NCBI GenBank assembly: GCA_024398135.1
Contig: CP073750.1
Coordinates: forward strand, 2,418,001 to 2,482,000
Direction of reading: 5' to 3'
DNA: 64,000 bases
Source: a bacterium SCSIO 12643
GTDB lineage: Bacteria > Bacteroidota > Bacteroidia > Flavobacteriales_G > Salibacteraceae
The notes under the pieces were generated by a model. It did not search any database and was not told the origin of the DNA. It saw nothing but the letters and a program-made list of their open reading frames with translations. Position numbers and translations under genes: made by a program. Shown here piece after piece: positions 1 through 64,000 of this stretch (its first letter is position 1; every line of letters begins with the position of its first letter).

Positions 1-2
1 CT

Positions 3-986
3 GGGGATGACGGTTATTACATGCGCCCGACTTATTTTGATGATACCATAGGAATCAGATCATTTGTTGGAAAATTAGGCAAGTTTAGCTGTGTTAATTC
101 CCAAGTTTGTCCAGAGTCATTTGAGATATTGATTAGAGAAAAAGATGGCGGAAGTAATGGCGGTCATCTAAGTATTGATGAGAATATTAAAGTCGAATCC
201 TACGGATATAGAGGTCCTGCAACACATTTATTTAAAAGTTATAAAGCAACATTTTTTTCAAAAGCAACTCCGCTTGGTATTTCCCACCATTGGGATTTTG
301 GAGATGGGAATTCCAGTACGGATGTAAACCCGGTACATTATTATCTAAATGAATCAGATTCTTTGGTAGAACCGGTTTTAACGGTTCAATCCGGTGCTGG
401 ATGTTCGAATTCTATTTCGTATCCGGTTCATTTTAGAAAAGACTGTTTAGTTGACTTTTATCCTTCAAAGGTTGGAGTGACGTTAAATTGGAATGCAGCA
501 CCAAAGCAAAATAGAACAGAGTTATGGGATTTAGGTAATGGTTATCTACCTCTAGGTTCCGGAAACCCTATTCCCGGAGATTCGATTTTTAAAGCTTGTG
601 TGCAATCGACTGATGTACTTACAGGTTGTGTCACCTATAAGTGTAAGAATATTGTTATTGATACGCATCTGGTGGGTTGTGTTGCCAATTATGACATGAT
701 CAAAGAAACTGTGACTATGGAGGATGTGAGAGATTATCTTGAAGTCACTGTGCGTTGGCGAAATGCTTCCGGTAAATTGTATTCAAGTGATCGATTTGAT
801 CAACCCAATGAGAGTGTATTTGATATCGTAGGAGTTGAAGATTATAATTTAAATGATCCTGATGGAAATCCTACTAAAAGAGTGACGTTAACCTTTAAGG
901 TAAGGTTATATGGTGATGATGAAAATGATTATTTAGATTTCGATACGGAAGAAAGTGTTGTTGCGATTTCGTATCCTAAAATTTAA
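3..986 (+). CDS. PKD-domain protein, 5' end outside the window
   Basis: The reading frame is open from base 3 to the TAA at 984-986 and no start signal precedes the first ATG at 21, so the gene almost certainly begins before the window. The visible part carries a PKD-type Ig-like fold: the motif HHWDFGDGNSS followed by NPVHYY (about residues 90-108 counted from the ATG) is the classic PKD core. A second weaker repeat with LWDLGNGY lies near residue 167. Several cysteines suit an extracellular, disulfide-stabilised protein. PKD domains are common in large Bacteroidota surface and T9SS-exported proteins, so an adhesin-like role is inferred. The C-terminus shows no T9SS sorting domain. It converges on recJ with an 11-base overlap of the two coding ends. 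Confidence 0.75.
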   Translation, partial: GDDGYYMRPTYFDDTIGIRSFVGKLGKFSCVNSQVCPESFEILIREKDGGSNGGHLSIDENIKVESYGYRGPATHLFKSYKATFFSKATPLGISHHWDFGDGNSSTDVNPVHYYLNESDSLVEPVLTVQSGAGCSNSISYPVHFRKDCLVDFYPSKVGVTLNWNAAPKQNRTELWDLGNGYLPLGSGNPIPGDSIFKACVQSTDVLTGCVTYKCKNIVIDTHLVGCVANYDMIKETVTMEDVRDYLEVTVRWRNASGKLYSSDRFDQPNESVFDIVGVEDYNLNDPDGNPTKRVTLTFKVRLYGDDENDYLDFDTEESVVAISYPKI

Positions 987-2715
987 TATCCTTTACCATA
1001 AGTTGTAAAGTTTCCATGTTATTCCAGTAATTGATATCAATAGAAAATGCGATGTCAAATGATTGTCCGGTAAGTATATGATCTGTGAGATGTCCTAGCC
1101 CAAATGCGATCCCCGGAATTTTGATATCCTTGTTTTCGTTAGTAAGTTCCAGTTTTAAATGTGATTTATCTTGACCAACAGCTCTACAATTAGATGTTCC
1201 AAATATGCCTTTGGAAACAAATGTAGGAGTCATGTTCATAGGTCCGAAAGGTTCTAACTTATCAATAAATTTCTTTAGTAATTGAGATACTTCTGAAAGC
1301 TGAATTTCTACATCGTAATTAATTTCAGGAGTGAATTGTTTTTCGGTCATTTGTTGAGTTACGGTTTCCTCAAACTTGTTTTTAAATCCTGATAATTGAG
1401 ATTCTTTTAAGGTTAACCCAGCAGCATACTGATGCCCGCCAAATTGTAAAATTTCATTTTGACATTGTTCTAATGCATTATAAACATTAAACCCTTTTAC
1501 ACTTCTGACGGATCCACTTAAAACACCATCTTTGGACTTTGTGATAATCACAGTCGGACGATAATGATGCTCAATAACTCTGGAAGCTACGATACCTATG
1601 ACACCTTTATGCCAATCTGGATTGTATAAAACAGTAGTGTTTTTTTCGTTGGTAGAACCTTCTTCATGAATGATTTGTAAAGCTTCTTCAGTAGTACGTT
1701 GATCTTCTTTTTTTCTTTCGGAATTATAATTAGAGATCTGACTGGAAAAAGAAGAGATTTCCTCAGATGAGTTAGCAAGTAGTAAATCAACCGCAGTCTT
1801 CCCAGATGAAATTCTTCCAGCAGCATTGATCCGAGGACCTGCTTGAAAAACCAAATCTGAAATGGTAATTTGCTTACTCTTGCTTTCCAAAATTGAAGCA
1901 ATATTAGGCTTTGGATGAGTATTAATTAGTTGAAGACCTAAAGAAGCTAAAATTCTATTTTCCCCGGTAATTGGAACGATATCACAAGCAATACTGATCG
2001 CAACAAGATCAAGCAGATTTAAAGCTTTTTCAGCATCTATATTTAGTTTTAAAGATAATGCCTGACATAATTTAAATCCAATTCCACAACCGGGAAGCTC
2101 TTTATATGGATAAGTACATTCTTTTTGTTTAGGATTTAAAATGGCACATGCATTTGGAGATTCGTCACCAGGAGTATGATGGTCACAAATAATGAAATCG
2201 ATGTTTTTACTATTTGCGAATGCTACCTGATCAATTGCTTTAATACCACAGTCTAAAGCAATAATCAGACTTATACCTTGTGATTCTGCAGTTTCTATAC
2301 CCTTAAATGAAATTCCATAACCTTCATTATATCGATCCGGAATGTAATAAGTCAAATGGGGTGTGAAATCTCTTAGAAAAGACATCATTAAAGCAACGGA
2401 AGTAGTGCCATCTACATCGTAATCCCCATAAACCATGATTTTTTCTTCAGTATGAATCGCTTTGATGATTCTTGCTACTGCGATATCCATATGGAGCATT
2501 GCAAACGGGTCGTGAAGTCGTGAAGTAGAAATATTGTTGAATTCAATGGCTTCTTCAATAGTAGAAATCCCACGTTGCAATAAAAGCTGCGCAAAAATGG
2601 AATATGCAGATTCACTTTCTGATGACTTGTTTTTAGCAAAACTGTAGAGTGAATCGAATAGTGCTTGATGTTGGGTTGGAGTGTATTTGGGTTGGTGTTT
2701 CCAGATTTTATTCAT
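976..2715 (-). CDS. recJ: Single-stranded-DNA-specific exonuclease RecJ
   Basis: RecJ degrades single-stranded DNA 5' to 3' in recombination and mismatch repair. The 579-aa product has the DHH-phosphoesterase motifs in order: DYDVDG (98-103), ALDCG (153-157), CDHH (178-180, metal ligands) and the DHHA1 motif GGHQYAAG (426-433), followed by a C-terminal OB-like region. Length is normal for RecJ. An in-frame ATG at 2736 would add seven residues, but a TACTTTTG -7 element lies at 2727-2720 between the two, so the ATG at 2715 is preferred. That leaves only four bases between promoter element and start codon and predicts a leaderless mRNA. The gene stands alone, convergent with the PKD gene and divergent from the DUF819 gene. 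Confidence 0.95.
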   Translation of the reverse strand: MNKIWKHQPKYTPTQHQALFDSLYSFAKNKSSESESAYSIFAQLLLQRGISTIEEAIEFNNISTSRLHDPFAMLHMDIAVARIIKAIHTEEKIMVYGDYDVDGTTSVALMMSFLRDFTPHLTYYIPDRYNEGYGISFKGIETAESQGISLIIALDCGIKAIDQVAFANSKNIDFIICDHHTPGDESPNACAILNPKQKECTYPYKELPGCGIGFKLCQALSLKLNIDAEKALNLLDLVAISIACDIVPITGENRILASLGLQLINTHPKPNIASILESKSKQITISDLVFQAGPRINAAGRISSGKTAVDLLLANSSEEISSFSSQISNYNSERKKEDQRTTEEALQIIHEEGSTNEKNTTVLYNPDWHKGVIGIVASRVIEHHYRPTVIITKSKDGVLSGSVRSVKGFNVYNALEQCQNEILQFGGHQYAAGLTLKESQLSGFKNKFEETVTQQMTEKQFTPEINYDVEIQLSEVSQLLKKFIDKLEPFGPMNMTPTFVSKGIFGTSNCRAVGQDKSHLKLELTNENKDIKIPGIAFGLGHLTDHILTGQSFDIAFSIDINYWNNMETLQLMVKDIKF

Positions 2716-2719
2716 ATCA

Positions 2720-2727
2720 CAAAAGTA
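2720..2727 (-). promoter_or_regulatory. -7 element of recJ promoter (predicted leaderless)
   Basis: On the minus strand the octamer TACTTTTG matches the Bacteroidota -7 consensus TAnnTTTG exactly. Only TGAT separates it from the recJ ATG, placing the expected transcription start at or next to the start codon. No convincing -33 TTTG is seen at the usual spacing. Confidence 0.55.
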
Positions 2728-2796
2728 AAAAATCAATGTGTATTTCTTTATTTCTGATGAAGCATATGAGAAATTAAAAAATTGTAAAATTACCGC

Positions 2797-3909
2797 ATGA
2801 TTATATTACAGATAGCTTTAATTCTAGTATTACCAGTACTATTATTCCGTTTGGAAAGACAAATGAGGTGGTTGAAGTCAATTGTGATGGCTTATGTGTT
2901 GGGTGTCATCATTGGGAATGTTGATCCTGATTTTTTCGATCATGGTATGCTGAAAGAACTTACAGGGATAAGTATAATTTTAGCAATACCATTGATGTTG
3001 TTTTCCAGTAATATTAAGATGTGGATTCAACAGCCTCGAAAATTATTGTTAGCCTACGTGCTTGCGGTAGTTGCGACAAGTACTTCTGTTGCTATTGGGT
3101 GGTTTATTTTTCAAGATGGTTTGGAAAACTTACCATTAATTTCCGGAATGATTGAAGGGGTATATACCGGAGGGACAGTGAATCTAAATGCGGTAGGGTA
3201 TGCTTTTGAGGCACCTGAAGAAATGATGGTATTGTTAAATGGATATGATATGGCATTTAGTGGGGTATACCTGTTATTTATATTTACTTTTTTGCCTGCG
3301 GTATTGAAATTCATATTGAAAAGTGATTCAGATATTAAAAATGAAGTGAGGCAAGAAGACGAGGTGGATTTCTTCCAATTGGCATTCAAAGAACAATTGT
3401 TGAGTATAGGAAAAGGAGTAGGCCTGTCAGCGTTGATATTAGGAGGTGTTGTAGGAATAGCGATTCTATTGACCGGGAAAATGCATGAGTTGATCATTAT
3501 TTTTGGAGTAACGGGATTGGCTTTAATTGGTTCTAACTTTAAAAATATTCAGGGGATTAATGGGAATATGGTTATGGCCGATTATTTTATGATCATTTTT
3601 GGTTTTACGCTTGGTGCACAAGCCAATGTGGCAGAGTTGTTATCCGGACATTTGGATATCTTCAAATACTTTGCGGTGATATACAGTACGATGTTGACCA
3701 TTCATTTAATTCTTGCTAAAATTTTTAAAATTGATGTGAATGCATTTTTGATCAGTTCCACTGCGGCCATATTTGGTCCTCCTTTTATTGGGCCAGTCGC
3801 GGAATCACTAAATAGACGAAATTTAATTGCGCCAGGAATTATTATAGCTTTAATGGGCAATGCAATTGGAACTTATTTGGGAATACTGGTAGTTCAGATA
3901 TTGAGTTAA
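2797..3909 (+). CDS. DUF819 family integral membrane protein
   Basis: A 370-aa very hydrophobic protein with roughly ten predicted membrane segments, starting at the N-terminus. The motif YTGGTVNLNAVGYAF (about 126-140) resembles the conserved glycine-rich segment of DUF819 (YjcL-like) proteins, and an equivalent GPPFIGPVAESLNRRNLIAPG stretch near residues 327-347 suggests an internal two-fold repeat as in transporter folds. The family is membrane-bound and transporter-like but has no established substrate that I know of. One charged cytoplasmic-looking loop (about 179-200, rich in D, E and K) separates the halves. The gene is divergent from recJ and has no operon partner; an intrinsic terminator serving the opposite strand follows it. 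Confidence 0.75.
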   Translation: MIILQIALILVLPVLLFRLERQMRWLKSIVMAYVLGVIIGNVDPDFFDHGMLKELTGISIILAIPLMLFSSNIKMWIQQPRKLLLAYVLAVVATSTSVAIGWFIFQDGLENLPLISGMIEGVYTGGTVNLNAVGYAFEAPEEMMVLLNGYDMAFSGVYLLFIFTFLPAVLKFILKSDSDIKNEVRQEDEVDFFQLAFKEQLLSIGKGVGLSALILGGVVGIAILLTGKMHELIIIFGVTGLALIGSNFKNIQGINGNMVMADYFMIIFGFTLGAQANVAELLSGHLDIFKYFAVIYSTMLTIHLILAKIFKIDVNAFLISSTAAIFGPPFIGPVAESLNRRNLIAPGIIIALMGNAIGTYLGILVVQILS

Positions 3910-3919
3910 AGTCTTGAAA

Positions 3920-3957
3920 ATAAAAAAGGGAGTCATCGCCTAAGCTAAATGACTCCC
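3920..3957 (-). terminator. Rho-independent terminator of the DAHP synthase gene
   Basis: Perfect 9-bp inverted repeat GGGAGTCAT (3928-3936) / ATGACTCCC (3949-3957). Read on the minus strand it is followed by a T-rich run (positions 3928 down to 3920), so it terminates the aromatic-biosynthesis gene ending at 4105. It may also act for the DUF819 gene ending at 3909, although no T-run follows on the plus strand. Confidence 0.75.
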
Positions 3958-3974
3958 CCCACTAACCACCTACT
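3955..3974 (-). repeat. Conserved pre-terminator element, copy 1
   Basis: The plus-strand blocks CCACTAAC and CACCTACT sit directly beside the terminator hairpin. The same two blocks in the same order flank the terminator of another gene at 17511-17533, where six extra bases separate them. On the transcribed minus strand the element reads AGTAGGTG then GTTAGTGG immediately before the terminator stem. Confidence 0.45.
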
Positions 3975-4104
3975 GATGCAAATGTAAATAAATTTTTAGT
4001 TAAACAAAGAGAATTCATAGTTAAAAACTTTAATGAAAATTTTGCGTACAGCACCATGTTCCAAACGAAGTTTGGAGTTAGTAAAAGGGAAGTAATAAGA
4101 AATA

Positions 4105-5190
4105 TTACTTTTTCTGATTTAGAATCTCAGTTTGAACGCGAATTGATTCGTCATGAACCAATTGAAGAAATTTATCTGTAAATGATTCAGATAAACCGTT
4201 TGAGATCGCAAAAGGTTGGCGTGTATCTAAAATTTCTTTCCAACGATCAATCTGGAAAATGGTAACCTCATTAGATTTTTTATAATGACCAATTTCGCCT
4301 GTCACGGACATTCGTTTCCCCAAAGCCTCAAGAATCTCATTATCGATCTGGTCAATTTGACTTCTGAGTTCTTCTAGTTTAATGTTGTATGATTTTGAAT
4401 CAGAAGATGAAGACCTGTATTGAAGTTCATCCAACATGAGACTGAGAGCACTTGGAGTTAATTGTTGTTTAGCATCACTAAGTGCATGATCAGGGTCAAT
4501 ATGAGATTCGATCATCAGACCATCCATATCCAAATCCATTGCTTTTTGAGCGACTTGTTGTAAGTGGTTTCGGCTTCCGGAAATATGACTCGGATCGTTA
4601 ATCAAAGGCATGTCTGGAAAAAGCATCTTCAACTTTAGAGGAATATCCCAAAGAGGGGCATTTCTATACTGTTGATGGAATGTCGAAAACCCGCGGTGAA
4701 TAGCAGATAACTTTGTGATTCCTGCTCTGTTAATTCTTTCCAGGGCGCCCACCCATAAATTAATATCCGGATTGATTGGATTTTTTACCATTATAGGAAT
4801 ATCCACACCTCTTAACGAATCTGCAATAGCCTGAACAGAGAATGGGTTTGTAGTTGTTCTCGCGCCAATCCATAAAATGTCAATACCAGCTTTTAATGCT
4901 GATTCAACATGTTCTGCCGTGGCCACCTCGGTACTGGTAGGAAGCTCAGTTTCTTTGCCTGCATCAGCTAACCAGCGTAAGGCTTCTTCACCAATTCCTT
5001 CAAATGCATTTGGACGTGTTCTGGGTTTCCAAACACCAGCACGTAAAACATTTGTCTTGCCTGAATTTGCAAGTTCTTTTGCCGTTGACATCAATTGTTC
5101 CGGGCTTTCTGCACTACATGGTCCACTAATTATAATTGGTTTATTATTCGGTAAACCATTCGAACGATCTATATCTAGTTTTGATGTCAT
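4105..5190 (-). CDS. Bifunctional DAHP synthase / chorismate mutase (type II)
   Basis: This 361-aa fusion catalyses two shikimate-pathway steps: condensation of PEP and erythrose-4-phosphate to DAHP, and chorismate to prephenate. Residues ~1-255 form the KDPG-type DAHP synthase TIM barrel: PIIISGPCSAESPEQL (18-33), RAGVWKPRTRPNAFEG (51-66), LWIGARTT and DPSHISGSR are the family's PEP and metal-binding segments. Residues ~268-355 form an AroQ-class helical chorismate mutase (LRSQIDQIDNEILEALGKRM). This fused order is the usual Bacteroidota form. It begins 51 bases after the VAT-1-like gene on the same strand, so co-transcription is possible, and it ends in the terminator at 3920-3957. The mutase part probably gives feedback sensitivity (family knowledge). 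Confidence 0.93.
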   Translation of the reverse strand: MTSKLDIDRSNGLPNNKPIIISGPCSAESPEQLMSTAKELANSGKTNVLRAGVWKPRTRPNAFEGIGEEALRWLADAGKETELPTSTEVATAEHVESALKAGIDILWIGARTTTNPFSVQAIADSLRGVDIPIMVKNPINPDINLWVGALERINRAGITKLSAIHRGFSTFHQQYRNAPLWDIPLKLKMLFPDMPLINDPSHISGSRNHLQQVAQKAMDLDMDGLMIESHIDPDHALSDAKQQLTPSALSLMLDELQYRSSSSDSKSYNIKLEELRSQIDQIDNEILEALGKRMSVTGEIGHYKKSNEVTIFQIDRWKEILDTRQPFAISNGLSESFTDKFLQLVHDESIRVQTEILNQKK

Positions 5191-5241
5191 GATGTAAAAG
5201 TATGAGGAATCTATCCGATTTAAATGATAATTGTAATAGAA

Positions 5242-6267
5242 TTATGACCAACTGACGGCTAGTTTACCAATCGTTGATCTTTTTTCCAGTAGCTCATGCG
5301 CATGTGGTAAGTCTGATATTTTACCATGGAAAGCCATGTGCGGTTTGTAAATTCCATCCAGATACCCTTGTACCGCATCTTCCAAAAGTTCTGTAAGAAT
5401 AGAAGGCTTTTCACTTGCTACATGAAGCATGTTGACGCCTATGATTCCATTACTATGAATCAAGAAGTGTAAAGGGCTTAGAAAACCAAATTGAAGCATG
5501 AGCTGCAATTTGTCATACCAGGTTCCTTTTTTATTGCTGAAGGATGAAATACCATACATAATCATTCGACCACCAATAGCTAATAAATCCCTATTGAGTT
5601 TATGATTTTTACCTCCAATAGGGTCGAATATAACATCCACACTTTTTTCTCCGAAAGTAGATTTAATGGATTCATTAAATGAATATTCAGTATAATTAAT
5701 GATATGAGAAAGTCCCATATTTTGAAGGTGTTCCTTTTTCTCATCATTACCTACTGTGGCAATAATCTCGCAACCTTTATGTTGAGCAAGTTGAATTAAA
5801 GCGTGCCCAACTCCACCCGCTGCTGCATGAATAAGTACCCGTTCAGATTTCTGAATATTAGCCATTCTTTTGGCTGCATATATGGCGGTGCAGTATTGCG
5901 TTGCAAGAGCTGTAGCTGCATCATTCGGAATTTCTGAAGGGAGTAGAACTACCGCTTCGATTGGTGCGACACAATACTCTGCATAAGCTCCGAATCTTGT
6001 AAAGGCTAACACGCGATCTCCTACTTTGAATTGGGTGACATTGTTGCCTACTTTTGAGATATGCCCTACGGCTTCGTATCCTAGAATACTTGGTAAGGGA
6101 GGAGCAGCCGCATAAAGTCCTTTTCTGGCCATAACATCTGCATAATTAAGTCCAAACGTTTCGACTTTGATTAATACCTCGTTTTCTTTGAATTGCGGTG
6201 TTTCAGTTTCGCGAACTTGAAAAACGCTTGGTGCAGCGCCATTTTGGACTAGAAAAGCAGCCTTCAT
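5242..6267 (-). CDS. Zinc-free medium-chain oxidoreductase, VAT-1/quinone reductase-like
   Basis: A 341-aa medium-chain dehydrogenase/reductase. The N-terminal GroES-like catalytic domain (1-120) has YADVMARKGLY and LGYEAVGHISKVG; the NAD(P)-binding Rossmann domain carries AAAGGVGHALIQLA (about 148-161). The structural and catalytic zinc cysteines of alcohol dehydrogenases are absent, placing it with quinone oxidoreductases and VAT-1 homologues. The natural substrate cannot be told from sequence. A TAGTTTTG -7 element lies 16 bases upstream of the ATG (6291-6284). The gene precedes the DAHP synthase gene on the same strand. Confidence 0.85.
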   Translation of the reverse strand: MKAAFLVQNGAAPSVFQVRETETPQFKENEVLIKVETFGLNYADVMARKGLYAAAPPLPSILGYEAVGHISKVGNNVTQFKVGDRVLAFTRFGAYAEYCVAPIEAVVLLPSEIPNDAATALATQYCTAIYAAKRMANIQKSERVLIHAAAGGVGHALIQLAQHKGCEIIATVGNDEKKEHLQNMGLSHIINYTEYSFNESIKSTFGEKSVDVIFDPIGGKNHKLNRDLLAIGGRMIMYGISSFSNKKGTWYDKLQLMLQFGFLSPLHFLIHSNGIIGVNMLHVASEKPSILTELLEDAVQGYLDGIYKPHMAFHGKISDLPHAHELLEKRSTIGKLAVSWS

Positions 6268-6283
6268 ATTAAACCATTTTGAA

Positions 6284-6291
6284 CAAAACTA
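6284..6291 (-). promoter_or_regulatory. -7 element for the oxidoreductase gene
   Basis: Minus-strand TAGTTTTG, an exact match to TAnnTTTG, 16 bases before the ATG at 6267. No clear -33 partner. Confidence 0.45.
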
Positions 6292-6340
6292 TATTATTAA
6301 CAAGTATTAAGGTTTACGAAGGTTTCAGTAAGTTGTTATT

Positions 6341-6361
6341 CAAGAATAATTATTATTCTTG
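6341..6361. repeat. Perfect 9-bp inverted repeat in a divergent intergenic region
   Basis: CAAGAATAA and TTATTCTTG flank a 3-base centre. It lies between the divergent oxidoreductase and glycerophosphodiesterase genes, about 100 bases before the latter's ATG, where an operator would be expected. It has no adjoining T-run, so it is not an obvious terminator. Confidence 0.4.
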
Positions 6362-6461
6362 TTGATAGATTGCCTAGCCGAATTTAGGTGTTAAATAGAT
6401 TTTGATTAAAAAATACTTTGGAGCTTGTACTTAACTCCAAATCAAAGAATATAAGTAAGAT

Positions 6462-7289
6462 ATGGAATTTGATGCACAGGGACACAGAGGGTTTACCGGG
6501 AGATATCCAGAAAATACATTGCCAGGTTTTATGGCAGCTATTGATACTGGGGTAAAAACTTTGGAAATGGATGTGGTCATGTCGAAAGACGGAAACGTAG
6601 TGGTTTCACATGATCTCGTGATGTTAAAAAGCCTATGCTTAGCTCCAACTGGAAAGCCTTTAAAGGATGATTCTAAGAAATTATTCAATCTGAGGTATGC
6701 CAATATCATGGAATATGACTGTGGTTCATTAGGAAATGAGAGGTTCCCGGAGCAAAAGAAAATGAAAACCTATAAGCCGTTATTGTCTGAGGTGATCAAT
6801 GAATCGGATGAGTATACGGCAAAGAATAACCTGCCGGAAATGAGATTTAACATTGAGATTAAATCTTCTTCTGCTGGTGATGGGGTTTTACACCCAAAAC
6901 CCTCTGTTTATGCCGAGGCGGTTTATGATATTATTAAGTTGTATGATGCCGTAGATAGATGTACGATTCAATCTTTTGATTTGAGAATTTTGCAATATTT
7001 AGAGCGTACTGAATGTGAAGTGCCATTGGCATTATTAGTAGATAATAAATTAGGCGTTGAAAAGAATGTAGATTTATTGGGTTTTGAACCAGATGTATAT
7101 GGTTGCGATTATAAACTGCTGACTGAGGAAGAAATTGAAGTAGCGAATAACATTGGTATGGATGTGATTCCGTGGACGGTTAATGAACGTGCTGATATGG
7201 AGAGATTAATTGATTGGGGAGTAGATGGGTTGATCTCTGATTATCCGGATTTATTGATGCAGGTGGTTAGAGAAAAAGGTTTGGAATAG
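6462..7289 (+). CDS. Glycerophosphodiester phosphodiesterase family protein
   Basis: A 275-aa GDPD-fold TIM barrel that would hydrolyse glycerophosphodiesters to glycerol-3-phosphate and an alcohol. The catalytic His pair is visible: QGHRGFTGRYPENTLPGF (6-23) and VSHD (~49-52). Metal ligands fit LEMDVVMSKDG (E33 and D35 region) and NIEIKS (~130-135). The end of the barrel carries IPWTVNERADMERLIDWGVDGLISDYPD (about 237-264), typical of the family. There is no signal peptide, so a cytoplasmic enzyme acting on imported lipid breakdown products is inferred. The adenosyltransferase gene follows after eight bases, suggesting a two-gene operon. Confidence 0.9.
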   Translation: MEFDAQGHRGFTGRYPENTLPGFMAAIDTGVKTLEMDVVMSKDGNVVVSHDLVMLKSLCLAPTGKPLKDDSKKLFNLRYANIMEYDCGSLGNERFPEQKKMKTYKPLLSEVINESDEYTAKNNLPEMRFNIEIKSSSAGDGVLHPKPSVYAEAVYDIIKLYDAVDRCTIQSFDLRILQYLERTECEVPLALLVDNKLGVEKNVDLLGFEPDVYGCDYKLLTEEEIEVANNIGMDVIPWTVNERADMERLIDWGVDGLISDYPDLLMQVVREKGLE

Positions 7290-7297
7290 TTTATACG

Positions 7298-7849
7298 ATG
7301 AAAGTTTATACCAAAACCGGAGATAAAGGAAAGACCTCGCTTTTTGGAGGGAAAAGAGTCCTGAAAAGTGATATTCGAATTGAGTCTTATGGGACCATTG
7401 ATGAGTTGAATTCCTGGATGGGAATGTTGAGAGATTTATCGCTGTTTGAAGAAGAGAAAAAAGTAATTATCCATATTCAGGATATTCTTTTTACCATAGG
7501 TTCGTATCTGGCAACTGACCCTGAACGTAAGGAAAAAATGGTTCTGCCTAAACTTGAGGAATCGTTTATAACAGAGTTGGAAGAAGAAATGGATAAAATG
7601 GATCAGAATCTGCCTGAAATGAAGTCTTTTATACTTCCAGGAGGACATCCAGCAGTATCTCATTGTCATATTGCCAGAACGGTTTGTAGAAGAGGGGAAA
7701 GAAGCATTGTAGCGCTTATGTCGGATGATCCTGATATTGATTTTGCAAAGCGATATGTAAATCGGTTAAGCGACTATTTGTTCGTTTTGGGAAGGAAGTG
7801 GACCATAGATTTTAAGGCAGAAGAAATCCCTTGGTTACCAAAAAAATAA
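7298..7849 (+). CDS. ATP:cob(I)alamin adenosyltransferase, PduO type
   Basis: Transfers the 5'-deoxyadenosyl group of ATP to cob(I)alamin to form coenzyme B12. The 183-aa protein shows the PduO-type ATP-binding N-terminus TKTGDKGKTSLFGG (5-18), YGTIDELNSWMG (~31-42), and the RTVCRRGERSIVAL helix (about 127-140) whose Arg and Glu contact ATP in this family. It begins eight bases after the phosphodiesterase gene, so both are probably one transcript. The stop codon is immediately followed by an 18-bp perfect palindrome. Confidence 0.93.
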   Translation: MKVYTKTGDKGKTSLFGGKRVLKSDIRIESYGTIDELNSWMGMLRDLSLFEEEKKVIIHIQDILFTIGSYLATDPERKEKMVLPKLEESFITELEEEMDKMDQNLPEMKSFILPGGHPAVSHCHIARTVCRRGERSIVALMSDDPDIDFAKRYVNRLSDYLFVLGRKWTIDFKAEEIPWLPKK

Positions 7850-7867
7850 AAGGAGTTCGAACTCCTT
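7850..7867. repeat. 18-bp perfect palindrome after the adenosyltransferase stop
   Basis: AAGGAGTTCGAACTCCTT directly follows the TAA. The plus-strand 3' flank has no T-run, while the minus strand does, so it is a poor plus-strand terminator. It may be a 3'-end stabilising hairpin or a protein site. Confidence 0.4.
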
Positions 7868-7888
7868 GTGAAGTGTTAAAAAAATATA

Positions 7889-7918
7889 TTGTATATGTAC
7901 GATAAAAATATATTTTTG
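7889..7918 (+). promoter_or_regulatory. Bacteroidota-type promoter of the DUF2795 gene
   Basis: TTG at 7889-7891, a 19-base spacer, then TATTTTTG at 7911-7918. Both elements and their spacing match the Bacteroidota -33/-7 consensus. The ATG lies 38 bases downstream. Confidence 0.65.
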
Positions 7919-7956
7919 CCGTTCCTAAAAAGTACGGGAAATAAAAAAGATAAACG

Positions 7957-8178
7957 ATGTATTGGACACTAGAATTAGCTTCGAATTTGGAAGATGCCCC
8001 ATGGCCGGCAACCAAGGATGAGCTTATTGATTATGCGTTGCGTACTGGAGCTCCCCTAGAGGTTGTAGAGAACTTACAAGAGATTGAGGATGAGGGAGAG
8101 ATTTACGAGACTATTGAAGATATTTGGCCAGATTATCCTACCAAGGAAGATTTCTTCTTTAATGAAGATGAATATTAA
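7957..8178 (+). CDS. DUF2795 family small acidic protein
   Basis: A 73-aa strongly acidic protein (MYWTLELASNLEDAPWPATK at the start, many Asp and Glu at the end). I recognise it as the small DUF2795 protein that is very well conserved in Bacteroidota; its function is unknown to me. It has its own consensus promoter (7889-7918) and its own strong terminator (8188-8212), so it is a monocistronic, probably well-expressed gene. No signal peptide, membrane segment or cysteine is seen, so a soluble cytoplasmic protein is expected. It sits just upstream of secA on the same strand but is transcriptionally separated from it. Confidence 0.85.
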   Translation: MYWTLELASNLEDAPWPATKDELIDYALRTGAPLEVVENLQEIEDEGEIYETIEDIWPDYPTKEDFFFNEDEY

Positions 8179-8187
8179 ATAAATTGC

Positions 8188-8212
8188 GCCTCTCGTTGAG
8201 AGGCTTTTTTTT
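8188..8212 (+). terminator. Rho-independent terminator after DUF2795
   Basis: Perfect 7-bp stem GCCTCTC / GAGAGGC with a 3-base GTT loop, followed by eight T residues. Confidence 0.9.
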
Positions 8213-8303
8213 GCCTTAAAAGTTTGATTTTAACCTTGTTGTTAGCAAGTTGTAGACTTGTTAAATCAATTTAAAAAATGCTAATAGAATTGGTAAAATC
8301 CAC

Positions 8304-8311
8304 TATTTTTG
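8304..8311 (+). promoter_or_regulatory. Candidate -7 element for secA
   Basis: TATTTTTG matches TAnnTTTG and would give a leader of about 90 bases before the secA ATG. A -33 TTTG at good spacing is not visible. Confidence 0.4.
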
Positions 8312-8344
8312 AGCGCCTTATTCTGGCCTGCTATATCAAGTCAG

Positions 8345-8386
8345 AAAATTTAAAATTTTAAAGAGACTAGGCATTTTATAAAATGC
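8345..8386 (+). repeat. Two short palindromes in the secA leader
   Basis: AAAATTTAAAATTTT (8345-8359) and the 16-bp perfect palindrome GCATTTTATAAAATGC (8371-8386). The second ends 20 bases before the secA ATG, so either could form a leader hairpin or a protein site. Confidence 0.35.
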
Positions 8387-8406
8387 TATAAATAATATTA
8401 TTACGG

Positions 8407-11400
8407 ATGTTTGGATCATTAGTAAACACGATAAAGAAAATAATTGGGAATAAGTCTGAGAAAGATATTAAAGCCATTAAACATCTTGTTGACCAGATCA
8501 ATAAAGAATATGGAAGTCTAAAAAGTATTTCCAATGATGATTTACGCCAAAAGACAGTTGAATTTCAAAATAAAATTCAAGAGCGGATAGCATCTCAAAA
8601 GAAACAAATTGAAGATTTAAAGCAACAAGCAGAAGGCTCTGATATTGATGTTTTAGCTAAAGAGAAGTTATACAACCAGATCGATAGCATTGAAAAGGAG
8701 ATCACAACAGAGGTAGAGAAAGTTTTAAACGAAATTTTACCGCAAGCTTTTGCGGTGTTCAAAGAAACAGCTAGAAGATTTACAGAGAATACACATGTGG
8801 AGGTAACGGCTACAGAAAATGACCGATTAGTTGCGTCTCAAAAAGATTCTGTAGAAATTCAAGGTGAAAAATCTGTTTGGTCCAATACCTGGATTGCTGC
8901 GGGTAATGAAGTGACCTGGGATATGATTCACTACGATGTACAGTTGATTGGTGGTATCGTATTGCATCAAGGTAAAATTGCAGAGATGATGACAGGTGAG
9001 GGTAAAACTTTAGTGGGTACCTTGCCAATGTACTTGAATGCACTTCCTGGTAGAGGTGTTCACGTAGTAACCGTAAATGATTATCTGGCGAAACGTGACA
9101 GTGAGTGGATGGCGCCATTATTTGAATTCCACGGGTTATCTGTATCATGTATTGATAAAACCAAGCCAAATTCTCCTGAGCGTAAAAAAGCATATGGTTC
9201 GGATATTACGTATGGAACCAATAATGAATTTGGTTTCGATTACTTGCGAGACAATATGGCGAGTACTCCGGGAGAACTTGTGCAATTGCCACATAATTAT
9301 GCGATTGTGGATGAGGTGGATTCAGTTTTGATTGATGAGGCAAGAACGCCATTAATTATATCTGGTCCTACACCTAAAGGAGATGTACATCACTTTGATG
9401 AGTTGAAACCAAAGATTGAACAATTGGTTGTTGCTCAAAAGAAATTGGTGAATACTTTGTTTACCGAAGCAAAAAAGAAGTTAGCGGTAAATGAAACCAC
9501 CCATCCGGATAAGAAAGAGAGACTAAAATTATTAGATGAAGGTAAACTCGCGTTGTTTAGATGTTACAGAGGTTTACCAAAAAGTAAGTCTTTAATTAAA
9601 TTCTTAAGTGAGCCTGGAGTTAAATTAATGATGCAGGAAACTGAGAATTTCTATCTTCAGGAACAAGGTAAACATATGCATATTGTAGATGACGAATTGT
9701 ATTTCGTGATCGAAGAGAAAAACAATAGTGTAGACCTAACTGAAAAAGGATTAGAGCTGATCTCAAAATCGGTAGAAAACAAAGAATTTTTCTTAATGCC
9801 TGATCTATCTAGTTTATTATCAGAAATTGATAATTCGGATCAGGATGAGAGTGAGAAACTTAAAGCAAAAGAGGTCGTTTTAGACGATTATACGGTTAAG
9901 ACGGAAAGACTTCATACTGTAGATAAGTTGCTGAAAGCATATTGTATGTTTGAAAAGGATGTGGAATATGTGGTGATGGATAATCAGGTGAAAATTGTTG
10001 ATGAGCAGACAGGTCGTATTATGGATGGCCGTAGGTACTCTGATGGGTTGCACCAGGCGATTGAGGCGAAAGAGAGTGTGAAGATTGAAGCTTCTACACA
10101 GACTTATGCAACTGTAACGTTACAGAACTATTTCAGAATGTATAATAAGCTTTCCGGAATGACGGGTACTGCGGAAACAGAAGCAGGGGAGTTCTGGGAA
10201 ATTTATAAGTTGGACGTTGTTGTGATTCCAACAAATAGACCATTGTTACGCGATGACCGTGAAGATTTGGTTTATAAAACGGCTAGAGAAAAGTACAATG
10301 CAGTAATTGACGAGGTCGTAAAACTTCGTGATTCAGGTAGACCGGTATTGGTAGGTACTACATCAGTGGAGGTTTCTGAATTATTAGGAAGAATGTTGAC
10401 GATGAGAAAAGTTCAACATCAGGTACTGAATGCGAAGTTGCACCAGAAAGAGGCAGAAGTTGTGCAACATGCAGGTGAGCCTGGAACGGTTACGATTGCA
10501 ACGAATATGGCAGGTCGTGGTACTGATATTAAGTTAACAGATGAGACCAAAGCTGCAGGTGGTTTGGCTATTATCGGTACAGAAAGACATGAGTCCAGAC
10601 GTATTGATAGACAGTTGCGAGGTAGAGCTGGTCGTCAGGGAGACCCGGGATCGTCTCAGTTCTTCGTATCTCTTGAAGATAATCTAATGCGTCTATTTGG
10701 TTCTGAGCGTATTGCAAAAATGATGGATAGAATGGGACACGAAGAAGGTGAGTCTATTCAGCATTCCATGATCTCAAAATCAATTGAGCGTGCGCAGAAA
10801 AAAGTAGAGGAAAATAACTTCGGAATTCGTAAGAACTTATTGGAGTACGATGATGTAATGAACAAACAGCGTGAGGTAATTTACAAGCGTAGAAGAAATG
10901 CATTACATGGTACCCGATTAAAAATTGATGTGGCGAATTCAATCTTCGATAATATCGAAAATATGGTTGAAGATTATTCTGCAACTAAAGATTACAATGG
11001 GTTTAAGTTGGATACATTAGCTTCTTTACACGTAGATGCACCAGTTACGGAGCAAGAATTCTACGATATGAAGAAGAATGATCTTGTAGAGAAAGTATAT
11101 GAAGCGACTTTAAATAGCTATTTCACGCGTCAAAAAGAAATGGCACAAGCTGCATTCCCAGTAATCAAAAATGTATACGAAGATCCAAATGCACATTACG
11201 AAAACATTGTGGTTCCATTTACTGATGGAAAGAAATCAATGCAGGTGATTGCTAATTTGGAGAAATCGTACAATACTGAAGGAATGGAGTTGATTGATTC
11301 GTTAGAAAAAGGTGTTTCTTTAGCGATGATTGATCAATATTGGAAAGAGCATTTAAGAGCTATGGATGACTTACGTCAATCAGTTAGAAATGCGGTTTAT

Positions 11401-11805
11401 GAGCAAAAAGACCCGTTATTGATCTACAAGTTTGAATCATTCAAGTTATTCAAAGAAATGGTAGGTCAAATTGGGCGTGAAGGTGTATCATTCCTGGTAA
11501 AAGCAAATTTACCACAACAGGAAAATACCCAGGTTCAGGCAGCGCCAGCTCCTAGAATTAAGGTGAAAAACTTACAAGAGCGTAAAGATGAATTGCCATC
11601 AGCTGCAACAGGAGGTCAGCAATATCACGATCCATCTGAAAATAAAGCTCAGGAAAAGAAAACACCGATTGTGAATGAAGGAGTATCTTATAGTAGAAAT
11701 GATAAAGTGACTGTTCGAAATGTAAGAACAGGAGAAACTAAATCAATGAAGTACAAACAGGCGGAACCAAAACTAAAAACGGGTGAATGGATTTTAGAAG
11801 CCTAG
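8407..11805 (+). CDS. secA: Preprotein translocase ATPase SecA
   Basis: SecA is the ATPase that drives unfolded preproteins through SecYEG. At 1132 aa it is much longer than the ~900-aa proteobacterial form. Visible motifs are Walker A GEGKT (197-201), Walker B DEVD (302-305), and motif VI QLRGRAGRQGDPG (736-748). Extra length comes from a charged insertion before the first nucleotide motif (~55-110) and a large insertion after DEARTPLIISGP (~315-505). The C-terminus ends in GEWILEA and lacks the CxCx8CH zinc site that binds SecB in other bacteria. As I recall both features are usual in Bacteroidota. It has its own leader with palindromes and a terminator at 11835-11870. Confidence 0.97.
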   Translation: MFGSLVNTIKKIIGNKSEKDIKAIKHLVDQINKEYGSLKSISNDDLRQKTVEFQNKIQERIASQKKQIEDLKQQAEGSDIDVLAKEKLYNQIDSIEKEITTEVEKVLNEILPQAFAVFKETARRFTENTHVEVTATENDRLVASQKDSVEIQGEKSVWSNTWIAAGNEVTWDMIHYDVQLIGGIVLHQGKIAEMMTGEGKTLVGTLPMYLNALPGRGVHVVTVNDYLAKRDSEWMAPLFEFHGLSVSCIDKTKPNSPERKKAYGSDITYGTNNEFGFDYLRDNMASTPGELVQLPHNYAIVDEVDSVLIDEARTPLIISGPTPKGDVHHFDELKPKIEQLVVAQKKLVNTLFTEAKKKLAVNETTHPDKKERLKLLDEGKLALFRCYRGLPKSKSLIKFLSEPGVKLMMQETENFYLQEQGKHMHIVDDELYFVIEEKNNSVDLTEKGLELISKSVENKEFFLMPDLSSLLSEIDNSDQDESEKLKAKEVVLDDYTVKTERLHTVDKLLKAYCMFEKDVEYVVMDNQVKIVDEQTGRIMDGRRYSDGLHQAIEAKESVKIEASTQTYATVTLQNYFRMYNKLSGMTGTAETEAGEFWEIYKLDVVVIPTNRPLLRDDREDLVYKTAREKYNAVIDEVVKLRDSGRPVLVGTTSVEVSELLGRMLTMRKVQHQVLNAKLHQKEAEVVQHAGEPGTVTIATNMAGRGTDIKLTDETKAAGGLAIIGTERHESRRIDRQLRGRAGRQGDPGSSQFFVSLEDNLMRLFGSERIAKMMDRMGHEEGESIQHSMISKSIERAQKKVEENNFGIRKNLLEYDDVMNKQREVIYKRRRNALHGTRLKIDVANSIFDNIENMVEDYSATKDYNGFKLDTLASLHVDAPVTEQEFYDMKKNDLVEKVYEATLNSYFTRQKEMAQAAFPVIKNVYEDPNAHYENIVVPFTDGKKSMQVIANLEKSYNTEGMELIDSLEKGVSLAMIDQYWKEHLRAMDDLRQSVRNAVYEQKDPLLIYKFESFKLFKEMVGQIGREGVSFLVKANLPQQENTQVQAAPAPRIKVKNLQERKDELPSAATGGQQYHDPSENKAQEKKTPIVNEGVSYSRNDKVTVRNVRTGETKSMKYKQAEPKLKTGEWILEA

Positions 11806-11834
11806 TTTGATTTTTATATCATAAGTTTATAGAA

Positions 11835-11870
11835 AAAGCCGTTTTCAATTCAATTGGGAATGGCTTTTTT
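11835..11870 (+). terminator. Rho-independent terminator of secA
   Basis: AAGCCGTTTTC pairs with GGGAATGGCTT (11 bp including G-T pairs) around a 10-base loop, followed by a run of T. Confidence 0.8.
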
Positions 11871-11901
11871 GTTTAGATCCAATGACCTTCTGTATTAATA
11901 A

Positions 11902-12135
11902 TTTAAAGAATGGAATAAAGTAATAACACTTTATGAGGAGGCAATTCAAAATTATGAAGCGTGTAGATAGGCATATTACTATATGGGATTAGCTCAAATA
12001 GAACTTCAAGAAAATGATAAGGCCTGCTATAATCTCAATAAAACAGATAGTTTAATCCAGAAGGGTCACAAAAGTTCAGATACTTATGTAGAATACTTTT
12101 ACGAAATATATCCGCAGCAAATACAAATTGCGTAG
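11902..12135 (+). pseudogene. Decayed TPR-protein fragment
   Basis: The 354-base gap between secA and the next gene holds the terminator and this remnant. One plus-strand frame reads WNKVITLYEEAIQNYEACR, an in-frame TAG at 11968-11970, then AYYYMGLAQIELQENDKACY and a further ~35 residues to a TAG at 12133-12135. The pattern YYYMGLAQIELQENDKACYNL is a tetratricopeptide-repeat helix pair. The frame opens after a stop at 11899-11901 with no start codon or promoter, so the rest of the parent gene is gone. A 50-aa peptide starting at the ATG at 11983 is formally possible but unlikely. No intact close relative is apparent nearby. Confidence 0.55.
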
Positions 12136-12159
12136 CAAAAGAATTGTGACACTATCAAA

Positions 12160-15100
12160 TTACAATAAGATGATTTTTTTGAGAAGTCTTTTATCTGCAA
12201 TTTGAATCATAATATAATAGGTGCCTTTTTGTACATCTGTCAGATGGATGGTATTCAGCTTACCGGAGAATGAATCATCTTGTTTATAGATTGACTGACC
12301 ATTAAGATCATAAATCTGTAGCGATTCAATTTGGCGATATACTTTGGTGAGATCAATTTGAAAGATTCCAGTACTTGGATTTGGATAAACACGTATAGAT
12401 TGAGCTGTAATTTCTGAAATACCGATAACACTATTTACAATTAAAGGAAAGGAGCATGAATTCGTATTTCCACATTCATCCATAGCAGTTAAAGTTACGG
12501 ATGAAGTTCCAATAGGGATGATTGTTCCGGCAGAAGGATTTTGAGTAATAATAATATCATTAATATTTGAACAATTATCCGAAACATTTGCAGAGTCAAT
12601 ATAATTTGGAACTGAAACTGAGCTTCCATTTGTAGCTAGAATGGTTTGTGGAGAAGGACAAGTAATTGTTGGAGCTATCGAATCTTTAATGGTAATATGC
12701 TGAACCAATGTATCCATAGTTCCACATGAGTCAAAGGCAGTCCATGTTCTGGTAATGGAGTAGTTATGATTACAAACCCCATTTGTTAAACTATCTACAT
12801 ATGAAATCTGAACACCACTACTATCGCAAGTTGTAATAGCTGCAGGAGTCCCTGTAATTGTAGGAAGTGGAGAAATATCACAGGTGATTTGTGTATCCTG
12901 AACCGTTGTGTTCCATGTGATAACAGGGGCGTCTTTTATGATCAAAGAATAATCCTCAACTTCCCCCCAAAGAGAGGTGCCACATGGAACTATTGGACCA
13001 AAGGTTTGATATCTGCTCATCCTAACTCGCATTCTGACTGTATCATTATTGAGGTTTGCGGGTACATTTAGATTAAAAGATATTGGAGCGGTAGTGCCGG
13101 GAGTATAAGTGATTTGATAAACTTGTTCTCCCGCATCCGTAAAGCTTTTATTGTTGTTCCAGTCTATCCATACAGCAAGTTGATTTCCATTAGTACCTGC
13201 TGCTCCGGAATTATTAAGTGTGGAGATTGAAATGGGTAAAATTTCTCCTTTATAAGCCGTAGTATATTGATTTGAAAAATCAGAATAATTGTCACAATTG
13301 GTGCTATTATTAATAGCTCCAATGGTAACATTACTGATGAATTCATCACAAGGAGAATTTGCTGAAGAGCTTAGGCAATATGTAGGTGTGTTAATAGAAG
13401 GAGAAAAAGCATTTGAAGAAAATAATCCGCGTCCATGTGTAGCGGCTATGACTTCATTGTCGGATGATCTCAGTTTAAACATATCTACTCTTACATTGGC
13501 CATTCCATTGATGGAAGGTGTCCATGTAGGTGAAGTTGAATTAAAGTCTGTGGTGCTCCAAACACCAACCTCGGTTCCAACAATCACCTCATTATAATTT
13601 AATGGGTTAAACAAAGCCCATCGAATGGGCATGTCAGGAAGGTTCCCTTCTTTCGAAGTCCAGGAAATACCTCCATTGTTGGTATACCAAAGAGAGTTAA
13701 TTCCATAGTTTGTAAAAGTCGCTAGAATTTCATTTTCATTTTGACCTAGTTCAATGCAAGATATTGAACCTACCGGGAATGATGACCCGGTGATTTCTGT
13801 TGAAGTCGGAGTTGTATGGGCATTGGTGATTTTGAAAATTCTACCGGCATCTGTTCCGATAAATAAATTAGTCGCATATGTGGTATGTGGAGACACTTTA
13901 ACACTTGCAGCCGTAGCCTGAATATCCGGAATATTAACCGAGCCGATGACCGGACTTGTACTTTCAAAGTTGGTCACTCGATACAATGATGTATGGGTTT
14001 TGTAGGTATAAAGAATGTTGAGATGATCATCATAGTCACTAGGATTAATGAATTTACCTGTGGTATAATCCATATTAATGGAATCGAATGTGACCCCGCC
14101 ATCAAATGAATGGAAAAAGTAATTGAAAACATAACTGGAAGATTGATAATCCGGATTAGTTTGGTCGATATGGCAATAACAGCCATCACCACCGGATACC
14201 GTATGTGTAGAATTAACTCCAGGAATAGTAAATTGTTGGGTGCCGTTATCTTGCGTTCCTCCAAGAAAGTAATTTGATCCTGCATTGGGATGAATATCGC
14301 AAGAATAGAATTGAGTTACATTGTAACCGTAATTTCTAGAACCAATAGTAGGCATGTTTTGTGTCGCATTTGAGGAATAAAATACCCCACCATCATTTCC
14401 GAAAAGGACATATGATGAAGAATCGGGTTTGTATACAATGGCATGTTGATCCGCATGCACATATTGAAAACCGTATTTAGATTCCCAATGTGAAATTTGA
14501 TTCCATGTGATGCCTTCATTTTGAGTTTTAAAGAGATCAATTCCACCAATGATTACAGCGTCCTTATCATTAGGATCAACAGCAATTGTTAAGTCAAACC
14601 AGGCTTGCCATCGTGTAAAATCATCTGCCGGAATATCTATGTCTGCATCATTGGGTTTTGAACGTGTAACCCAGGTATTGCCATAATCTGTAGTTTGTTT
14701 AATAGCGCCAAGTTTTAGGTTGGTTTCAAAAGCAGCATAAACATAATTGGAATCTGATTGAGCGCAGGATAAGACAACTCTTTTTGGTGATGAATGTTGA
14801 TGTTTAAGTGTGAAGTTAATTCCGTCCGAAGAGGAATATACTCGGCCTCCACCACCTCCGGCTGAGTTTTGTCCGGTGCCAATCCATAAATCATTGTTGG
14901 CCGCTAAATCCATATCAGAAACCTTAATAGGGGACCCGCTTGCATTGGGAAGTACCTGTGTCCATGTGAGACCACCGTCAGTTGATCTTTGTAGACCTTC
15001 AGTATTGGTGCCAAACCAGGTCCCAAGTACGTGATTTGCAGAAATAGCAGCATAGATTACAGACGCACCATTTTCATTCCTTACAATCATATCGTTTGCA

Positions 15101-15780
15101 GCATAAAAGGATGTTGTGGAACTTAATCTGGTAAAAGAGTTACCCGCGTCAGTTGATTTCCAGATTCCGGCACCATTATTTGTAGCCAGATAATACTCTC
15201 CTGTGGCAACATACATAATACTGGTATTATTAGGGTCAAAAGCAATTGCTCCAATGGCCAGATTTTCCCAAAAGTCATTTACGGAAACCCAGGATGATGT
15301 GGAATCTGTAATATTAGGATTGTACCAAAGCCCTCCAGAGACACCTCCAGCCCAAACTTTATTATTGACATTTGGATCCCATGCGACAGCCCGTGTTCTA
15401 CCTCCAATGTTGTTCGGACCTCTGGAGGTCCAGGGAGATGTATTTGAACCAGGTGCTCTGTGCGATTGAGCAGAAGATTTAAGTGAATGAATCATTTCAC
15501 GAATAGGAATTAACTTTTCTGCTTCTGGTCTTCCGGTTTGCGGATTCATGGTAGCCAAAAAGTCCTGGCGATAGGCAAGGTCAGGTCGATCATGTTTGGG
15601 TGTTTTTGAAACTTTTAAATAGTCAACTGGTGCACTGTATGGGTGGTCTTTTAAAAAAGCCTCATAAGCGATTCGTTTGGATGCATTGGTCTCAGTTTTA
15701 TTTGTCCAATAAATTGTTATACTAAGTCCTAAGATGGTTGAGGTAAGTAAGGTTGTTAAGACCAATTTCCTGGAATTCAT
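12160..15780 (-). CDS. Large T9SS-exported protein: BNR propeller, GEVED, HYR and sorting domains
   Basis: A 1206-aa cell-surface or secreted protein. Residues 1-30 (MNSRKLVLTTLLTSTILGLS) form a Sec signal or anchor. Residues ~130-790 contain many BNR/Asp-box repeats (STDAGNSF, STDGGLTWT, TTDYGNTW, TQNEGITW, SFDGGVTF, NNGGISWT), the signature of a sialidase- or VPS10-like beta-propeller. A GEVED module follows (VWIDWNNNKSFTDAGEQVYQ to GEVEDYSLII), then an HYR domain (TCPSPQTILATNG...TSVTLTAMDECGN). The last ~75 residues are a type A T9SS sorting domain (IRVYPNPSTGIFQIDL...GTYYIMIQ...KKIILL). The 17 codons upstream of this ATG do not suit a signal peptide. No catalytic site is identifiable, so adhesion or binding is as likely as hydrolysis. 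Confidence 0.88.
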   Translation of the reverse strand: MNSRKLVLTTLLTSTILGLSITIYWTNKTETNASKRIAYEAFLKDHPYSAPVDYLKVSKTPKHDRPDLAYRQDFLATMNPQTGRPEAEKLIPIREMIHSLKSSAQSHRAPGSNTSPWTSRGPNNIGGRTRAVAWDPNVNNKVWAGGVSGGLWYNPNITDSTSSWVSVNDFWENLAIGAIAFDPNNTSIMYVATGEYYLATNNGAGIWKSTDAGNSFTRLSSTTSFYAANDMIVRNENGASVIYAAISANHVLGTWFGTNTEGLQRSTDGGLTWTQVLPNASGSPIKVSDMDLAANNDLWIGTGQNSAGGGGGRVYSSSDGINFTLKHQHSSPKRVVLSCAQSDSNYVYAAFETNLKLGAIKQTTDYGNTWVTRSKPNDADIDIPADDFTRWQAWFDLTIAVDPNDKDAVIIGGIDLFKTQNEGITWNQISHWESKYGFQYVHADQHAIVYKPDSSSYVLFGNDGGVFYSSNATQNMPTIGSRNYGYNVTQFYSCDIHPNAGSNYFLGGTQDNGTQQFTIPGVNSTHTVSGGDGCYCHIDQTNPDYQSSSYVFNYFFHSFDGGVTFDSINMDYTTGKFINPSDYDDHLNILYTYKTHTSLYRVTNFESTSPVIGSVNIPDIQATAASVKVSPHTTYATNLFIGTDAGRIFKITNAHTTPTSTEITGSSFPVGSISCIELGQNENEILATFTNYGINSLWYTNNGGISWTSKEGNLPDMPIRWALFNPLNYNEVIVGTEVGVWSTTDFNSTSPTWTPSINGMANVRVDMFKLRSSDNEVIAATHGRGLFSSNAFSPSINTPTYCLSSSANSPCDEFISNVTIGAINNSTNCDNYSDFSNQYTTAYKGEILPISISTLNNSGAAGTNGNQLAVWIDWNNNKSFTDAGEQVYQITYTPGTTAPISFNLNVPANLNNDTVRMRVRMSRYQTFGPIVPCGTSLWGEVEDYSLIIKDAPVITWNTTVQDTQITCDISPLPTITGTPAAITTCDSSGVQISYVDSLTNGVCNHNYSITRTWTAFDSCGTMDTLVQHITIKDSIAPTITCPSPQTILATNGSSVSVPNYIDSANVSDNCSNINDIIITQNPSAGTIIPIGTSSVTLTAMDECGNTNSCSFPLIVNSVIGISEITAQSIRVYPNPSTGIFQIDLTKVYRQIESLQIYDLNGQSIYKQDDSFSGKLNTIHLTDVQKGTYYIMIQIADKRLLKKIILL

Positions 15781-15903
15781 GAGGTTTGGTTTTGCGAATT
15801 GGTGTGTTATTATGTTCGGTATATTAATCAATCATATGACGCCAAATCGTAATTTGAAGTTGCCGGATTAGGGTTGAAAAACTCAAAATAAATAGAATGA
15901 AAA

Positions 15904-17379
15904 TTAGACTGATTTTTCTTTAAATCTTGAAGAAATTCGTTTCCAGATATCTACATCTTCAATATCCAAATCACTATTATTTGGATCATACAAAGGTTCT
16001 TCAATACCTTGTTTTTTCTGCTTCTCGTAATCTTTCAATAATGCCAATGCTGGTTTTCTAAGCATGAATATCGCAATGAAGTTTAACCAAGCCATAATAC
16101 CCACACCAATATCACCCATGGTCCATGCTAAATCAGCGGTATTACTTGCGCCATAAAGTGTTGCTCCTAAGATTAAAATTCTTAATGCCCATACCATCCA
16201 TTTTTTCTTATTGTCACGATCCAAATAACTCACATTTGTTTCTGCGATATAGTAGTAAGCCATGATGGTAGTGAAAGCAAAAAATGATAAAGCTATTGCT
16301 ACGAAAACTTTCCCAAATCCAGGGAACTGCGATTCAATGGCAAGTTGTGTGTATTCCGGACCATAATTAACTCCCGGGAGATGTTCAAAAAGAAATCCTC
16401 CAGCCGGATTCTCAACATTGTATTGGAATGTAAAAAGAATCATAAAAGCGGTGGCCGTGCAAACAAATAGCGTGTCTACATATACAGAAAAGGCCTGTAC
16501 TAAACCTTGTTTGGCAGGATGACTTACTTCAGCCGCAGCTGCAGCATGAGGAGCGGTTCCCTGACCCGCTTCGTTGGAATATATTCCGCGTTTAACGCCC
16601 CACATAATAGCCATTCCTATGATACCTCCAAAAGCTTGATTAGCACCAAATGCAGAAGAAATGATTAAGCTAATGACATTAGGAATCTCTCTAAAGTTCA
16701 TGCCAATAATGATTACTGCAATGAGTACATATGCAATAGCCATAAAAGGAACAACAACCTCAGAAAATTTTCCAATTCGTTTGACCCCGCCAAAAACGAT
16801 CAAAGCCAAAAAAGCAACAATAAATAAGCCGGTATATAACGGGTCAATACTAAATGCAGTTTTAATTCCTGCAGCAATACTATTAGATTGTACTCCTGGA
16901 AGAAATAAGGCAGTACTTAGAATGGTAGCAATTGCAAATACGATGGCAAACCATTTGATTTTTAGGCCTTTTTCAATATAAAAGGCTGGTCCCCCACGAT
17001 ATTCACCCCCTTTATTTTCCTTATAAAGTTGTCCCAATGTTGCTTCTACGAAGGCAGATGCAGAACCTAAGAATGCAATGACCCACATCCAGAAAATAGC
17101 ACCTGGTCCACCTAAAGCAATAGCGGTAGCCACCCCGGCAATATTACCAGTTCCCACTCGTCCCGAAATAGCAATTGCAAATGCTTGAAATGAAGATACA
17201 CCACGTTCAGATGCTTTACTGCCAAATAGCAGTCGCAACATTTCTTTGAGCATACGAAGTTGAACGAATCGAGTTTTAAAAGAGTAAAAAATACCAGAAG
17301 CTAAAGCAACAAATATGAGTGCGTTACTCCAAACTATATTATTTAGTCCATTTACCAGATTTTCGATCGTTTCTTGCAT
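15904..17379 (-). CDS. Sodium:alanine symporter (AGCS family)
   Basis: A 491-aa polytopic inner-membrane transporter of the alanine/glycine:cation symporter family, which couples uptake of small neutral amino acids to sodium. The family signature SGRVGTGNIAGVATAIALGGPGAIFWMWV (about 70-98) and NEAGQGTAPHAAAAAEVSHPAKQG (about 271-294) are both clear, and around ten to eleven membrane segments are visible. The C-terminal tail is charged and cytoplasmic. It lies 123 bases downstream of the symporter-side boundary of the T9SS cargo gene and is transcribed in the same direction, ahead of that gene, but without obvious functional linkage. Confidence 0.93.
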   Translation of the reverse strand: MQETIENLVNGLNNIVWSNALIFVALASGIFYSFKTRFVQLRMLKEMLRLLFGSKASERGVSSFQAFAIAISGRVGTGNIAGVATAIALGGPGAIFWMWVIAFLGSASAFVEATLGQLYKENKGGEYRGGPAFYIEKGLKIKWFAIVFAIATILSTALFLPGVQSNSIAAGIKTAFSIDPLYTGLFIVAFLALIVFGGVKRIGKFSEVVVPFMAIAYVLIAVIIIGMNFREIPNVISLIISSAFGANQAFGGIIGMAIMWGVKRGIYSNEAGQGTAPHAAAAAEVSHPAKQGLVQAFSVYVDTLFVCTATAFMILFTFQYNVENPAGGFLFEHLPGVNYGPEYTQLAIESQFPGFGKVFVAIALSFFAFTTIMAYYYIAETNVSYLDRDNKKKWMVWALRILILGATLYGASNTADLAWTMGDIGVGIMAWLNFIAIFMLRKPALALLKDYEKQKKQGIEEPLYDPNNSDLDIEDVDIWKRISSRFKEKSV

Positions 17380-17471
17380 AAAGTCTTCGTTAAAGATATT
17401 CCCCGAAAATAAGGTAAAAATAGAGATGAAAATATTATTTAAAGTAAAAGTGGTTAGATTCTAATGGACAT

Positions 17472-17500
17472 AAAAAAAGCGCAAATTAATTTGCGCTTTT
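17472..17500 (-). terminator. Rho-independent terminator of the secreted-protein gene
   Basis: A perfect 26-base palindrome (13-bp arms AAAAGCGCAAATT / AATTTGCGCTTTT, 17475-17500) with the minus-strand T-run at 17478-17472. It ends the gene whose stop codon is at 17556. Confidence 0.85.
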
Positions 17501-17510
17501 CTACTAACTA

Positions 17511-17533
17511 TCCACTAACTACTCTCACCTACT
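17511..17533 (-). repeat. Conserved pre-terminator element, copy 2
   Basis: Plus-strand CCACTAAC and CACCTACT blocks, here separated by TACTCT, lie just upstream (in transcription) of the terminator. They match copy 1 at 3955-3974, beside the terminator of an unrelated gene. Confidence 0.45.
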
Positions 17534-17555
17534 TTGAAAGTATATCTTAAATATT

Positions 17556-18347
17556 TTATTGGTCTTCTAATAATATGTATTCTACGTACATAGTATAAAC
17601 TCCGGGTTGTGCATATGCACCATCTCCATTTACCGTTACCAAATCTTCAAAATTTGATCCATCTGCATCTGCAGCCATTGGGAAAATAGCTGGAAGCCCA
17701 GGTAAAATTCTGTAATCAATTACGTAATAGTAATCTGAGTTAATTCCATTTTGATTTAAATAGCTACCTCCAGGTAAAAAATCTTGTCCCACGATACCTG
17801 AAGTGCCAGCATGTCCCCCAATGTATTTGTCATTGGTAGAAGGTGCAATGTTTGACCCTCCATTTACGTAAATGCTATTTGCTCCGGTCCTAGAAGAACT
17901 TGGTGCAAAAGGACTACTGTAATCAGCAAAGGGACCACTTGCCGCATTGGCACCAGCGTTTGGTCTGGATTGGTGTAGTTCTAAACAACTTAAAGGAATG
18001 TTTGGAACTGCATTTGGATTATTACCAGTTCCATAACTGATTTGTTGATCCCAATACTCAGCTCCGTTTGTCCCCGTTGAACGACCTACAGCATATAAAT
18101 CCCAGTTAACTGTTGCGCTCACTTTTAAAATGGTTGCTCCGTATTGCGTAATACCAGCATAGTACTCATCTATATTATCAAATACAAACTCGATTTGATT
18201 TTTAGTTGAAATGTCTAATTGAAGTACCGGTCTCAAGTCCATTGTGGCAGTCACAGTTTGCTGACCAATAAGTTGTGCTTTAAGGGGAAAGGAGATTCCA
18301 GAAATAAGAATCGCCATAAAAAGCATGATGTAGTAACGTAGTTTCAT
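17556..18347 (-). CDS. Secreted protein of unknown function
   Basis: I do not recognise this 263-aa protein. It has a clear Sec signal peptide (MKLRYYIMLFMAILISGISF, ending PLKAQ at 25). The mature part begins TVTATMDLRPVLQLDIS and is beta-rich, with alternating hydrophobic residues (ATILKVSATVNWDLYAVG) that look like a beta-sandwich surface or fimbrial-like domain. A Gly/Ser/Pro/Asn-rich middle (about 100-190) contains only one evident cysteine. There is no T9SS sorting domain or lipobox. The gene is monocistronic, with a candidate promoter and a very strong terminator preceded by an element repeated elsewhere in the window, so it is probably well expressed. Confidence 0.7.
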   Translation of the reverse strand: MKLRYYIMLFMAILISGISFPLKAQLIGQQTVTATMDLRPVLQLDISTKNQIEFVFDNIDEYYAGITQYGATILKVSATVNWDLYAVGRSTGTNGAEYWDQQISYGTGNNPNAVPNIPLSCLELHQSRPNAGANAASGPFADYSSPFAPSSSRTGANSIYVNGGSNIAPSTNDKYIGGHAGTSGIVGQDFLPGGSYLNQNGINSDYYYVIDYRILPGLPAIFPMAADADGSNFEDLVTVNGDGAYAQPGVYTMYVEYILLEDQ

Positions 18348-18382
18348 AGTGGTAATCTAAAATTGAATTTTAAATTCTGGGT

Positions 18383-18414
18383 CAAAAATACAAACTATTT
18401 GGTCAAAAAAACAA
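18383..18414 (-). promoter_or_regulatory. Candidate promoter of the secreted-protein gene
   Basis: Minus-strand TATTTTTG (18390-18383) is an exact -7 consensus; a TTG lies 21 bases upstream (18414-18412). The ATG is 35 bases downstream. Confidence 0.5.
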
Positions 18415-18542
18415 GAAAAAGATAAAATATTGAAAATGGAGATTAATACTGATGTTTGTATATCAGTGTTTTAGGGTTTTTGTTTGTGATGAATACCCCC
18501 AAAAAGGTGACGACCGTTTAGTTAAAATGAATGACTTTTTAG

Positions 18543-19019
18543 CTAAGACTTTAACTTTTGAAGTTGATCATAAACCAGTCTGCCATTTAACCATTCTGCA
18601 TCAAGTTGTGCGTCAAATTTATTCTTGTAAAATTCAATAGCCGGAGTATTCCACTTTAAAACTTGCCACTCCATTCTCTTGCAATGATGTTCAGCAGCTA
18701 CATTTACTACCTGATCAAAAAGTACTTTTCCAATACCTTTTCCTCTAAATTTTTCATTGACGACAATATCTTCCAGGAATAAACATTTTCCTTTCCAGGT
18801 AGAATATTTAAAATAATATAAAGCGATCCCCTGGATCACACCATCGATTTCAGCAACAAAAAAATCAAAGATGGAATTTTCACCGAAACCATCCTTTTCT
18901 AATTCATCGATAGTAACTTCAACCGCATTAGGTTCTTTTTCATATACAGCCAATTCAACAATTAATTCTAAAAGTCTTGGAAGATCTGCAGGAGTCCCTT
19001 TACGTACGATTTGATTCAT
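18543..19019 (-). CDS. GNAT family N-acetyltransferase, SSAT/thialysine acetyltransferase-like
   Basis: A 158-aa single-domain GNAT acetyltransferase. The acetyl-CoA pyrophosphate-binding motif RGKGIG sits in LEDIVVNEKFRGKGIGKVLFDQVV (about 81-104), and the C-terminal WNTPAIEFYKN (~124-134) is typical of the branch containing spermidine/spermine and thialysine acetyltransferases. The exact amine substrate is not determinable. It is the last gene of a tight minus-strand run behind the GT39 glycosyltransferase (six-base gap) and the 2OG oxygenase. Confidence 0.88.
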   Translation of the reverse strand: MNQIVRKGTPADLPRLLELIVELAVYEKEPNAVEVTIDELEKDGFGENSIFDFFVAEIDGVIQGIALYYFKYSTWKGKCLFLEDIVVNEKFRGKGIGKVLFDQVVNVAAEHHCKRMEWQVLKWNTPAIEFYKNKFDAQLDAEWLNGRLVYDQLQKLKS

Positions 19020-19025
19020 GATAGT

Positions 19026-20678
19026 TTATTTTATTGCTTTTCTATGCCAGAAAGTGAAGCCGTTTTTCTCATATAATAGTTCTACATCTGGCAACTTTTC
19101 CAAATATTGAGTTCCGGTGATTTTTGCAACAAAGAAAACGTCTTTATCAATGTCACCCGTTTTGAGCCATTCTTTACTAAGCCTATTTGGGTTTGTATGT
19201 GGAGGTATTTTCGTATAAAACAGCTGCGCGTAGCTCTTATATTCTTCTGATACCACATAGCAATCACAATCTACTTTGGTTTTATAAAATTCTATGGCTG
19301 CATTTTGAGTAATTGCTTCGATCTTAGTAATAACCAATGTCAATGTTAGAAATACAAAAACTCCTGTTCCCCCAAATAGCCAGATAATTCCTTTATAGGT
19401 TTTGTTTTGGGAGATTAATACCATACCTGCTATTGTAATAACGATTAACCATATTCCCGGGAGCGCTTCTAACCCGGTCCAGTTAATTTCAGCATCCATA
19501 TTGGCTACAGCAAAAGGGTCAGCTGCGGCCAGTTCTTTTAAAATCTCAATATGCATTCCTAACCATGGAAGTGCGATTACAGCGATTCCGAAAACAAATG
19601 CGATGAACCCAATCAGAATTTTCATCCAAAGGGAGAAGTTGATAAGGCCTTTGTCCATTTGATAAATAACCAATGCAGCCAAATAAGCCATTGGATAATA
19701 AGCCAAAGAAGAATAGTGAACGATTTTAGTGCTTACGATTGAAAAAAGGATCAGGACCACCCAAAATAAAATAGTCATCCATTTCTTCATATCCGTTTGA
19801 TGTGGATAACCCTCAACGGTTTTGCCCATACTTCTGATCATAAAAATACTTGCAGGGAAAACTCCAATCAGTAATACCACAAAATGATACCCTATAAAGC
19901 CTCCGTGTCCGGCATCTTGTTGGGAAAAAAGTTCCCATTGTCTAATAGTAAATTCTATTGCGAATTGAGGGCCGTGAAGGAGCGAAACCACTCCAAACCA
20001 AATGGATGCCGTTAAAATGGTAACGATGGTAAAAACACCATAATCAATGATGTTCAAATAGAATCTGAATTTTTTTGTAACCCAATATACACCTAGCGCT
20101 AATGAAATGATTAGAAACGCTACAGGGCCTTTAACTAAAACACCCAGACCGGTAAATATCCCCGCAAGAATAAGGTAAGACCATTTCGATCTGGAAAACC
20201 CGAAATTAGGATCATTTTCCTTTTTCCAGTAATACAGAATAATGTGATAAAGTCCTAAAAAGATGAATAGGTTAAACCATGGATCTATAATACCGGATCG
20301 GAAATATAGATGAGGTAGAATACTTCCGAAATAAGCTCCTGCCCATAAAAGTCCGAATTGTTTATTGTAAAGCTTTTTTCCTGCGGTGTAGAGTAGAAGT
20401 AGCGTAATTAATCCAGCAATTGTATTGGGAAAGCGAGCAGCATATTCATTCATTCCAAAAATGTTCATGGATAAAGCTTGCATCCACATAAACATAGGTG
20501 GCTTTTCCGTAAACATTTGGTAGTTGATTTGTGGTCTTAGATAATCACCAGTAATGATCATTTCTCTGGCGATTTCAGCAAAATTGATTTCGTCCCAATC
20601 AAACAAATGAACCGCCCCTAAAAAAGGCATGAAAAAAAAGATGGAAACACCGATTATGATGAGTTTATTTCTATCCAT
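19026..20678 (-). CDS. GT39-family (ArnT-like) membrane glycosyltransferase
   Basis: A 550-aa GT-C fold membrane protein. The first luminal loop carries the acidic catalytic motif FDWDEINFAEIAREM (about 26-40) and then NYQMFTEKPPMFMWMQALSM (52-71), as in ArnT and protein O-mannosyltransferases, which use polyprenyl-phosphate sugars to glycosylate lipid A or proteins at the periplasmic face. About eleven to twelve membrane segments precede a C-terminal periplasmic domain (~430-550). The acceptor is unknown. The gene is eight bases downstream of a 2OG-Fe(II) oxygenase and six bases upstream of a GNAT enzyme, implying one operon. Confidence 0.88.
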   Translation of the reverse strand: MDRNKLIIIGVSIFFFMPFLGAVHLFDWDEINFAEIAREMIITGDYLRPQINYQMFTEKPPMFMWMQALSMNIFGMNEYAARFPNTIAGLITLLLLYTAGKKLYNKQFGLLWAGAYFGSILPHLYFRSGIIDPWFNLFIFLGLYHIILYYWKKENDPNFGFSRSKWSYLILAGIFTGLGVLVKGPVAFLIISLALGVYWVTKKFRFYLNIIDYGVFTIVTILTASIWFGVVSLLHGPQFAIEFTIRQWELFSQQDAGHGGFIGYHFVVLLIGVFPASIFMIRSMGKTVEGYPHQTDMKKWMTILFWVVLILFSIVSTKIVHYSSLAYYPMAYLAALVIYQMDKGLINFSLWMKILIGFIAFVFGIAVIALPWLGMHIEILKELAAADPFAVANMDAEINWTGLEALPGIWLIVITIAGMVLISQNKTYKGIIWLFGGTGVFVFLTLTLVITKIEAITQNAAIEFYKTKVDCDCYVVSEEYKSYAQLFYTKIPPHTNPNRLSKEWLKTGDIDKDVFFVAKITGTQYLEKLPDVELLYEKNGFTFWHRKAIK

Positions 20679-20686
20679 TTGATAGT

Positions 20687-21505
20687 TTATTTTTTATTGA
20701 AGAATTGGAGGATTCGACTTATGATAGCGTCATCCAAACCAAAAATGTTTTTTAATTGACTATATGAAGATATCAGAAAGTTATCGAACCAAAAGAACAC
20801 TTTTTTTTGATGCTCATTCGGTCTGGGCTTGTAAATGGTAGATTTTTTGTCAAACACCGTTGAATGTGTGTAATAATACATGGCGATAGACTTCCTGGAT
20901 TCATGATCAGGACATTTTAATGGAGTGGGAGAACCGTGGTAGGTTTCTCTACCAGTGCTGAAAATAGCTGCTCGATTAAAATCAGGTGAAATTTTCTTGA
21001 CACAGCTTTCCATTTGTTGATCCCATAGTTCTAAAGCTCCTTCCCATTCAGGTTTCCAATCTTTGTTGAAATAGATCAGCACATTGACTCTGCGTTGCCA
21101 GTCGCTACGTTTTGGATGTGCTGTAAAATCGGCATGAATATTTAGAAAACCGTTTTTAAGTGTTTGATGTAACCCGCTACCTTCCAAATCAGGATCAGGA
21201 ATCAAATTTTCGATCCCGGTTAATGCTTCCAACCATTTTATAAATTGGGGTTGAGACATTTCATCAATTAGTTGTTGAACCGATTTTGGAAGGAACTCTT
21301 TTTTGGTCAAACCATGTTTTTTTTCATTAAAATGAACATAATGCGTCCAAACATTATCCGTTACCAGAGGGAAATTCTCGTGAATAGTTTGGGCTGATTT
21401 TTGAGTGAGAAAATGATCTATGGCAATATGAGGATATGGGTGACAATTATGATAACTCTGTTTGAGAGACCTAAGTTGTTCATCCAGATATTGTTGATTG
21501 ATCAT
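20687..21505 (-). CDS. 2-oxoglutarate/Fe(II)-dependent oxygenase (prolyl-4-hydroxylase-like)
   Basis: A 272-aa protein from the ATG at 21505; longer in-frame starts add an unlikely Cys/His-rich N-terminus. The Fe(II) facial triad is visible as H124-x-D126 in LNIHADFTAHP and H190 in ETYHGSPTPL, with R204 (SRKSIAMYYY) positioned to bind 2-oxoglutarate. The double-stranded beta-helix core also shows VNVLIYFNKDWKPEWEGALELW. This resembles EGL-9/prolyl-hydroxylase-type members common in bacterial surface-glycan and tailoring loci. It heads the operon with a GT39 glycosyltransferase and a GNAT enzyme; modification of a sugar or protein in the envelope is inferred but not shown. Confidence 0.85.
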   Translation of the reverse strand: MINQQYLDEQLRSLKQSYHNCHPYPHIAIDHFLTQKSAQTIHENFPLVTDNVWTHYVHFNEKKHGLTKKEFLPKSVQQLIDEMSQPQFIKWLEALTGIENLIPDPDLEGSGLHQTLKNGFLNIHADFTAHPKRSDWQRRVNVLIYFNKDWKPEWEGALELWDQQMESCVKKISPDFNRAAIFSTGRETYHGSPTPLKCPDHESRKSIAMYYYTHSTVFDKKSTIYKPRPNEHQKKVFFWFDNFLISSYSQLKNIFGLDDAIISRILQFFNKK

Positions 21506-21581
21506 CATATGATTACTGAAGCCGCTTTTGTGACCGTGTAAAAATAGTTGTAAATAGCAAAGTTTGGCATGCAAAACTGAC

Positions 21582-21589
21582 TATTTTTG
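21582..21589 (+). promoter_or_regulatory. Candidate -7 element for the 21630 operon
   Basis: TATTTTTG, an exact TAnnTTTG match, 40 bases before the ATG. The nearest TTTG (21563-21566) gives only a 15-base spacer. Confidence 0.4.
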
Positions 21590-21629
21590 AAGTTCATATT
21601 TGGGGTGTTGAAATTTTCGTAACAGAAAA

Positions 21630-22742
21630 ATGGAAAATAAAAAAGTAGAGATTTTTAAAAGAGGAAGCTTTGAGTTGGGCGTAAGTACCATACTAGAAGA
21701 TCGAGTTCTTGAAATGCTCCGAAATATGACTGTTGGCTCCACAGGTGCGCAATATCTACATAAGGATATTGATGAGCGAATGAACCAATTACAGAACAAA
21801 TACTTTATGTATTTAAATCAAAGTGATCACATTAAGGCTACTGTGACAACTGCTTTACGTGTGATCGAAGAAGACTTTGGTAAAGCGAATGCATATTACA
21901 TCCGGTATTTCATGTTTAATGAAAAACTTCAAGCTTCAAAAGAGAAAAGAGGTAGACATGGAAAGCCCGGATTGATTAAGGGCTTATTGCAGAAGTATTT
22001 CTCCGATTCTCCGGCTGTTCATGGGTTGAGTTTTGATGAAGATATAAAACTGCCATCCTTTTATTATGCATTTTTTGATGCTGAGAACTACAGGTCCACT
22101 GAGTTGAGTCAAATTTTAGGATTAAGTCCGGTAGGGGAGTTTGATACATTTACATTTACCAGATTACATCCACAGAGAAGTTCTAAAGTAGAGCGTTTGG
22201 AAAAAGTACATTATGAAAGCATGCGTTCTAAATTAAGAGCGCAGTATAAAAGCTTTTCGGTGTATACGGATCAGTTTCTTTTCATGAAAGAGAATTATTT
22301 CGTTTGGAGAGAGAATGGAGAAATTGTGGCAGGAGTTCAGGCAAATCCTTGTGAGTGGGAATTGAAACATATGAGTGGGCTAACAGGCGTTTTTATGTTG
22401 CATATATTACCGCACACTCCAGGATTAAAACAGTATATAAATCCGAAAAAGTTTAAGTTCATTACACTGGATTATATCTATGTGAAGCCAGGGCATGAGG
22501 AGAAGCTACAAAGGTTGTTTACTACAGTGCTTAATGAGTTTAACGTAACATTCTCGTTATTTTGGCAAGATGTAAAAAGTCCATTGCACAGTTTGATGAA
22601 GAGTATGGATATGGGACTCTTGAGTAATTTCTCAAAGGTTCCAACCGGAAAAATTATGATGACCTTGAGTGGGGTATCTGAAGAGCAAAAAGAAGCAATT
22701 ATTCAAAAGCCGGTGTTTACATGCGGTTTTGATATGTCGTAG
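21630..22742 (+). CDS. Uncharacterised protein, possible GNAT-like fold
   Basis: I do not firmly recognise this 370-aa soluble protein. It has no signal peptide or membrane segment. The C-terminal half (about 200-340) shows alternating strands and helices with FMKENYFVWRENGEIVAGVQANPCEWEL and FITLDYIYVKPGHEEKLQRLFTTVLNEF. A central strand followed by a helix in that order resembles GNAT-type acyltransferases, but the Q/RxxGxG/A loop is not evident. The basic segment KEKRGRHGKPGLIKGLLQKYF lies near residue 110. It is 16 bases upstream of the e(P4)-type phosphatase and heads an operon that includes a two-component system. Function is left open. Confidence 0.6.
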   Translation: MENKKVEIFKRGSFELGVSTILEDRVLEMLRNMTVGSTGAQYLHKDIDERMNQLQNKYFMYLNQSDHIKATVTTALRVIEEDFGKANAYYIRYFMFNEKLQASKEKRGRHGKPGLIKGLLQKYFSDSPAVHGLSFDEDIKLPSFYYAFFDAENYRSTELSQILGLSPVGEFDTFTFTRLHPQRSSKVERLEKVHYESMRSKLRAQYKSFSVYTDQFLFMKENYFVWRENGEIVAGVQANPCEWELKHMSGLTGVFMLHILPHTPGLKQYINPKKFKFITLDYIYVKPGHEEKLQRLFTTVLNEFNVTFSLFWQDVKSPLHSLMKSMDMGLLSNFSKVPTGKIMMTLSGVSEEQKEAIIQKPVFTCGFDMS

Positions 22743-22758
22743 TTGAAATAAAAATAAT

Positions 22759-23580
22759 ATGAGTTTTAGAGGAGGCTTTTTATGGGCTGTTGTGGTTTTG
22801 GCAATGGTTTCATGTCAATCCAATGAAAAAAATGTAGAGGTTGAAATCATTGAAGATTCAAATGTTCAAACCCAGGCTATAAACGCAGTTTTATGGCATC
22901 AAACTGCAGCAGAGTATAAAGCATTGTGTTATCAGACCTATAATTTGGCCGAAATGCAATTGAAGAAGAAATTACAAAATCACGCTTTTCCGTATGAAAA
23001 ACCACCTGCTGTGGTCATGGATTTGGATGAAACTGTAGTAGATAATAGTTTTTTTAATGCCCAATTAATTTTGGATAATACCAATTTTTCAAAAGAGCAA
23101 TGGAAGGCATGGAGTGATTTGCAAAATGCAGGTGAAGTTCCTGGAGCAATTCAATTTATTAAATTTGCTAGAGCTGAGGGTGTCAAGGTGATCTTTGTTT
23201 CCAATAGAAGAGTGGCGGAGTTAGAAAATACGATGAAGAATCTTGAGAAATTAGGTTTGAATGAGTTGGATTCTAATGATTTCTTTTTGAGAAGCGAGGA
23301 AGGGAGCAAAGCCAATAGAAGAAAAAAAGTATCTGAGAACTATGAAATCTTGATGCTTTTTGGAGATAATCTGGCTGATTTTACAGAGTTGTTTGATAAG
23401 CAGCCATTGAATAAAAGAACTGTCTTAGTGGATAGTTTAAGAACCGAGTTTGGTTCTCATTTTATGGTCTTGCCAAATGTTCTATATGGTGAATGGGAAG
23501 GGGCCTTATTTGATTATCAACGTGACTGGACTCCGGTGCAAAAAGATTCGATTAGAAAAAGCCTGCTGAAAGGCTTTTAG
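22759..23580 (+). CDS. Acid phosphatase / 5'-nucleotidase, lipoprotein e(P4) family
   Basis: A 273-aa HAD-superfamily class C acid phosphatase, probably an envelope lipoprotein that dephosphorylates nucleotides or other phosphomonoesters. The N-terminus has a lipobox-like LAMVSC with the candidate lipidated cysteine at residue 19. HAD motif I is VMDLDETVVDN (about 91-101), motif II VIFVSNRR (~143-150), a motif III Lys lies in GSKANRRKK, and motif IV is LMLFGDNLADF (about 202-212). The last codons encode a terminator-like hairpin (AAAAGCCT / AGGCTTTT, 23557-23578) that could reduce read-through to the histidine kinase beginning four bases after the stop. Confidence 0.88.
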   Translation: MSFRGGFLWAVVVLAMVSCQSNEKNVEVEIIEDSNVQTQAINAVLWHQTAAEYKALCYQTYNLAEMQLKKKLQNHAFPYEKPPAVVMDLDETVVDNSFFNAQLILDNTNFSKEQWKAWSDLQNAGEVPGAIQFIKFARAEGVKVIFVSNRRVAELENTMKNLEKLGLNELDSNDFFLRSEEGSKANRRKKVSENYEILMLFGDNLADFTELFDKQPLNKRTVLVDSLRTEFGSHFMVLPNVLYGEWEGALFDYQRDWTPVQKDSIRKSLLKGF

Positions 23581-23584
23581 TTAT

Positions 23585-25630
23585 ATGATTCAGATTAAAA
23601 ATATATCGTTTAAATTAAGCATGAAGAAGCCAATAGTTGTATTGGCTTTTTTGTTGACACTTTTTTCTTTTTCGAGCTATTCAAGTGATGCGGTAAGAAA
23701 GATTGATAGTTTGATTCAGTTAGCCGAAACGGATATTTCGGATAGTGCCAGATTGTATTGTTATCTGGATATCTCCTATTATTATCAACCGATTGATACG
23801 GTGAAGATGTGGGAATATTATAACAAAACTGTGGATCTGGCGGTTCAGGTAAATCGATTGAGAATGATCCCTTCTGCTCAAATGGATATTGGGAATTGGT
23901 ATTATTACAATGGCAATATTGATCGAGCGGAGGAATGGTATTTAATGGCTGTAGAGCATTGTAAACCCGTTAATGATTTGCAACTGGAGCTTTTGATCTG
24001 GTTAAACATAGCAGAACTGGAAGTGACCCGAAACAATTATGAAAAACATATTCGTATTGTGGATTCCTGTTTGAATCTCGCTATTCAAAATAATATCCCG
24101 GATGTAGAGATGCCTTGTTATGGTTTATACGGACTGAATTACTGGAGAATTGGAGAGTATGATAAAGCAATGGAATATTCTTTTATGTCTTTGAAAATGG
24201 CTGAAGACTTAGGCTGGTCCAGTAAGATTTTACAGTTGCACAACAATATTGGACTTATTTATAGAGATCAGGAAGAATACGATAAAGCCCTGGAGCATCT
24301 AAAAATTTCATTGGAGACCAATTACTTTATTGATCCCGAAACCTATCACCATATCGGTAGGATTTATATGAAAAAGGGAGAGGAAGATTTGGCTGTGATG
24401 TATTTTGATAGTGCGTTGGATTTATCCATTGAACGAGATGATTTTGATTTACAATCCGGAATACACAATTCCTCTGCTGAGTTGGATTTGGAATATAAGC
24501 GATATGAAGAGGCGATTGCACATTTAAATACTGCAGTTGAAATCATTGATAGTTCCGATCAAAAGGAATATTTGGGTCGGGTATATTTGAGTCTGGCAAA
24601 TACGTATTATGAATTGGAAGATCAGGATTCGGCAATCTATTATGCTGATTTAGCAATTCAGCAATCTTCTGAATTTGATGAGAAAGAGACCTTATCAAAA
24701 GCATATTTTAAAATGTCTAAGTCCTACGAAGCCAAGGGAGATTTTGAGAACGCTTTGATCTATATTGAGAAATACAATTCAGTCAAAAATGTGATCTTAA
24801 ATGAAAAGCGTTTAAAGAATATCAGTTTAGCTGAAATTAAGTACGAAACCGCAAACAAGGATCTGGAAATTGAGAGGAGTAGGCAGAATTTGAAATTACT
24901 TCAGATCGAAAAGCAAGATCTAAGAATTAAGATGATTTTAGGGCTTGTGTTGATCTGTTTCGTGTTTGTTATTGCCTTTGCCAATATTTCAATTCGTACG
25001 GAAAAGAAAAAGAAACTGATGCATGAGAATTTTACCCAACAATTAATTCAGTCTCAAGAGGAAGAACGTAAGAGAATTTCAAGTGATTTGCATGATAGTA
25101 TTGGCCAAAATTTATTGTTGATCAAGAGTACAGATGCAGTTTCCCAAAATAAAAAACTTTCTGATCTGGTGAGTGAAACACTTCAGGAGGTACGAATTAT
25201 ATCTAAAGATCTTCACCCGGTGCAGTTGGAAAGACTAGGGTTTACCAAGGCAATTGAGTTGATGATTGATAAATGCGATATGGCTAGTGATATTGTATTT
25301 AGTGATGAGTTAGAGCCGATAGATGGGTTACTTACTGCAGAAAACGAGATTAATTTGTATCGAATTATTCAGGAAGGGTTAAATAATATCTTGAAGCATT
25401 CGAAGGCGAAGTCAGCTAAGCTGAAGTCAACAATTAATAGTAAATCGATCATTATTGAAATTCAGGATAATGGAGTCGGCTTTGATTTTGACCAAAAAAT
25501 GAAGGCGTCCAATAGTTTGGGGCTAATTACGTTACGTGAGCGTATAAAGTTAATGAAGGGAAAAATGGAAGTAAATAGTGAGGTCAATGTCGGAACAAAC
25601 TTTACTTTTATAATTCCAAGAAAATCATAG
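23585..25630 (+). CDS. TPR-domain sensor histidine kinase (HisKA_3 / NarX-like)
   Basis: A 681-aa sensor kinase. A signal peptide (MKKPIVVLAFLLTLFSFSSY, from the second Met) leads into a periplasmic array of about eight tetratricopeptide repeats (~40-400), a coiled coil, one membrane helix (~450-470) and a cytoplasmic kinase. The phosphoacceptor is H503 in ERKRISSDLHDSIGQNLL; the HATPase domain shows NLYRIIQEGLNNILKHS (N box), DNGVGFDF (G1) and LGLITLRERI (G2). The start at 23585 sits four bases after the preceding stop; the ATG at 23621 is an alternative that would shorten the signal peptide. It is followed by its probable partner, a NarL-type regulator. The ligand sensed by the TPR region is unknown. 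Confidence 0.92.
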   Translation: MIQIKNISFKLSMKKPIVVLAFLLTLFSFSSYSSDAVRKIDSLIQLAETDISDSARLYCYLDISYYYQPIDTVKMWEYYNKTVDLAVQVNRLRMIPSAQMDIGNWYYYNGNIDRAEEWYLMAVEHCKPVNDLQLELLIWLNIAELEVTRNNYEKHIRIVDSCLNLAIQNNIPDVEMPCYGLYGLNYWRIGEYDKAMEYSFMSLKMAEDLGWSSKILQLHNNIGLIYRDQEEYDKALEHLKISLETNYFIDPETYHHIGRIYMKKGEEDLAVMYFDSALDLSIERDDFDLQSGIHNSSAELDLEYKRYEEAIAHLNTAVEIIDSSDQKEYLGRVYLSLANTYYELEDQDSAIYYADLAIQQSSEFDEKETLSKAYFKMSKSYEAKGDFENALIYIEKYNSVKNVILNEKRLKNISLAEIKYETANKDLEIERSRQNLKLLQIEKQDLRIKMILGLVLICFVFVIAFANISIRTEKKKKLMHENFTQQLIQSQEEERKRISSDLHDSIGQNLLLIKSTDAVSQNKKLSDLVSETLQEVRIISKDLHPVQLERLGFTKAIELMIDKCDMASDIVFSDELEPIDGLLTAENEINLYRIIQEGLNNILKHSKAKSAKLKSTINSKSIIIEIQDNGVGFDFDQKMKASNSLGLITLRERIKLMKGKMEVNSEVNVGTNFTFIIPRKS

Positions 25631-25634
25631 AGTT

Positions 25635-26261
25635 GTGTTTAAAGTAGTTATAGCTGATGATCATCCGGTATTGTTAACCGGGTTAAAAGGAATTATTAAT
25701 GCGATAGAAGGGTTTAGTGTGATTGATGCAGTTAATGATGGAATATCAGCGTATAATTCTATTGTGAAACTTCAACCTAATATTGCGATTTTAGACCTGG
25801 ATATGCCAAAGTTAAGTGGGTTGGAAGTCGCGCAAAAAGTAAAGAGGGAATATCCGGAAATTGCAATTTCAATTTTGACTTTGCATAAAGAAGAATCTTT
25901 TCTTTCTCGGGCCATTGATATGGGCGTAGAAGGATTTATGCTTAAGGATTTCGCAAATGAAGAAATAGAAAAGTGTTTGCAGGCATTATCTAATGGCAAG
26001 AAGTTTTATTCTGAAGATTTGCATGAGTTTATAAAACCCGATTCTGAGCTGCCTTCAAGCTATGATTTACTCAGTAGAACAGAAAAGAAGGTTATTCGAT
26101 TAATATCCCAAAATAAGACAAGTAAGGAAATTGCAGAATTACTTTTTGTGAGTCCTAAAACTATTCAAAACCATCGATATAATATTTCGAAAAAGCTGGC
26201 TTTAGAGCCTAAAAACAATAGTTTACTAACCTGGGCGTCTAAATATGCGAATTACTTATAA
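25635..26261 (+). CDS. LuxR/NarL-family response regulator
   Basis: A 208-aa two-domain regulator. The receiver domain (1-~120) has the acidic pocket ADDHP (7-11), the phosphoacceptor D54 in ILDLDMPKLSG and the conserved Lys in GFMLKDFANEE. The C-terminal LuxR helix-turn-helix (about 145-205) reads TEKKVIRLISQNKTSKEIAELLFVSPKTIQNHRYNISKKL. It starts with GTG four bases after the histidine kinase stop, and no in-frame ATG lies upstream, so the two form a translationally close cognate pair. The stop is followed by the hairpin-rich intergenic region at 26268-26440, which could be its 3' UTR or a separate RNA. Confidence 0.92.
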   Translation: MFKVVIADDHPVLLTGLKGIINAIEGFSVIDAVNDGISAYNSIVKLQPNIAILDLDMPKLSGLEVAQKVKREYPEIAISILTLHKEESFLSRAIDMGVEGFMLKDFANEEIEKCLQALSNGKKFYSEDLHEFIKPDSELPSSYDLLSRTEKKVIRLISQNKTSKEIAELLFVSPKTIQNHRYNISKKLALEPKNNSLLTWASKYANYL

Positions 26262-26267
26262 TTGAAA

Positions 26268-26440
26268 AATAGGGTGTAGCCCCTATTGCACAAAACGTAA
26301 GATCAAACTACTATTGTAGTGTAGAGGTAAAGGAATGTGTACGTGACATTCTCTCTTCAGTTTAAAATATTTGTGTGGAATCTCTCGCTTGGTTAATTAC
26401 TTGTGAAAGCGGTTAACTGAGCGGAGATTTATTAAACAAA
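26268..26440 (+). ncRNA. Hairpin-rich intergenic region, candidate structured RNA
   Basis: Four inverted repeats follow one another: AATAGGG/CCCTATT (26268-26287), ACTAC/GTAGT (26307-26320), GAATGT/ACATTC (26333-26351) and a long stem 26379-26396 with 26413-26429 (17 pairs, one bulged T, three G-T or T-G pairs, 16-base loop). ATTTGT (26369-26374) and an ACAAAT at ~26435-26440 can extend the last stem. No T-run follows, so they are not simple terminators. No ORF is present. Strand and identity are uncertain; it could be a 3' UTR, a leader for the 26498 gene, or a small RNA. Confidence 0.4.
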
Positions 26441-26497
26441 TAGTTAGCTTTTGAATTAACCTGAAAGCAAATTTTCATAAAATAAACATGGTAAAAA

Positions 26498-27028
26498 ATG
26501 TCTAAATCATTTCAGTCATCACTGAAGTCAAAAGCTTATTTTGAAATTTTTCAGGTCGATTACGTCTGCGAGATAAAATTATCGCTGACCTATGACTTGT
26601 ATAAAAATACTTTGTTAAAGCATAATATTGACCCTGAGATAGCAGACAGAGAGATTTACAGAGGAGTGATATCAGACTACTTATATAACAATATCAAATT
26701 GTTCGATGTCAAAGGGTATAAGTTGAATTTGATTTCATATGAGCTGTTAACCAAAGACATTTTGAATAATAAGGTGGAAATCAAGCTGAATTATTCGAAG
26801 CAAGTTGCAGAAATCTATTGGGTGATTAATACCATGTTTTTTGATTATGACCCGGAGCATAGCAATTATCACAGTTTCAATGATAATGATGATAATTACG
26901 AAATTACATCTACGAAAGCACCAAATTTCTCTGTATCCAGAGTAAAAAAGCCCTTTAAATTATGGATACTTCTTATCCTGTCACTTTTGGTTTTTGCAGG
27001 ATATTTGATATATAAAATGAGTATTTAA
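26498..27028 (+). CDS. Hypothetical C-terminally anchored membrane protein
   Basis: I do not recognise this 176-aa protein. It has no signal peptide. The first ~140 residues look soluble and mixed alpha/beta, with an acidic Asn/Asp-rich stretch (HSFNDNDDNYE, about 127-137), followed by a basic patch (SRVKKPFK) and a single membrane helix close to the C-terminus (LWILLILSLLVFAGYLIYKM, ~154-173). This is a tail-anchored topology with the bulk in the cytoplasm. It follows the structured intergenic region and ends directly against the convergent SDR gene with no intervening base. Confidence 0.6.
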   Translation: MSKSFQSSLKSKAYFEIFQVDYVCEIKLSLTYDLYKNTLLKHNIDPEIADREIYRGVISDYLYNNIKLFDVKGYKLNLISYELLTKDILNNKVEIKLNYSKQVAEIYWVINTMFFDYDPEHSNYHSFNDNDDNYEITSTKAPNFSVSRVKKPFKLWILLILSLLVFAGYLIYKMSI

Positions 27029-28030
27029 TTACTCTGCATGTTTGCTACGTATCCATGTAGCAGTTTCTTCCACAGCCTGTATAAAAGGTGTTACCTGATA
27101 TCCCAATTCGTTTTTTGCTTTACTAATATCAGTGGCCCAACTATGCATGTATTTTCTAATGAATGGAGGTGTTACGGCTGGTTTTACACCGAATGTATCT
27201 CCCATAAATTGCATCACTTTTGAGGCTGATAACATGATCCATAGAGGTACAGCAACAGGCTTTCTTTTAATTTGAGTGACATCGCCAAAAACACGAAGAA
27301 GCTCTTTATAAGTTAAGTTCTCGCCACCTAAAATATAATTCTCGCCACTTTTGCCTTTTACAGCGGCTAAATAATGGCCGTTAATCATGTCTTTGATATA
27401 CGCGTAGTTTCCAGAAGTTGATCCATCACCCGGCAAGAATCTAAAACCATTGTACATGTATCTTTCCAGAAGTTTAGTTACCGCATTACTTGCGCTTAAC
27501 TCTCCCGGTCCGAAAATCCTTGTTGGACTCACAGTGACAATATCCAATCCTTGATCAATAAATTCCTGAACTTTTTCGTTTGCGATTTGCTTTGTTCGTT
27601 CATACTCTGTGAAAGGAGGTAGAACTTGTTGAATCTCTTCCGTGATCAATGAATCATCTACCTGAGGTCCAAATGTACCTGCGGTAGCTGTAATAATGAC
27701 ACGTTTAACATTGTTGGATTTTGCTGCTTTTAAAACATTAACCGTACCACCAACATTAACATCATAATACATATGCATATCTTTCGCCCAAGGCTGCGCA
27801 TATGCTGCCAGATGAAAAATATGATCACAATCTTTGCTTGCGGTAATCAGGCTTTCTAAATCAACTAAATCAGCGGGTGCCGAATTAATTTGTGGATGGT
27901 TGATGAGGTTGACATTTAGTTTAGATCCCGGTCTATGCATTGCATTTACCTCTATTCCTTTTTCTGCAAGGAATAAAGCTAATTGTCCACCAACGAAACC
28001 ACCTGCTCCTGTTATGAGTACTTTGTTCAT
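27029..28030 (-). CDS. NAD(P)-dependent epimerase/dehydratase family protein (extended SDR)
   Basis: A 333-aa extended short-chain dehydrogenase/reductase. The Rossmann fingerprint is TGAGGFVGGQLA (7-18), with HLAAYA near 73 and an active-site YxxxK at YERTKQIANEKV (about 143-154). SPTRIFGPGE (~168-177) is typical of the dihydroflavonol-reductase and 3-beta-hydroxysteroid-dehydrogenase-like branch. No predicted membrane segment is strong. The substrate, a nucleotide sugar, sterol-like lipid or ketone, cannot be assigned. The gene is single, ending back to back with the hypothetical membrane-protein gene. Confidence 0.85.
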   Translation of the reverse strand: MNKVLITGAGGFVGGQLALFLAEKGIEVNAMHRPGSKLNVNLINHPQINSAPADLVDLESLITASKDCDHIFHLAAYAQPWAKDMHMYYDVNVGGTVNVLKAAKSNNVKRVIITATAGTFGPQVDDSLITEEIQQVLPPFTEYERTKQIANEKVQEFIDQGLDIVTVSPTRIFGPGELSASNAVTKLLERYMYNGFRFLPGDGSTSGNYAYIKDMINGHYLAAVKGKSGENYILGGENLTYKELLRVFGDVTQIKRKPVAVPLWIMLSASKVMQFMGDTFGVKPAVTPPFIRKYMHSWATDISKAKNELGYQVTPFIQAVEETATWIRSKHAE

Positions 28031-28123
28031 TTTAGAAATCCTTTTTTGCGTTGCAATAATACATGTAATCGATAAGACTTTTCAAATTATCTTTTTGTAA
28101 GATGCGTTAAAAAGTAATAATCA

Positions 28124-28156
28124 TAAAAAAGCCGATACGTAATTATGTATCGGCTT
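28124..28156 (-). terminator. Rho-independent terminator of hutU
   Basis: Perfect 10-bp arms AAGCCGATAC (28129-28138) / GTATCGGCTT (28147-28156), with the minus-strand T-run at 28130-28124. Confidence 0.88.
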
Positions 28157-28180
28157 AAGAATTTGATTGCTTAGACGTTA

Positions 28181-30175
28181 TTAGAACAACTCCGTCAAAA
28201 TATCTTCATTCACCTGATTAGGTAAAGTAACTTTAAGATTTGGTGTACGTTCCATTTCACGTTTGATTGCAAAATTAGCTTCTTCATTTCTGGCCCAGGC
28301 TCTTCTGCTAATACCGTTGTTTACATCCCAGAAAAGCATATTTTCAGCTCTTCTTGATGCATCATCAGACCCATCTAATAGCATTCCGAAACCACCATTC
28401 ATAACTTCTCCCCAGCCTACGCCACCACCGTTGTGGATAGATACCCAGGTAGCACCTCTGAATGAATCGCCAATAACATTCTGAATGGCCATATCGGCAG
28501 TAAAACTTGACCCGTCATAAATATTAGAAGTTTCTCTAAATGGAGAATCAGTTCCCGAAACATCATGATGATCTCTACCTAAAACTACCGGTCCGATGTC
28601 ACCATTGGCAATGGCTTTGTTGAAAGCTAAGGCAATCTTAGAACGACCTTCAGCATCTGCATATAAAATACGAGCCTGAGAACCTACTACTAATTTATTT
28701 GCTCTTGCGCCTTCGATCCAGGTGATATTGTCTTGCATTTGTTGTTGAATCTCTTTAGGAGAGTTTTCCATGATTTCATTCATCACTTGCAATGCAATTT
28801 GATCTGTTTTTTCTAAATCTTCAGGTTTACCAGAAGTACATACCCATCTGAATGGTCCAAATCCGTAATCAAAACACATAGGTCCCATAATGTCTTCTAC
28901 GTAAGAAGGGTATTTAAATCTTAACCCATCCGTAGCCATAATATCTGCTCCTGCTCTGGAAGACTCTAGTAAGAAGGCATTTCCATAGTCGAAGAAATAA
29001 GTGCCTTTGGCCGTATGTTTATTGATCGCATTAACTTGTCTACGCAGCGAGTCCTGAACTTTTTCTTTAAATAACTCAGGGTTAGCAGCCATCATTTCGT
29101 TTGCTTCTTCAAAAGATAATCCTGCAGGATAATATCCACCGGCCCATGGATTATGAAGCGAAGTTTGGTCTGAACCTAAATCTATATATACCTCTTCCTG
29201 ATCGAATTTTTCCCAAACATCCACAATGTTTCCATCATAAGCAATAGATACCGTTTCCTGAGCCTCTTTTGCATTTTTGACACGTGTAACAAGTTCATCC
29301 AGGTCAGAAATAACTTCATCTACCCAGCCTTGTTCGTGACGTTTGTAGGTCGCAGCTTTATTTACTTCAGCAGTAACAGAAACCACACCCGCAATATTTC
29401 CGGCTTTGGGTTGCGCACCACTCATGCCCCCAAGTCCTGAAGTTACGAAAAGTTTACCTTTTGCACCCTTATCGTCAATTTTTCTACATCCATTTAAAAC
29501 GGTAATGGTTGTACCATGAACAATTCCTTGAGGACCTATATACATATAAGAACCGGCAGTCATTTGTCCGTATTGAGATACTCCTAAAGCATTGAATTTT
29601 TCCCAATCGTCCGGTTTGGAATAATTCGGGATCATCATACCATTGGTAACAACTACACGTGGCGCATCTTTATGAGACGGATATAATCCCATAGGATGAC
29701 CTGAATACATAGCTAATGTTTGCTCTTCGGTCATTTCGCTTAAATACTTCATGGTAAGTAGGTACTGTGCCCAGTTTTGAAAAACTGCACCATTACCTCC
29801 ATAGGTAATTAATTCATGAGGATGTTGCGCTACACGATTATCCAGATTATTTTGAATCATTAACATGATTGCTGCGGCCTGCTCACATTTTGCAGGGTAT
29901 TCAGAAATTGGACGTGCGTAGAATTCATAATCCGGACGAAATCTATACATGTAGATTCTTCCGTAATCATTGAGCTCTTGAGCAAATTCTTTTGCTAAAA
30001 CCTCATGATGTTTTTTAGGAAAGTATCTCAATGCATTTCTAACCGCTAATTGTTTTTCATTCGCTGTCAGAATATCCTTTCTTTTTGGTGCATGACTTAC
30101 ACTATGATCATAAGGTTTTGATGCTGGAAGTTCATCTGGAATACCAGCTTTGATGAGGTCCTGGAAATTACTCAT
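28181..30175 (-). CDS. hutU: Urocanate hydratase
   Basis: Converts urocanate to imidazolone propionate in histidine degradation using a tightly bound NAD+. The 664-aa protein carries the family segments ITYGGNGAVFQNWAQY (about 123-138), LYPSHKDAPRVVVTNGMMIPNY (~163-184), GRDHHDVSGTDSPFRE (~537-552) and WVSIHNGGGVGWGE (~580-593). It is longer than the ~555-aa proteobacterial form, as in the other recognised urocanase branch. No hutH, hutI or hutG is adjacent, so the rest of the pathway must lie elsewhere. The 56-aa DUF5522 gene ends two bases before its ATG, making a two-gene transcript. Confidence 0.93.
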   Translation of the reverse strand: MSNFQDLIKAGIPDELPASKPYDHSVSHAPKRKDILTANEKQLAVRNALRYFPKKHHEVLAKEFAQELNDYGRIYMYRFRPDYEFYARPISEYPAKCEQAAAIMLMIQNNLDNRVAQHPHELITYGGNGAVFQNWAQYLLTMKYLSEMTEEQTLAMYSGHPMGLYPSHKDAPRVVVTNGMMIPNYSKPDDWEKFNALGVSQYGQMTAGSYMYIGPQGIVHGTTITVLNGCRKIDDKGAKGKLFVTSGLGGMSGAQPKAGNIAGVVSVTAEVNKAATYKRHEQGWVDEVISDLDELVTRVKNAKEAQETVSIAYDGNIVDVWEKFDQEEVYIDLGSDQTSLHNPWAGGYYPAGLSFEEANEMMAANPELFKEKVQDSLRRQVNAINKHTAKGTYFFDYGNAFLLESSRAGADIMATDGLRFKYPSYVEDIMGPMCFDYGFGPFRWVCTSGKPEDLEKTDQIALQVMNEIMENSPKEIQQQMQDNITWIEGARANKLVVGSQARILYADAEGRSKIALAFNKAIANGDIGPVVLGRDHHDVSGTDSPFRETSNIYDGSSFTADMAIQNVIGDSFRGATWVSIHNGGGVGWGEVMNGGFGMLLDGSDDASRRAENMLFWDVNNGISRRAWARNEEANFAIKREMERTPNLKVTLPNQVNEDILTELF

Positions 30176-30177
30176 AA

Positions 30178-30372
<195 letters not shown>

Positions 30373-30404
30373 TCAAATGATATATGAGTTGGAAGAAAGT
30401 ATGT

Positions 30405-30635
30405 TTAATGTAAATCGGTCTTAATGGCGGTTTGAATAATTTGAGAAGCTTTGTCGCGATGTTGGTTGTCGATATACAATTCGAAAATATGAGACGAGTC
30501 GTCAGAAAACCCGGTATTATTATAAGTCTGAAAGCTTTTTTTAGTAATAGAAGATATCCCATTTAGATATAGTCTGATTTTAAGCTGGGAAATAATTTCC
30601 TCGCGATCAGAATGAATTTTGACAAGTTGCGACAT
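30405..30635 (-). CDS. DUF2007-like small protein
   Basis: A 76-aa protein with an alpha/beta pattern: QLVKIHSDREEIISQLKIRLYLNGISSITKK, then an Asn/Asp-rich loop and HIFELYIDNQHRDKASQIIQTA. The helix-strand-strand-helix arrangement, and the ELYIDNQHRDKASQII segment near the end, match DUF2007 (putative signal-transducing) proteins in size and order. No signal peptide or membrane segment is seen. A competing longer frame over the same bases (30326-30562) gives a low-complexity hydrophobic peptide with no family resemblance. It lies between tyrS and the DUF5522-hutU pair on the same strand. Confidence 0.65.
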   Translation of the reverse strand: MSQLVKIHSDREEIISQLKIRLYLNGISSITKKSFQTYNNTGFSDDSSHIFELYIDNQHRDKASQIIQTAIKTDLH

Positions 30636-30700
30636 TGGATTAAAATGTTGTTTTAAGGTTAGTGACTACGAAATCATCACTGCAAATATAGGGTAAAAAG

Positions 30701-30745
30701 CGAGATAAAAAGAAATGAATATTTAATAAATATCCATTTCTTTTA
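30701..30745 (-). terminator. Probable terminator of tyrS
   Basis: Arms 30708-30723 and 30729-30744 pair over 15 of 16 positions around a five-base loop. A short minus-strand T-run follows. The stem is AT-rich, so it is weaker than the others. Confidence 0.5.
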
Positions 30746-30754
30746 AATATACGT

Positions 30755-32017
30755 TTAAATTTTAATTAAAAAGTAGTTTTTCTTACCTCTCTGAAGTAAT
30801 ATATATTTCCCTTGTATTAAGTTTTCATCTGATAAAGTAAAGCTCTCGTTTATCTTTTCTTTATTCACTGAAATAGAATTTTCTTTAAGTGCTCTTCTGG
30901 CTTCACCTCTGGATTTTAAGAATCCGGACTCGACTAAAACATCCAGAATTCCTTTAACGTTATATGCACTTAATGTTCCTTGAGGTACACCATCGAATAC
31001 GGATAAGAAATCATCTTCTGATAGCTTTTTTAAACTGTCAGAAGTTGCTTTACCAAAAAGGATATTAGAAGCCTCGATAGCGGTATGAAGTGCTTCTTCG
31101 GAATGTACCATTTTGGTAATTTCTTCTCCAAGCTTTTTCTGAAGTTGACGTGCATGCGGAGCTTTATCGTGTTCAGCAATTAATTCATTAATCTCTCCTT
31201 CGCTTAAAAGGGTAAATACTTTGATATAGTTTTTGGCATCTTCATCACTTGAATTTAACCAGTATTGGTAGAATTTATAAGGAGATGTCTTTTTTGCATC
31301 CAACCAAACGTTTCCACCTTCTGATTTTCCAAACTTAGATCCATCAGCCTTTTTGATTAATGGTGCTGTTAAAGCGAAACCTTCACCTTTGGCTTTTCTA
31401 CGAATAAGTTCTGTACCAGTAACAATGTTTCCCCATTGATCTGAACCACCAATTTGCAGTTTACAGTTTTGATTGGTATATAAATGGTAAAAATCGTATC
31501 CCTGAATAAGTTGATAAGTGAATTCGGTGAAAGACATTCCTTCACCAGCTAATCTGTTTTTTACAGAATCTTTACTCATCATGTAGTTTACGGTAATATG
31601 CTTCCCGGTATCTCTAATGAAAGAAAGGAAGTTCATATCCTTAAACCAGTCGTAGTTATTGACTACAGAAGCAGAGTTTTCACCACAATCAAAATCAAGA
31701 AATTGTTGTAGTTGTTTTTTTTGTGCTTCCAGATTTTGATTCATCACGTCCAGATCCAAAAGGTTTCTTTCAGAACTTTTTCCGGATGGATCACCAATCA
31801 TTCCTGTAGCACCTCCAACCAAAGCGATCGGTTTATGTCCAGCACGTTGAAGGTGTACCAATAACATTATTGGGACTAAATTTCCAATGTGTAAAGAATC
31901 TGCAGTTGGATCAAAACCAGCATATCCGGTAACCATTTCCTTTTGTAATAATTCTTCGGTTCCAGGCATAATGTCATGGATTAATCCACGCCACGTGAGT
32001 TCTTTTACTAAGTCCAT
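30755..32017 (-). CDS. tyrS: Tyrosyl-tRNA synthetase
   Basis: Charges tRNA-Tyr with tyrosine. From MDLVKELTW the protein is 420 aa, the normal length of bacterial TyrRS. Class I signatures are HIGN (43-46, the HIGH motif) and KFGKS (228-232, the KMSKS loop); the tyrosine pocket shows [12 protein letters not shown] and [11 protein letters not shown]. The C-terminal S4-like RNA-binding domain lies at about 352-420. An in-frame ATG at 32143 would add 42 residues with no TyrRS similarity and lies upstream of the -7 element at 32048-32041, so it is rejected. Confidence 0.96.
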
Positions 32018-32040
32018 TTTGTATATGTTTTTAAGGGGCG

Positions 32041-32048
32041 CAAAGATA
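32041..32048 (-). promoter_or_regulatory. -7 element of tyrS
   Basis: Minus-strand TATCTTTG, exact -7 consensus followed by CG, 23 bases before the tyrS ATG. It decides the start in favour of 32017. Confidence 0.55.
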
Positions 32049-32170
32049 ATTTTCCCACTTGAATAAGAAATATTAGAGTTTGAATTTTGAAATGTTAAAA
32101 TGTGACTGAAAATGGAAATGAAATTACGATTACTTAAGGTCATTTCTTTTCTTTGGAAAAATTAATAATC

Positions 32171-33010
32171 ATGAATAAGTATTTAAAGTATACCACTCTT
32201 TCTGTTGTTGCTATTTTAGCTGTGGGCCTGATTTCTTTTAAGATGAAAAAGAAATTACCAAAAGAGCCGATTGTGAAAATCACAACGAAGTTTGGCGATA
32301 TGAAATTGAAGTTATACAATGAGACCCCTCTACATAGAGATAACTTCATTAAGCTCACCAAAGAGAAGTACTTTGAAGATTTATTATTTCACAGGGTGAT
32401 CAATCAATTTATGATTCAGGGTGGAGATCCTAATTCGAAAGGAGCTCCAGAAGGAAAAATGTTGGGTGAAGGTGGACCGGGGTATACAATCCCTGCAGAA
32501 TTTGTTCCTGGGATTTATCATAAAAAAGGAGCGTTAGCTGCTGCACGTGAAGGAGATGAAGCGAATCCTGAAAAGAAGAGTTCAGGAAGTCAATTTTATA
32601 TTGTTCAGGGACGTGTATTTGATAGTTTACAGCTGGCTACTTTCGAGGAGAGAAGAATGAATAGATATCGTTCGGTGGAATTTAAGAATTGCTTAAGTGA
32701 ACCGGAGAATAAAGAGTTGTTAGATAAATACATGCAAGCGATGAAAACCGGAGATCGTTTAACCAGTGCAGATATCTTGAATAAAACAAAACCGATGGTG
32801 GATGAGCGTATGAAGAAGTATGAGTTCACCGAAAAGCAATGGGAGATTTATACAACTATTGGCGGAACACCTCATTTAGATAATTCCTATACAGTATTTG
32901 GAGAACTGATAGAAGGTTTTGATGTATTGGACTCTATCGCTCAGGTAAAAACGGATAGAAACAATAGACCATTAGAAGATGTGGTGATGTCCGTAAAGGT
33001 TATTCGTTAG
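32171..33010 (+). CDS. Cyclophilin-type peptidyl-prolyl cis-trans isomerase
   Basis: A 279-aa PPIase. The N-terminal hydrophobic segment (MNKYLKYTTLSVVAILAVGL) is a signal anchor or peptide, placing the enzyme in the envelope. The cyclophilin core follows: FGDMKLKLYNETPLHRDNFIKL, LLFHRVINQFMIQGGDPNSKG (catalytic Arg in FHRV), and SGSQFYIVQG. A ~70-residue insertion (about 158-228, charged helices with ERRMNRYRSVEF and ILNKTKPMVDERMKKYEF) separates it from the last strand YTVFGELIEGFDVLDSIA, an arrangement I associate with Bacteroidota PPIases. Likely helps fold exported proteins. Its end overlaps the convergent GSCFA gene by 11 bases. Confidence 0.9.
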   Translation: MNKYLKYTTLSVVAILAVGLISFKMKKKLPKEPIVKITTKFGDMKLKLYNETPLHRDNFIKLTKEKYFEDLLFHRVINQFMIQGGDPNSKGAPEGKMLGEGGPGYTIPAEFVPGIYHKKGALAAAREGDEANPEKKSSGSQFYIVQGRVFDSLQLATFEERRMNRYRSVEFKNCLSEPENKELLDKYMQAMKTGDRLTSADILNKTKPMVDERMKKYEFTEKQWEIYTTIGGTPHLDNSYTVFGELIEGFDVLDSIAQVKTDRNNRPLEDVVMSVKVIR

Positions 33011-33977
33011 ATCTTAATTGATCAATTTCCTTTTGAAAATTGCCATACACTCCTGGTGCAAGTTTTTCTATTTGCTGAATCGTGTTGGCAATAAACTTTT
33101 GATGCGCTTCAGATTTAGAGTTAAAAGGTCTGTGATTAGATGCTGAGATAATTTTTTCTACTTGAGATATGGTATTTAGCGATGAAGCATTAATAAAATT
33201 AAATTTGAATTTTTCCCAGATATATTCGATGGCTTCATTTGATGGATGAATCAAATCCGTATTATAGAAACGATAATCTCTCAGGTCGTCCATCATAAGC
33301 TCATATGCTTGAAAATAGTGAACATTTTCGAATTGATTTTTGAGCTGATATACAGTATCAAATAACCTGCCTTTACTCAATTGGTTCTCAAAATGTCCGT
33401 CACTAAGATGACGCACTGGTGAAATGCTCAAGATGACCTGAACTTCGGAATTCACTGCTTTAATACGTTCAATGACATTGGATAATTCCTGAACCATATC
33501 CGAAGTCCCTGCAAGTTTTTTTGTGAATTCTTTGGCGGGGATTTTATGACAGTTGCTTACGGTTTTTCCATTAGCATCACGTGTATAAATCCAGGCAGTA
33601 CCTAAAGTGATAAATAAGAATTTAGCAGTTTTAAGTTGTTTTACGCCTTGTTCTAATCGTGCGTTTATTTGGTTTAAACACTCTTCTGAATCGGAGGAAG
33701 AAAATTCTCCGTGGTGATCAAAACTGAGCCATTTTTCATTGAAAAAATAAAGATCAGACTCTGTATAGAGTAGTGAGTCTAAAATGCGATTCAACTGAAT
33801 TGAAAGTGAAATAGGATTGTATACGATTCCAAAAGGATTGGAAACAGTATTGAATTTTAGTTGATGTAGTTTGTTGTGAATATTTACTGAAAAGCAAGAT
33901 CCTATAAATAAAATAGCATCTTTATAATCTATTAAATGAGCTGACTCTTTTGGAAATATTTCAGTTCTGAACTTCAT
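33000..33977 (-). CDS. GSCFA domain protein (SGNH-like hydrolase fold)
   Basis: A 325-aa protein with the family motif FIGSCFSVNI (25-34), where the Ser sits where the SGNH catalytic Ser lies. Later blocks are TLGTAWIY (~123-130), VILSISPVRHLSDGHFENQLSKG (~174-196) and NTDLIHPSNEAIEY (~239-252), in which the D..H pair matches the last SGNH motif. No signal peptide is visible. Function of the family is not established to my knowledge. The gene begins one base before the stop of lnt, so it is surely co-transcribed with it, which hints at an envelope-related esterase or acyltransferase role. Confidence 0.88.
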   Translation of the reverse strand: MKFRTEIFPKESAHLIDYKDAILFIGSCFSVNIHNKLHQLKFNTVSNPFGIVYNPISLSIQLNRILDSLLYTESDLYFFNEKWLSFDHHGEFSSSDSEECLNQINARLEQGVKQLKTAKFLFITLGTAWIYTRDANGKTVSNCHKIPAKEFTKKLAGTSDMVQELSNVIERIKAVNSEVQVILSISPVRHLSDGHFENQLSKGRLFDTVYQLKNQFENVHYFQAYELMMDDLRDYRFYNTDLIHPSNEAIEYIWEKFKFNFINASSLNTISQVEKIISASNHRPFNSKSEAHQKFIANTIQQIEKLAPGVYGNFQKEIDQLRSNE

Positions 33978-33978
33978 T

Positions 33979-35592
33979 TTAGTCGTCCTTTTTCATTAGA
34001 CCTCTTGAGATCGCCATGATCAATAATAAAGCGCCAAACCCTAAGGAAATTCTCCCCAGTAAATCACCATATTTAGAATAAAAAGTGATGGTATCATTTG
34101 CATTAATCTGACCTAAAATAGCATCTTCAACCCACCATTTAGTATTTTGTGAAGTTTGTCCTTTTTGATTGATAAAGCAAGAAGTTCCCGTATTGGCTGA
34201 TCGCGCAATACTTCTTCGATGTTCAATAGCTCTTAGTTGTGCATACAAGGCATGTTGTTTATAGCCAGGAGTATCTTGCCACCAACCATCATTGGTGATG
34301 ATAAATAAAATTTCAGCTCCTTGTTGGACATATTCTCCAACAAAAGCGCCATAAACCGACTCATAACAAATGATAGGTCCGGCTTTATGATGCTGTGAGG
34401 AGGTGAATACAGATCTTTCTTTCTGGCTCCCTAAAGTTCCAGTGGTACCCCCCAGGTCAAACACCGCATCTTGAAGTGGTTTTAACAATTTAGGGAAAGG
34501 CATTTTTTCCGGACCTGGAACCATTTTAGATTTATGATAAAACTCAGGTTCTGAATCTGCACCAACTGAGATGGCCGTATTACAATAGTCATACATGATA
34601 CCACTATTTGCTTGCCTGGCAGTATAAGGGATTTGATCACCCGGTCCGTAAACTACAAATGTGGATGCACCAATTACAATACGTGCATTTGGATGTTTTT
34701 GGTAAAAGCTTTCGATGATTTGAAATTCTCTCGTATCTTCAAATAAATCTTCGTCAAATGCTTTCGGAATAGCGGTTTCCGGGAAGATTACAAATTCTGT
34801 CTGTGGGGTGATTTTTTGTTCGGCCAGATTAAACATTTTTTGGACCTGATCTGCAGAAGAGAGACTTCCGAATTTTTCATTATAAGGATCAATGTTAGGT
34901 TGAATTGAAAGAACTTCTACCGGATTAGATTTCTCTTCATAAGTATAAAATCGATACAGCGAAGAAATCACAGGAATGAGTAGCACCAATGCCCATTTAA
35001 AAAGAACCGGAATATTAGGTATTGAGAATATTGGAATTTGTCTATGTTGTGATTTGTAAATCCATTGCGTAAGGATCACATTACTTAGCAGAATCCATAA
35101 CGAACCACCAAAAACACCAGAATATTCATACCATTGAACAAGATATGGGGCATTGGCGAAACCATTTCCGAGAGTCAACCAGGTCCAGGATAAGTCCCAA
35201 TCTAAGTGGAAGTATTCCCATGCAATCCAAAAGAAAATAAGTGCCAGATCTCCACGGAAATGGCCCAGTTTTTTTCTGGTGAAATGAGCGAGTTGAATAG
35301 TTATTGCAATAAATAAGCTGTTTAAAACAATAGCAACAACACTACCTGGAGCAGAGGCATGCCAGACCCACCATGTGGTTAAGACGTTGAATACAATCAA
35401 ACTCAGATATACATATGGAAATAGTTTACTGGGTTTATTATTTACATGATCATCATAAACCTGACGTTCCAGTAAGAAAAGAGGGATTAATGCAACAAAT
35501 AACAAAGGATAGAAAGATCCTATTGAGGGCCATCCAAGTGCTAGAGCTACTCCGGAGACAATGGCATAAAGAAGTTTTTTCGATACATTCAT
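33979..35592 (-). CDS. lnt: Apolipoprotein N-acyltransferase
   Basis: Adds the third acyl chain to the N-terminal cysteine of lipoproteins at the outer face of the inner membrane. The 537-aa protein has five to six N-terminal membrane helices (to about 210), then a nitrilase-fold periplasmic domain. The catalytic triad is visible: E272 in FPETAIP, a Lys near 354-356 in YHKSKMVPGPEKMPFP, and C409 in IICYESVYG. TNDGWWQDTPGYKQH is the conserved downstream block. A final helix ends the protein. The ATG at 35592 is chosen over an in-frame TTG two codons upstream. A TATCTTTG element is 17 bases upstream. The GSCFA gene follows in one operon. Confidence 0.95.
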   Translation of the reverse strand: MNVSKKLLYAIVSGVALALGWPSIGSFYPLLFVALIPLFLLERQVYDDHVNNKPSKLFPYVYLSLIVFNVLTTWWVWHASAPGSVVAIVLNSLFIAITIQLAHFTRKKLGHFRGDLALIFFWIAWEYFHLDWDLSWTWLTLGNGFANAPYLVQWYEYSGVFGGSLWILLSNVILTQWIYKSQHRQIPIFSIPNIPVLFKWALVLLIPVISSLYRFYTYEEKSNPVEVLSIQPNIDPYNEKFGSLSSADQVQKMFNLAEQKITPQTEFVIFPETAIPKAFDEDLFEDTREFQIIESFYQKHPNARIVIGASTFVVYGPGDQIPYTARQANSGIMYDYCNTAISVGADSEPEFYHKSKMVPGPEKMPFPKLLKPLQDAVFDLGGTTGTLGSQKERSVFTSSQHHKAGPIICYESVYGAFVGEYVQQGAEILFIITNDGWWQDTPGYKQHALYAQLRAIEHRRSIARSANTGTSCFINQKGQTSQNTKWWVEDAILGQINANDTITFYSKYGDLLGRISLGFGALLLIMAISRGLMKKDD

Positions 35593-35609
35593 TTCCAATA
35601 AATATTTGT

Positions 35610-35617
35610 CAAAGATA
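35610..35617 (-). promoter_or_regulatory. -7 element of lnt
   Basis: Minus-strand TATCTTTG, exact consensus, 17 bases before the lnt ATG at 35592. Confidence 0.5.
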
Positions 35618-35705
35618 GCTTTGGGATTTAAAATGTATCACTTGATGGTATTAGAATTTGGTAACCAAAATGCTATCAAATGTGGATATGTTATCCAGTA
35701 GATGA

Positions 35706-36797
35706 TTACTTCTTTTTGTTGACATTCGAAATATCAATTCGTAATGAAAACACATTGGAATATAGTGAGCTATTGGTTTGATCAATGGCAGTTAGCGCAT
35801 AATCTAGAATGACATTGCCTAATCCGAATAAATCATCCAGTCTCAATCCAACTCCGAAATTGGGTTGAAATAACCAGTTTTCGCCACCGGCTTTTGTAGG
35901 TTCTTTTTGAATGTTGCCGATTCCACCTCTAACATAAAGAAAGTCGTTATAGCCGAATTCAATCCCTAAATGTGGATCAATACTAACGCTACTACTGCTG
36001 ATCAAAACTGGTCTTTGTCCATCAAAATAAGTATCGAAATTAATTTCAGGTTGAATGGAAAATTGATCTTTAATGTTGAATTCTTTTGATGCTCCAAAAA
36101 TCAATTTTGGGAGTGTGATTTCTGTTCCGTTTTGTGGAATTTCATTGTCGGTTTCGTTGAAGACATCAATAGTAGCCTGATCTAGAGTATAGCTCCATGC
36201 ATTTACTGTTGTAGTAATATCACGAGCCATCACGCCAAATTTCCATGAGTTTTTAGTGTAACTGGCAGATGCATCTAACCCAAAACCATATGCATTGGCA
36301 AAATCACCAATTTGGCGGTAAATAATTTTAAAATTCCCCCCAATGTTTAGCCCTTCAATATTTGTTTTTCGGGCATATGAAATCAAAAATCCATAATCCG
36401 CAGTTGAGAACTTTGTGATCCGATCATAATTAAAATTTCCATTAGGGTCTTTAAAGTTGATGGTGTTCAATATATTATCTACACCAAAACGAATCATAGA
36501 AATTCCAACGACACCATTTTCTATTGGGATAGCCACAGCACCATAATCATAGTTTGAAATACCCGCAAAATAGCTGGCATGCATTATTCCTATTTGAGCT
36601 TTGTCTTCGATGTTGGCTAAATTGGATGGATTCCAATAACCGGCAGTAACATCATCTGTAGAAGCAGTAACACTATTTGACATGCCTAAACCTCTTGCAC
36701 CCACGCCAATATTTAAAAATTCATTGGAGTATTTCACCTGACTGTGTACAGATTGTACAGTAAAAAAGAATAAAGACACGAGAAGGCCAAGCCTCAT
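35706..36797 (-). CDS. PorV/PorQ family outer-membrane protein (T9SS-associated)
   Basis: A 363-aa outer-membrane beta-barrel. A signal peptide (MRLGLLVSLFFFTVQSVHSQ) precedes the family signature EFLNIGVGARGLGMSNSVTASTDDVTAGYWNPSNLA, and the protein ends in an aromatic-flanked final strand (SLRIDISNV). PorV and its relatives are FadL-like barrels that deliver T9SS substrates to the attachment machinery. This copy is isolated from the gld cluster and is probably a PorV2-type paralogue rather than porV itself (inference). The in-frame start at 36833 lies next to the -7 element TACATTTG (36846-36839), so the ATG at 36797, heading a clean signal peptide, is used. Confidence 0.88.
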   Translation of the reverse strand: MRLGLLVSLFFFTVQSVHSQVKYSNEFLNIGVGARGLGMSNSVTASTDDVTAGYWNPSNLANIEDKAQIGIMHASYFAGISNYDYGAVAIPIENGVVGISMIRFGVDNILNTINFKDPNGNFNYDRITKFSTADYGFLISYARKTNIEGLNIGGNFKIIYRQIGDFANAYGFGLDASASYTKNSWKFGVMARDITTTVNAWSYTLDQATIDVFNETDNEIPQNGTEITLPKLIFGASKEFNIKDQFSIQPEINFDTYFDGQRPVLISSSSVSIDPHLGIEFGYNDFLYVRGGIGNIQKEPTKAGGENWLFQPNFGVGLRLDDLFGLGNVILDYALTAIDQTNSSLYSNVFSLRIDISNVNKKK

Positions 36798-36838
36798 AAT
36801 AATGTTAGTTTTTTTATAAATAACAATGGTCATTGTCG

Positions 36839-36846
36839 CAAATGTA
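36839..36846 (-). promoter_or_regulatory. -7 element of the PorV-like gene
   Basis: Minus-strand TACATTTG, exact TAnnTTTG, about 40 bases before the ATG at 36797. Confidence 0.45.
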
Positions 36847-36926
36847 GCCTATTAACCATATTTAAATTAAAAAATTGTATTTACTTGAAAAAAAAGATAG
36901 GAGCAAAGCTGTATATTTACTACTTG

Positions 36927-37925
36927 ATGTCAGATTCCAGACAAAATATTGATCAGGTGAACATTCAGGTTCAACGTAAAGCCCTCATTTTAGGAGTTGT
37001 TTTGTTTGGATTGAAACTCACCGCTTATTTGATTACAAATTCCAATGCTATTCTTACAGATGCCTTGGAAGGTTTGGTAAATATTCTGGGAGCGGGTTTG
37101 GGACTATTCAGCTTGTATTATGCTACCCTTCCTCGGGATGATAATCATCCTTATGGTCACGGTAAAATAGAATTTATATCATCTGGTTTTGAAGGGGCAT
37201 TAATTGGTATTGCCGGGGCAGGTATGATTTTTAAGGCTATTTATGCTTTTTTCTATCCTGAAGAAGTTCATATCAATACGTTGAGTTTGGGACTTATTAT
37301 TTTTGCGGGGATTGTAAACTATGCTATGGGCTATTCGATGGTACAGCAAGGTAAAAAAGTGAATTCGGTGCAATTAGAAGCTGGCGGGAAACATTTGATT
37401 TCTGACGGATATACAACAGCAGGTTTAATTATAGGGTTAGGTGTGGTTTGGATGACTGGAATTGATGCTTTAGATAATGTATTGGCCATTATTTTAGGAG
37501 TGATTATTTCGGTTACCGGATATAAAATTATTCGAAAATCTATTGCGGGTGTGATGGATGAAGCAGATCAAGAATATTTGGAAAAGATGGCTGAAGTACT
37601 GGAAAGTCAACGTAGAGATGCCTGGGTGGATATTCACAATGTTCGAATGGTACGCTATGGAGCCAAGATTCATTTGGATGCCCATCTGACTTTACCATGG
37701 TATTACCTTTTGAAAGATTCTCATGATGAGGTAAATCATTTGGATAGTGTACTAGAAGGTGTTTTTGATGGGAGTATTGAAACCTCAGTGCATATGGAGC
37801 CATGTAGAAAAGATTTATGTGGTCGTTGTGCTTTATCTAATTGTACAGAGCGTAAGGAAGATTTTAGAGATCGAGAAGTTTGGACAGTCCAACACCTTTT
37901 GAACTATAAACATGAAGAAATTTAG
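36927..37925 (+). CDS. Cation diffusion facilitator family transporter
   Basis: A 332-aa CDF metal/proton antiporter. About six membrane segments hold the metal site: NAILTDALEGLVNI (about 39-52, the SxxxDxxxN-type helix, here with E) and HPYGHGKIE (74-82, family signature). The cytoplasmic C-terminal domain (~200-300) carries WVDIHNVRMVRYGAKIHLDAHLTLP. The tail ends in a cysteine cluster, HMEPCRKDLCGRCALSNC, which could bind metal. The substrate (zinc, iron or manganese) is not assignable. The start is the ATG at 36927; an upstream in-frame TTG at 36885 adds 14 residues and is not preferred. Confidence 0.9.
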   Translation: MSDSRQNIDQVNIQVQRKALILGVVLFGLKLTAYLITNSNAILTDALEGLVNILGAGLGLFSLYYATLPRDDNHPYGHGKIEFISSGFEGALIGIAGAGMIFKAIYAFFYPEEVHINTLSLGLIIFAGIVNYAMGYSMVQQGKKVNSVQLEAGGKHLISDGYTTAGLIIGLGVVWMTGIDALDNVLAIILGVIISVTGYKIIRKSIAGVMDEADQEYLEKMAEVLESQRRDAWVDIHNVRMVRYGAKIHLDAHLTLPWYYLLKDSHDEVNHLDSVLEGVFDGSIETSVHMEPCRKDLCGRCALSNCTERKEDFRDREVWTVQHLLNYKHEEI

Positions 37926-37981
37926 TTCAACGGGATTTTGGTCATTTTTATGACACAATGTGGTATTGGAAATTACTTTCT

Positions 37982-38011
37982 ACTGACATTTGTCAGTTAA
38001 GATTATATTTG
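37982..38011 (+). promoter_or_regulatory. Palindrome and -7 element ahead of the haem/YceI cluster
   Basis: A perfect inverted repeat ACTGACA-TT-TGTCAGT (37982-37997) lies seven bases upstream of TATATTTG (38004-38011), an exact -7 consensus. The palindrome covers where the -33 element should be, and no TTTG at normal spacing exists, a layout typical of an activator-dependent or repressed promoter. A second small repeat, GTCAT-TTTT-ATGAC, is at 37941-37954. Confidence 0.5.
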
Positions 38012-38074
38012 GAAGTGTATTTGGATAGAAGAAGTCCAAAGAGATTTTGAGAAGATTATTAAATAGAAAGATAT

Positions 38075-38422
38075 ATGAATAGAATTTGGGTACTGGGTTT
38101 TTTGATGTTTGCAGTTTCTTCTTGTTACTATGACAATGGAGAGGATTTATATCCAACGAATCCGGATGATTGTAAAACAGATAGTTTGACCTATAATGAT
38201 GACACCAAAGCAATTTTTACAAATAGTTGTGCCGTTTCAGGATGTCATGTGGCAGGTGCACAGCCTCCGGTATTAGAAACGTATTCTGAGGTAAAAGCGA
38301 ATTTATCGAGAATCGAACAGCGTGCATTAATTCAAAAAGATATGCCTCCTGCGGGGCCGCTGAGTTCATGTGATCAAAAGAAGTTGGAGCAATGGATTGC
38401 GGATGGAGCTCCGGAAAATTAA
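38075..38422 (+). CDS. Small lipoprotein with a c-type haem motif
   Basis: A 115-aa exported protein. The signal peptide ends in AVSSC (lipidated C17). The core NSCAVSGCHVAG contains C52, C57 and H58, a CX4CH haem-attachment motif rather than the usual CX2CH. KDMPPAGP (about 88-95) offers M90 as distal ligand, as in cytochrome-like Bacteroidota proteins of this type. Four bystander cysteines are few, consistent with a single haem. It opens a plus-strand four-gene cluster with an OB-fold protein, YceI and a DUF5777 barrel, downstream of a palindromic promoter. Haem binding is predicted, not proven. Confidence 0.75.
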   Translation: MNRIWVLGFLMFAVSSCYYDNGEDLYPTNPDDCKTDSLTYNDDTKAIFTNSCAVSGCHVAGAQPPVLETYSEVKANLSRIEQRALIQKDMPPAGPLSSCDQKKLEQWIADGAPEN

Positions 38423-38440
38423 TACATCAAATTAGTAGAT

Positions 38441-38854
38441 ATGATTAAGAAGGTACTTATAGGGCTGGTAGCTCTGGGAATAATAGGTGGAGGTGTCGCT
38501 TATTGGCAACTCAATAAGTCGCATAGAGATATTGGAGCAGAAGAGGCTTCAATCAAAATTTCAGCTGTTGATTTATTTCAGGCTTATGTAGACAATGAAG
38601 AAGAATCGAATAAGAAATATTTGGATCAGGTGATTGAAGTCAATGGGGTTGTTATGGAAATTTCCAACGAAGGTGAATCAGGAAATCTGATTGTGTTGCA
38701 ATCTAATGATGATTTCTTTGGGGTGAATTCGTATTTTGATCAGGGTGTTTCCATAGAAGGAATTCAGGTAGGAGATGAAATTAAAGTTAAAGGGCACTGT
38801 ACCGGAGGAGACGACCTGGGTGTAGTTGTAGCTCATTGTTCAATTGTTAAATAA
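38441..38854 (+). CDS. OB-fold (tRNA_anti-like) envelope protein
   Basis: A 137-aa protein with an N-terminal membrane anchor (MIKKVLIGLVALGIIGGGVA) and a beta-barrel domain resembling the tRNA_anti-like OB-fold family: LFQAYVDNEEESNKKYLDQVIEVNGVVMEI, ... IVLQSNDDFFGVNSYF and IQVGDEIKVKGHCTGGDDLGVVVAHCSIV. Two cysteines near the C-terminus (C123 and C133 region) could form a disulfide. The domain in this setting is probably a periplasmic binding module rather than a nucleic-acid binder (inference). It lies 18 bases after the haem lipoprotein and 11 before YceI. Confidence 0.75.
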   Translation: MIKKVLIGLVALGIIGGGVAYWQLNKSHRDIGAEEASIKISAVDLFQAYVDNEEESNKKYLDQVIEVNGVVMEISNEGESGNLIVLQSNDDFFGVNSYFDQGVSIEGIQVGDEIKVKGHCTGGDDLGVVVAHCSIVK

Positions 38855-38865
38855 TTAGAGAAATT

Positions 38866-39414
38866 ATGAAGAAGTTATTTTTACTCGTTGCACTTGTTGG
38901 TTTATTTTCAGGTGTTCATGCGCAAAAGTATTTTACCAGAACAGGCAATATTTCGTTTTTTTCTTCAACGTCAATTGAAGATATAGAAGCGCATAATAAA
39001 ACGGTAACGGCCATATTTGATTCGCAGTCTGGAGCGATTCAGTTTGCAGTGACTATGAAGTCTTTTCATTTTGAAAAAGCTCTAATGCAAGAGCATTTTA
39101 ATGAAAATTATGTAGAAAGTGATCAGTTCCCAAAGTCTACTTTCAAAGGTACGATTGAGAATGTTAAAGACATTGATTTCAAAAAAGATGGGACATATAC
39201 CGCAAATGTGAAAGGGAAGTTGACGATTCATGGTGTGACAAAAGAAATATCCACACAAGCTACATTCACTGTTAAAGGCGGTTCCATCTTGGGAGAAGCT
39301 AAGATTAAGGTAAACCCTGAAGATTATGATATCGAAATTCCTGGTGTAGTGCGTGAAAAGATTGCTAAGGAATTGGAGGTGACCATTTCTATGGATTTTA
39401 AAGAAAAGAAATAA
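38866..39414 (+). CDS. YceI family periplasmic protein
   Basis: A 182-aa exported lipocalin-like protein. The signal peptide MKKLFLLVALVGLFSGVHA is cleaved before QKYFTRTG. The YceI fold shows FTRTGNISFFSSTSIEDIEAHNKTV, KALMQEHFNENYVESDQFPKSTFKG and KLTIHGVTKEI, the hallmark blocks. Family members bind long polyisoprenoids such as ubiquinone or menaquinone precursors in a hydrophobic barrel. In this cluster with a predicted haem lipoprotein and an outer-membrane barrel it may carry a quinone or lipid across the periplasm (inference). Confidence 0.9.
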   Translation: MKKLFLLVALVGLFSGVHAQKYFTRTGNISFFSSTSIEDIEAHNKTVTAIFDSQSGAIQFAVTMKSFHFEKALMQEHFNENYVESDQFPKSTFKGTIENVKDIDFKKDGTYTANVKGKLTIHGVTKEISTQATFTVKGGSILGEAKIKVNPEDYDIEIPGVVREKIAKELEVTISMDFKEKK

Positions 39415-39425
39415 AAGAGAACTAG

Positions 39426-40313
39426 ATGATAAGAAAGATACTGTTTTTAAGTGTGCTTTGTGGCTTGAGTTATTCTACCTGGGCGCAGGATGATTTGGAT
39501 TTATTAGATGAGTTGGGAGAAGATTCAACAGAAGTTAATTATGCTACTGCGAGCTATAAAGCCTCTCGAATTATCAATTCGATTTCGTTGGAAAACACAG
39601 CCGAAGGCGTTTTAGATTTAAGAATCTCACATCGATTTGGTGCACTGAATACTGGGGTGGATGAGTTTTTTGGTTTGGATAATGCGGTGACCAGAATAGG
39701 TTTTGATTATGGATTAACTCCGTGGTTGATGATTGGAGTAGGGCGAAGCACCTATGAAAAAGCGTATGATGGATTCTTTAAAGCTAAGATTTTAAGACAA
39801 AGCACCGGGGCTAAGAATATGCCTGTATCATTACAGTTTTTCTCTTCTATGATGATTAACTCATTGAAAGCAGCTAACCCAGATCAGGATTTATTTACTT
39901 CAAGAATGGGGTATACATTTCAGGCAATTGTGGGACGGAAAATCAATAAAGGAACTACGATTCAATTGATGCCTACCTTAGTACATAGAAACTTTGTTGA
40001 AACACGCGCGGAGAGTAATGACGTTTTTGTTTTAGGAATTGGAGGTCGCCAGAAGTTTAGCAGAAGAGCGGCATTAACTTATGAGTTTCATTATGTGTTA
40101 CCTGATCAGTTAGCACCTCAATATGTAGATTATTCTTTTTCTGTTGGCGTAGATATTGAAACCGGAGGACATGTGTTTCAATTATTCCTGACAAATTCTG
40201 CAGGTATGAACGAGCAACAATTTCTGACACAGAATACTGGAGATTGGGCAGATGGAGATATTCGAATAGGATTTAATATTAGCAGGGTGTTTACGGTTAA
40301 AAAGCCGAAATAA
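39426..40313 (+). CDS. DUF5777 family outer-membrane beta-barrel protein
   Basis: A 295-aa exported protein with signal peptide MIRKILFLSVLCGLSYSTWA and a mature part that alternates short amphipathic strands ending in aromatic residues: DLRISHRFGALNTG, RIGFDYGLTPWLMIGVGRS, GTTIQLMPTLVHRNFV, AALTYEFHYVLP, and a final strand DIRIGFNISRVFTV. This is typical of outer-membrane barrels, and the pattern matches the DUF5777 family. An acidic segment (DDLDLLDELGEDSTE) follows the cleavage site. It is the last gene of the haem/OB/YceI cluster and ends just before a bidirectional terminator. Confidence 0.82.
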   Translation: MIRKILFLSVLCGLSYSTWAQDDLDLLDELGEDSTEVNYATASYKASRIINSISLENTAEGVLDLRISHRFGALNTGVDEFFGLDNAVTRIGFDYGLTPWLMIGVGRSTYEKAYDGFFKAKILRQSTGAKNMPVSLQFFSSMMINSLKAANPDQDLFTSRMGYTFQAIVGRKINKGTTIQLMPTLVHRNFVETRAESNDVFVLGIGGRQKFSRRAALTYEFHYVLPDQLAPQYVDYSFSVGVDIETGGHVFQLFLTNSAGMNEQQFLTQNTGDWADGDIRIGFNISRVFTVKKPK

Positions 40314-40332
40314 TCTATAATATAATTTAAAT

Positions 40333-40363
40333 AAAAAGGGGGCTGAATTTCAGCCCCCTTTTT
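40333..40363. terminator. Bidirectional Rho-independent terminator
   Basis: A long near-perfect inverted repeat, AAAAAGGGGGCTGAA with TTCAGCCCCCTTTTT, around a single-base apex. It has A and T runs on both sides and lies between convergent genes (DUF5777 ending 40313, T9SS cargo ending 40370). Confidence 0.92.
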
Positions 40364-40369
40364 GTTGCT

Positions 40370-42625
40370 TTACTTTTTGATGAATTTTTGAATAGTTTGT
40401 TGGTGATCAGATTTTAGTTTGATGAAATATACCCCACTTTGAAGCTCTTTCACCGAGATGGAATTTTCATTTGGAGATGCTATGCCTGATTTTAATACCT
40501 GGCCATTTAGATTAATGATCACGAATTCCACCGCTTGATTAGAAACGATATGGATGTACTGTGTTGTCGGATTTGGGTAAATGTCTAAAACCTTATTGTT
40601 AGAAATAGTTGTTGTAGAATTAGGCATATCACGAACCAGTTTATCACTAAATAGCTTAAAATTATAAGAGATGTCTTTAGAAGATTCGTTAACATCAATT
40701 TCAGGAGCCAGGTCATTATCTACGCCTACACGGTCAACAAATACTTTATATGTGCCATAAGGTAAATTAGAGAATTGTAAATACCCTTGTGTATTCGTTT
40801 TCCAGTACTGTACAAATTCATTTTGATCGTTAACTAATAAAAGTTCAACGCCTTCCATTGGGTCGGAAGCTGCTTTCCCCGCACCCTGATATACATTTCC
40901 AGAGATAAAACCACTTCCTCCAGGGTTCGTTCCAGATATAGTGGAGAAGTTTACTTCTGCAGTATCACATGGATACAAGAAAATTGAATCCGCTGCTAAA
41001 AACGTTAATGCACTATCAAAATACGTTGGTAATTCGTTTGGATATAAAGCGGAGTCAGGTGCAATTTTTAACCAAACCATTGAAGCAGTGGTTTGAAATA
41101 AATAAAAACCATTTGAATCTGTTAATACGGAATCAATAGCCGTAACAGTACTATCCAAAGGGTTGTAATCAATCAAATAAACTTTTGTATTGATATATGG
41201 TGTCCCATTTGATTGTGAGACTACACCATAGTAATTCTTTAAAGAGTCTACAGTAATTGTTATTGTATCGGTGTTGTTACAACCATTATTTGTAGTTCCG
41301 GTTACTACATATGTTGTGGTGGTATTAGGTGTAGCTGTTGGATTCGGACAGTTTGTACATGAAAGGCCTGTACCAGGACTCCAGGTGTAAGCCGTATTAC
41401 CTGTTGCCTGTAAGTTGACAGAATCTCCCAGACAGATCGTTAAATCCTGATTGGTTTCAACATTTCCATTGATTTCAATAGTGAAAGTGTCATAACTCAT
41501 AGTGGCAAAGCTGCAATTGTCTCCTATTGATTGTACGTAAAACCTATAGATTCCTTGAGGCATGGTTGATGGAATATTTACATTCATCGCACTTGTATTT
41601 CCTACTGATGTTACAGAATAAGTGACCCCCGGATAATCTTTGTCTACCGGACTCCAAAGTGTAACGGAATTGTTTGGATGGGTAAATGATAAATCAAAAT
41701 TCGCATTTGATCCTAGACACATGCTAAAGGTATTTCCAGAGATGTTGGTGCCTCCTGTTGTTGCTATGATACCATTAGAAACAGGTGGAACGTTAGAGAT
41801 GCTAAGGCCAGCTTGAGTAATAGAAATAAATGTGACCTCTTTCATGTGTTCGCTTAACAAGGTTCCAGTTGTTCTATCGTATTCCTCACATTTAATATTA
41901 ATAATGAAATTACCAATTATCGGCTGTGCCGGAGCTGTATAAGAAATCTCTCCTGTTTGACTATTAATGGATAATCCATTCATCGGGTTTGTCCCACTAA
42001 GCCCGGCATTGTATATAGCGGTTGTTGACGCTGTATTATAAGCATCGGTAAATGAATATACCAGACTGTCATTTTCCAGATCAAATGCAGAGTAATCAAT
42101 GTTGAAGTTACTTGTTCCATCAATAATTATTGTTGGTGTAAGTGGGAATTTAGGCATTGAGTTAGACGGAGCATTGTTTTGATATAGCTTAGAAGAGATA
42201 TAAAAATTAGTTCCTGGCCCCAATAGATTGTAAGCGGTTGATCTACAGCAGGAGGAATAATAAAACTCCCAGGAATTATTCAATGGTAAAGAAGCGACAG
42301 TAGAATAGGAATAGTATTCATATCCTGGAAAAGTCCCTCCATTACATGTAGAACCGCTAATCATCGTTGGGCAAGAAGTATTGACTCCGATTGAGTTAAT
42401 GGAATAATCCATTGGTAATATGAATGATGTTCCGTTATTAGAGTTTATGGTTACTGAGGCGGGCATGTTTACACCTGCACAATCTCGTAAAATAGTAAAA
42501 GTGAGTTTGTAAGTGTTGCCATATAAATGAGTAGTAGTAATTTCTCCTGAAGACCAATGCGAGGCAAAAGTGAATAAGGAGAATAGAGTGGCTACAGTTG
42601 ATAGTAATAGTGTTTTGAATTGCAT
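40370..42625 (-). CDS. T9SS-exported protein with adhesin-type domains
   Basis: A 751-aa secreted or surface protein. The signal peptide is MQFKTLLLSTVATLFSLFTF (cleaved near 22). The N-terminal half is unassigned and beta-rich with paired cysteines (DCAGVNMP, SSCCRSTAYN). Residues ~395-465 are an Ig/PKD-like repeat (ICLGDSVNLQATGNTAYTWSPGTGLSCTNCPNPTATPNTTTTYVVTG). A SdrD-type carboxypeptidase-regulatory-like domain (~470-640) has NVYQGAGKAASDPMEGVELLLVN. The last ~75 residues are a type A T9SS sorting domain (LDIYPNPTTQYIHIV...SGVYFIKLK). An outer-membrane-anchored or secreted adhesin is likely; enzymatic motifs are not seen. It is monocistronic. Confidence 0.88.
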   Translation of the reverse strand: MQFKTLLLSTVATLFSLFTFASHWSSGEITTTHLYGNTYKLTFTILRDCAGVNMPASVTINSNNGTSFILPMDYSINSIGVNTSCPTMISGSTCNGGTFPGYEYYSYSTVASLPLNNSWEFYYSSCCRSTAYNLLGPGTNFYISSKLYQNNAPSNSMPKFPLTPTIIIDGTSNFNIDYSAFDLENDSLVYSFTDAYNTASTTAIYNAGLSGTNPMNGLSINSQTGEISYTAPAQPIIGNFIINIKCEEYDRTTGTLLSEHMKEVTFISITQAGLSISNVPPVSNGIIATTGGTNISGNTFSMCLGSNANFDLSFTHPNNSVTLWSPVDKDYPGVTYSVTSVGNTSAMNVNIPSTMPQGIYRFYVQSIGDNCSFATMSYDTFTIEINGNVETNQDLTICLGDSVNLQATGNTAYTWSPGTGLSCTNCPNPTATPNTTTTYVVTGTTNNGCNNTDTITITVDSLKNYYGVVSQSNGTPYINTKVYLIDYNPLDSTVTAIDSVLTDSNGFYLFQTTASMVWLKIAPDSALYPNELPTYFDSALTFLAADSIFLYPCDTAEVNFSTISGTNPGGSGFISGNVYQGAGKAASDPMEGVELLLVNDQNEFVQYWKTNTQGYLQFSNLPYGTYKVFVDRVGVDNDLAPEIDVNESSKDISYNFKLFSDKLVRDMPNSTTTISNNKVLDIYPNPTTQYIHIVSNQAVEFVIINLNGQVLKSGIASPNENSISVKELQSGVYFIKLKSDHQQTIQKFIKK

Positions 42626-42684
42626 AGGTATAGAGTTTATGTTTAAGGGTTGACGTTTAAGAAGTTATAAAAGTTGTCTGCAAC

Positions 42685-42717
42685 AAAAAAGGCCGCTTCA
42701 TAGAAGCGGCCTTTTTT
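42685..42717. terminator. Rho-independent terminator of groES-groEL
   Basis: AAAAAAGGCCGCTTC pairs perfectly with GAAGCGGCCTTTTTT around ATA. The minus-strand T-run makes it the groEL terminator; it can also act on the plus strand. Confidence 0.92.
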
Positions 42718-42736
42718 GAATTTATGTTATTGGGAA

Positions 42737-44383
<1,647 letters not shown>

Positions 44384-44407
44384 TTAGTCTTGTTTTTGGT
44401 GATTAAA

Positions 44408-44692
44408 TTATCCGTTTACAATTGCGTAGATATCCGCTTCTTTCATGATCAAGTAATCATTTCCTTCGATGTTGATTTCTGTTCCGGAATATTTTCCATA
44501 AAGAACAGTGTCACCAACTTTTACAGTCATTGGTTCATCTTTTAACCCGTTACCAGCTGCTACAACAGTTCCTTGTTGTGGTTTTTCTTTAGCCGTGTCT
44601 GGAATAATGATTCCACTAGCGGTTTTTTCTTCCGCTGGAGCAGCTTCTACGATAACTCTATCTGCAAGAGGTTGAATATTTAACTTAGACAT
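44408..44692 (-). CDS. groES: Co-chaperonin GroES (Hsp10)
   Basis: The 94-codon open frame from [15 protein letters not shown] encodes the lid heptamer subunit. Conserved segments are the mobile loop [23 protein letters not shown] (about 17-39) and [11 protein letters not shown]. An in-frame ATG at 44740 would add 16 Asn/Ser-rich residues without family support, so the ATG at 44692 is used. The groEL gene follows 36 bases on. A near-perfect 13-bp inverted repeat sits 55 bases upstream of the start (44747-44776) as a candidate operator. Confidence 0.97.
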
Positions 44693-44746
44693 TATTATAT
44701 GTTTTTTATTGTTATTAGAATTTGAGTTTGGGCTTGTCATTATTTA

Positions 44747-44776
44747 TGCCAATTTGAATGTTGATTCAATTTGGCA
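44747..44776. promoter_or_regulatory. Candidate operator upstream of groES
   Basis: TGCCAATTTGAAT (44747-44759) and ATTCAATTTGGCA (44764-44776) are inverted repeats with one mismatch, separated by GTTG. It lies 55-84 bases before the groES ATG. The sequence does not resemble the CIRCE element (TTAGCACTC), and no standard TAnnTTTG -7 is evident beside it. Confidence 0.5.
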
Positions 44777-44802
44777 GTATTTTAAAATTTAGGGCAAAAA
44801 AA

Positions 44803-44831
44803 ATGTCAGCCTGAATGACAAGCTGACATTT
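44803..44831 (-). terminator. Rho-independent terminator of secG
   Basis: Perfect 9-bp arms AATGTCAGC / GCTGACATT around an 11-base loop, with the minus-strand T-run (GTTTTTTTT-like, from the plus A-run) at the downstream end. It separates secG from groES. Confidence 0.82.
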
Positions 44832-44850
44832 AATGTAAATATCTTTCGAA

Positions 44851-45171
44851 TTATTCAGTAGGAATAGTTGGCGCAGCTGGAGCTTGTTGTCCTGGCTCTT
44901 CCTCTACCATTTCCTGAAATTGAGAACTTCCTTCTTCTGAACCAGCATCAATAGGATTGGTTAATGAAGATGAGATAATGCTCAAGGCAAATAAAGCAAT
45001 TACCAAAGTCCAGGTCGCTTTATCCAAAAAGTCATTGGTTCTTTGAACTCCACCGAATTGATTTGCTCCACTAAATCCTGAAGCTAAACCACCACCTTTA
45101 GGGTTTTGGATTAAAACAACTAAACCTAATAAAACTCCTACGATAATTATTAATACTGTTATAAAACTCAT
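44851..45171 (-). CDS. secG: Preprotein translocase subunit SecG
   Basis: A 106-aa small inner-membrane subunit of SecYEG. Two membrane helices are evident (residues 3-20 and ~51-71) joined by the conserved glycine-rich cytoplasmic loop VLIQNPKGGGLASGFSGANQFGG (~20-42). The C-terminal Glu/Pro/Ala-rich tail is typical of Bacteroidota SecG. It is six bases downstream of the TPR-like gene and is the last gene of the miaB-to-secG minus-strand operon, ending in its own terminator ahead of the separate groES promoter region. Confidence 0.92.
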   Translation of the reverse strand: MSFITVLIIIVGVLLGLVVLIQNPKGGGLASGFSGANQFGGVQRTNDFLDKATWTLVIALFALSIISSSLTNPIDAGSEEGSSQFQEMVEEEPGQQAPAAPTIPTE

Positions 45172-45177
45172 TATAAT

Positions 45178-46107
45178 CTATTTTAAATCTTTTTCTACTT
45201 TCTCAATTTGGGCGGCAAAGTAAGTCTTTTTTTCCGGATATTTCAATAACAATTTTTTATAAGCTTTGAGAGCCTTTTCCAGATTGCCTTGTTTAGCATA
45301 AATATTGGCCAATGTCTCGGTTACAAATTCTTCATCATCTACGACACTTAATCTGGCCAGGTTAGATGGCGAAAACTCAGAATCTTCATTGGTAGGAGTG
45401 ATGATGTTAATGTCTTTTTGAAGGAAGGAGTCAATAATAGATTTCTCTGAGAATTCTTCCTCTTTCTTTGTCTGATCCAACCTTGAGTCTTTGAATCTGT
45501 CGTGATCCAAAATGTTTAACCAATCTGAAAATTTTTGAGAACCTCCAATATTGGTTGGTTGGTCTTCTTTAGGTGATTCGGATTTAATGACCTCATTTTT
45601 TTCTTTGATTTCCTGCGAAAGGACGTGTTCAATGGTATGCCCAATGATTTGTCGTTCTAAGAAATCGATTTCTTCCGATTTTTTTTGTCCTAAGCTTTTT
45701 AGATCAATTGGTTTTTCAAAAGTCTTTTTAGGTTTTGGTTGTATTTCTACAGGTTTAGCAAAAGAGGATACTTCTTCTGGATTTTCAGTTGTTTTTGGCT
45801 CTTCTATAGAAACATTAGGAGTTTCAATTTTTTCTTCTAATGATTCTTCCGAATCGATAATGGTTTTTTGAATATCCTTTTGATACAGGAATTGATATAA
45901 AAGCTTTCTGTTTGGTATGGCAACAGCAGTCTTCTTGATTTCTTTTTTTAATTGAAGATGTTGTGTTTGTTGCATTTTTTTTGTGAGCAAAACACGACCT
46001 AAAGCGAAATAGGGATATTCTTTTACAATTCCCTCAAGTTCTTGAAGAGAAACATCTTCTAATTTCGAAGGTGTTTGATTAATTGATATGAGTTGCTCAA
46101 TATTCAC
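45178..46107 (-). CDS. TPR-repeat protein between lptE and secG
   Basis: A 309-aa protein. The GTG at 46107, one base after the lptE stop, is taken as start; the longer open frame to 46179 would overlap lptE by more than 20 codons. The N-terminus (VNIEQLISINQTPSKLEDVSLQELEGIVKEYPYFALGRVLLTKKM) reads as a helix hairpin. A long Lys/Glu-rich low-complexity middle (~85-225) follows. The C-terminal ~40 residues (EEFVTETLANIYAKQGNLEKALKAYKKLLLKYPEKKTYFAAQIEKVEK) form one TPR. No signal peptide is present, so it is cytosolic. Its stable place between lptE and secG suggests a role in envelope protein handling, but nothing more specific is shown. Confidence 0.75.
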   Translation of the reverse strand: MNIEQLISINQTPSKLEDVSLQELEGIVKEYPYFALGRVLLTKKMQQTQHLQLKKEIKKTAVAIPNRKLLYQFLYQKDIQKTIIDSEESLEEKIETPNVSIEEPKTTENPEEVSSFAKPVEIQPKPKKTFEKPIDLKSLGQKKSEEIDFLERQIIGHTIEHVLSQEIKEKNEVIKSESPKEDQPTNIGGSQKFSDWLNILDHDRFKDSRLDQTKKEEEFSEKSIIDSFLQKDINIITPTNEDSEFSPSNLARLSVVDDEEFVTETLANIYAKQGNLEKALKAYKKLLLKYPEKKTYFAAQIEKVEKDLK

Positions 46108-46108
46108 T

Positions 46109-46606
46109 CTACCAGTTTCCGATTGATGCCTGAATAATATCTTGTGCCAATTGATCTGTAATGGATGCAAACAATTCATCCTGAACGTTGCTCAAACTCT
46201 CTGAAGATGAATAATCCTCAAATCTGGTAAAAGTCTTATCAAAGTTTTGAGTGGGATCAAGTTGATTTACAAACTTAATAGAAACAGTAACTGTCAACCT
46301 GTTTTGTGATGTGGTTTCATCACCCGTAGTCGCAATAGGAGCAGAGGTATATCTTTGGATAAAACCTGATAGTTGTAAATCACCATTCGATTTTACCAGA
46401 TCTAAGCTTGTTTGTCTTAAATACTGTTCTTTTAACCCCTCAGTAAAGGTCTGTGTGTATTCAGGAGGTGTTAAAGGAGCTCTATTGGTAAGTGTCTCAA
46501 TAGAAATCGTTTTAGCATTTCCGGTTGAGGTTCCGGTAAAACTGTAACTGGCTGTACACGCTGTAACCAAAATGGATACTACATATATATATAATAGCTT
46601 TTTCAT
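46109..46606 (-). CDS. lptE: LptE-like LPS-assembly lipoprotein
   Basis: LptE is the lipoprotein plug of the LptD outer-membrane translocon that inserts lipopolysaccharide. This 165-aa product has signal sequence MKKLLYIYVVSILVTAC with lipidated C17, then ASYSFTGTSTGNAKTISIETLTNRAPLTPPEYTQTFTEGLKEQYLRQTSLDLV, a pattern typical of Bacteroidota LptE proteins. The residues FTEGLKEQYLRQTSL, followed by GDLQLSGFIQRYTSAPIA, correspond to the conserved helix and strand. It overlaps the sigma-54 regulator's stop by one base (TAATG), indicating translational coupling, and precedes the TPR-like gene by one base. Confidence 0.85.
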   Translation of the reverse strand: MKKLLYIYVVSILVTACTASYSFTGTSTGNAKTISIETLTNRAPLTPPEYTQTFTEGLKEQYLRQTSLDLVKSNGDLQLSGFIQRYTSAPIATTGDETTSQNRLTVTVSIKFVNQLDPTQNFDKTFTRFEDYSSSESLSNVQDELFASITDQLAQDIIQASIGNW

Positions 46607-47847
46607 TAATTTAAATCGTATTCTTTAATTTTTCGGTACAATGTTCTTTCTGAGATTCCCAGATCTTTTGCTGCGTATTTACGTTTACCTCGATGTTTGC
46701 TTAATGCTTTTTCAATAAGCTCTTTTTCTTTTTCCTCCAGAGATAGTGACTCTTCAACTTCTTCATGATTCTGTATTTGAGGAGCTGGAAAATTAGAAAA
46801 TTGACTTTTGGAGATGGAAATGTCAGGTGAGGAAACGGTAAGTTCCTGCGTGGTTGGAGCAACAGGAGTTACTAAATCCTGATTGTCTGATGAAGTAAAG
46901 TTATTTGGATTAAGTCCTTGCCCCTGTGCCAATGATTTTACTGCGTTTTTAAGCATGTCTACTTCAGCACGCATATCAATTAAAGCCTTGAATAGAACTT
47001 CTCTTTCCTTGAGACTTTCCTGGGAATCCGTGTTTGCATTTACCAGAACAGGCAATTTATTATCTGTGTAGTTTGGTAAATAATTTAATAATGTTTCGGT
47101 CTCTATGTTTCTGGTGGTTTCTAAAATAGAAAGCTGCTCTGTAATATTTTTAAGCTGTCTGACATTTCCTGGCCAATAATAACGTTCGATCATTTGTTTG
47201 GCTTCCGGAGAAAGTCTTACAACCGGCATTCTATATTTTTCAGCAAAATCAGTTGCAAATTTTCTGAACAGTAAACTAATATCATCTCCACGATCTCTTA
47301 ATGGAGGCATCAAGATCGGAACGGTATTTAGTCTATAATAAAGGTCTTCTCTGAACTTTCCTTTTTTGATTGCTTCCTGAATGTTGACATTTGTTGCAGC
47401 AACTACACGTACTTCTGTTTTCAAAACTTTCGATGAACCGACTTTGATGAATTCGCCAGATTCCAAAACTCTAAGCAGTTTGGCTTGCGTGGCTTTTGGC
47501 AATTCACCGATTTCATCTAAAAATATAGTGCCGCCATCAGCTTCCTCAAAATAACCTTTACGTTCTGCATGAGCTCCTGTGAAAGAACCTTTGACGTGAC
47601 CAAATAGTTCGGAATCAATCGTTCCTTCCGGAATAGCTCCGCAGTTTACAGCTACATATTTATTATGCTTGTTCTGACCATAAGCATGAATGATTTGAGG
47701 AATATTCTCTTTCCCCACACCACTTTCACCGGTAACTAAAACACTTAATGAAGTAGGTGCTACACGAATAGCGGTTTCAATAGCACGATTTAATTGTTCA
47801 TTATTTCCAATGATTCCAAAACGTTGTTTTGCAGAAATAATATCCAT
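46606..47847 (-). CDS. Sigma-54-dependent activator without a receiver domain
   Basis: A 413-aa transcriptional activator for sigma-54 promoters. The AAA+ domain begins at the N-terminus: Walker A GESGVGKE (40-47), the sigma-54-contacting loop GSFTGA (87-92, one substitution from the canonical GAFTGA), Walker B GGTIFLDEIGEL (~104-115), and AATN and RLNTVPI sensors. A Q/S-rich linker (~275-370) leads to a Fis-type helix-turn-helix (HRGKRKYAAKDLGISERTLYRKIKEYDLN). No receiver or PAS domain is present, so control must be by oligomerisation, expression level or a partner. It is coupled to lptE by a one-base overlap and follows miaB. Confidence 0.93.
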   Translation of the reverse strand: MDIISAKQRFGIIGNNEQLNRAIETAIRVAPTSLSVLVTGESGVGKENIPQIIHAYGQNKHNKYVAVNCGAIPEGTIDSELFGHVKGSFTGAHAERKGYFEEADGGTIFLDEIGELPKATQAKLLRVLESGEFIKVGSSKVLKTEVRVVAATNVNIQEAIKKGKFREDLYYRLNTVPILMPPLRDRGDDISLLFRKFATDFAEKYRMPVVRLSPEAKQMIERYYWPGNVRQLKNITEQLSILETTRNIETETLLNYLPNYTDNKLPVLVNANTDSQESLKEREVLFKALIDMRAEVDMLKNAVKSLAQGQGLNPNNFTSSDNQDLVTPVAPTTQELTVSSPDISISKSQFSNFPAPQIQNHEEVEESLSLEEKEKELIEKALSKHRGKRKYAAKDLGISERTLYRKIKEYDLN

Positions 47848-47853
47848 ATCGAA

Positions 47854-49293
47854 TTATTTTTTGACGATGTGTCCTTTAAGGGTCGCAGAAGAACATTCAG
47901 TAATCATGACGTTAACGTAGTCACCAGGCTGATGCGCATCTTTATCAATAATCACTACAGCATTTTGGGTACTTCTACCAAATACATGTTGATCAGATCT
48001 TTTCGAAAGCCCTTCAATTAATACTTCTACCTCTTGCCCTACGTATTGTTGATTACGCATTAAAGAGCTTTTTTGCTGAATTTCAATCACCTCTTGTAAT
48101 CTACGAGATTTATCTTCCTCTGGTACATCATCCTCAAATTTACGCTCAGCCAAAGTACGTGGTCTTTCAGAGTATTTAAACATAAAAGCAAAATCGTAAT
48201 CGATCTCATTCATTAAAGATACGGTGTCTTTATGTTGCTCTTCTGTTTCTCCACAGAACCCGGTAATAATATCAGTTGAAATGGCACAATCCGGCATATA
48301 ACGTCTGATCGCATTAATTCTATCCAAATACCATTCTCTTGTATATCCACGATTCATTTTTTTCAATACATCAGTATTTCCCGATTGAACGGGAAGGTGG
48401 ATGTATTTACAAATGTTTTTATGTTTTGCCATGACCTCAAGCACTTCATCGGTCATATCTTTTGGATGAGAGGTAGAGAAACGAATACGTAAATCAGGAG
48501 ATACTTGCGCCACCATATCCATTAGCCCGGCAAAATTCACTGTCGGTTGATCAGGATCTTTAATTACCCCTTTACTGGTCATATTCCATCTGTAAGAGTC
48601 TACATTTTGACCTAGTAAGGTTACTTCTCTAAAACCTTTATCGAATAATTCTTTTGCTTCTTGTACAATAGTTTCGGGTTTACGGCTTCTTTCACGCCCG
48701 CGTGTAAATGGAACGACACAGAAAGAACACATATTATCACACCCACGCATGATAGAGATAAAAGCAGTTACACCATTAGAGCTTAATCTAATTGGACTGA
48801 TTTCAGCATAGGTTTCTTCTCTGGATAAAAGTACATTTACCGCCTTTCTCCCTTCAGAAGCTTCCTCAATCAAATTAGGTAAATCACGGTAAGCGTCTGG
48901 CCCGGCAACGATATCTACCAGTTTTTCTTTTTCAAGAAGCTTTTCGCGCATACGTTCAGCCATACATCCAAGAACTCCAATGATGAGCCCAGGTTTTTCT
49001 CTTTTAGTCTTTTTGAAGTGACCTAAACGATTTAAAACTCTGGTTTCTGCATTTTCCCGAATTGAACACGTATTAACAAGGACTAAATCTGCATCAGATT
49101 CTTCCGATGTTGTTTCATAACCTTCTTTTGTTAAAATAGAGGCAACAATCTCACTATCCGAAAAGTTCATTTGACAACCGTAGTTTTCAATGTACATTTT
49201 CTTTTTCCCCTTTGAACCATTGTTTTCAATCATGGTTGCTTCACCTTGACGTGTCTCGTCAATTACCTTGTTCTGCCCCAATATATCTTCCAT
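47854..49293 (-). CDS. miaB: tRNA-i6A37 methylthiotransferase MiaB
   Basis: Radical-SAM enzyme that adds a methylthio group at C2 of i6A37 in tRNAs reading UNN codons. The 479-aa protein has the UPF0004 cluster cysteines C40 (YGCQMN), C76 (NTCSIRE) and C110 (GCMAER), the radical-SAM CxxxCxxC at 185, 189 and 192 ([10 protein letters not shown]), and a C-terminal TRAM domain from about 410. The order and spacing are diagnostic. It is the first gene of the operon with the sigma-54 activator six bases downstream. A TAATTTTG -7 element is 26 bases upstream. Confidence 0.96.
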
Positions 49294-49319
49294 ATTTTAT
49301 ATGCTCTAAAATTGAACTG

Positions 49320-49327
49320 CAAAATTA
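49320..49327 (-). promoter_or_regulatory. -7 element of the miaB operon
   Basis: Minus-strand TAATTTTG, exact TAnnTTTG, 26 bases before the miaB ATG. No clear -33. Confidence 0.45.
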
Positions 49328-49504
49328 ACCAAAACGCATAATGTGCCATAGTGGCAGACTAAATATAATAGCGTAAAATAAATTGTTGATTTTAAGGGCT
49401 TAAGAAGTGGTTTGTGATTTTTGAGTTTGTTTATCTCGATTTTTATTCTTTTTATTTGCACCCTATCCAATAAAGGAATAGAGCAAATTTAAAGCACCGA
49501 AAGT

Positions 49505-51874
49505 ATGGATTTGGTAATTGTGGAGTCGCCTGCAAAGGCAAAAACAATCGAGGGTTTTTTAGGGAAAGGATTTACCGTAAAATCGAGTTACGGACATGTA
49601 AGAGATTTAGCTAAGAAGGGCGTTGCTATTGATATAGAGAATGATTTTGAGCCAAATTATGATGTGCTGCCTGATAAGAAAAAGGTAGTTACAGAATTAA
49701 AAAGTTTAGCAAAGAAATCAGGAATGGTTTGGTTGGCAACGGATGAGGATCGTGAGGGAGAAGCTATATCCTGGCACCTAAGTGAGGTTTTAGGATTAAA
49801 ACCAGAAAATACGAAGCGAATTGTTTTCCATGAGATTACCAAATCTGCAATTCAAAAGGCGATTGATAATCCACGTAACATTGATTTGGATCTTGTAAAG
49901 GCACAACAAGCAAGAAGAGTTTTGGATCGTTTAGTAGGTTTTGAGTTGTCTCCGGTGTTATGGAGAAAAGTAAAACCTTCATTATCTGCTGGACGTGTAC
50001 AATCGGTAACAGTGAGGTTGATTGTAGAGAGAGAACGTGAGATCATTAATTACACTTCTGAAGTATTTTATCGCGTTTCAGCAATATTTAAACTCAAGAA
50101 TGGAAATGCGGTAAAAGCGAATATTCCGGAGAAGTTTAAAACAGAAGAAGAAGCATATCAGTTTTTAGAGAAATGTAAAGATGCGAGTTTTAAGGTAGAG
50201 AGTGTGGTCAGTAAACCATCAAAGAAATCTCCTCCACCACCATTTACAACATCTTCTTTACAACAGGAAGCTTCAAGAAAGCTTGGTTTTTCGGTAAATC
50301 AAACGATGGTCATCGCACAGCGATTGTATGAAGCGGGTAAGATTACTTATATGAGAACAGATTCTTTGAATCTTTCTGATTTAGCTATGAGTGCTTCTCA
50401 AACGACCATTGAATCTAAGTATGGTAACGAGTATTCTAATCCTCGAAAATTTGCAACTAAATCGAAAGGGGCTCAAGAAGCGCACGAGGCCATTCGTCCT
50501 ACATACATGGAGAACGCTACTGTTGAAGGAGACCGAAATGAAGAGCGTTTATATTCATTGATTTGGAAGAGAACAATTGCCTCTCAAATGTCTGATGCAA
50601 GACTTGAGAAGACCACGGTAAAGATTGGAATTAGTCTTGAAGATAGAAAATTCACAGCACAAGGTGAGGTGATCACATTTGATGGGTTTTTAAAGGTATA
50701 TCAAGTAGCTGTAGATGAGGATGCAGAGAGCTCTGTAGACTCAGGAGTACTACCCGTAATGAAAGAAGGAGATGAGCTTGATTTGGATTCTGCACAGGGA
50801 GTTCAGAGATTTACTTTACATCCACCAAGATATTCAGAGGCAAGTTTGGTAAAGAAACTCGAAGAGTTAGGTATCGGACGACCATCTACGTATGCACCAA
50901 CCATTTCTACTATTCAGAAAAGAGGTTATGTTGAAAAGAAATCTACTGATGGAAATGTCAGAGACTATAAAGTTATTGAAGTAAATCCTTCAGGTATAGA
51001 AGTGATTACTAAACAGGAAACCACAGGTAAGGAAAAGAATAAGCTTTTTCCAACGGATATAGGTAGTGTGGTAAATGACTTTTTGATTGAGCATTTTGAG
51101 AATATTCTTGATTTTAATTTTACTGCTGACGTAGAGCGTGAATTTGATGAAATTGCGGATGGACGTGTTTCATGGAATAAAATGATTGAAGACTTTTATT
51201 CGGATTTTCATAGTAAGGTAGAAGATACGATTGAAAATAGTGAGCGAGCTACAGGAGAGAGGTTGTTAGGAGAAGATCCTGCAACAGGAAAGCCAGTATA
51301 TGCACGTATTGGACGTTTTGGTCCAATGATTCAAATTGGAGATGTTGATGATGAAGAGAAACCGAAATTCACTTCATTGTTGCCAGGAATGAGTATCTCA
51401 AGTGTCACATTTGAAGAAGCGATGGATCTATTCAAGCTTCCAAGATTGTTAGGTGAGTATGAAGGCAAGAAGTTATATGCTTCTATTGGTCGTTTTGGAC
51501 CATACTTAAGATTAGGAAGTCTTTTTGTAAGTATAAAAGAAGCTAATGGAGATGATCCATACACTATTACTTATGATAGAGGAGCAGAATTGATCAAAGA
51601 AAAGATAGAGGCGGATAAGAAAGCATTGCTTAAGACATTTGATGAGGATGAGGAGTTGCGTATTATAGAAGGTCGATATGGACCATATATAAAACAAGCA
51701 AAAAGCAATTATAAAATTCCAAAAGGAACAGATCCGATGAGCTTGACTTATGAAGATTGTTTGGAGCTAATTGCTAAACAGCCTAAGAAAACAAAAGCTA
51801 AAAAAACTACAACGAAGAAAAAGGCGACTACAAAAAAGAAGACTACAAAAGCAAAAGCAGCAAGTAAAAAGTAG
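49505..51874 (+). CDS. topA: DNA topoisomerase I
   Basis: Type IA topoisomerase that relaxes negative supercoils. The 789-aa protein starts MDLVIVESPAKAKTIEGFLG (TOPRIM, 1-115, with the acidic DEDREGEAISWHL cluster), has the catalytic Tyr282 in KITYMRTDSLNLS, GRPSTYAPTISTIQKRGYV near 460-480, and topoisomerase C-terminal repeats from about 590 (RFGPMIQIGD, GRFGPYLRLG, GRYGPYIKQ). No Cys-type zinc fingers are seen. The last ~30 residues are a Lys/Thr/Ala tail like those of histone H1 tails. It is followed after nine bases by the arginase-fold gene. Confidence 0.96.
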   Translation: MDLVIVESPAKAKTIEGFLGKGFTVKSSYGHVRDLAKKGVAIDIENDFEPNYDVLPDKKKVVTELKSLAKKSGMVWLATDEDREGEAISWHLSEVLGLKPENTKRIVFHEITKSAIQKAIDNPRNIDLDLVKAQQARRVLDRLVGFELSPVLWRKVKPSLSAGRVQSVTVRLIVEREREIINYTSEVFYRVSAIFKLKNGNAVKANIPEKFKTEEEAYQFLEKCKDASFKVESVVSKPSKKSPPPPFTTSSLQQEASRKLGFSVNQTMVIAQRLYEAGKITYMRTDSLNLSDLAMSASQTTIESKYGNEYSNPRKFATKSKGAQEAHEAIRPTYMENATVEGDRNEERLYSLIWKRTIASQMSDARLEKTTVKIGISLEDRKFTAQGEVITFDGFLKVYQVAVDEDAESSVDSGVLPVMKEGDELDLDSAQGVQRFTLHPPRYSEASLVKKLEELGIGRPSTYAPTISTIQKRGYVEKKSTDGNVRDYKVIEVNPSGIEVITKQETTGKEKNKLFPTDIGSVVNDFLIEHFENILDFNFTADVEREFDEIADGRVSWNKMIEDFYSDFHSKVEDTIENSERATGERLLGEDPATGKPVYARIGRFGPMIQIGDVDDEEKPKFTSLLPGMSISSVTFEEAMDLFKLPRLLGEYEGKKLYASIGRFGPYLRLGSLFVSIKEANGDDPYTITYDRGAELIKEKIEADKKALLKTFDEDEELRIIEGRYGPYIKQAKSNYKIPKGTDPMSLTYEDCLELIAKQPKKTKAKKTTTKKKATTKKKTTKAKAASKK

Positions 51875-51883
51875 AAAGCATTT

Positions 51884-53050
51884 GTGATGGACATATCTAT
51901 ATATTTTACACCCATTTCTCATTCACAAGAAGACTACTATAAAGAGCAGTTAGGAGGGAACATTGATGCATACTTTTCAGAGGATGATTTCCCAGATTGG
52001 AAAGAGTCTGAAATAATTTTAATCGGAGTTAAAGAAGAAAGAGGTTCGATTCGCAATTCCGGTTGTGGATTGGGAGCGGATAACATTCGAAAGAAATTGT
52101 TTAAGCTCTTTTTTGATATGCCTCCACAAATGACAGATTTAGGTAATATTCTTCCTGGAGAGACTCTAGAGGATACTTATTTTGCCGTACAATCCTGTAT
52201 AGACACATTAATCAAGGCAGGAAAGACTATTGTGTTATTAGGTGGGAGTCAGGATTTAACGATCCCTTTATATAAAGGATATGAAAATACGGAGCAATTA
52301 GTTAATCTAACAACAATTGATCACGCATTTGATATAGGAGAGGCTACGGACGGACCTGTTAATTCAGAGACTTATCTGAGCCAAATATTATTACACCAAC
52401 CTAGTTTTCTGTTTAATTATGCAAACCTGGGGTATCAAACGTATTTTGGGTCACCTAATATTATAGATCTGATTGATAAGTTGTTTTTTGATAAAATGCG
52501 TTTAGGAGCTATTCGGGGTAATATTCGAGATTCTGAGCCGATCATCAGAAACTCTGATATAATTAGTATTGATGTGGCTTCAATTCAAGCTGCAGATATG
52601 CAAGGGTGCGAAAGATCAACTCCCAATGGATTATTGCCTGATGAGGCTTGTCAGTTGACCAGATATGCAGGGTTAAGCGAAAAGGTTTCGTGTTTTGGTG
52701 TGTTTGAGTACAATCCTAGGTTAGATAATAATGGGAACTCAGCTCTATTAGTCGCACAAATGATATGGTATTTTATCGAAGGTTATACCAATAGAAGAAA
52801 CGAAGTGCCGAAACCTAGCGATGAAAATTATTTGAAATATCGTGTTCCGGTTACAGGAGCTGATGATGATCTTATTTTTTATAAAAGCCTAAGAACGGAT
52901 CGTTGGTGGATGCTGGTGCCTTATCCGGATGCCAAGTCAAATAGATATCGAAGATTAAATATGGTGCCTTGTTCTTATCAGGATTACCTGGTAGCGGGGC
53001 AGGATGAATTGCCGGAATTATGGGTGAAGACCTATCGGAAATTTTTATAA
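51884..53050 (+). CDS. Arginase/formimidoylglutamase-fold protein with altered metal site
   Basis: A 388-aa ureohydrolase-fold protein. Aligning to the family's three metal motifs, GGxHS reads GGSQD (120-124, His to Gln at 123), DAHxD reads DHAFD (146-150, metal-binding His position becomes Ala) and DxDxxDP reads DVASIQA (230 on, second Asp to Ala at 232). Three of six manganese ligands are therefore lost, so a normal arginase or formimidoylglutamase reaction is unlikely. The fold features are intact (IILIGVKEERGSIRNSGCGLGADNIRKKL). It lies nine bases after topA and 133 before the PorP/gld cluster. Calling it an active hutG would be wrong on this evidence; a binding or structural role is possible. 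Confidence 0.8.
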   Translation: MMDISIYFTPISHSQEDYYKEQLGGNIDAYFSEDDFPDWKESEIILIGVKEERGSIRNSGCGLGADNIRKKLFKLFFDMPPQMTDLGNILPGETLEDTYFAVQSCIDTLIKAGKTIVLLGGSQDLTIPLYKGYENTEQLVNLTTIDHAFDIGEATDGPVNSETYLSQILLHQPSFLFNYANLGYQTYFGSPNIIDLIDKLFFDKMRLGAIRGNIRDSEPIIRNSDIISIDVASIQAADMQGCERSTPNGLLPDEACQLTRYAGLSEKVSCFGVFEYNPRLDNNGNSALLVAQMIWYFIEGYTNRRNEVPKPSDENYLKYRVPVTGADDDLIFYKSLRTDRWWMLVPYPDAKSNRYRRLNMVPCSYQDYLVAGQDELPELWVKTYRKFL

Positions 53051-53108
53051 AATGACTGTTTATTAGAAGAGTTTGAGGCAATAAAAATGCAGGTTAGAAT
53101 AAAAAATT

Positions 53109-53138
53109 TTTGATAAGAAGAATATTTATATACTTTAG
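53109..53138 (+). promoter_or_regulatory. Weak candidate promoter of the porP-gldKLMN cluster
   Basis: TTTG (53109-53112), an 18-base spacer, then TACTTTAG (53131-53138), one mismatch from TAnnTTTG. The ATG is 45 bases downstream. Confidence 0.35.
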
Positions 53139-53183
53139 CGACTGTATTTTGAGCAATAACCAGAATAAAAATATATACTAGGG

Positions 53184-54179
53184 ATGATGAAAAAGTTACT
53201 TGTGTTTATAGGGTTTGTAGGCAGTTTAGGCTTACTACAGGCTCAGCAATACCCCCAATTTACTGTGGGTCAGTATCAAGGTTTAGCATACCAAAACCCT
53301 GCTGTTGTGGGTAGCCATGACGCAATTTGTGCCACTCTTTTGGGTAGATTACAATGGGTCGGATTTGGTGGCGAGCCGTCAACATTCCTTTTTTCGGCAC
53401 AGTCTCCTTTTGAATTTCATGGATCACATGGTGTAGGGCTGACGGTAATGTCTGACCAATTAGGACAAGAAACTACCATGGTAGCAAAGTTGAGTTATGC
53501 TTATAGATATTCTGGTTTAGGCCCTGGGACTTTAAGTGCAGGGATTGGTATAGGTTATATCTCAAAATCTATTGGTTCGGATTGGGTAGCAAGTCAAGGA
53601 GTAATTGATGATCCTTCTATTCCTGTAAACGGAGCTTCAGAAGGAGGTTTGGATATGGATTTCGGTTTGTATTATAAGATTCCAAAGAAATTATCTATTG
53701 GATTATCTTCAACACATCTAACCGCTTCTAAGTTTAATCAAACATTGGACGATAAAATTGGTTCTGGTGATTCTAGACAGTTTAACTATCAAATTGACAG
53801 AACATATTATTTATCTGCTCAATATGAAACTCAAATAGGCCAAAGCGGTGATTGGGTATTGAAACCAGGTTTGTTTGTGAAGTCTGACGTGGCTTCAACA
53901 ACGTTCTCTTTAGGAGGTTTTATGGAGTATCAGGAACAATTTTGGGGAGGGATCCATTATAGACTTCAGGATGCAGTGTCTCTGATGTTAGGGGCTAACT
54001 TCCAAATGAACGGTGAGAATGCTGCAGGAGGACTTCTAAAAGTAGGTTACTCATACGACTTTACAACTTCAAACATTAGAAACTTTAGTTCAGGTTCACA
54101 TGAACTTTTCGTAAGATATTGCTTTAATATTTCTAAACAACCAAAGCAACAACAACACCATACAGTGCGATTTTTATAG
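53184..54179 (+). CDS. PorP/SprF family T9SS outer-membrane protein
   Basis: A 331-aa outer-membrane barrel with signal peptide MMKKLLVFIGFVGSLGLLQA. The family start QQYPQFTVGQYQGLAYQNPAVVGSHDAICATLLGRLQWVGFGGEP matches the conserved N-terminus of PorP/SprF proteins, which anchor T9SS substrates such as SprB and connect to PorK/GldK. Strands rich in Gly and aromatic residues alternate to the end. In this position, immediately before gldK, it is the cluster's SprF-type component; further PorP/SprF paralogues are usual elsewhere in such genomes (established for the family). Confidence 0.92.
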   Translation: MMKKLLVFIGFVGSLGLLQAQQYPQFTVGQYQGLAYQNPAVVGSHDAICATLLGRLQWVGFGGEPSTFLFSAQSPFEFHGSHGVGLTVMSDQLGQETTMVAKLSYAYRYSGLGPGTLSAGIGIGYISKSIGSDWVASQGVIDDPSIPVNGASEGGLDMDFGLYYKIPKKLSIGLSSTHLTASKFNQTLDDKIGSGDSRQFNYQIDRTYYLSAQYETQIGQSGDWVLKPGLFVKSDVASTTFSLGGFMEYQEQFWGGIHYRLQDAVSLMLGANFQMNGENAAGGLLKVGYSYDFTTSNIRNFSSGSHELFVRYCFNISKQPKQQQHHTVRFL

Positions 54180-54250
54180 TATAATTTATAATAATACTGT
54201 TTAATACACGTTTATCCACTTAGATTTTGACGATCAAAAAACATAATAAC

Positions 54251-55564
54251 ATGAGACGATTATTATTATTTTTAACAATAGCAACTTTTGTGGCTTCATG
54301 CGCATCGGGAGATGGGGGGCAGCTGACGGGAGTGCAGAACCGACCGGCATGGTTTGATATAGACCCTTATGGTATGGCATATATTCCGATGGGAAGTTTT
54401 GTCATGGGGGAAAATGATCAGGATGTGCCTTATGCGAATGTGGCTTTATCAAGAACTGTTTCTTTGGCTGCTTTCTACATAGATGATTCTGAGATTACAA
54501 ATAATGAGTATCGTCAGTTTGTATATTGGGTGAGAGATTCTATCGCTAGAACTTACTTATTAGAAGTTGATGAGGTAGAGTATGGAATTACTTTAGATGC
54601 ATTTGGAAACGATTTAGATGAACCACGTATTTCTTGGGATTATGAAATTCCTTGGAATGATGAAAACGAAGATTTAAGAGATGCACTGGAACCAATGTTC
54701 TATTCTGAAAGTGACCGTTACTATGGAAAGAAACATATTGATATCACTAAATTGAGATTTCAATATAGCTGGATTGATTATAAGATGGCTGCACGTAAAG
54801 GGCGTCAACGTCACTATATTCAGGATGACTATCAATATAGTCGTGCTGATTTCATTAGAGAAGATGAAGTAGATGTTTACCCAGATACATTGGTATGGAT
54901 AGCGGATTTCTCTTATTCGTATAATGAGCCAATGGCACAAATGTATTTCTGGCACCCGGCTTATGACTACTATCCAGTTGTTGGTGTAACATGGAAACAA
55001 GCTAAAGCATTTAGTCACTGGAGAACCAGATACTTTAATGATGCATTAGATATGGCAGGATTGCCATTAGTGCAAGATTTTAGATTACCAACTGAAGCAG
55101 AATGGGAGTATGCTGCACGTGGTGGACTGGCTGTTTCTCAATATCCTTGGGGTGGGCCATATATCAGAAACGATGCCGGTTGTTTTCTGGCTAACTTTAA
55201 GCCTTTAAGAGGGAATTATGTTGATGATGGCGGTTTCCAAACGGTAAACGTTTATTCATATTCGCCAAATGACTATGGTTTATACTGTATGTCTGGTAAT
55301 GTGGCAGAGTGGACAAACAATGCGTATAGTGAGTCAGCGTACGAGTTTAATCATGATATGAATTCAGATTATCAATATGAAGCCGAAGATGATGAGCAAC
55401 CTGTATATAAAAGAAAGGTTATTCGTGGAGGTTCATGGAAAGATGTAAGTTATTATTTAGGAGTAGGTGTTAGATCATATGAATACCAGGATACAGCGAA
55501 ATGCTACATTGGATTTAGAAATGTGATGTCTTACTTGGGTCGCGCGAAAGGTGACGAATTATAG
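54251..55564 (+). CDS. gldK: Gliding-motility/T9SS lipoprotein GldK (PorK-like)
   Basis: A 437-aa outer-membrane lipoprotein that with GldN forms the T9SS periplasmic ring. The signal ends in FVASC with lipidated C17. The rest is a formylglycine-generating-enzyme (SUMF1) fold: MAYIPMGSFVMGENDQDVP, YIDDSEITNNEYRQFVYWV, VVGVTWKQAKAFSHWR, FRLPTEAEWEYAARGG, GNVAEWTNNAYSE and VIRGGSW. An inserted acidic stretch (~100-200) is typical of GldK. The in-frame TTG at 54227 is rejected in favour of the ATG at 54251, which begins the signal peptide. It is followed by gldL, gldM, gldN. Confidence 0.95.
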   Translation: MRRLLLFLTIATFVASCASGDGGQLTGVQNRPAWFDIDPYGMAYIPMGSFVMGENDQDVPYANVALSRTVSLAAFYIDDSEITNNEYRQFVYWVRDSIARTYLLEVDEVEYGITLDAFGNDLDEPRISWDYEIPWNDENEDLRDALEPMFYSESDRYYGKKHIDITKLRFQYSWIDYKMAARKGRQRHYIQDDYQYSRADFIREDEVDVYPDTLVWIADFSYSYNEPMAQMYFWHPAYDYYPVVGVTWKQAKAFSHWRTRYFNDALDMAGLPLVQDFRLPTEAEWEYAARGGLAVSQYPWGGPYIRNDAGCFLANFKPLRGNYVDDGGFQTVNVYSYSPNDYGLYCMSGNVAEWTNNAYSESAYEFNHDMNSDYQYEAEDDEQPVYKRKVIRGGSWKDVSYYLGVGVRSYEYQDTAKCYIGFRNVMSYLGRAKGDEL

Positions 55565-55610
55565 AAAAATTATCCATTAAAAATAAATATTAAAACACAA
55601 TTTAGAGATT

Positions 55611-56429
55611 ATGAGCAAGGAAATTACAGGGTTTAGACCGGGGAGTAAGAGTTGGAAAAACTTCATGAAGTACGTTTATGGATGGGGTGCAGCAATTGTT
55701 ATTGTTGGAGCTCTTTTTAAACTACAACACTATCCTGGATCTGGTCCAATGTTGATTATTGGTTTGGGTACTGAGGCAATTATTTTCTTTTTATCTGCGT
55801 TTGACCCAATGCACGAAGATCCAGATTGGTCTTTGGTATATCCAGAATTAGCTGAGGATTATAATGGTGACCCTCGTGGTATTGTTACCGGTGGTGGTTC
55901 GGGATCTTCTTCTACACAAGAATTGGACTCGATGTTAGAAGAAGCTAAAATCGGAAGTGAACTGATTGAAAGTCTAGGTGCTGGAATGAGAAATTTAGCT
56001 GAAACAGCAAACAATATGAATAATTTAGGAGACGCTTCTGCTGCAACAAATAGCTTTGTTGAAAGTGTAGAAGGTGCTGCTAAAAATGTGGGTGAGTTAT
56101 CGGATTCGTATCACCATGCTGCTGAAGCTTTGACCGGTTTATCTGTTTCTAACGAAGATGGAGCTACATACGCTGAGAACTTAAAAAGAGTAAGTGAGAA
56201 CCTATCTGCGTTAAACAGTGTATATGAAATGCAATTAGAAAACTCAACAAATCAAGTGAATGTAAGTAGCCAAATGTTTGAGAACATGCAAACTTTGGTA
56301 AATAACTTGAATGATTCAGTTGAGGATACAAAACGTTATAAAGAAAATATTGCTGAATTATCAACTAACTTAGAGTCATTGAATACAGTATATGGAAATA
56401 TGCTATCTGCAATGAACGTTAACCGCTAG
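55611..56429 (+). CDS. gldL: Gliding-motility/T9SS motor protein GldL
   Basis: The 272-aa inner-membrane partner of GldM in the proton-motive-force-driven T9SS motor. Two membrane helices lie near the N-terminus, KYVYGWGAAIVIVGALFKLQHYPG (about 20-43) and MLIIGLGTEAIIFFLSAFDP (~47-66); the KLQHYPGSG turn and the helix-embedded Glu in GTEAIIFF are conserved in GldL. A long cytoplasmic coiled-coil region rich in NNLxxxx heptads (~110-265) follows. It is 46 bases after gldK and 44 before gldM, all on the same strand. Confidence 0.95.
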   Translation: MSKEITGFRPGSKSWKNFMKYVYGWGAAIVIVGALFKLQHYPGSGPMLIIGLGTEAIIFFLSAFDPMHEDPDWSLVYPELAEDYNGDPRGIVTGGGSGSSSTQELDSMLEEAKIGSELIESLGAGMRNLAETANNMNNLGDASAATNSFVESVEGAAKNVGELSDSYHHAAEALTGLSVSNEDGATYAENLKRVSENLSALNSVYEMQLENSTNQVNVSSQMFENMQTLVNNLNDSVEDTKRYKENIAELSTNLESLNTVYGNMLSAMNVNR

Positions 56430-56473
56430 TAGTTAAAATTTAATTAAAGTAAAGTTTAAAAGTATAATAGACT

Positions 56474-58135
56474 ATGGCTGGTGGTAAGGAAACGCCAAGG
56501 CAGAAGATGATTGGTATGATGTACCTGGTTCTTCTTGCATTATTGGCAATGAATGTTACAAAATCTGTTTTGAACTCTTTTGTGATTATCAATGGGGCGA
56601 TGACAGAAACAAATGAGGCTTTTGCACAAAAGAATGAGGCTACTATGGCTGAGTTCGCTTCGCAAAATTCTCAAAATGAAGCTAAAGTTTTGCCTTTCTA
56701 TAATAAGGCAAAAGCAGTTCATAAAGCTTCTCAAGAGTTAGATAAGTACTTTGAGGATTTGAAAAAGCATATCATTTCCAAAGTTGAAGGTTATGATCCA
56801 GCTTTGTTGGAAGGGAATACGGATTGGATCACGTTAGATACTGTTCAGGCACTTGGAGACATCGATATGGCACAGACCATTATGATTGGACCGGATTTAG
56901 GAACTCCTAAAAGCGGTGAATGGACGATGCTTGAGATGAAAGACAAGATCAAAGAGTGGGAAGATATCGTTATTAGCCAATTTCCAAAAAGTCAACAAGC
57001 AAGTTTGGAAGATATTCGTTTTGAGTATAAGGATGGTGTAGATAAGGATGGAAATCCTGAGCCTTGGCATCAAGCGCACTTTTATCATGCGCCAATTGCA
57101 GCGGTTATTACAGATATTACTATGTTCCAGAATCAAGTAAAAAACTCTGAATCAAGAGCTTTAGGTTTGTTAATGGACAATATTGATGCAGGAGACTTTA
57201 AATTCTCAAACATTGAAGTTAAGGTTATTCCTAAATCAAATTATGTAGTATTGGGTGATTCTTTTAAAGCACAATTAATTGTTGCGGCATACGATACGAC
57301 TCAACCTCCCGTTGTTATAACTGGATCTGAATTGGATACAGCAGGTAAAGCAATGGCTGATTGGGGTGTGAAGAATGCATTTGATTCAAATAGAGTATCC
57401 ATTGTAGATGGTGTTGCGCAATACGGTTTTAAGCCAACCTCTGAAGGAGAGCAAAAATGGGGCGGTATTGTAAAACTGAAAAAGCCTGGGACAAACGAGT
57501 ATAATTTCTATCCGTTCGAAAGTACATTTATCGCAGCGAAAGCTTCAGCGGTTGTTTCTCCTGTAAAGATGAATGTATTCTATCGTGGCGCAAAGAACGA
57601 TGTTGAAGTATCGGTAGCAGGTTTTTCTGCTAGTAAAGTGGATATTCAGGTTACCAATGCGACAAAGACAGGGTCTAATGGTAAATATATTGTAAAGCCA
57701 GGTCAGGGACGTGAGTGTTCTGTTACGGTTTATGTAACGAAGGACGATGGTTCTAAAATTAAGGTTGGAGAAGCAAGAAAGTTTAGAGTTGAGCCAATTC
57801 CACCAGCAACACCTAAGTTTGCTACTGTTGCAGGTTCTGGTAAAGTAACTAAAGCTCAGGTTTTAGCTTCAGGTAAAGTAACTGCTAAATTAGAAAACTT
57901 CTTATTGAATGATGAATCTTTAAAAGTAAAAGTAACAGCTTTTACAATGAAGGTTCCGGTAAAAGGAAAGTATATCCCTTATAGATCGAAAAATGATAAG
58001 GTAACACCACAGATGAAGACTGCATTGAAAAACTTACGTAAGGGATCTGTAATCATCATTGATGGTATTAAAACCAGTACTGGAGGCCAACCGGAAAAAG
58101 GTATTAAAGGGAATATAATTGTAGAAATTAAATAA
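56474..58135 (+). CDS. gldM: Gliding-motility/T9SS motor protein GldM
   Basis: The 553-aa periplasm-spanning shaft of the T9SS motor. The start MAGGKETPRQKMIGMMYLVL leads into a single membrane helix (about 12-32, with LVLLALLAMNVTKSVLNSF) and a long periplasmic part made of a helical D1 domain and Ig-like D2-D4 domains, ending RKGSVIIIDGIKTSTGGQPEKGIKGNIIVEI, the usual GldM terminus. The dimeric periplasmic part is expected to contact the GldK/GldN ring (family knowledge). It stands seven bases before gldN. Confidence 0.95.
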   Translation: MAGGKETPRQKMIGMMYLVLLALLAMNVTKSVLNSFVIINGAMTETNEAFAQKNEATMAEFASQNSQNEAKVLPFYNKAKAVHKASQELDKYFEDLKKHIISKVEGYDPALLEGNTDWITLDTVQALGDIDMAQTIMIGPDLGTPKSGEWTMLEMKDKIKEWEDIVISQFPKSQQASLEDIRFEYKDGVDKDGNPEPWHQAHFYHAPIAAVITDITMFQNQVKNSESRALGLLMDNIDAGDFKFSNIEVKVIPKSNYVVLGDSFKAQLIVAAYDTTQPPVVITGSELDTAGKAMADWGVKNAFDSNRVSIVDGVAQYGFKPTSEGEQKWGGIVKLKKPGTNEYNFYPFESTFIAAKASAVVSPVKMNVFYRGAKNDVEVSVAGFSASKVDIQVTNATKTGSNGKYIVKPGQGRECSVTVYVTKDDGSKIKVGEARKFRVEPIPPATPKFATVAGSGKVTKAQVLASGKVTAKLENFLLNDESLKVKVTAFTMKVPVKGKYIPYRSKNDKVTPQMKTALKNLRKGSVIIIDGIKTSTGGQPEKGIKGNIIVEIK

Positions 58136-58142
58136 CAGTATT

Positions 58143-59009
58143 ATGAAGACGCTAAGATTTATCTTTTTGGCTGGATTAATGAGCTTAGGACTAAATGTGT
58201 CCGCTCAGGTATTAGATCCAGGAGCAGAATCTCCGCTTGATGGTGTTTACTCAAAATCTGTAGATACACCACATAAGAGACCGGTTCCATATGTACAATT
58301 AAGAGAGGCTGATATTATGTGGTTGACACGTATTTGGCGAGTTGTAGATATGAGAGAAAAGGTAAATCTGCCTTTCTATTTCCCTCTAAAGCCAACGCAG
58401 GGAAGAAAGAACTTTATGACTGTTATCATGGAAGCGATTGAGCAAGAAAGAATAACAGCATATTCACCTTATGATTCGTCCACGGCTCAGTTTGATGATG
58501 GGTTTAAGATTGCCATGACTACTATGGAGGCAAAGAAGACCTTGACTTATATTACACAAATTGCGGTTGAGAATGAATATGGTGAAGAGGAGTTTAAAGA
58601 CACGGCAAACGAAATCGGATTAGACGAGATTACCAGATTTAAGATTAAAGAAGAAGTTTTCTTTGATAAACAACGTTCTTTAATGGAAACTAGAATTCTG
58701 GGTATTGCGCCTATGATTCCAGATAAAATTGCTGATGATGGTTCGGTAAGGGAAGCATTTTGGATTTATTTCCCAGAAGCGAGATTCGTTTTTGCTGAGG
58801 CTGAGGTTTATAATGTGCACAATGATGTGGACAGAATGACTTACGAAGACTTATTCTGGAAAAGAAAATTCTCTAGTAGAATCGTAAAGAAGTCTAATGT
58901 ATTTGATAGAGCGATTAGTGCATATAAAGGTCCTTTAGATGCTTTGTTAGAGGCTGAAAAGATAGAAGAAGAGATCTTTAATAGAGAGCATGATATTTGG
59001 AGTTTTTAA
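58143..59009 (+). CDS. gldN: Gliding-motility/T9SS ring protein GldN (PorN-like)
   Basis: A 288-aa periplasmic protein with signal peptide MKTLRFIFLAGLMSLGLNVS (cleaved after SA). The blocks LREADIMWLTRIWRVVDMREKVNLPFYFPLKP (about 52-83), IGLDEITRFKIKEEVFFDKQRSLMETRILGIAPM and WIYFPEARFVFAEAEVYNVHNDVDRMTYEDLFWKRKFSSRIVK match GldN. It completes the gldKLMN set, seven bases after gldM, and is followed by a strong terminator. Confidence 0.95.
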   Translation: MKTLRFIFLAGLMSLGLNVSAQVLDPGAESPLDGVYSKSVDTPHKRPVPYVQLREADIMWLTRIWRVVDMREKVNLPFYFPLKPTQGRKNFMTVIMEAIEQERITAYSPYDSSTAQFDDGFKIAMTTMEAKKTLTYITQIAVENEYGEEEFKDTANEIGLDEITRFKIKEEVFFDKQRSLMETRILGIAPMIPDKIADDGSVREAFWIYFPEARFVFAEAEVYNVHNDVDRMTYEDLFWKRKFSSRIVKKSNVFDRAISAYKGPLDALLEAEKIEEEIFNREHDIWSF

Positions 59010-59030
59010 TACTCGTACGATACAAAGAAA

Positions 59031-59063
59031 AAGCGATACATTTAATGTATCGCTTTTTTTATG
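59031..59063 (+). terminator. Rho-independent terminator of the gld cluster
   Basis: Perfect arms AAGCGATACA (59031-59040) / TGTATCGCTT (59046-59055) with a TTTAA loop, followed by T residues. Confidence 0.9.
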
Positions 59064-59098
59064 TTTTTATCTTTAGTAGTAGGTTTAAGGGGCCCAAC

Positions 59099-59130
59099 AA
59101 AAAAGCCGTTAATGTGAATTAACGGCTTTT
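59099..59130. terminator. Rho-independent terminator of ugd-uxs
   Basis: Perfect 13-bp arms AAAAGCCGTTAAT / ATTAACGGCTTTT with a GTGA loop and A-run/T-run on both sides. It serves the minus-strand pair ending at 59155. Confidence 0.88.
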
Positions 59131-59154
59131 TAAGTGCTTTAGGCTTCCTGAAAT

Positions 59155-60141
59155 TTATTTTCTAATATAATCTTCGAAAGTATTATGATCAGTCTTATAA
59201 AGCTCTTCTTTTGGTAATGATTTAAAATATTCATATGTAATTTTTAAACCATCTTTTCTATCCACTTTTGGAGTCCAGTTTAAAAGCTCTTTTGCTTTTG
59301 TAATATCCGGTTGACGTTGCATTGGATCATCCTTTGGTAAGTCTTTATAAATAACTTTTTGAGAAGTACCAGTTAGCTTAATGATTTCTTCAGCAAATTC
59401 TCCAATCGTTATTTCCGATGGATTTCCAATATTAACCGGGTAATGATAATCGCTTAACAATAACCTATAAATGCCATCGATGAGATCATCTACATAACAG
59501 AAAGAACGCGTTTGACTTCCGTCTCCAAATACTGTAAGATCTTCTCCTCTCAGTGCCTGTCCAATAAAAGCAGGTAATACACGCCCATCATTCAGACGCA
59601 TACGTGGACCATACGTATTGAATATTCGTACAATTCTGGTATCCACATTATGGAATGTGTGATAAGCCATAGTTGCTGCTTCCATATATCGCTTAGCCTC
59701 ATCATATACACCTCTGGGCCCAATTGGATTCACATGACCATAATAGCTTTCTACTTGCGGATGTACTTTGGGATCCCCATATACCTCTGAAGTTGACGCA
59801 ATCAAAATTCTGGCATTTTTAGCCTTGGCTAATCCTAATAGATTATGTGTGCCATAAGAGCCAACTTTAAGCGTTTGAATTGGAATTTTTAAATAATCAA
59901 TTGGAGACGCAGGTGAAGCAAAATGTAAAATGTAATCTAAATCACCAGGAATGTGAACGAATTTGGAAACATCATGATGAACAAATTCGAAATGTTGTTC
60001 ATTATATAAATGTTCAATATTTTTTAGATCACCGGTAATGAGATTGTCCATCCCAATAACCCTGCAACCTTCTTTTAGGAATCGATCACATAGATGTGAT
60101 CCCAGGAAGCCCGCGGCCCCAGTAATTAATACCGTTTTCAT
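59155..60141 (-). CDS. UDP-glucuronate decarboxylase (UDP-xylose synthase)
   Basis: A 328-aa extended SDR enzyme converting UDP-glucuronate to UDP-xylose. The Rossmann motif [10 protein letters not shown] (7-16) is followed by [28 protein letters not shown] and [40 protein letters not shown], which includes the YDEAK active site; these blocks are diagnostic of UXS rather than GalE. Its ATG lies four bases after the ugd stop, so the two work in series: UDP-glucose to UDP-glucuronate to UDP-xylose for cell-surface polysaccharide. Confidence 0.93.
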
Positions 60142-60145
60142 ATGA

Positions 60146-61489
60146 TTAATTAGATATTTTTTCTCTACCTATAGAATTGTAATAGAATCCTAATTCTTGC
60201 ATATTAGAAAGGTCGTATAGATTTCTACCATCAAAAATTACTTTTTCTTTCAGTAATGATTCAATTTTCTTGAAATCAGGATTTCTAAATATTTGCCATT
60301 CCGTAAAAATTAGTAAGGCATCAGCATCTTGTAAAGTATCATATTCGTTTTCACAAAATTCAATAGAATCTCCTAAAAGTTCTTTTACATTTTCCATTGC
60401 CTCTGGATCATAGGCACTAATGGATGCTCCGGAATTTAGTAATTCCTTGATATTATATAATGACGGAGCCTCTCTAATATCATCAGTATCTGGTTTGAAT
60501 GCTAATCCCCAAACAGCGAATTTTTTACCTTTTAAATCATTGTTATAGAACGCATTGATTTTAGGCATTAAAACGGTTTTTTGAATTAGGTTAACATCCA
60601 TTACAGCCTTTAAGATTTTAAAATCATAATCTACTTCGGTAGATGATTTGGCTAATGCCTGTACGTCTTTTGGGAAACAACTTCCTCCATACCCAATACC
60701 TGGGAACAAGAAACGATTACCAATTCTAGTATCTGTGCCAATTCCTTTTCTAACATCATCCACATTAGCACCAACTTGTTCACAAAGATTAGCGATCTCA
60801 TTCATAAAAGAGATTTTAGTAGCCAAGAATGAATTAGCCGCATATTTGGTTAATTCTGCAGATTTTTCATCCATAAAGATTACTGGATTTCCCTGACGAA
60901 CAAAAGGAGCGTAGATTTTGTCCATGATTTCATTGGCTTTTTCAGAAGATGAGCCAACTACAACACGATCAGGCTTCATGAAATCATCAACCGCAAAACC
61001 TTCTCTAAGGAATTCAGGATTTGAAACTACATCAAAAGATGGCTTTTCATTTGGATTATTCTCGTATCTTTTATCTAGTGCTATTTGAATAGCAGAAGTA
61101 ACCTTTTCCGCTGTACCTACTGGTACTGTACTTTTATCCACGATTACTTTGTAGTCAGTGATAAGATCACCCAGGTCTTTTGCAACTCCTAGAATATAAG
61201 ACAAATCAGCGCTACCATCTTCTCCAGGAGGAGTAGGTAAGGCTAAAAATATTACAGTGCTATCTTTAATGGCAGAGGCTAAGTCTGTTGTAAAACGTAA
61301 ACGATCTTGTTTTATGTTTCTTTCGAATAAAACATCTAAGTGTGGCTCATAAATCGGAACAATTCCAGATTTCATTTTTTCCACCTTTTTTTTATCAATA
61401 TCAACGCATGTAACATCTGCACCGCTTTCTGCTAAACAAGTACCCGTAACTAGTCCTACGTAACCTGTTCCTACAACTGCTATTTTCAT
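60146..61489 (-). CDS. ugd: UDP-glucose 6-dehydrogenase
   Basis: A 447-aa nucleotide-sugar dehydrogenase oxidising UDP-glucose to UDP-glucuronate with two NAD+. The N-terminal Rossmann motif is [22 protein letters not shown] (4-25); the catalytic Cys lies in [14 protein letters not shown] (about 262-275), and the C-terminal domain shows [18 protein letters not shown] and [10 protein letters not shown]. Length and motif order are standard. It is the promoter-proximal gene of the ugd-uxs pair; a TAAATTTG -7 element lies at 61567-61560. Confidence 0.95.
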
Positions 61490-61559
61490 ATAATGTTTTT
61501 GTTTATTCTGTGTTTAGTTAAGGTATAATGTAATGTATTAAGCCTCAAAATTTACCTGA

Positions 61560-61567
61560 CAAATTTA
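61560..61567 (-). promoter_or_regulatory. -7 element of ugd-uxs
   Basis: Minus-strand TAAATTTG, exact TAnnTTTG, about 70 bases before the ugd ATG. Confidence 0.4.
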
Positions 61568-61676
61568 TACTAGAGGAGCATCCTAAAAAAGTAAAAAGAC
61601 CGAAAAAAAGATCAATTATAAAGTCTTTACATTTTGGTTGAGATATGTTAAAATATTAGGTTATGGAATAGAAAGG

Positions 61677-61708
61677 TTTGATGAGCTATTACAGAAGTAA
61701 TATCTTTG
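61677..61708 (+). promoter_or_regulatory. Full consensus promoter, predicted leaderless
   Basis: TTTG (61677-61680), a 20-base spacer and TATCTTTG (61701-61708) match the Bacteroidota consensus at both elements. Only TGAA separates it from the ATG at 61713, so the transcript start should be at the start codon. Confidence 0.65.
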
Positions 61709-61712
61709 TGAA

Positions 61713-62480
61713 ATGAGAAAAAATATATTCCAATTTTTAGTTTTTGGCATTTTTTTTAGTTCTGCTTTTCAGCTTTCAGCGCAGGTAAGTGTTAAAGATT
61801 CAGCGGTTTTTGCTCCAATTATAGATTTTTCATATGCTTATAAAATTCCAGGTGGGGATTTGGATCAACGTTTTGGTGATCACTCTGAAATAGGGGTTTC
61901 TTTTTTAATTAAGAGCAAGAAAAACTTTTTGTACGGAGTAGACTGGAATTACATTTTTGGTAACAAGGTTAAGGATTTAAGTTTTACCAATGGGTTTCGT
62001 GATGCGAATGGAGGAATTTTAGGTACAAATGGGTTGTATTCTGAAATTTATTTTGTGGAAAGAGGCTTTACGATGTCAGCTAAATTTGGCCAAATATTTA
62101 ATGTGTTTTCAGCAAATCCAAATTCTGGTATTATGTTATTAGGTGGTGTTGGTCTCATGCAGCATCGTATCAAATTCGAAGATAAATTTAATGAAGTGCC
62201 TCTACTTAGCGGTAAAGATTATTACCCTGGATATGATCGATTATCAAATGGCGTGATGTTTACAGAGTTTTTAGGTTACAGATTGTTGAGTGATAAACGT
62301 TTGATAAATGTATTTATGGGGGTTGAGTTTACTCAGGCAATCACTCAGAATAGAAGAGAAATAAACTATGATACCGGACTTAAAGACGATACTCAACGTT
62401 TGGATTTAACCATGGGATTAAAAATAGGCTTGTCATTACCATTATATAAGCCGACACCTCAGGAATTTTATTATAGATAA
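61713..62480 (+). CDS. Outer-membrane beta-barrel protein of unknown function
   Basis: A 255-aa exported protein with signal peptide MRKNIFQFLVFGIFFSSAFQ (cleaved after LSA). The mature part is beta-barrel-like: FAPIIDFSYAYKIPGGDLDQRFGDHSEIGVSFLIKSKKNFLYGVDWNYIFG, SGIMLLGGVGLMQHRIKFED, and the last strand LTMGLKIGLSLPLYK followed by a short tail PTPQEFYYR. I do not recognise a named family. It lies three bases upstream of kdtA and is likely co-transcribed with it from a full-consensus, leaderless-type promoter, which ties it to the lipopolysaccharide-building outer membrane. Confidence 0.75.
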   Translation: MRKNIFQFLVFGIFFSSAFQLSAQVSVKDSAVFAPIIDFSYAYKIPGGDLDQRFGDHSEIGVSFLIKSKKNFLYGVDWNYIFGNKVKDLSFTNGFRDANGGILGTNGLYSEIYFVERGFTMSAKFGQIFNVFSANPNSGIMLLGGVGLMQHRIKFEDKFNEVPLLSGKDYYPGYDRLSNGVMFTEFLGYRLLSDKRLINVFMGVEFTQAITQNRREINYDTGLKDDTQRLDLTMGLKIGLSLPLYKPTPQEFYYR

Positions 62481-62483
62481 ATT

Positions 62484-63716
62484 ATGAGGTTAATATACCA
62501 ATTGGGAATAAACTCATATGCGATTTTAGTTCGTTTGTTATCCCCGTTTGTGCGTAAGGCTAAAAAATGGTCAGAGGGGAGACAAGAACAATTATCAAAA
62601 TGGAGGGCTATTCAGAATAACGAACCTTTAGTTTGGTTTCATTGTGCGTCTTTAGGGGAGTTCGAACAAGGAAAACCTGTTATTGAAGCCTTTAAAGAAT
62701 CACATAAAAACTGGAAAATTCTGATAACATTTTTTTCTCCTTCTGGATATGATTTAAGGTCTGATTATGAATGGGCAGATTATGTCTTCTATTTACCGGT
62801 AGAAAGAAAAACTAATGTGAGGCAATTTATTGATGCTTTTAACCCTCAAATTGCGGTGTTCGTAAAGTATGAATTCTGGTATGGGTATATGACAGAGTTA
62901 AAAAAACGATCCATTCCATTGGTTTTTATTTCATCTACATTTAGACCTTACCATATATTCTTTAAGTCGTATGGAACCTGGTTTTTAAAACAATTGGTTT
63001 CGGTCAAAATGTTTTTTGTTCAGGATAAAGAATCAGAAAGTCTTTTGAAATCAAAATCAATCTTTAATGTCCAAATAAGTGGGGATACAAGATTTGACCG
63101 GGTCATTCGTACGGTTAAGGATAATGATGATTTGTCATTCATGCAAAGTTTTAGAGATCAAAACAAAGTTTTAATATTTGGAAGTGCATGGGAGCGGGAA
63201 ACAGATTATTTTTTGAGAATAGTGGACCGTATTCCGGAAGAATGGAAAGTGATTTATGCACCTCATGAAATTAATGAGAATAAATTCTCGAACATAGAGA
63301 ATAGACTGAATATTGACTCTATAAGGTATTCTGGGTTAAATGAGAATAACGCGCTCGAATCTAAAGTTCTATTGGTAGATACTGTGGGGCACCTGGCAAG
63401 GATGTATAAATATGCAGATGTTGCTTTTGTTGGAGGAGGATATCGTGATGGGATACACAACATCTTGGAGCCATTGTCTTTTGGAAACCCAGTATTTTTT
63501 GGTAGTAATCATAAAGGCTTTGGAGAGGGAAAGGAATCTATTGAAGCGGGAATAGGTACAGAGGTTACGCGATATGAGGATTTTGAAAATCAACTACTAA
63601 AATGGATAAACAATCCGGATCAATTGTTAGAAACTCAATTAAAGAGCAAAACCTATATTCAAGAACGTGTTGGGGCTACAGAAATGATTGTCGATTACTT
63701 AAGTAAGCTCACTTAA
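62484..63716 (+). CDS. kdtA: 3-deoxy-D-manno-octulosonic acid transferase (KdtA/WaaA)
   Basis: Transfers Kdo from CMP-Kdo to the lipid A precursor at the inner face of the cytoplasmic membrane. The 410-aa protein has an N-terminal membrane-binding segment (MRLIYQLGINSYAILVRLLS), then WFHCASLGEFEQGKPV (about 51-66; the Glu is the proposed base), VFVKYEFWYGYM and PLVFISSTFRP, and the GT-B C-terminal motifs IFGSAWERETDYF and VAFVGGGYRDGIHNILEPLSFGNPVFFG, all typical of WaaA. It follows the outer-membrane barrel gene by three bases and converges on the small basic lipoprotein gene. Confidence 0.94.
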   Translation: MRLIYQLGINSYAILVRLLSPFVRKAKKWSEGRQEQLSKWRAIQNNEPLVWFHCASLGEFEQGKPVIEAFKESHKNWKILITFFSPSGYDLRSDYEWADYVFYLPVERKTNVRQFIDAFNPQIAVFVKYEFWYGYMTELKKRSIPLVFISSTFRPYHIFFKSYGTWFLKQLVSVKMFFVQDKESESLLKSKSIFNVQISGDTRFDRVIRTVKDNDDLSFMQSFRDQNKVLIFGSAWERETDYFLRIVDRIPEEWKVIYAPHEINENKFSNIENRLNIDSIRYSGLNENNALESKVLLVDTVGHLARMYKYADVAFVGGGYRDGIHNILEPLSFGNPVFFGSNHKGFGEGKESIEAGIGTEVTRYEDFENQLLKWINNPDQLLETQLKSKTYIQERVGATEMIVDYLSKLT

Positions 63717-63717
63717 G

Positions 63718-63990
63718 CTATTTTTTTCCGGATTTATTGGAAGAACTTCCTTTATGCTTTCTTTTTCTAAAGTTATTCTTTTGACTCCAACGTTTAGATT
63801 TTCTATTGGATTTTTTGTACTGTTGGTTGGAATATCCACGCTTTTTTAATCTTTTGTTTTGTTCAGCACGAGCATTGTAAACTCTTGTAGAAGAATAGTA
63901 TACAGGTCGTTTGCACGAGCTTGCAGCTACAGATAAAACTATTGTAGCTAGTAATAAGTATAATTTTATATGCCTGATTTGGCTGAACAT
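63718..63990 (-). CDS. Small very basic putative lipoprotein
   Basis: A 90-aa protein I do not recognise. The first 25 residues form a signal (IKLYLLLATIVLSVAASSC) with a lipobox-like AASSC, C26. The rest is almost entirely Lys, Arg, Ser and Asn (RLKKRGYSNQQYKKSNRKSK onwards), so the mature chain would be extremely basic and probably unstructured, able to bind nucleic acid, LPS phosphate or cell-wall polymers (inference). The start codon is 11 bases from the window edge, so the upstream region is not visible. It converges on kdtA with only one base between stops. Confidence 0.55.
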   Translation of the reverse strand: MFSQIRHIKLYLLLATIVLSVAASSCKRPVYYSSTRVYNARAEQNKRLKKRGYSNQQYKKSNRKSKRWSQKNNFRKRKHKGSSSNKSGKK

Positions 63991-64000
63991 TTCTTAAGTA

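Follow-up and report, generated by a model that had tools for sequence, protein, structure and literature searches.

A probable pseudoenzyme of the ureohydrolase fold in most sampled genomes of the class Bacteroidia

Introduction

What does an arginase-fold protein do when half of the ligands of its binuclear metal centre are missing and its gene lies between topA and genes of the type IX secretion system (T9SS)? The locus that raises this question is part of the window, by which we mean the whole stretch of 64,000 nucleotides analysed here from the bacterium SCSIO 12643. A sequence-only reading of this DNA had proposed a conserved, non-catalytic ureohydrolase that could serve as a binding or scaffolding protein next to the T9SS.

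Comparable proteins are on record. Hai et al. (2015) reportedly described a T. brucei arginase-like protein that evolved without the binuclear Mn cluster; likened by its title only, this case shares the missing cluster with ours but is eukaryotic. Mothersole et al. (2022) are said to have found an ornithine decarboxylase/arginase of Fusobacteriaceae whose arginase domain is non-functional in some species. Going by the title, this is a bacterial arginase domain with lost function, but one contained in a combined protein from oral species, whereas the family described here forms a stand-alone protein that occurs across a class. The non-catalytic subunit of metformin hydrolase (MefH-beta or MetCb; 8ryi, 8x3g) resembles our protein as a ureohydrolase-fold pseudoenzyme with a degenerate metal site; according to passages of PMC11399263, four of its six ligands are replaced and it is encoded beside the active subunit, which needs it. 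PMC11271267 describes noncanonical arginases of this sort as having elusive functions.

In the literature considered here, pseudo-ureohydrolases are single cases (the trypanosome protein, metformin hydrolase beta and the fusobacterial domain). The present case is an entire group: it occurs in 364 of 395 sampled genomes of its class, has an extra domain of its own and conserves certain residues more strictly than those of the old metal site. A search of the open-access literature, with most subscription papers outside its scope, found no paper on this arginase-fold family among the matches listed.

Results

The gene and its start

The open reading frame at 51884-53050 on the + strand was confirmed as real. 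A GTG at 51884 stands directly 5' of an ATG at 51887, and we regard the ATG as the better start because the alignment of a relative from the same genus (L034) begins there. In the P0001 numbering, the GTG codon is residue 1; ATG numbering is one residue lower. The gene and its neighbours in the window are as follows.

49505..51874, + strand: topA, ending 12 bp before the ATG of the gene; TIGR01051 match over the cut-off
51887..53050, + strand: gene for the arginase-fold protein, predicted to be non-catalytic; 387 aa from the ATG, 388 aa from the GTG at 51884
53184..59009, + strand: porP-gldK-gldL-gldM-gldN (T9SS), context; NCBIfam models over the cut-off

The neighbours had been named correctly from the letters alone, as TopA (TIGR01051), the PorP family, GldK, GldL, GldM and GldN all scored over the curated NCBIfam cut-offs. 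A gap of 133 bp separates the gene from porP. No RNA family scored above its gathering score in the window.

An arginase fold that falls short of formiminoglutamase

The protein is a member of the arginase/ureohydrolase superfamily by sequence cut-off and by predicted fold. It scored 59.4 bits with the Pfam family Arginase (PF00491; cut-off 22) over residues 43-297, a match beyond chance. An AlphaFold2 model, computed from an alignment of 51 sequences, had a pLDDT of 92.0 and a pTM of 0.92 and superposed on the T. cruzi formiminoglutamase 4myn with a Z score of 37.1 and an rmsd of 2.1 A over 278 residues at 22% identity (VIA-align, model residues 15-304). A Foldseek search with the model returned an arginase-fold match at E 8.2e-19. 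The Pfam score and the predicted model uphold the earlier statement that the fold-defining blocks persist. Two parts of the gene can be told apart.

51923..52798, + strand: arginase-fold part, model residues about 13-304 (ATG numbering)
52799..53047, + strand: family-specific C-terminal domain of about 80 residues, residues 305-387 (ATG numbering), with the patterns F..K..RWW..P, PC..DY..A and P..W

Formiminoglutamase HutG (T. cruzi 4mxr/4myn, B. subtilis 3m1r) offered both the closest fold and the closest NCBIfam model, TIGR01227. The window protein differs from HutG in scoring only 82.2 bits against the curated cut-off of 229.15, in lacking three of the six ligands and in carrying the extra C-terminal domain. 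Because 82 bits is far under 229, TIGR01227 would not assign the name formimidoylglutamase, and the prediction that automatic annotation would do so found no support with this NCBI model, to which the statement is confined. All 51 A2 members matched TIGR01227 at E <= 0.001, the bit score being known for the window protein only.

Metformin hydrolase was found both by profile (8ryi_C, E 3.5e-8) and by fold search. PADLOC defence-system models gave no match at E <= 1. In a viral structure library, the best rows were giant-virus proteins, two of them named arginase, with E-values of 3.1e-11 and weaker; we considered these uninformative.

The binuclear metal site is incomplete throughout the family

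The three metal-binding motifs read GGSQD, DHAFD and DVASI in the window protein, as had been noted from the sequence, and the accompanying count of at least three lost Mn ligands proved to be exactly three replaced and three kept. The six ligand positions are Q123, D146, A148, D150, D230 and A232 (P0001 numbering), which we take to correspond to H101, D124, H126, D128, D232 and D234 of rat arginase I. Site A of that enzyme comprises His101, Asp124, Asp128 and Asp232, and site B Asp124, His126, Asp232 and Asp234. The replacements in the window protein are His101 to Gln, His126 to Ala and Asp234 to Ala: both private ligands of site B (H126 and D234) are gone, and site A keeps its three Asp with Gln in place of His.

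52250..52252, + strand: codon for Gln in place of the site-A ligand His101; Q in 58/76 and H in 8/76 family rows
52319..52333, + strand: DHAFD, with the Asp124 and Asp128 positions kept and Ala at the His126 position (codon 52325-52327), by motif alignment
52571..52579, + strand: D-V-A, with the Asp232 position kept and Ala at the Asp234 position (codon 52577-52579); D in 3/76 family rows at Asp234

The motifs were placed alike in a HMMER alignment to 4mxr and in MAFFT alignments. An alternative alignment that restores the ligands was considered and rejected, as neither His126 nor Asp234 was recovered in the window protein by HMMER to 4mxr or by MAFFT.

The loss extends to the whole family. 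Not one of the 76 aligned family rows has the six ligands of the binuclear centre that mark a catalytic ureohydrolase, and none combines the two ligands exclusive to site B, His126 and Asp234. This count leaves out L001, which the profile did not hit, L002, whose hit was short, and four rows with fragmentary hits (L180, L182, L194 and L195). The three Asp at the D124, D128 and D232 positions are all present in 66 of the 76 rows, and where a ligand is replaced the family has K, R, P, S, G or N, among others. Among 59 orthologue rows, Q123 occurs in 54, D146 in 59, D150 in 57 and D230 in 59. Ordinary relatives from the same phylum carry all six ligands in 12 of 16 cases, and the other four (L163, L167, L175 and L177) are one position off each.

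At the His126 position (P0001 148), where the window protein has Ala, the family has Lys in 26/76 rows and Arg in 16/76 (K/R together 42/76) and His in 3/76. A Lys or Arg at this former site-B position could, judging from the alignment, stand in for the charge of the metal. Two otherwise complete ordinary relatives, L167 and L177, have Asn for the site-A His, and entries of T. cruzi formiminoglutamase include an N114H variant (entry title), suggesting that Asn occupies the same position there.

A C-terminal domain specific to the family

The 16 ordinary relatives show gaps over nearly all conserved positions of the C-terminal domain, with only stray aligned letters, and F332, W341 and C363 of this domain (P0001 numbering) are present in 76 of 76 family rows. 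A profile of the domain found it in the gene of all 41 of 41 relatives and returned nothing else below E 0.138. When modelled alone, the domain reached a pLDDT of 84.6 and was predicted to form four strands and two helices.

A fold search with the domain gave no match at E <= 0.001, and the best row of a second search, a class IV adenylyl cyclase with a Z score of 4.5 (59 residues, rmsd 3.0), was given no weight. Profile comparisons gave weak hints of SH3 (spectrin SH3 at E 0.076; SH3b_P2 in 5/41 members, best 4.1e-4), which the two fold searches did not back up. No SH3 entry was among the fold-search matches listed for the domain, an absence that excludes nothing.

One branch, with constraint away from the old metal site

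In a 55-protein tree, the 38 family rows formed one side of a branch with a support of 98/100, which was present in 100% of 200 bootstrap trees; as the tree is unrooted, calling the family a clade would require a root placed outside the group. On the 38-member family tree, at least six changes affect the three-Asp set, and we read them as losses, in a count in which all 16 ordinary relatives were labelled three-Asp although L163 and L175 lack one. Nine tree rows are without the set, and in L050 and L019 the sole change is Asp128 to Asn. We followed 13 marker residues (F202, R206, E218, P219, R222, C256, W295, F332, W341, W342, C363, Y368 and P377) through these nine rows; six retain 13/13, L181 retains 11/13, and L179 and L196 retain 10/13. 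Because the Asp set was lost repeatedly and the marker residues are mostly unchanged, the old metal site appears not to be what selection holds on to.

Within the genus, pN was 0.10-0.18 and pS 0.75-0.83 in three pairs, which indicates purifying selection. The proposal of a conserved ureohydrolase that is presumably non-catalytic is well supported at the level of sequence by the branch support, the absence of the six-ligand set from all 76 rows and a pN far below pS. The three members with fewer markers, L179, L196 and L181 (from genomes G012, G095 and G178, respectively), evolve very fast and have lost most of the former ligands.

Distribution and co-occurrence with the T9SS

The family profile matched at E <= 1e-20 in 364 of 395 sampled genomes of the class Bacteroidia, and SprA (TIGR04189) was found in 385 of them. 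Both were present in 360 genomes, SprA only in 25, the gene only in four (G002, G327, G492 and G607) and neither in six. In a phylum-wide search, matches from outside the class stop at query residue 319 or earlier and resemble the ordinary relatives.

Among the 25 genomes with SprA only, 17 are at least 90% complete; the rest are incomplete (e.g., G321 72%, G453 68%, G495 60% and G552 52%). GldM was sought in 37 genomes, 23 of them without the gene, and 17 of these 23 had a GldM match, 16 over the cut-off (G359 under). Two of the genomes with the gene but without SprA, G492 (99% complete) and G327 (95%, 130 contigs), showed no GldM either, and G002 and G607 have GldM. In G349 (C31:2804-9811), a full-length SprA match contains three in-frame TGA codons, which would reflect either a gene that is broken, errors in the sequence or recoding in this genome.

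We further sampled the order of locus L112, with a requested completeness of at least 95%. Out of its 199 genomes, 140 had a profile match (in G753 covering the arginase part only) and 185 had GldM. Because the gene is missing from 59 of the 199, it is not indispensable. It was absent from 11 of the 14 genomes without GldM and from 48 of the 185 with GldM. An association between the gene and the T9SS thus exists but is not strict, and it may follow kinship. A core component of the T9SS would be present wherever the system is; the gene is lacking in 25 of the 385 SprA-bearing genomes and is missing in place in three genomes described below.

Gene order and transcription

Among the relatives L034-L062 (n = 29), 28 have topA upstream of the gene, L042 being truncated, and all 29 have a porP match next to it. 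In family f5, the order topA-gene-gldK recurs without a porP match, and in the nine f2 and f9 loci neither neighbour was seen in the 1.5-kb flanks. Across a set of 80 loci, 50 of 77 had topA no more than 1.5 kb upstream of the gene, and 19 of the 65 with enough sequence had gldK no more than 3.5 kb downstream.

Within the 199-genome order, the gene was located at most 4 kb from topA in 99 of the 109 genomes listed with both places and at most 10 kb from gldM in 62 of the 104 listed with both places (median 5.1 kb, 4.2-5.8), where about 0.6% would be expected by chance in a 3.5-Mb genome. These distances ignore strand and exclude G753 as well as the second hit in each of G668 and G693, all of them confined to the arginase part. 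In this order, the gene is tied more to topA than to gldM.

In three genomes of the order without a family match, G630, G686 and G806 (loci L212, L213 and L214), topA is followed by (porP-)gldK-gldL-gldM and the arginase-fold gene is missing in between; the best profile hit in this interval had an E-value of 0.67 and was not counted, and L212 has no porP match. At L098 (7.3-13.7 kb), L122, L129 and other Mucilaginibacter, Sphingobacterium and Parapedobacter loci, neither topA nor gldK stands beside the gene; in the L098 group, it is near epimerase-like and SerB-like genes, named by eye from the L098 translations.

The gap before porP contains a promoter-like motif.

53110..53138, + strand: motif TTG-N18-TANNTTNG, promoter-like, within the gap of 133 bp between the gene and porP

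It fits TTG-N17-23-TANNTTNG, which we take to be the Bacteroidetes promoter consensus. Of 21 gene-porP gaps, 14 contained the motif, where 0.8 would be expected from shuffled sequence and none of 200 shuffles exceeded 4. For the topA-gene gaps, the figures were 4 of 39 with the motif, 0.5 expected and at most 2 in 200 shuffles; the four motif-bearing topA-gene gaps (L090, L099, L137 and L141) are all at least 133 bp long. Both sets of gaps came from 81 sources, with loci lacking a computable gap dropped, and the median of the topA-gene gap (n = 40) includes an artefactual value of -1164 (L066). Because the gene follows topA after 12 bp and precedes porP by 133 bp with a promoter-like motif, it probably shares the transcription unit of topA, and porP-gldKLMN probably starts its own.

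The suggestion of a binding or scaffolding protein next to the T9SS therefore stands in part. The topA-gene-porP-gldKLMN order does recur, but in the one order counted the tie to topA is stronger, the promoter-like motif precedes porP, there are GldM-bearing genomes without the gene, and G492 has the gene without SprA or GldM. The link to the T9SS is weaker than had been implied.

Discussion

A protein that probably works by binding

Because metal ligands are lost and the gene is nevertheless kept in most sampled genomes of the class, it now probably works by binding rather than by hydrolysis. We put the probability of a pseudoenzyme with the ureohydrolase fold that occurs class-wide and acts through binding at about 0.7. 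From sequence we infer both the loss of activity and the binding role, and the N-terminus, in which no signal peptide was seen by eye, suggests a cytoplasmic location. An arginase-fold protein would have arisen once in the class, and a binding role would have replaced hydrolysis. The binuclear metal centre is dismantled, with the private site-B ligands kept together in no member examined; the old pocket retains three Asp in most members and has Lys or Arg at the former site-B His in over half. Constraint falls instead on residues such as F202, E218-P219-xx-R222, G263 and W295 and on the C-terminal domain with F332, W341 and C363, and these residues, together with that domain, may be presented to a protein or small-ligand partner.

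A more specific scenario, possible but doubtful, is an early single recruitment in Bacteroidia as a core cytoplasmic sensor or adaptor, whose emptied, Asp-lined pocket, in many members neutralised by Lys or Arg, would receive a guanidino or other cationic ligand and whose C-terminal domain would signal to a partner in a process beyond topA or the T9SS alone. The conservation of the protein without the ligands of the enzyme points to an unstudied function, and the label 'arginase family' in these genomes should be read with caution and not as arginine metabolism.

The retained Asp residues speak against a purely binding role. With three Asp in 66/76 rows and His at the site-A position in 8/76, the protein might still take up a single metal and retain some chemistry. 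On this basis, the protein could be a mononuclear metalloenzyme in which site A (Gln or His plus the three Asp) holds one metal for a different reaction, and Q in 58/76 rows at the His101 position adds to the picture. We consider this improbable, given that the Asp set was altered six or more times on a tree along which the rest of the family signature is largely preserved, and that Lys, Arg, Pro, Ser, Gly and Asn are among the replacements at ligand positions. Somewhat less probable still is an accessory of the T9SS or gliding motility that acts from the cytoplasm, for instance on the GldL/GldM motor. Its proximity to gldM (62/104 against about 0.6%), the gene order shared by the relatives of the window together with topA-gene-gldK in f5, and the absence of the gene from 11 of 14 GldM-less genomes in one order are what such an accessory would lead one to expect. 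However, the gene is absent from 25 of 385 genomes with SprA (17 of them at least 90% complete), from 17 tested genomes with a GldM match (16 over the cut-off) and from 48 of 185 GldM-bearing genomes of the order; it is missing in place from three otherwise intact topA-(porP)-gldKLM loci, is present in G492, where neither SprA nor GldM was found, and is separated from porP by the promoter-like motif, and the co-occurrence is confounded by kinship. The in-place absence and the presence without a T9SS argue against an essential role in this system, even though the linkage is real.

A role as the non-catalytic subunit of a heteromeric ureohydrolase, similar to metformin hydrolase beta, appears very unlikely. 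Chains of metformin hydrolase are among the close fold matches, the precedent is published (PMC11399263; PMC11271267), and the window's own genome encodes an agmatinase and an arginase-like paralogue. Both paralogues, however, are about 1 Mb away, and the neighbours in the window are topA and porP-gld, where the metformin-hydrolase type has its active subunit encoded alongside. Unlike metformin hydrolase beta, the family can also occur as the sole arginase-family match of its genome. Among 22 genomes with the gene, three (G402, G492 and G760) show a single such match, so that the gene need not pair with an active sister. The 22 genomes were chosen partly for having few candidates, and G110, which was not known to carry the gene, was added and had no match. 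In G760, the position of the single match identifies it as the gene; in G402 and G492, it is taken to be the gene because of its ORF length and because each genome has one profile hit.
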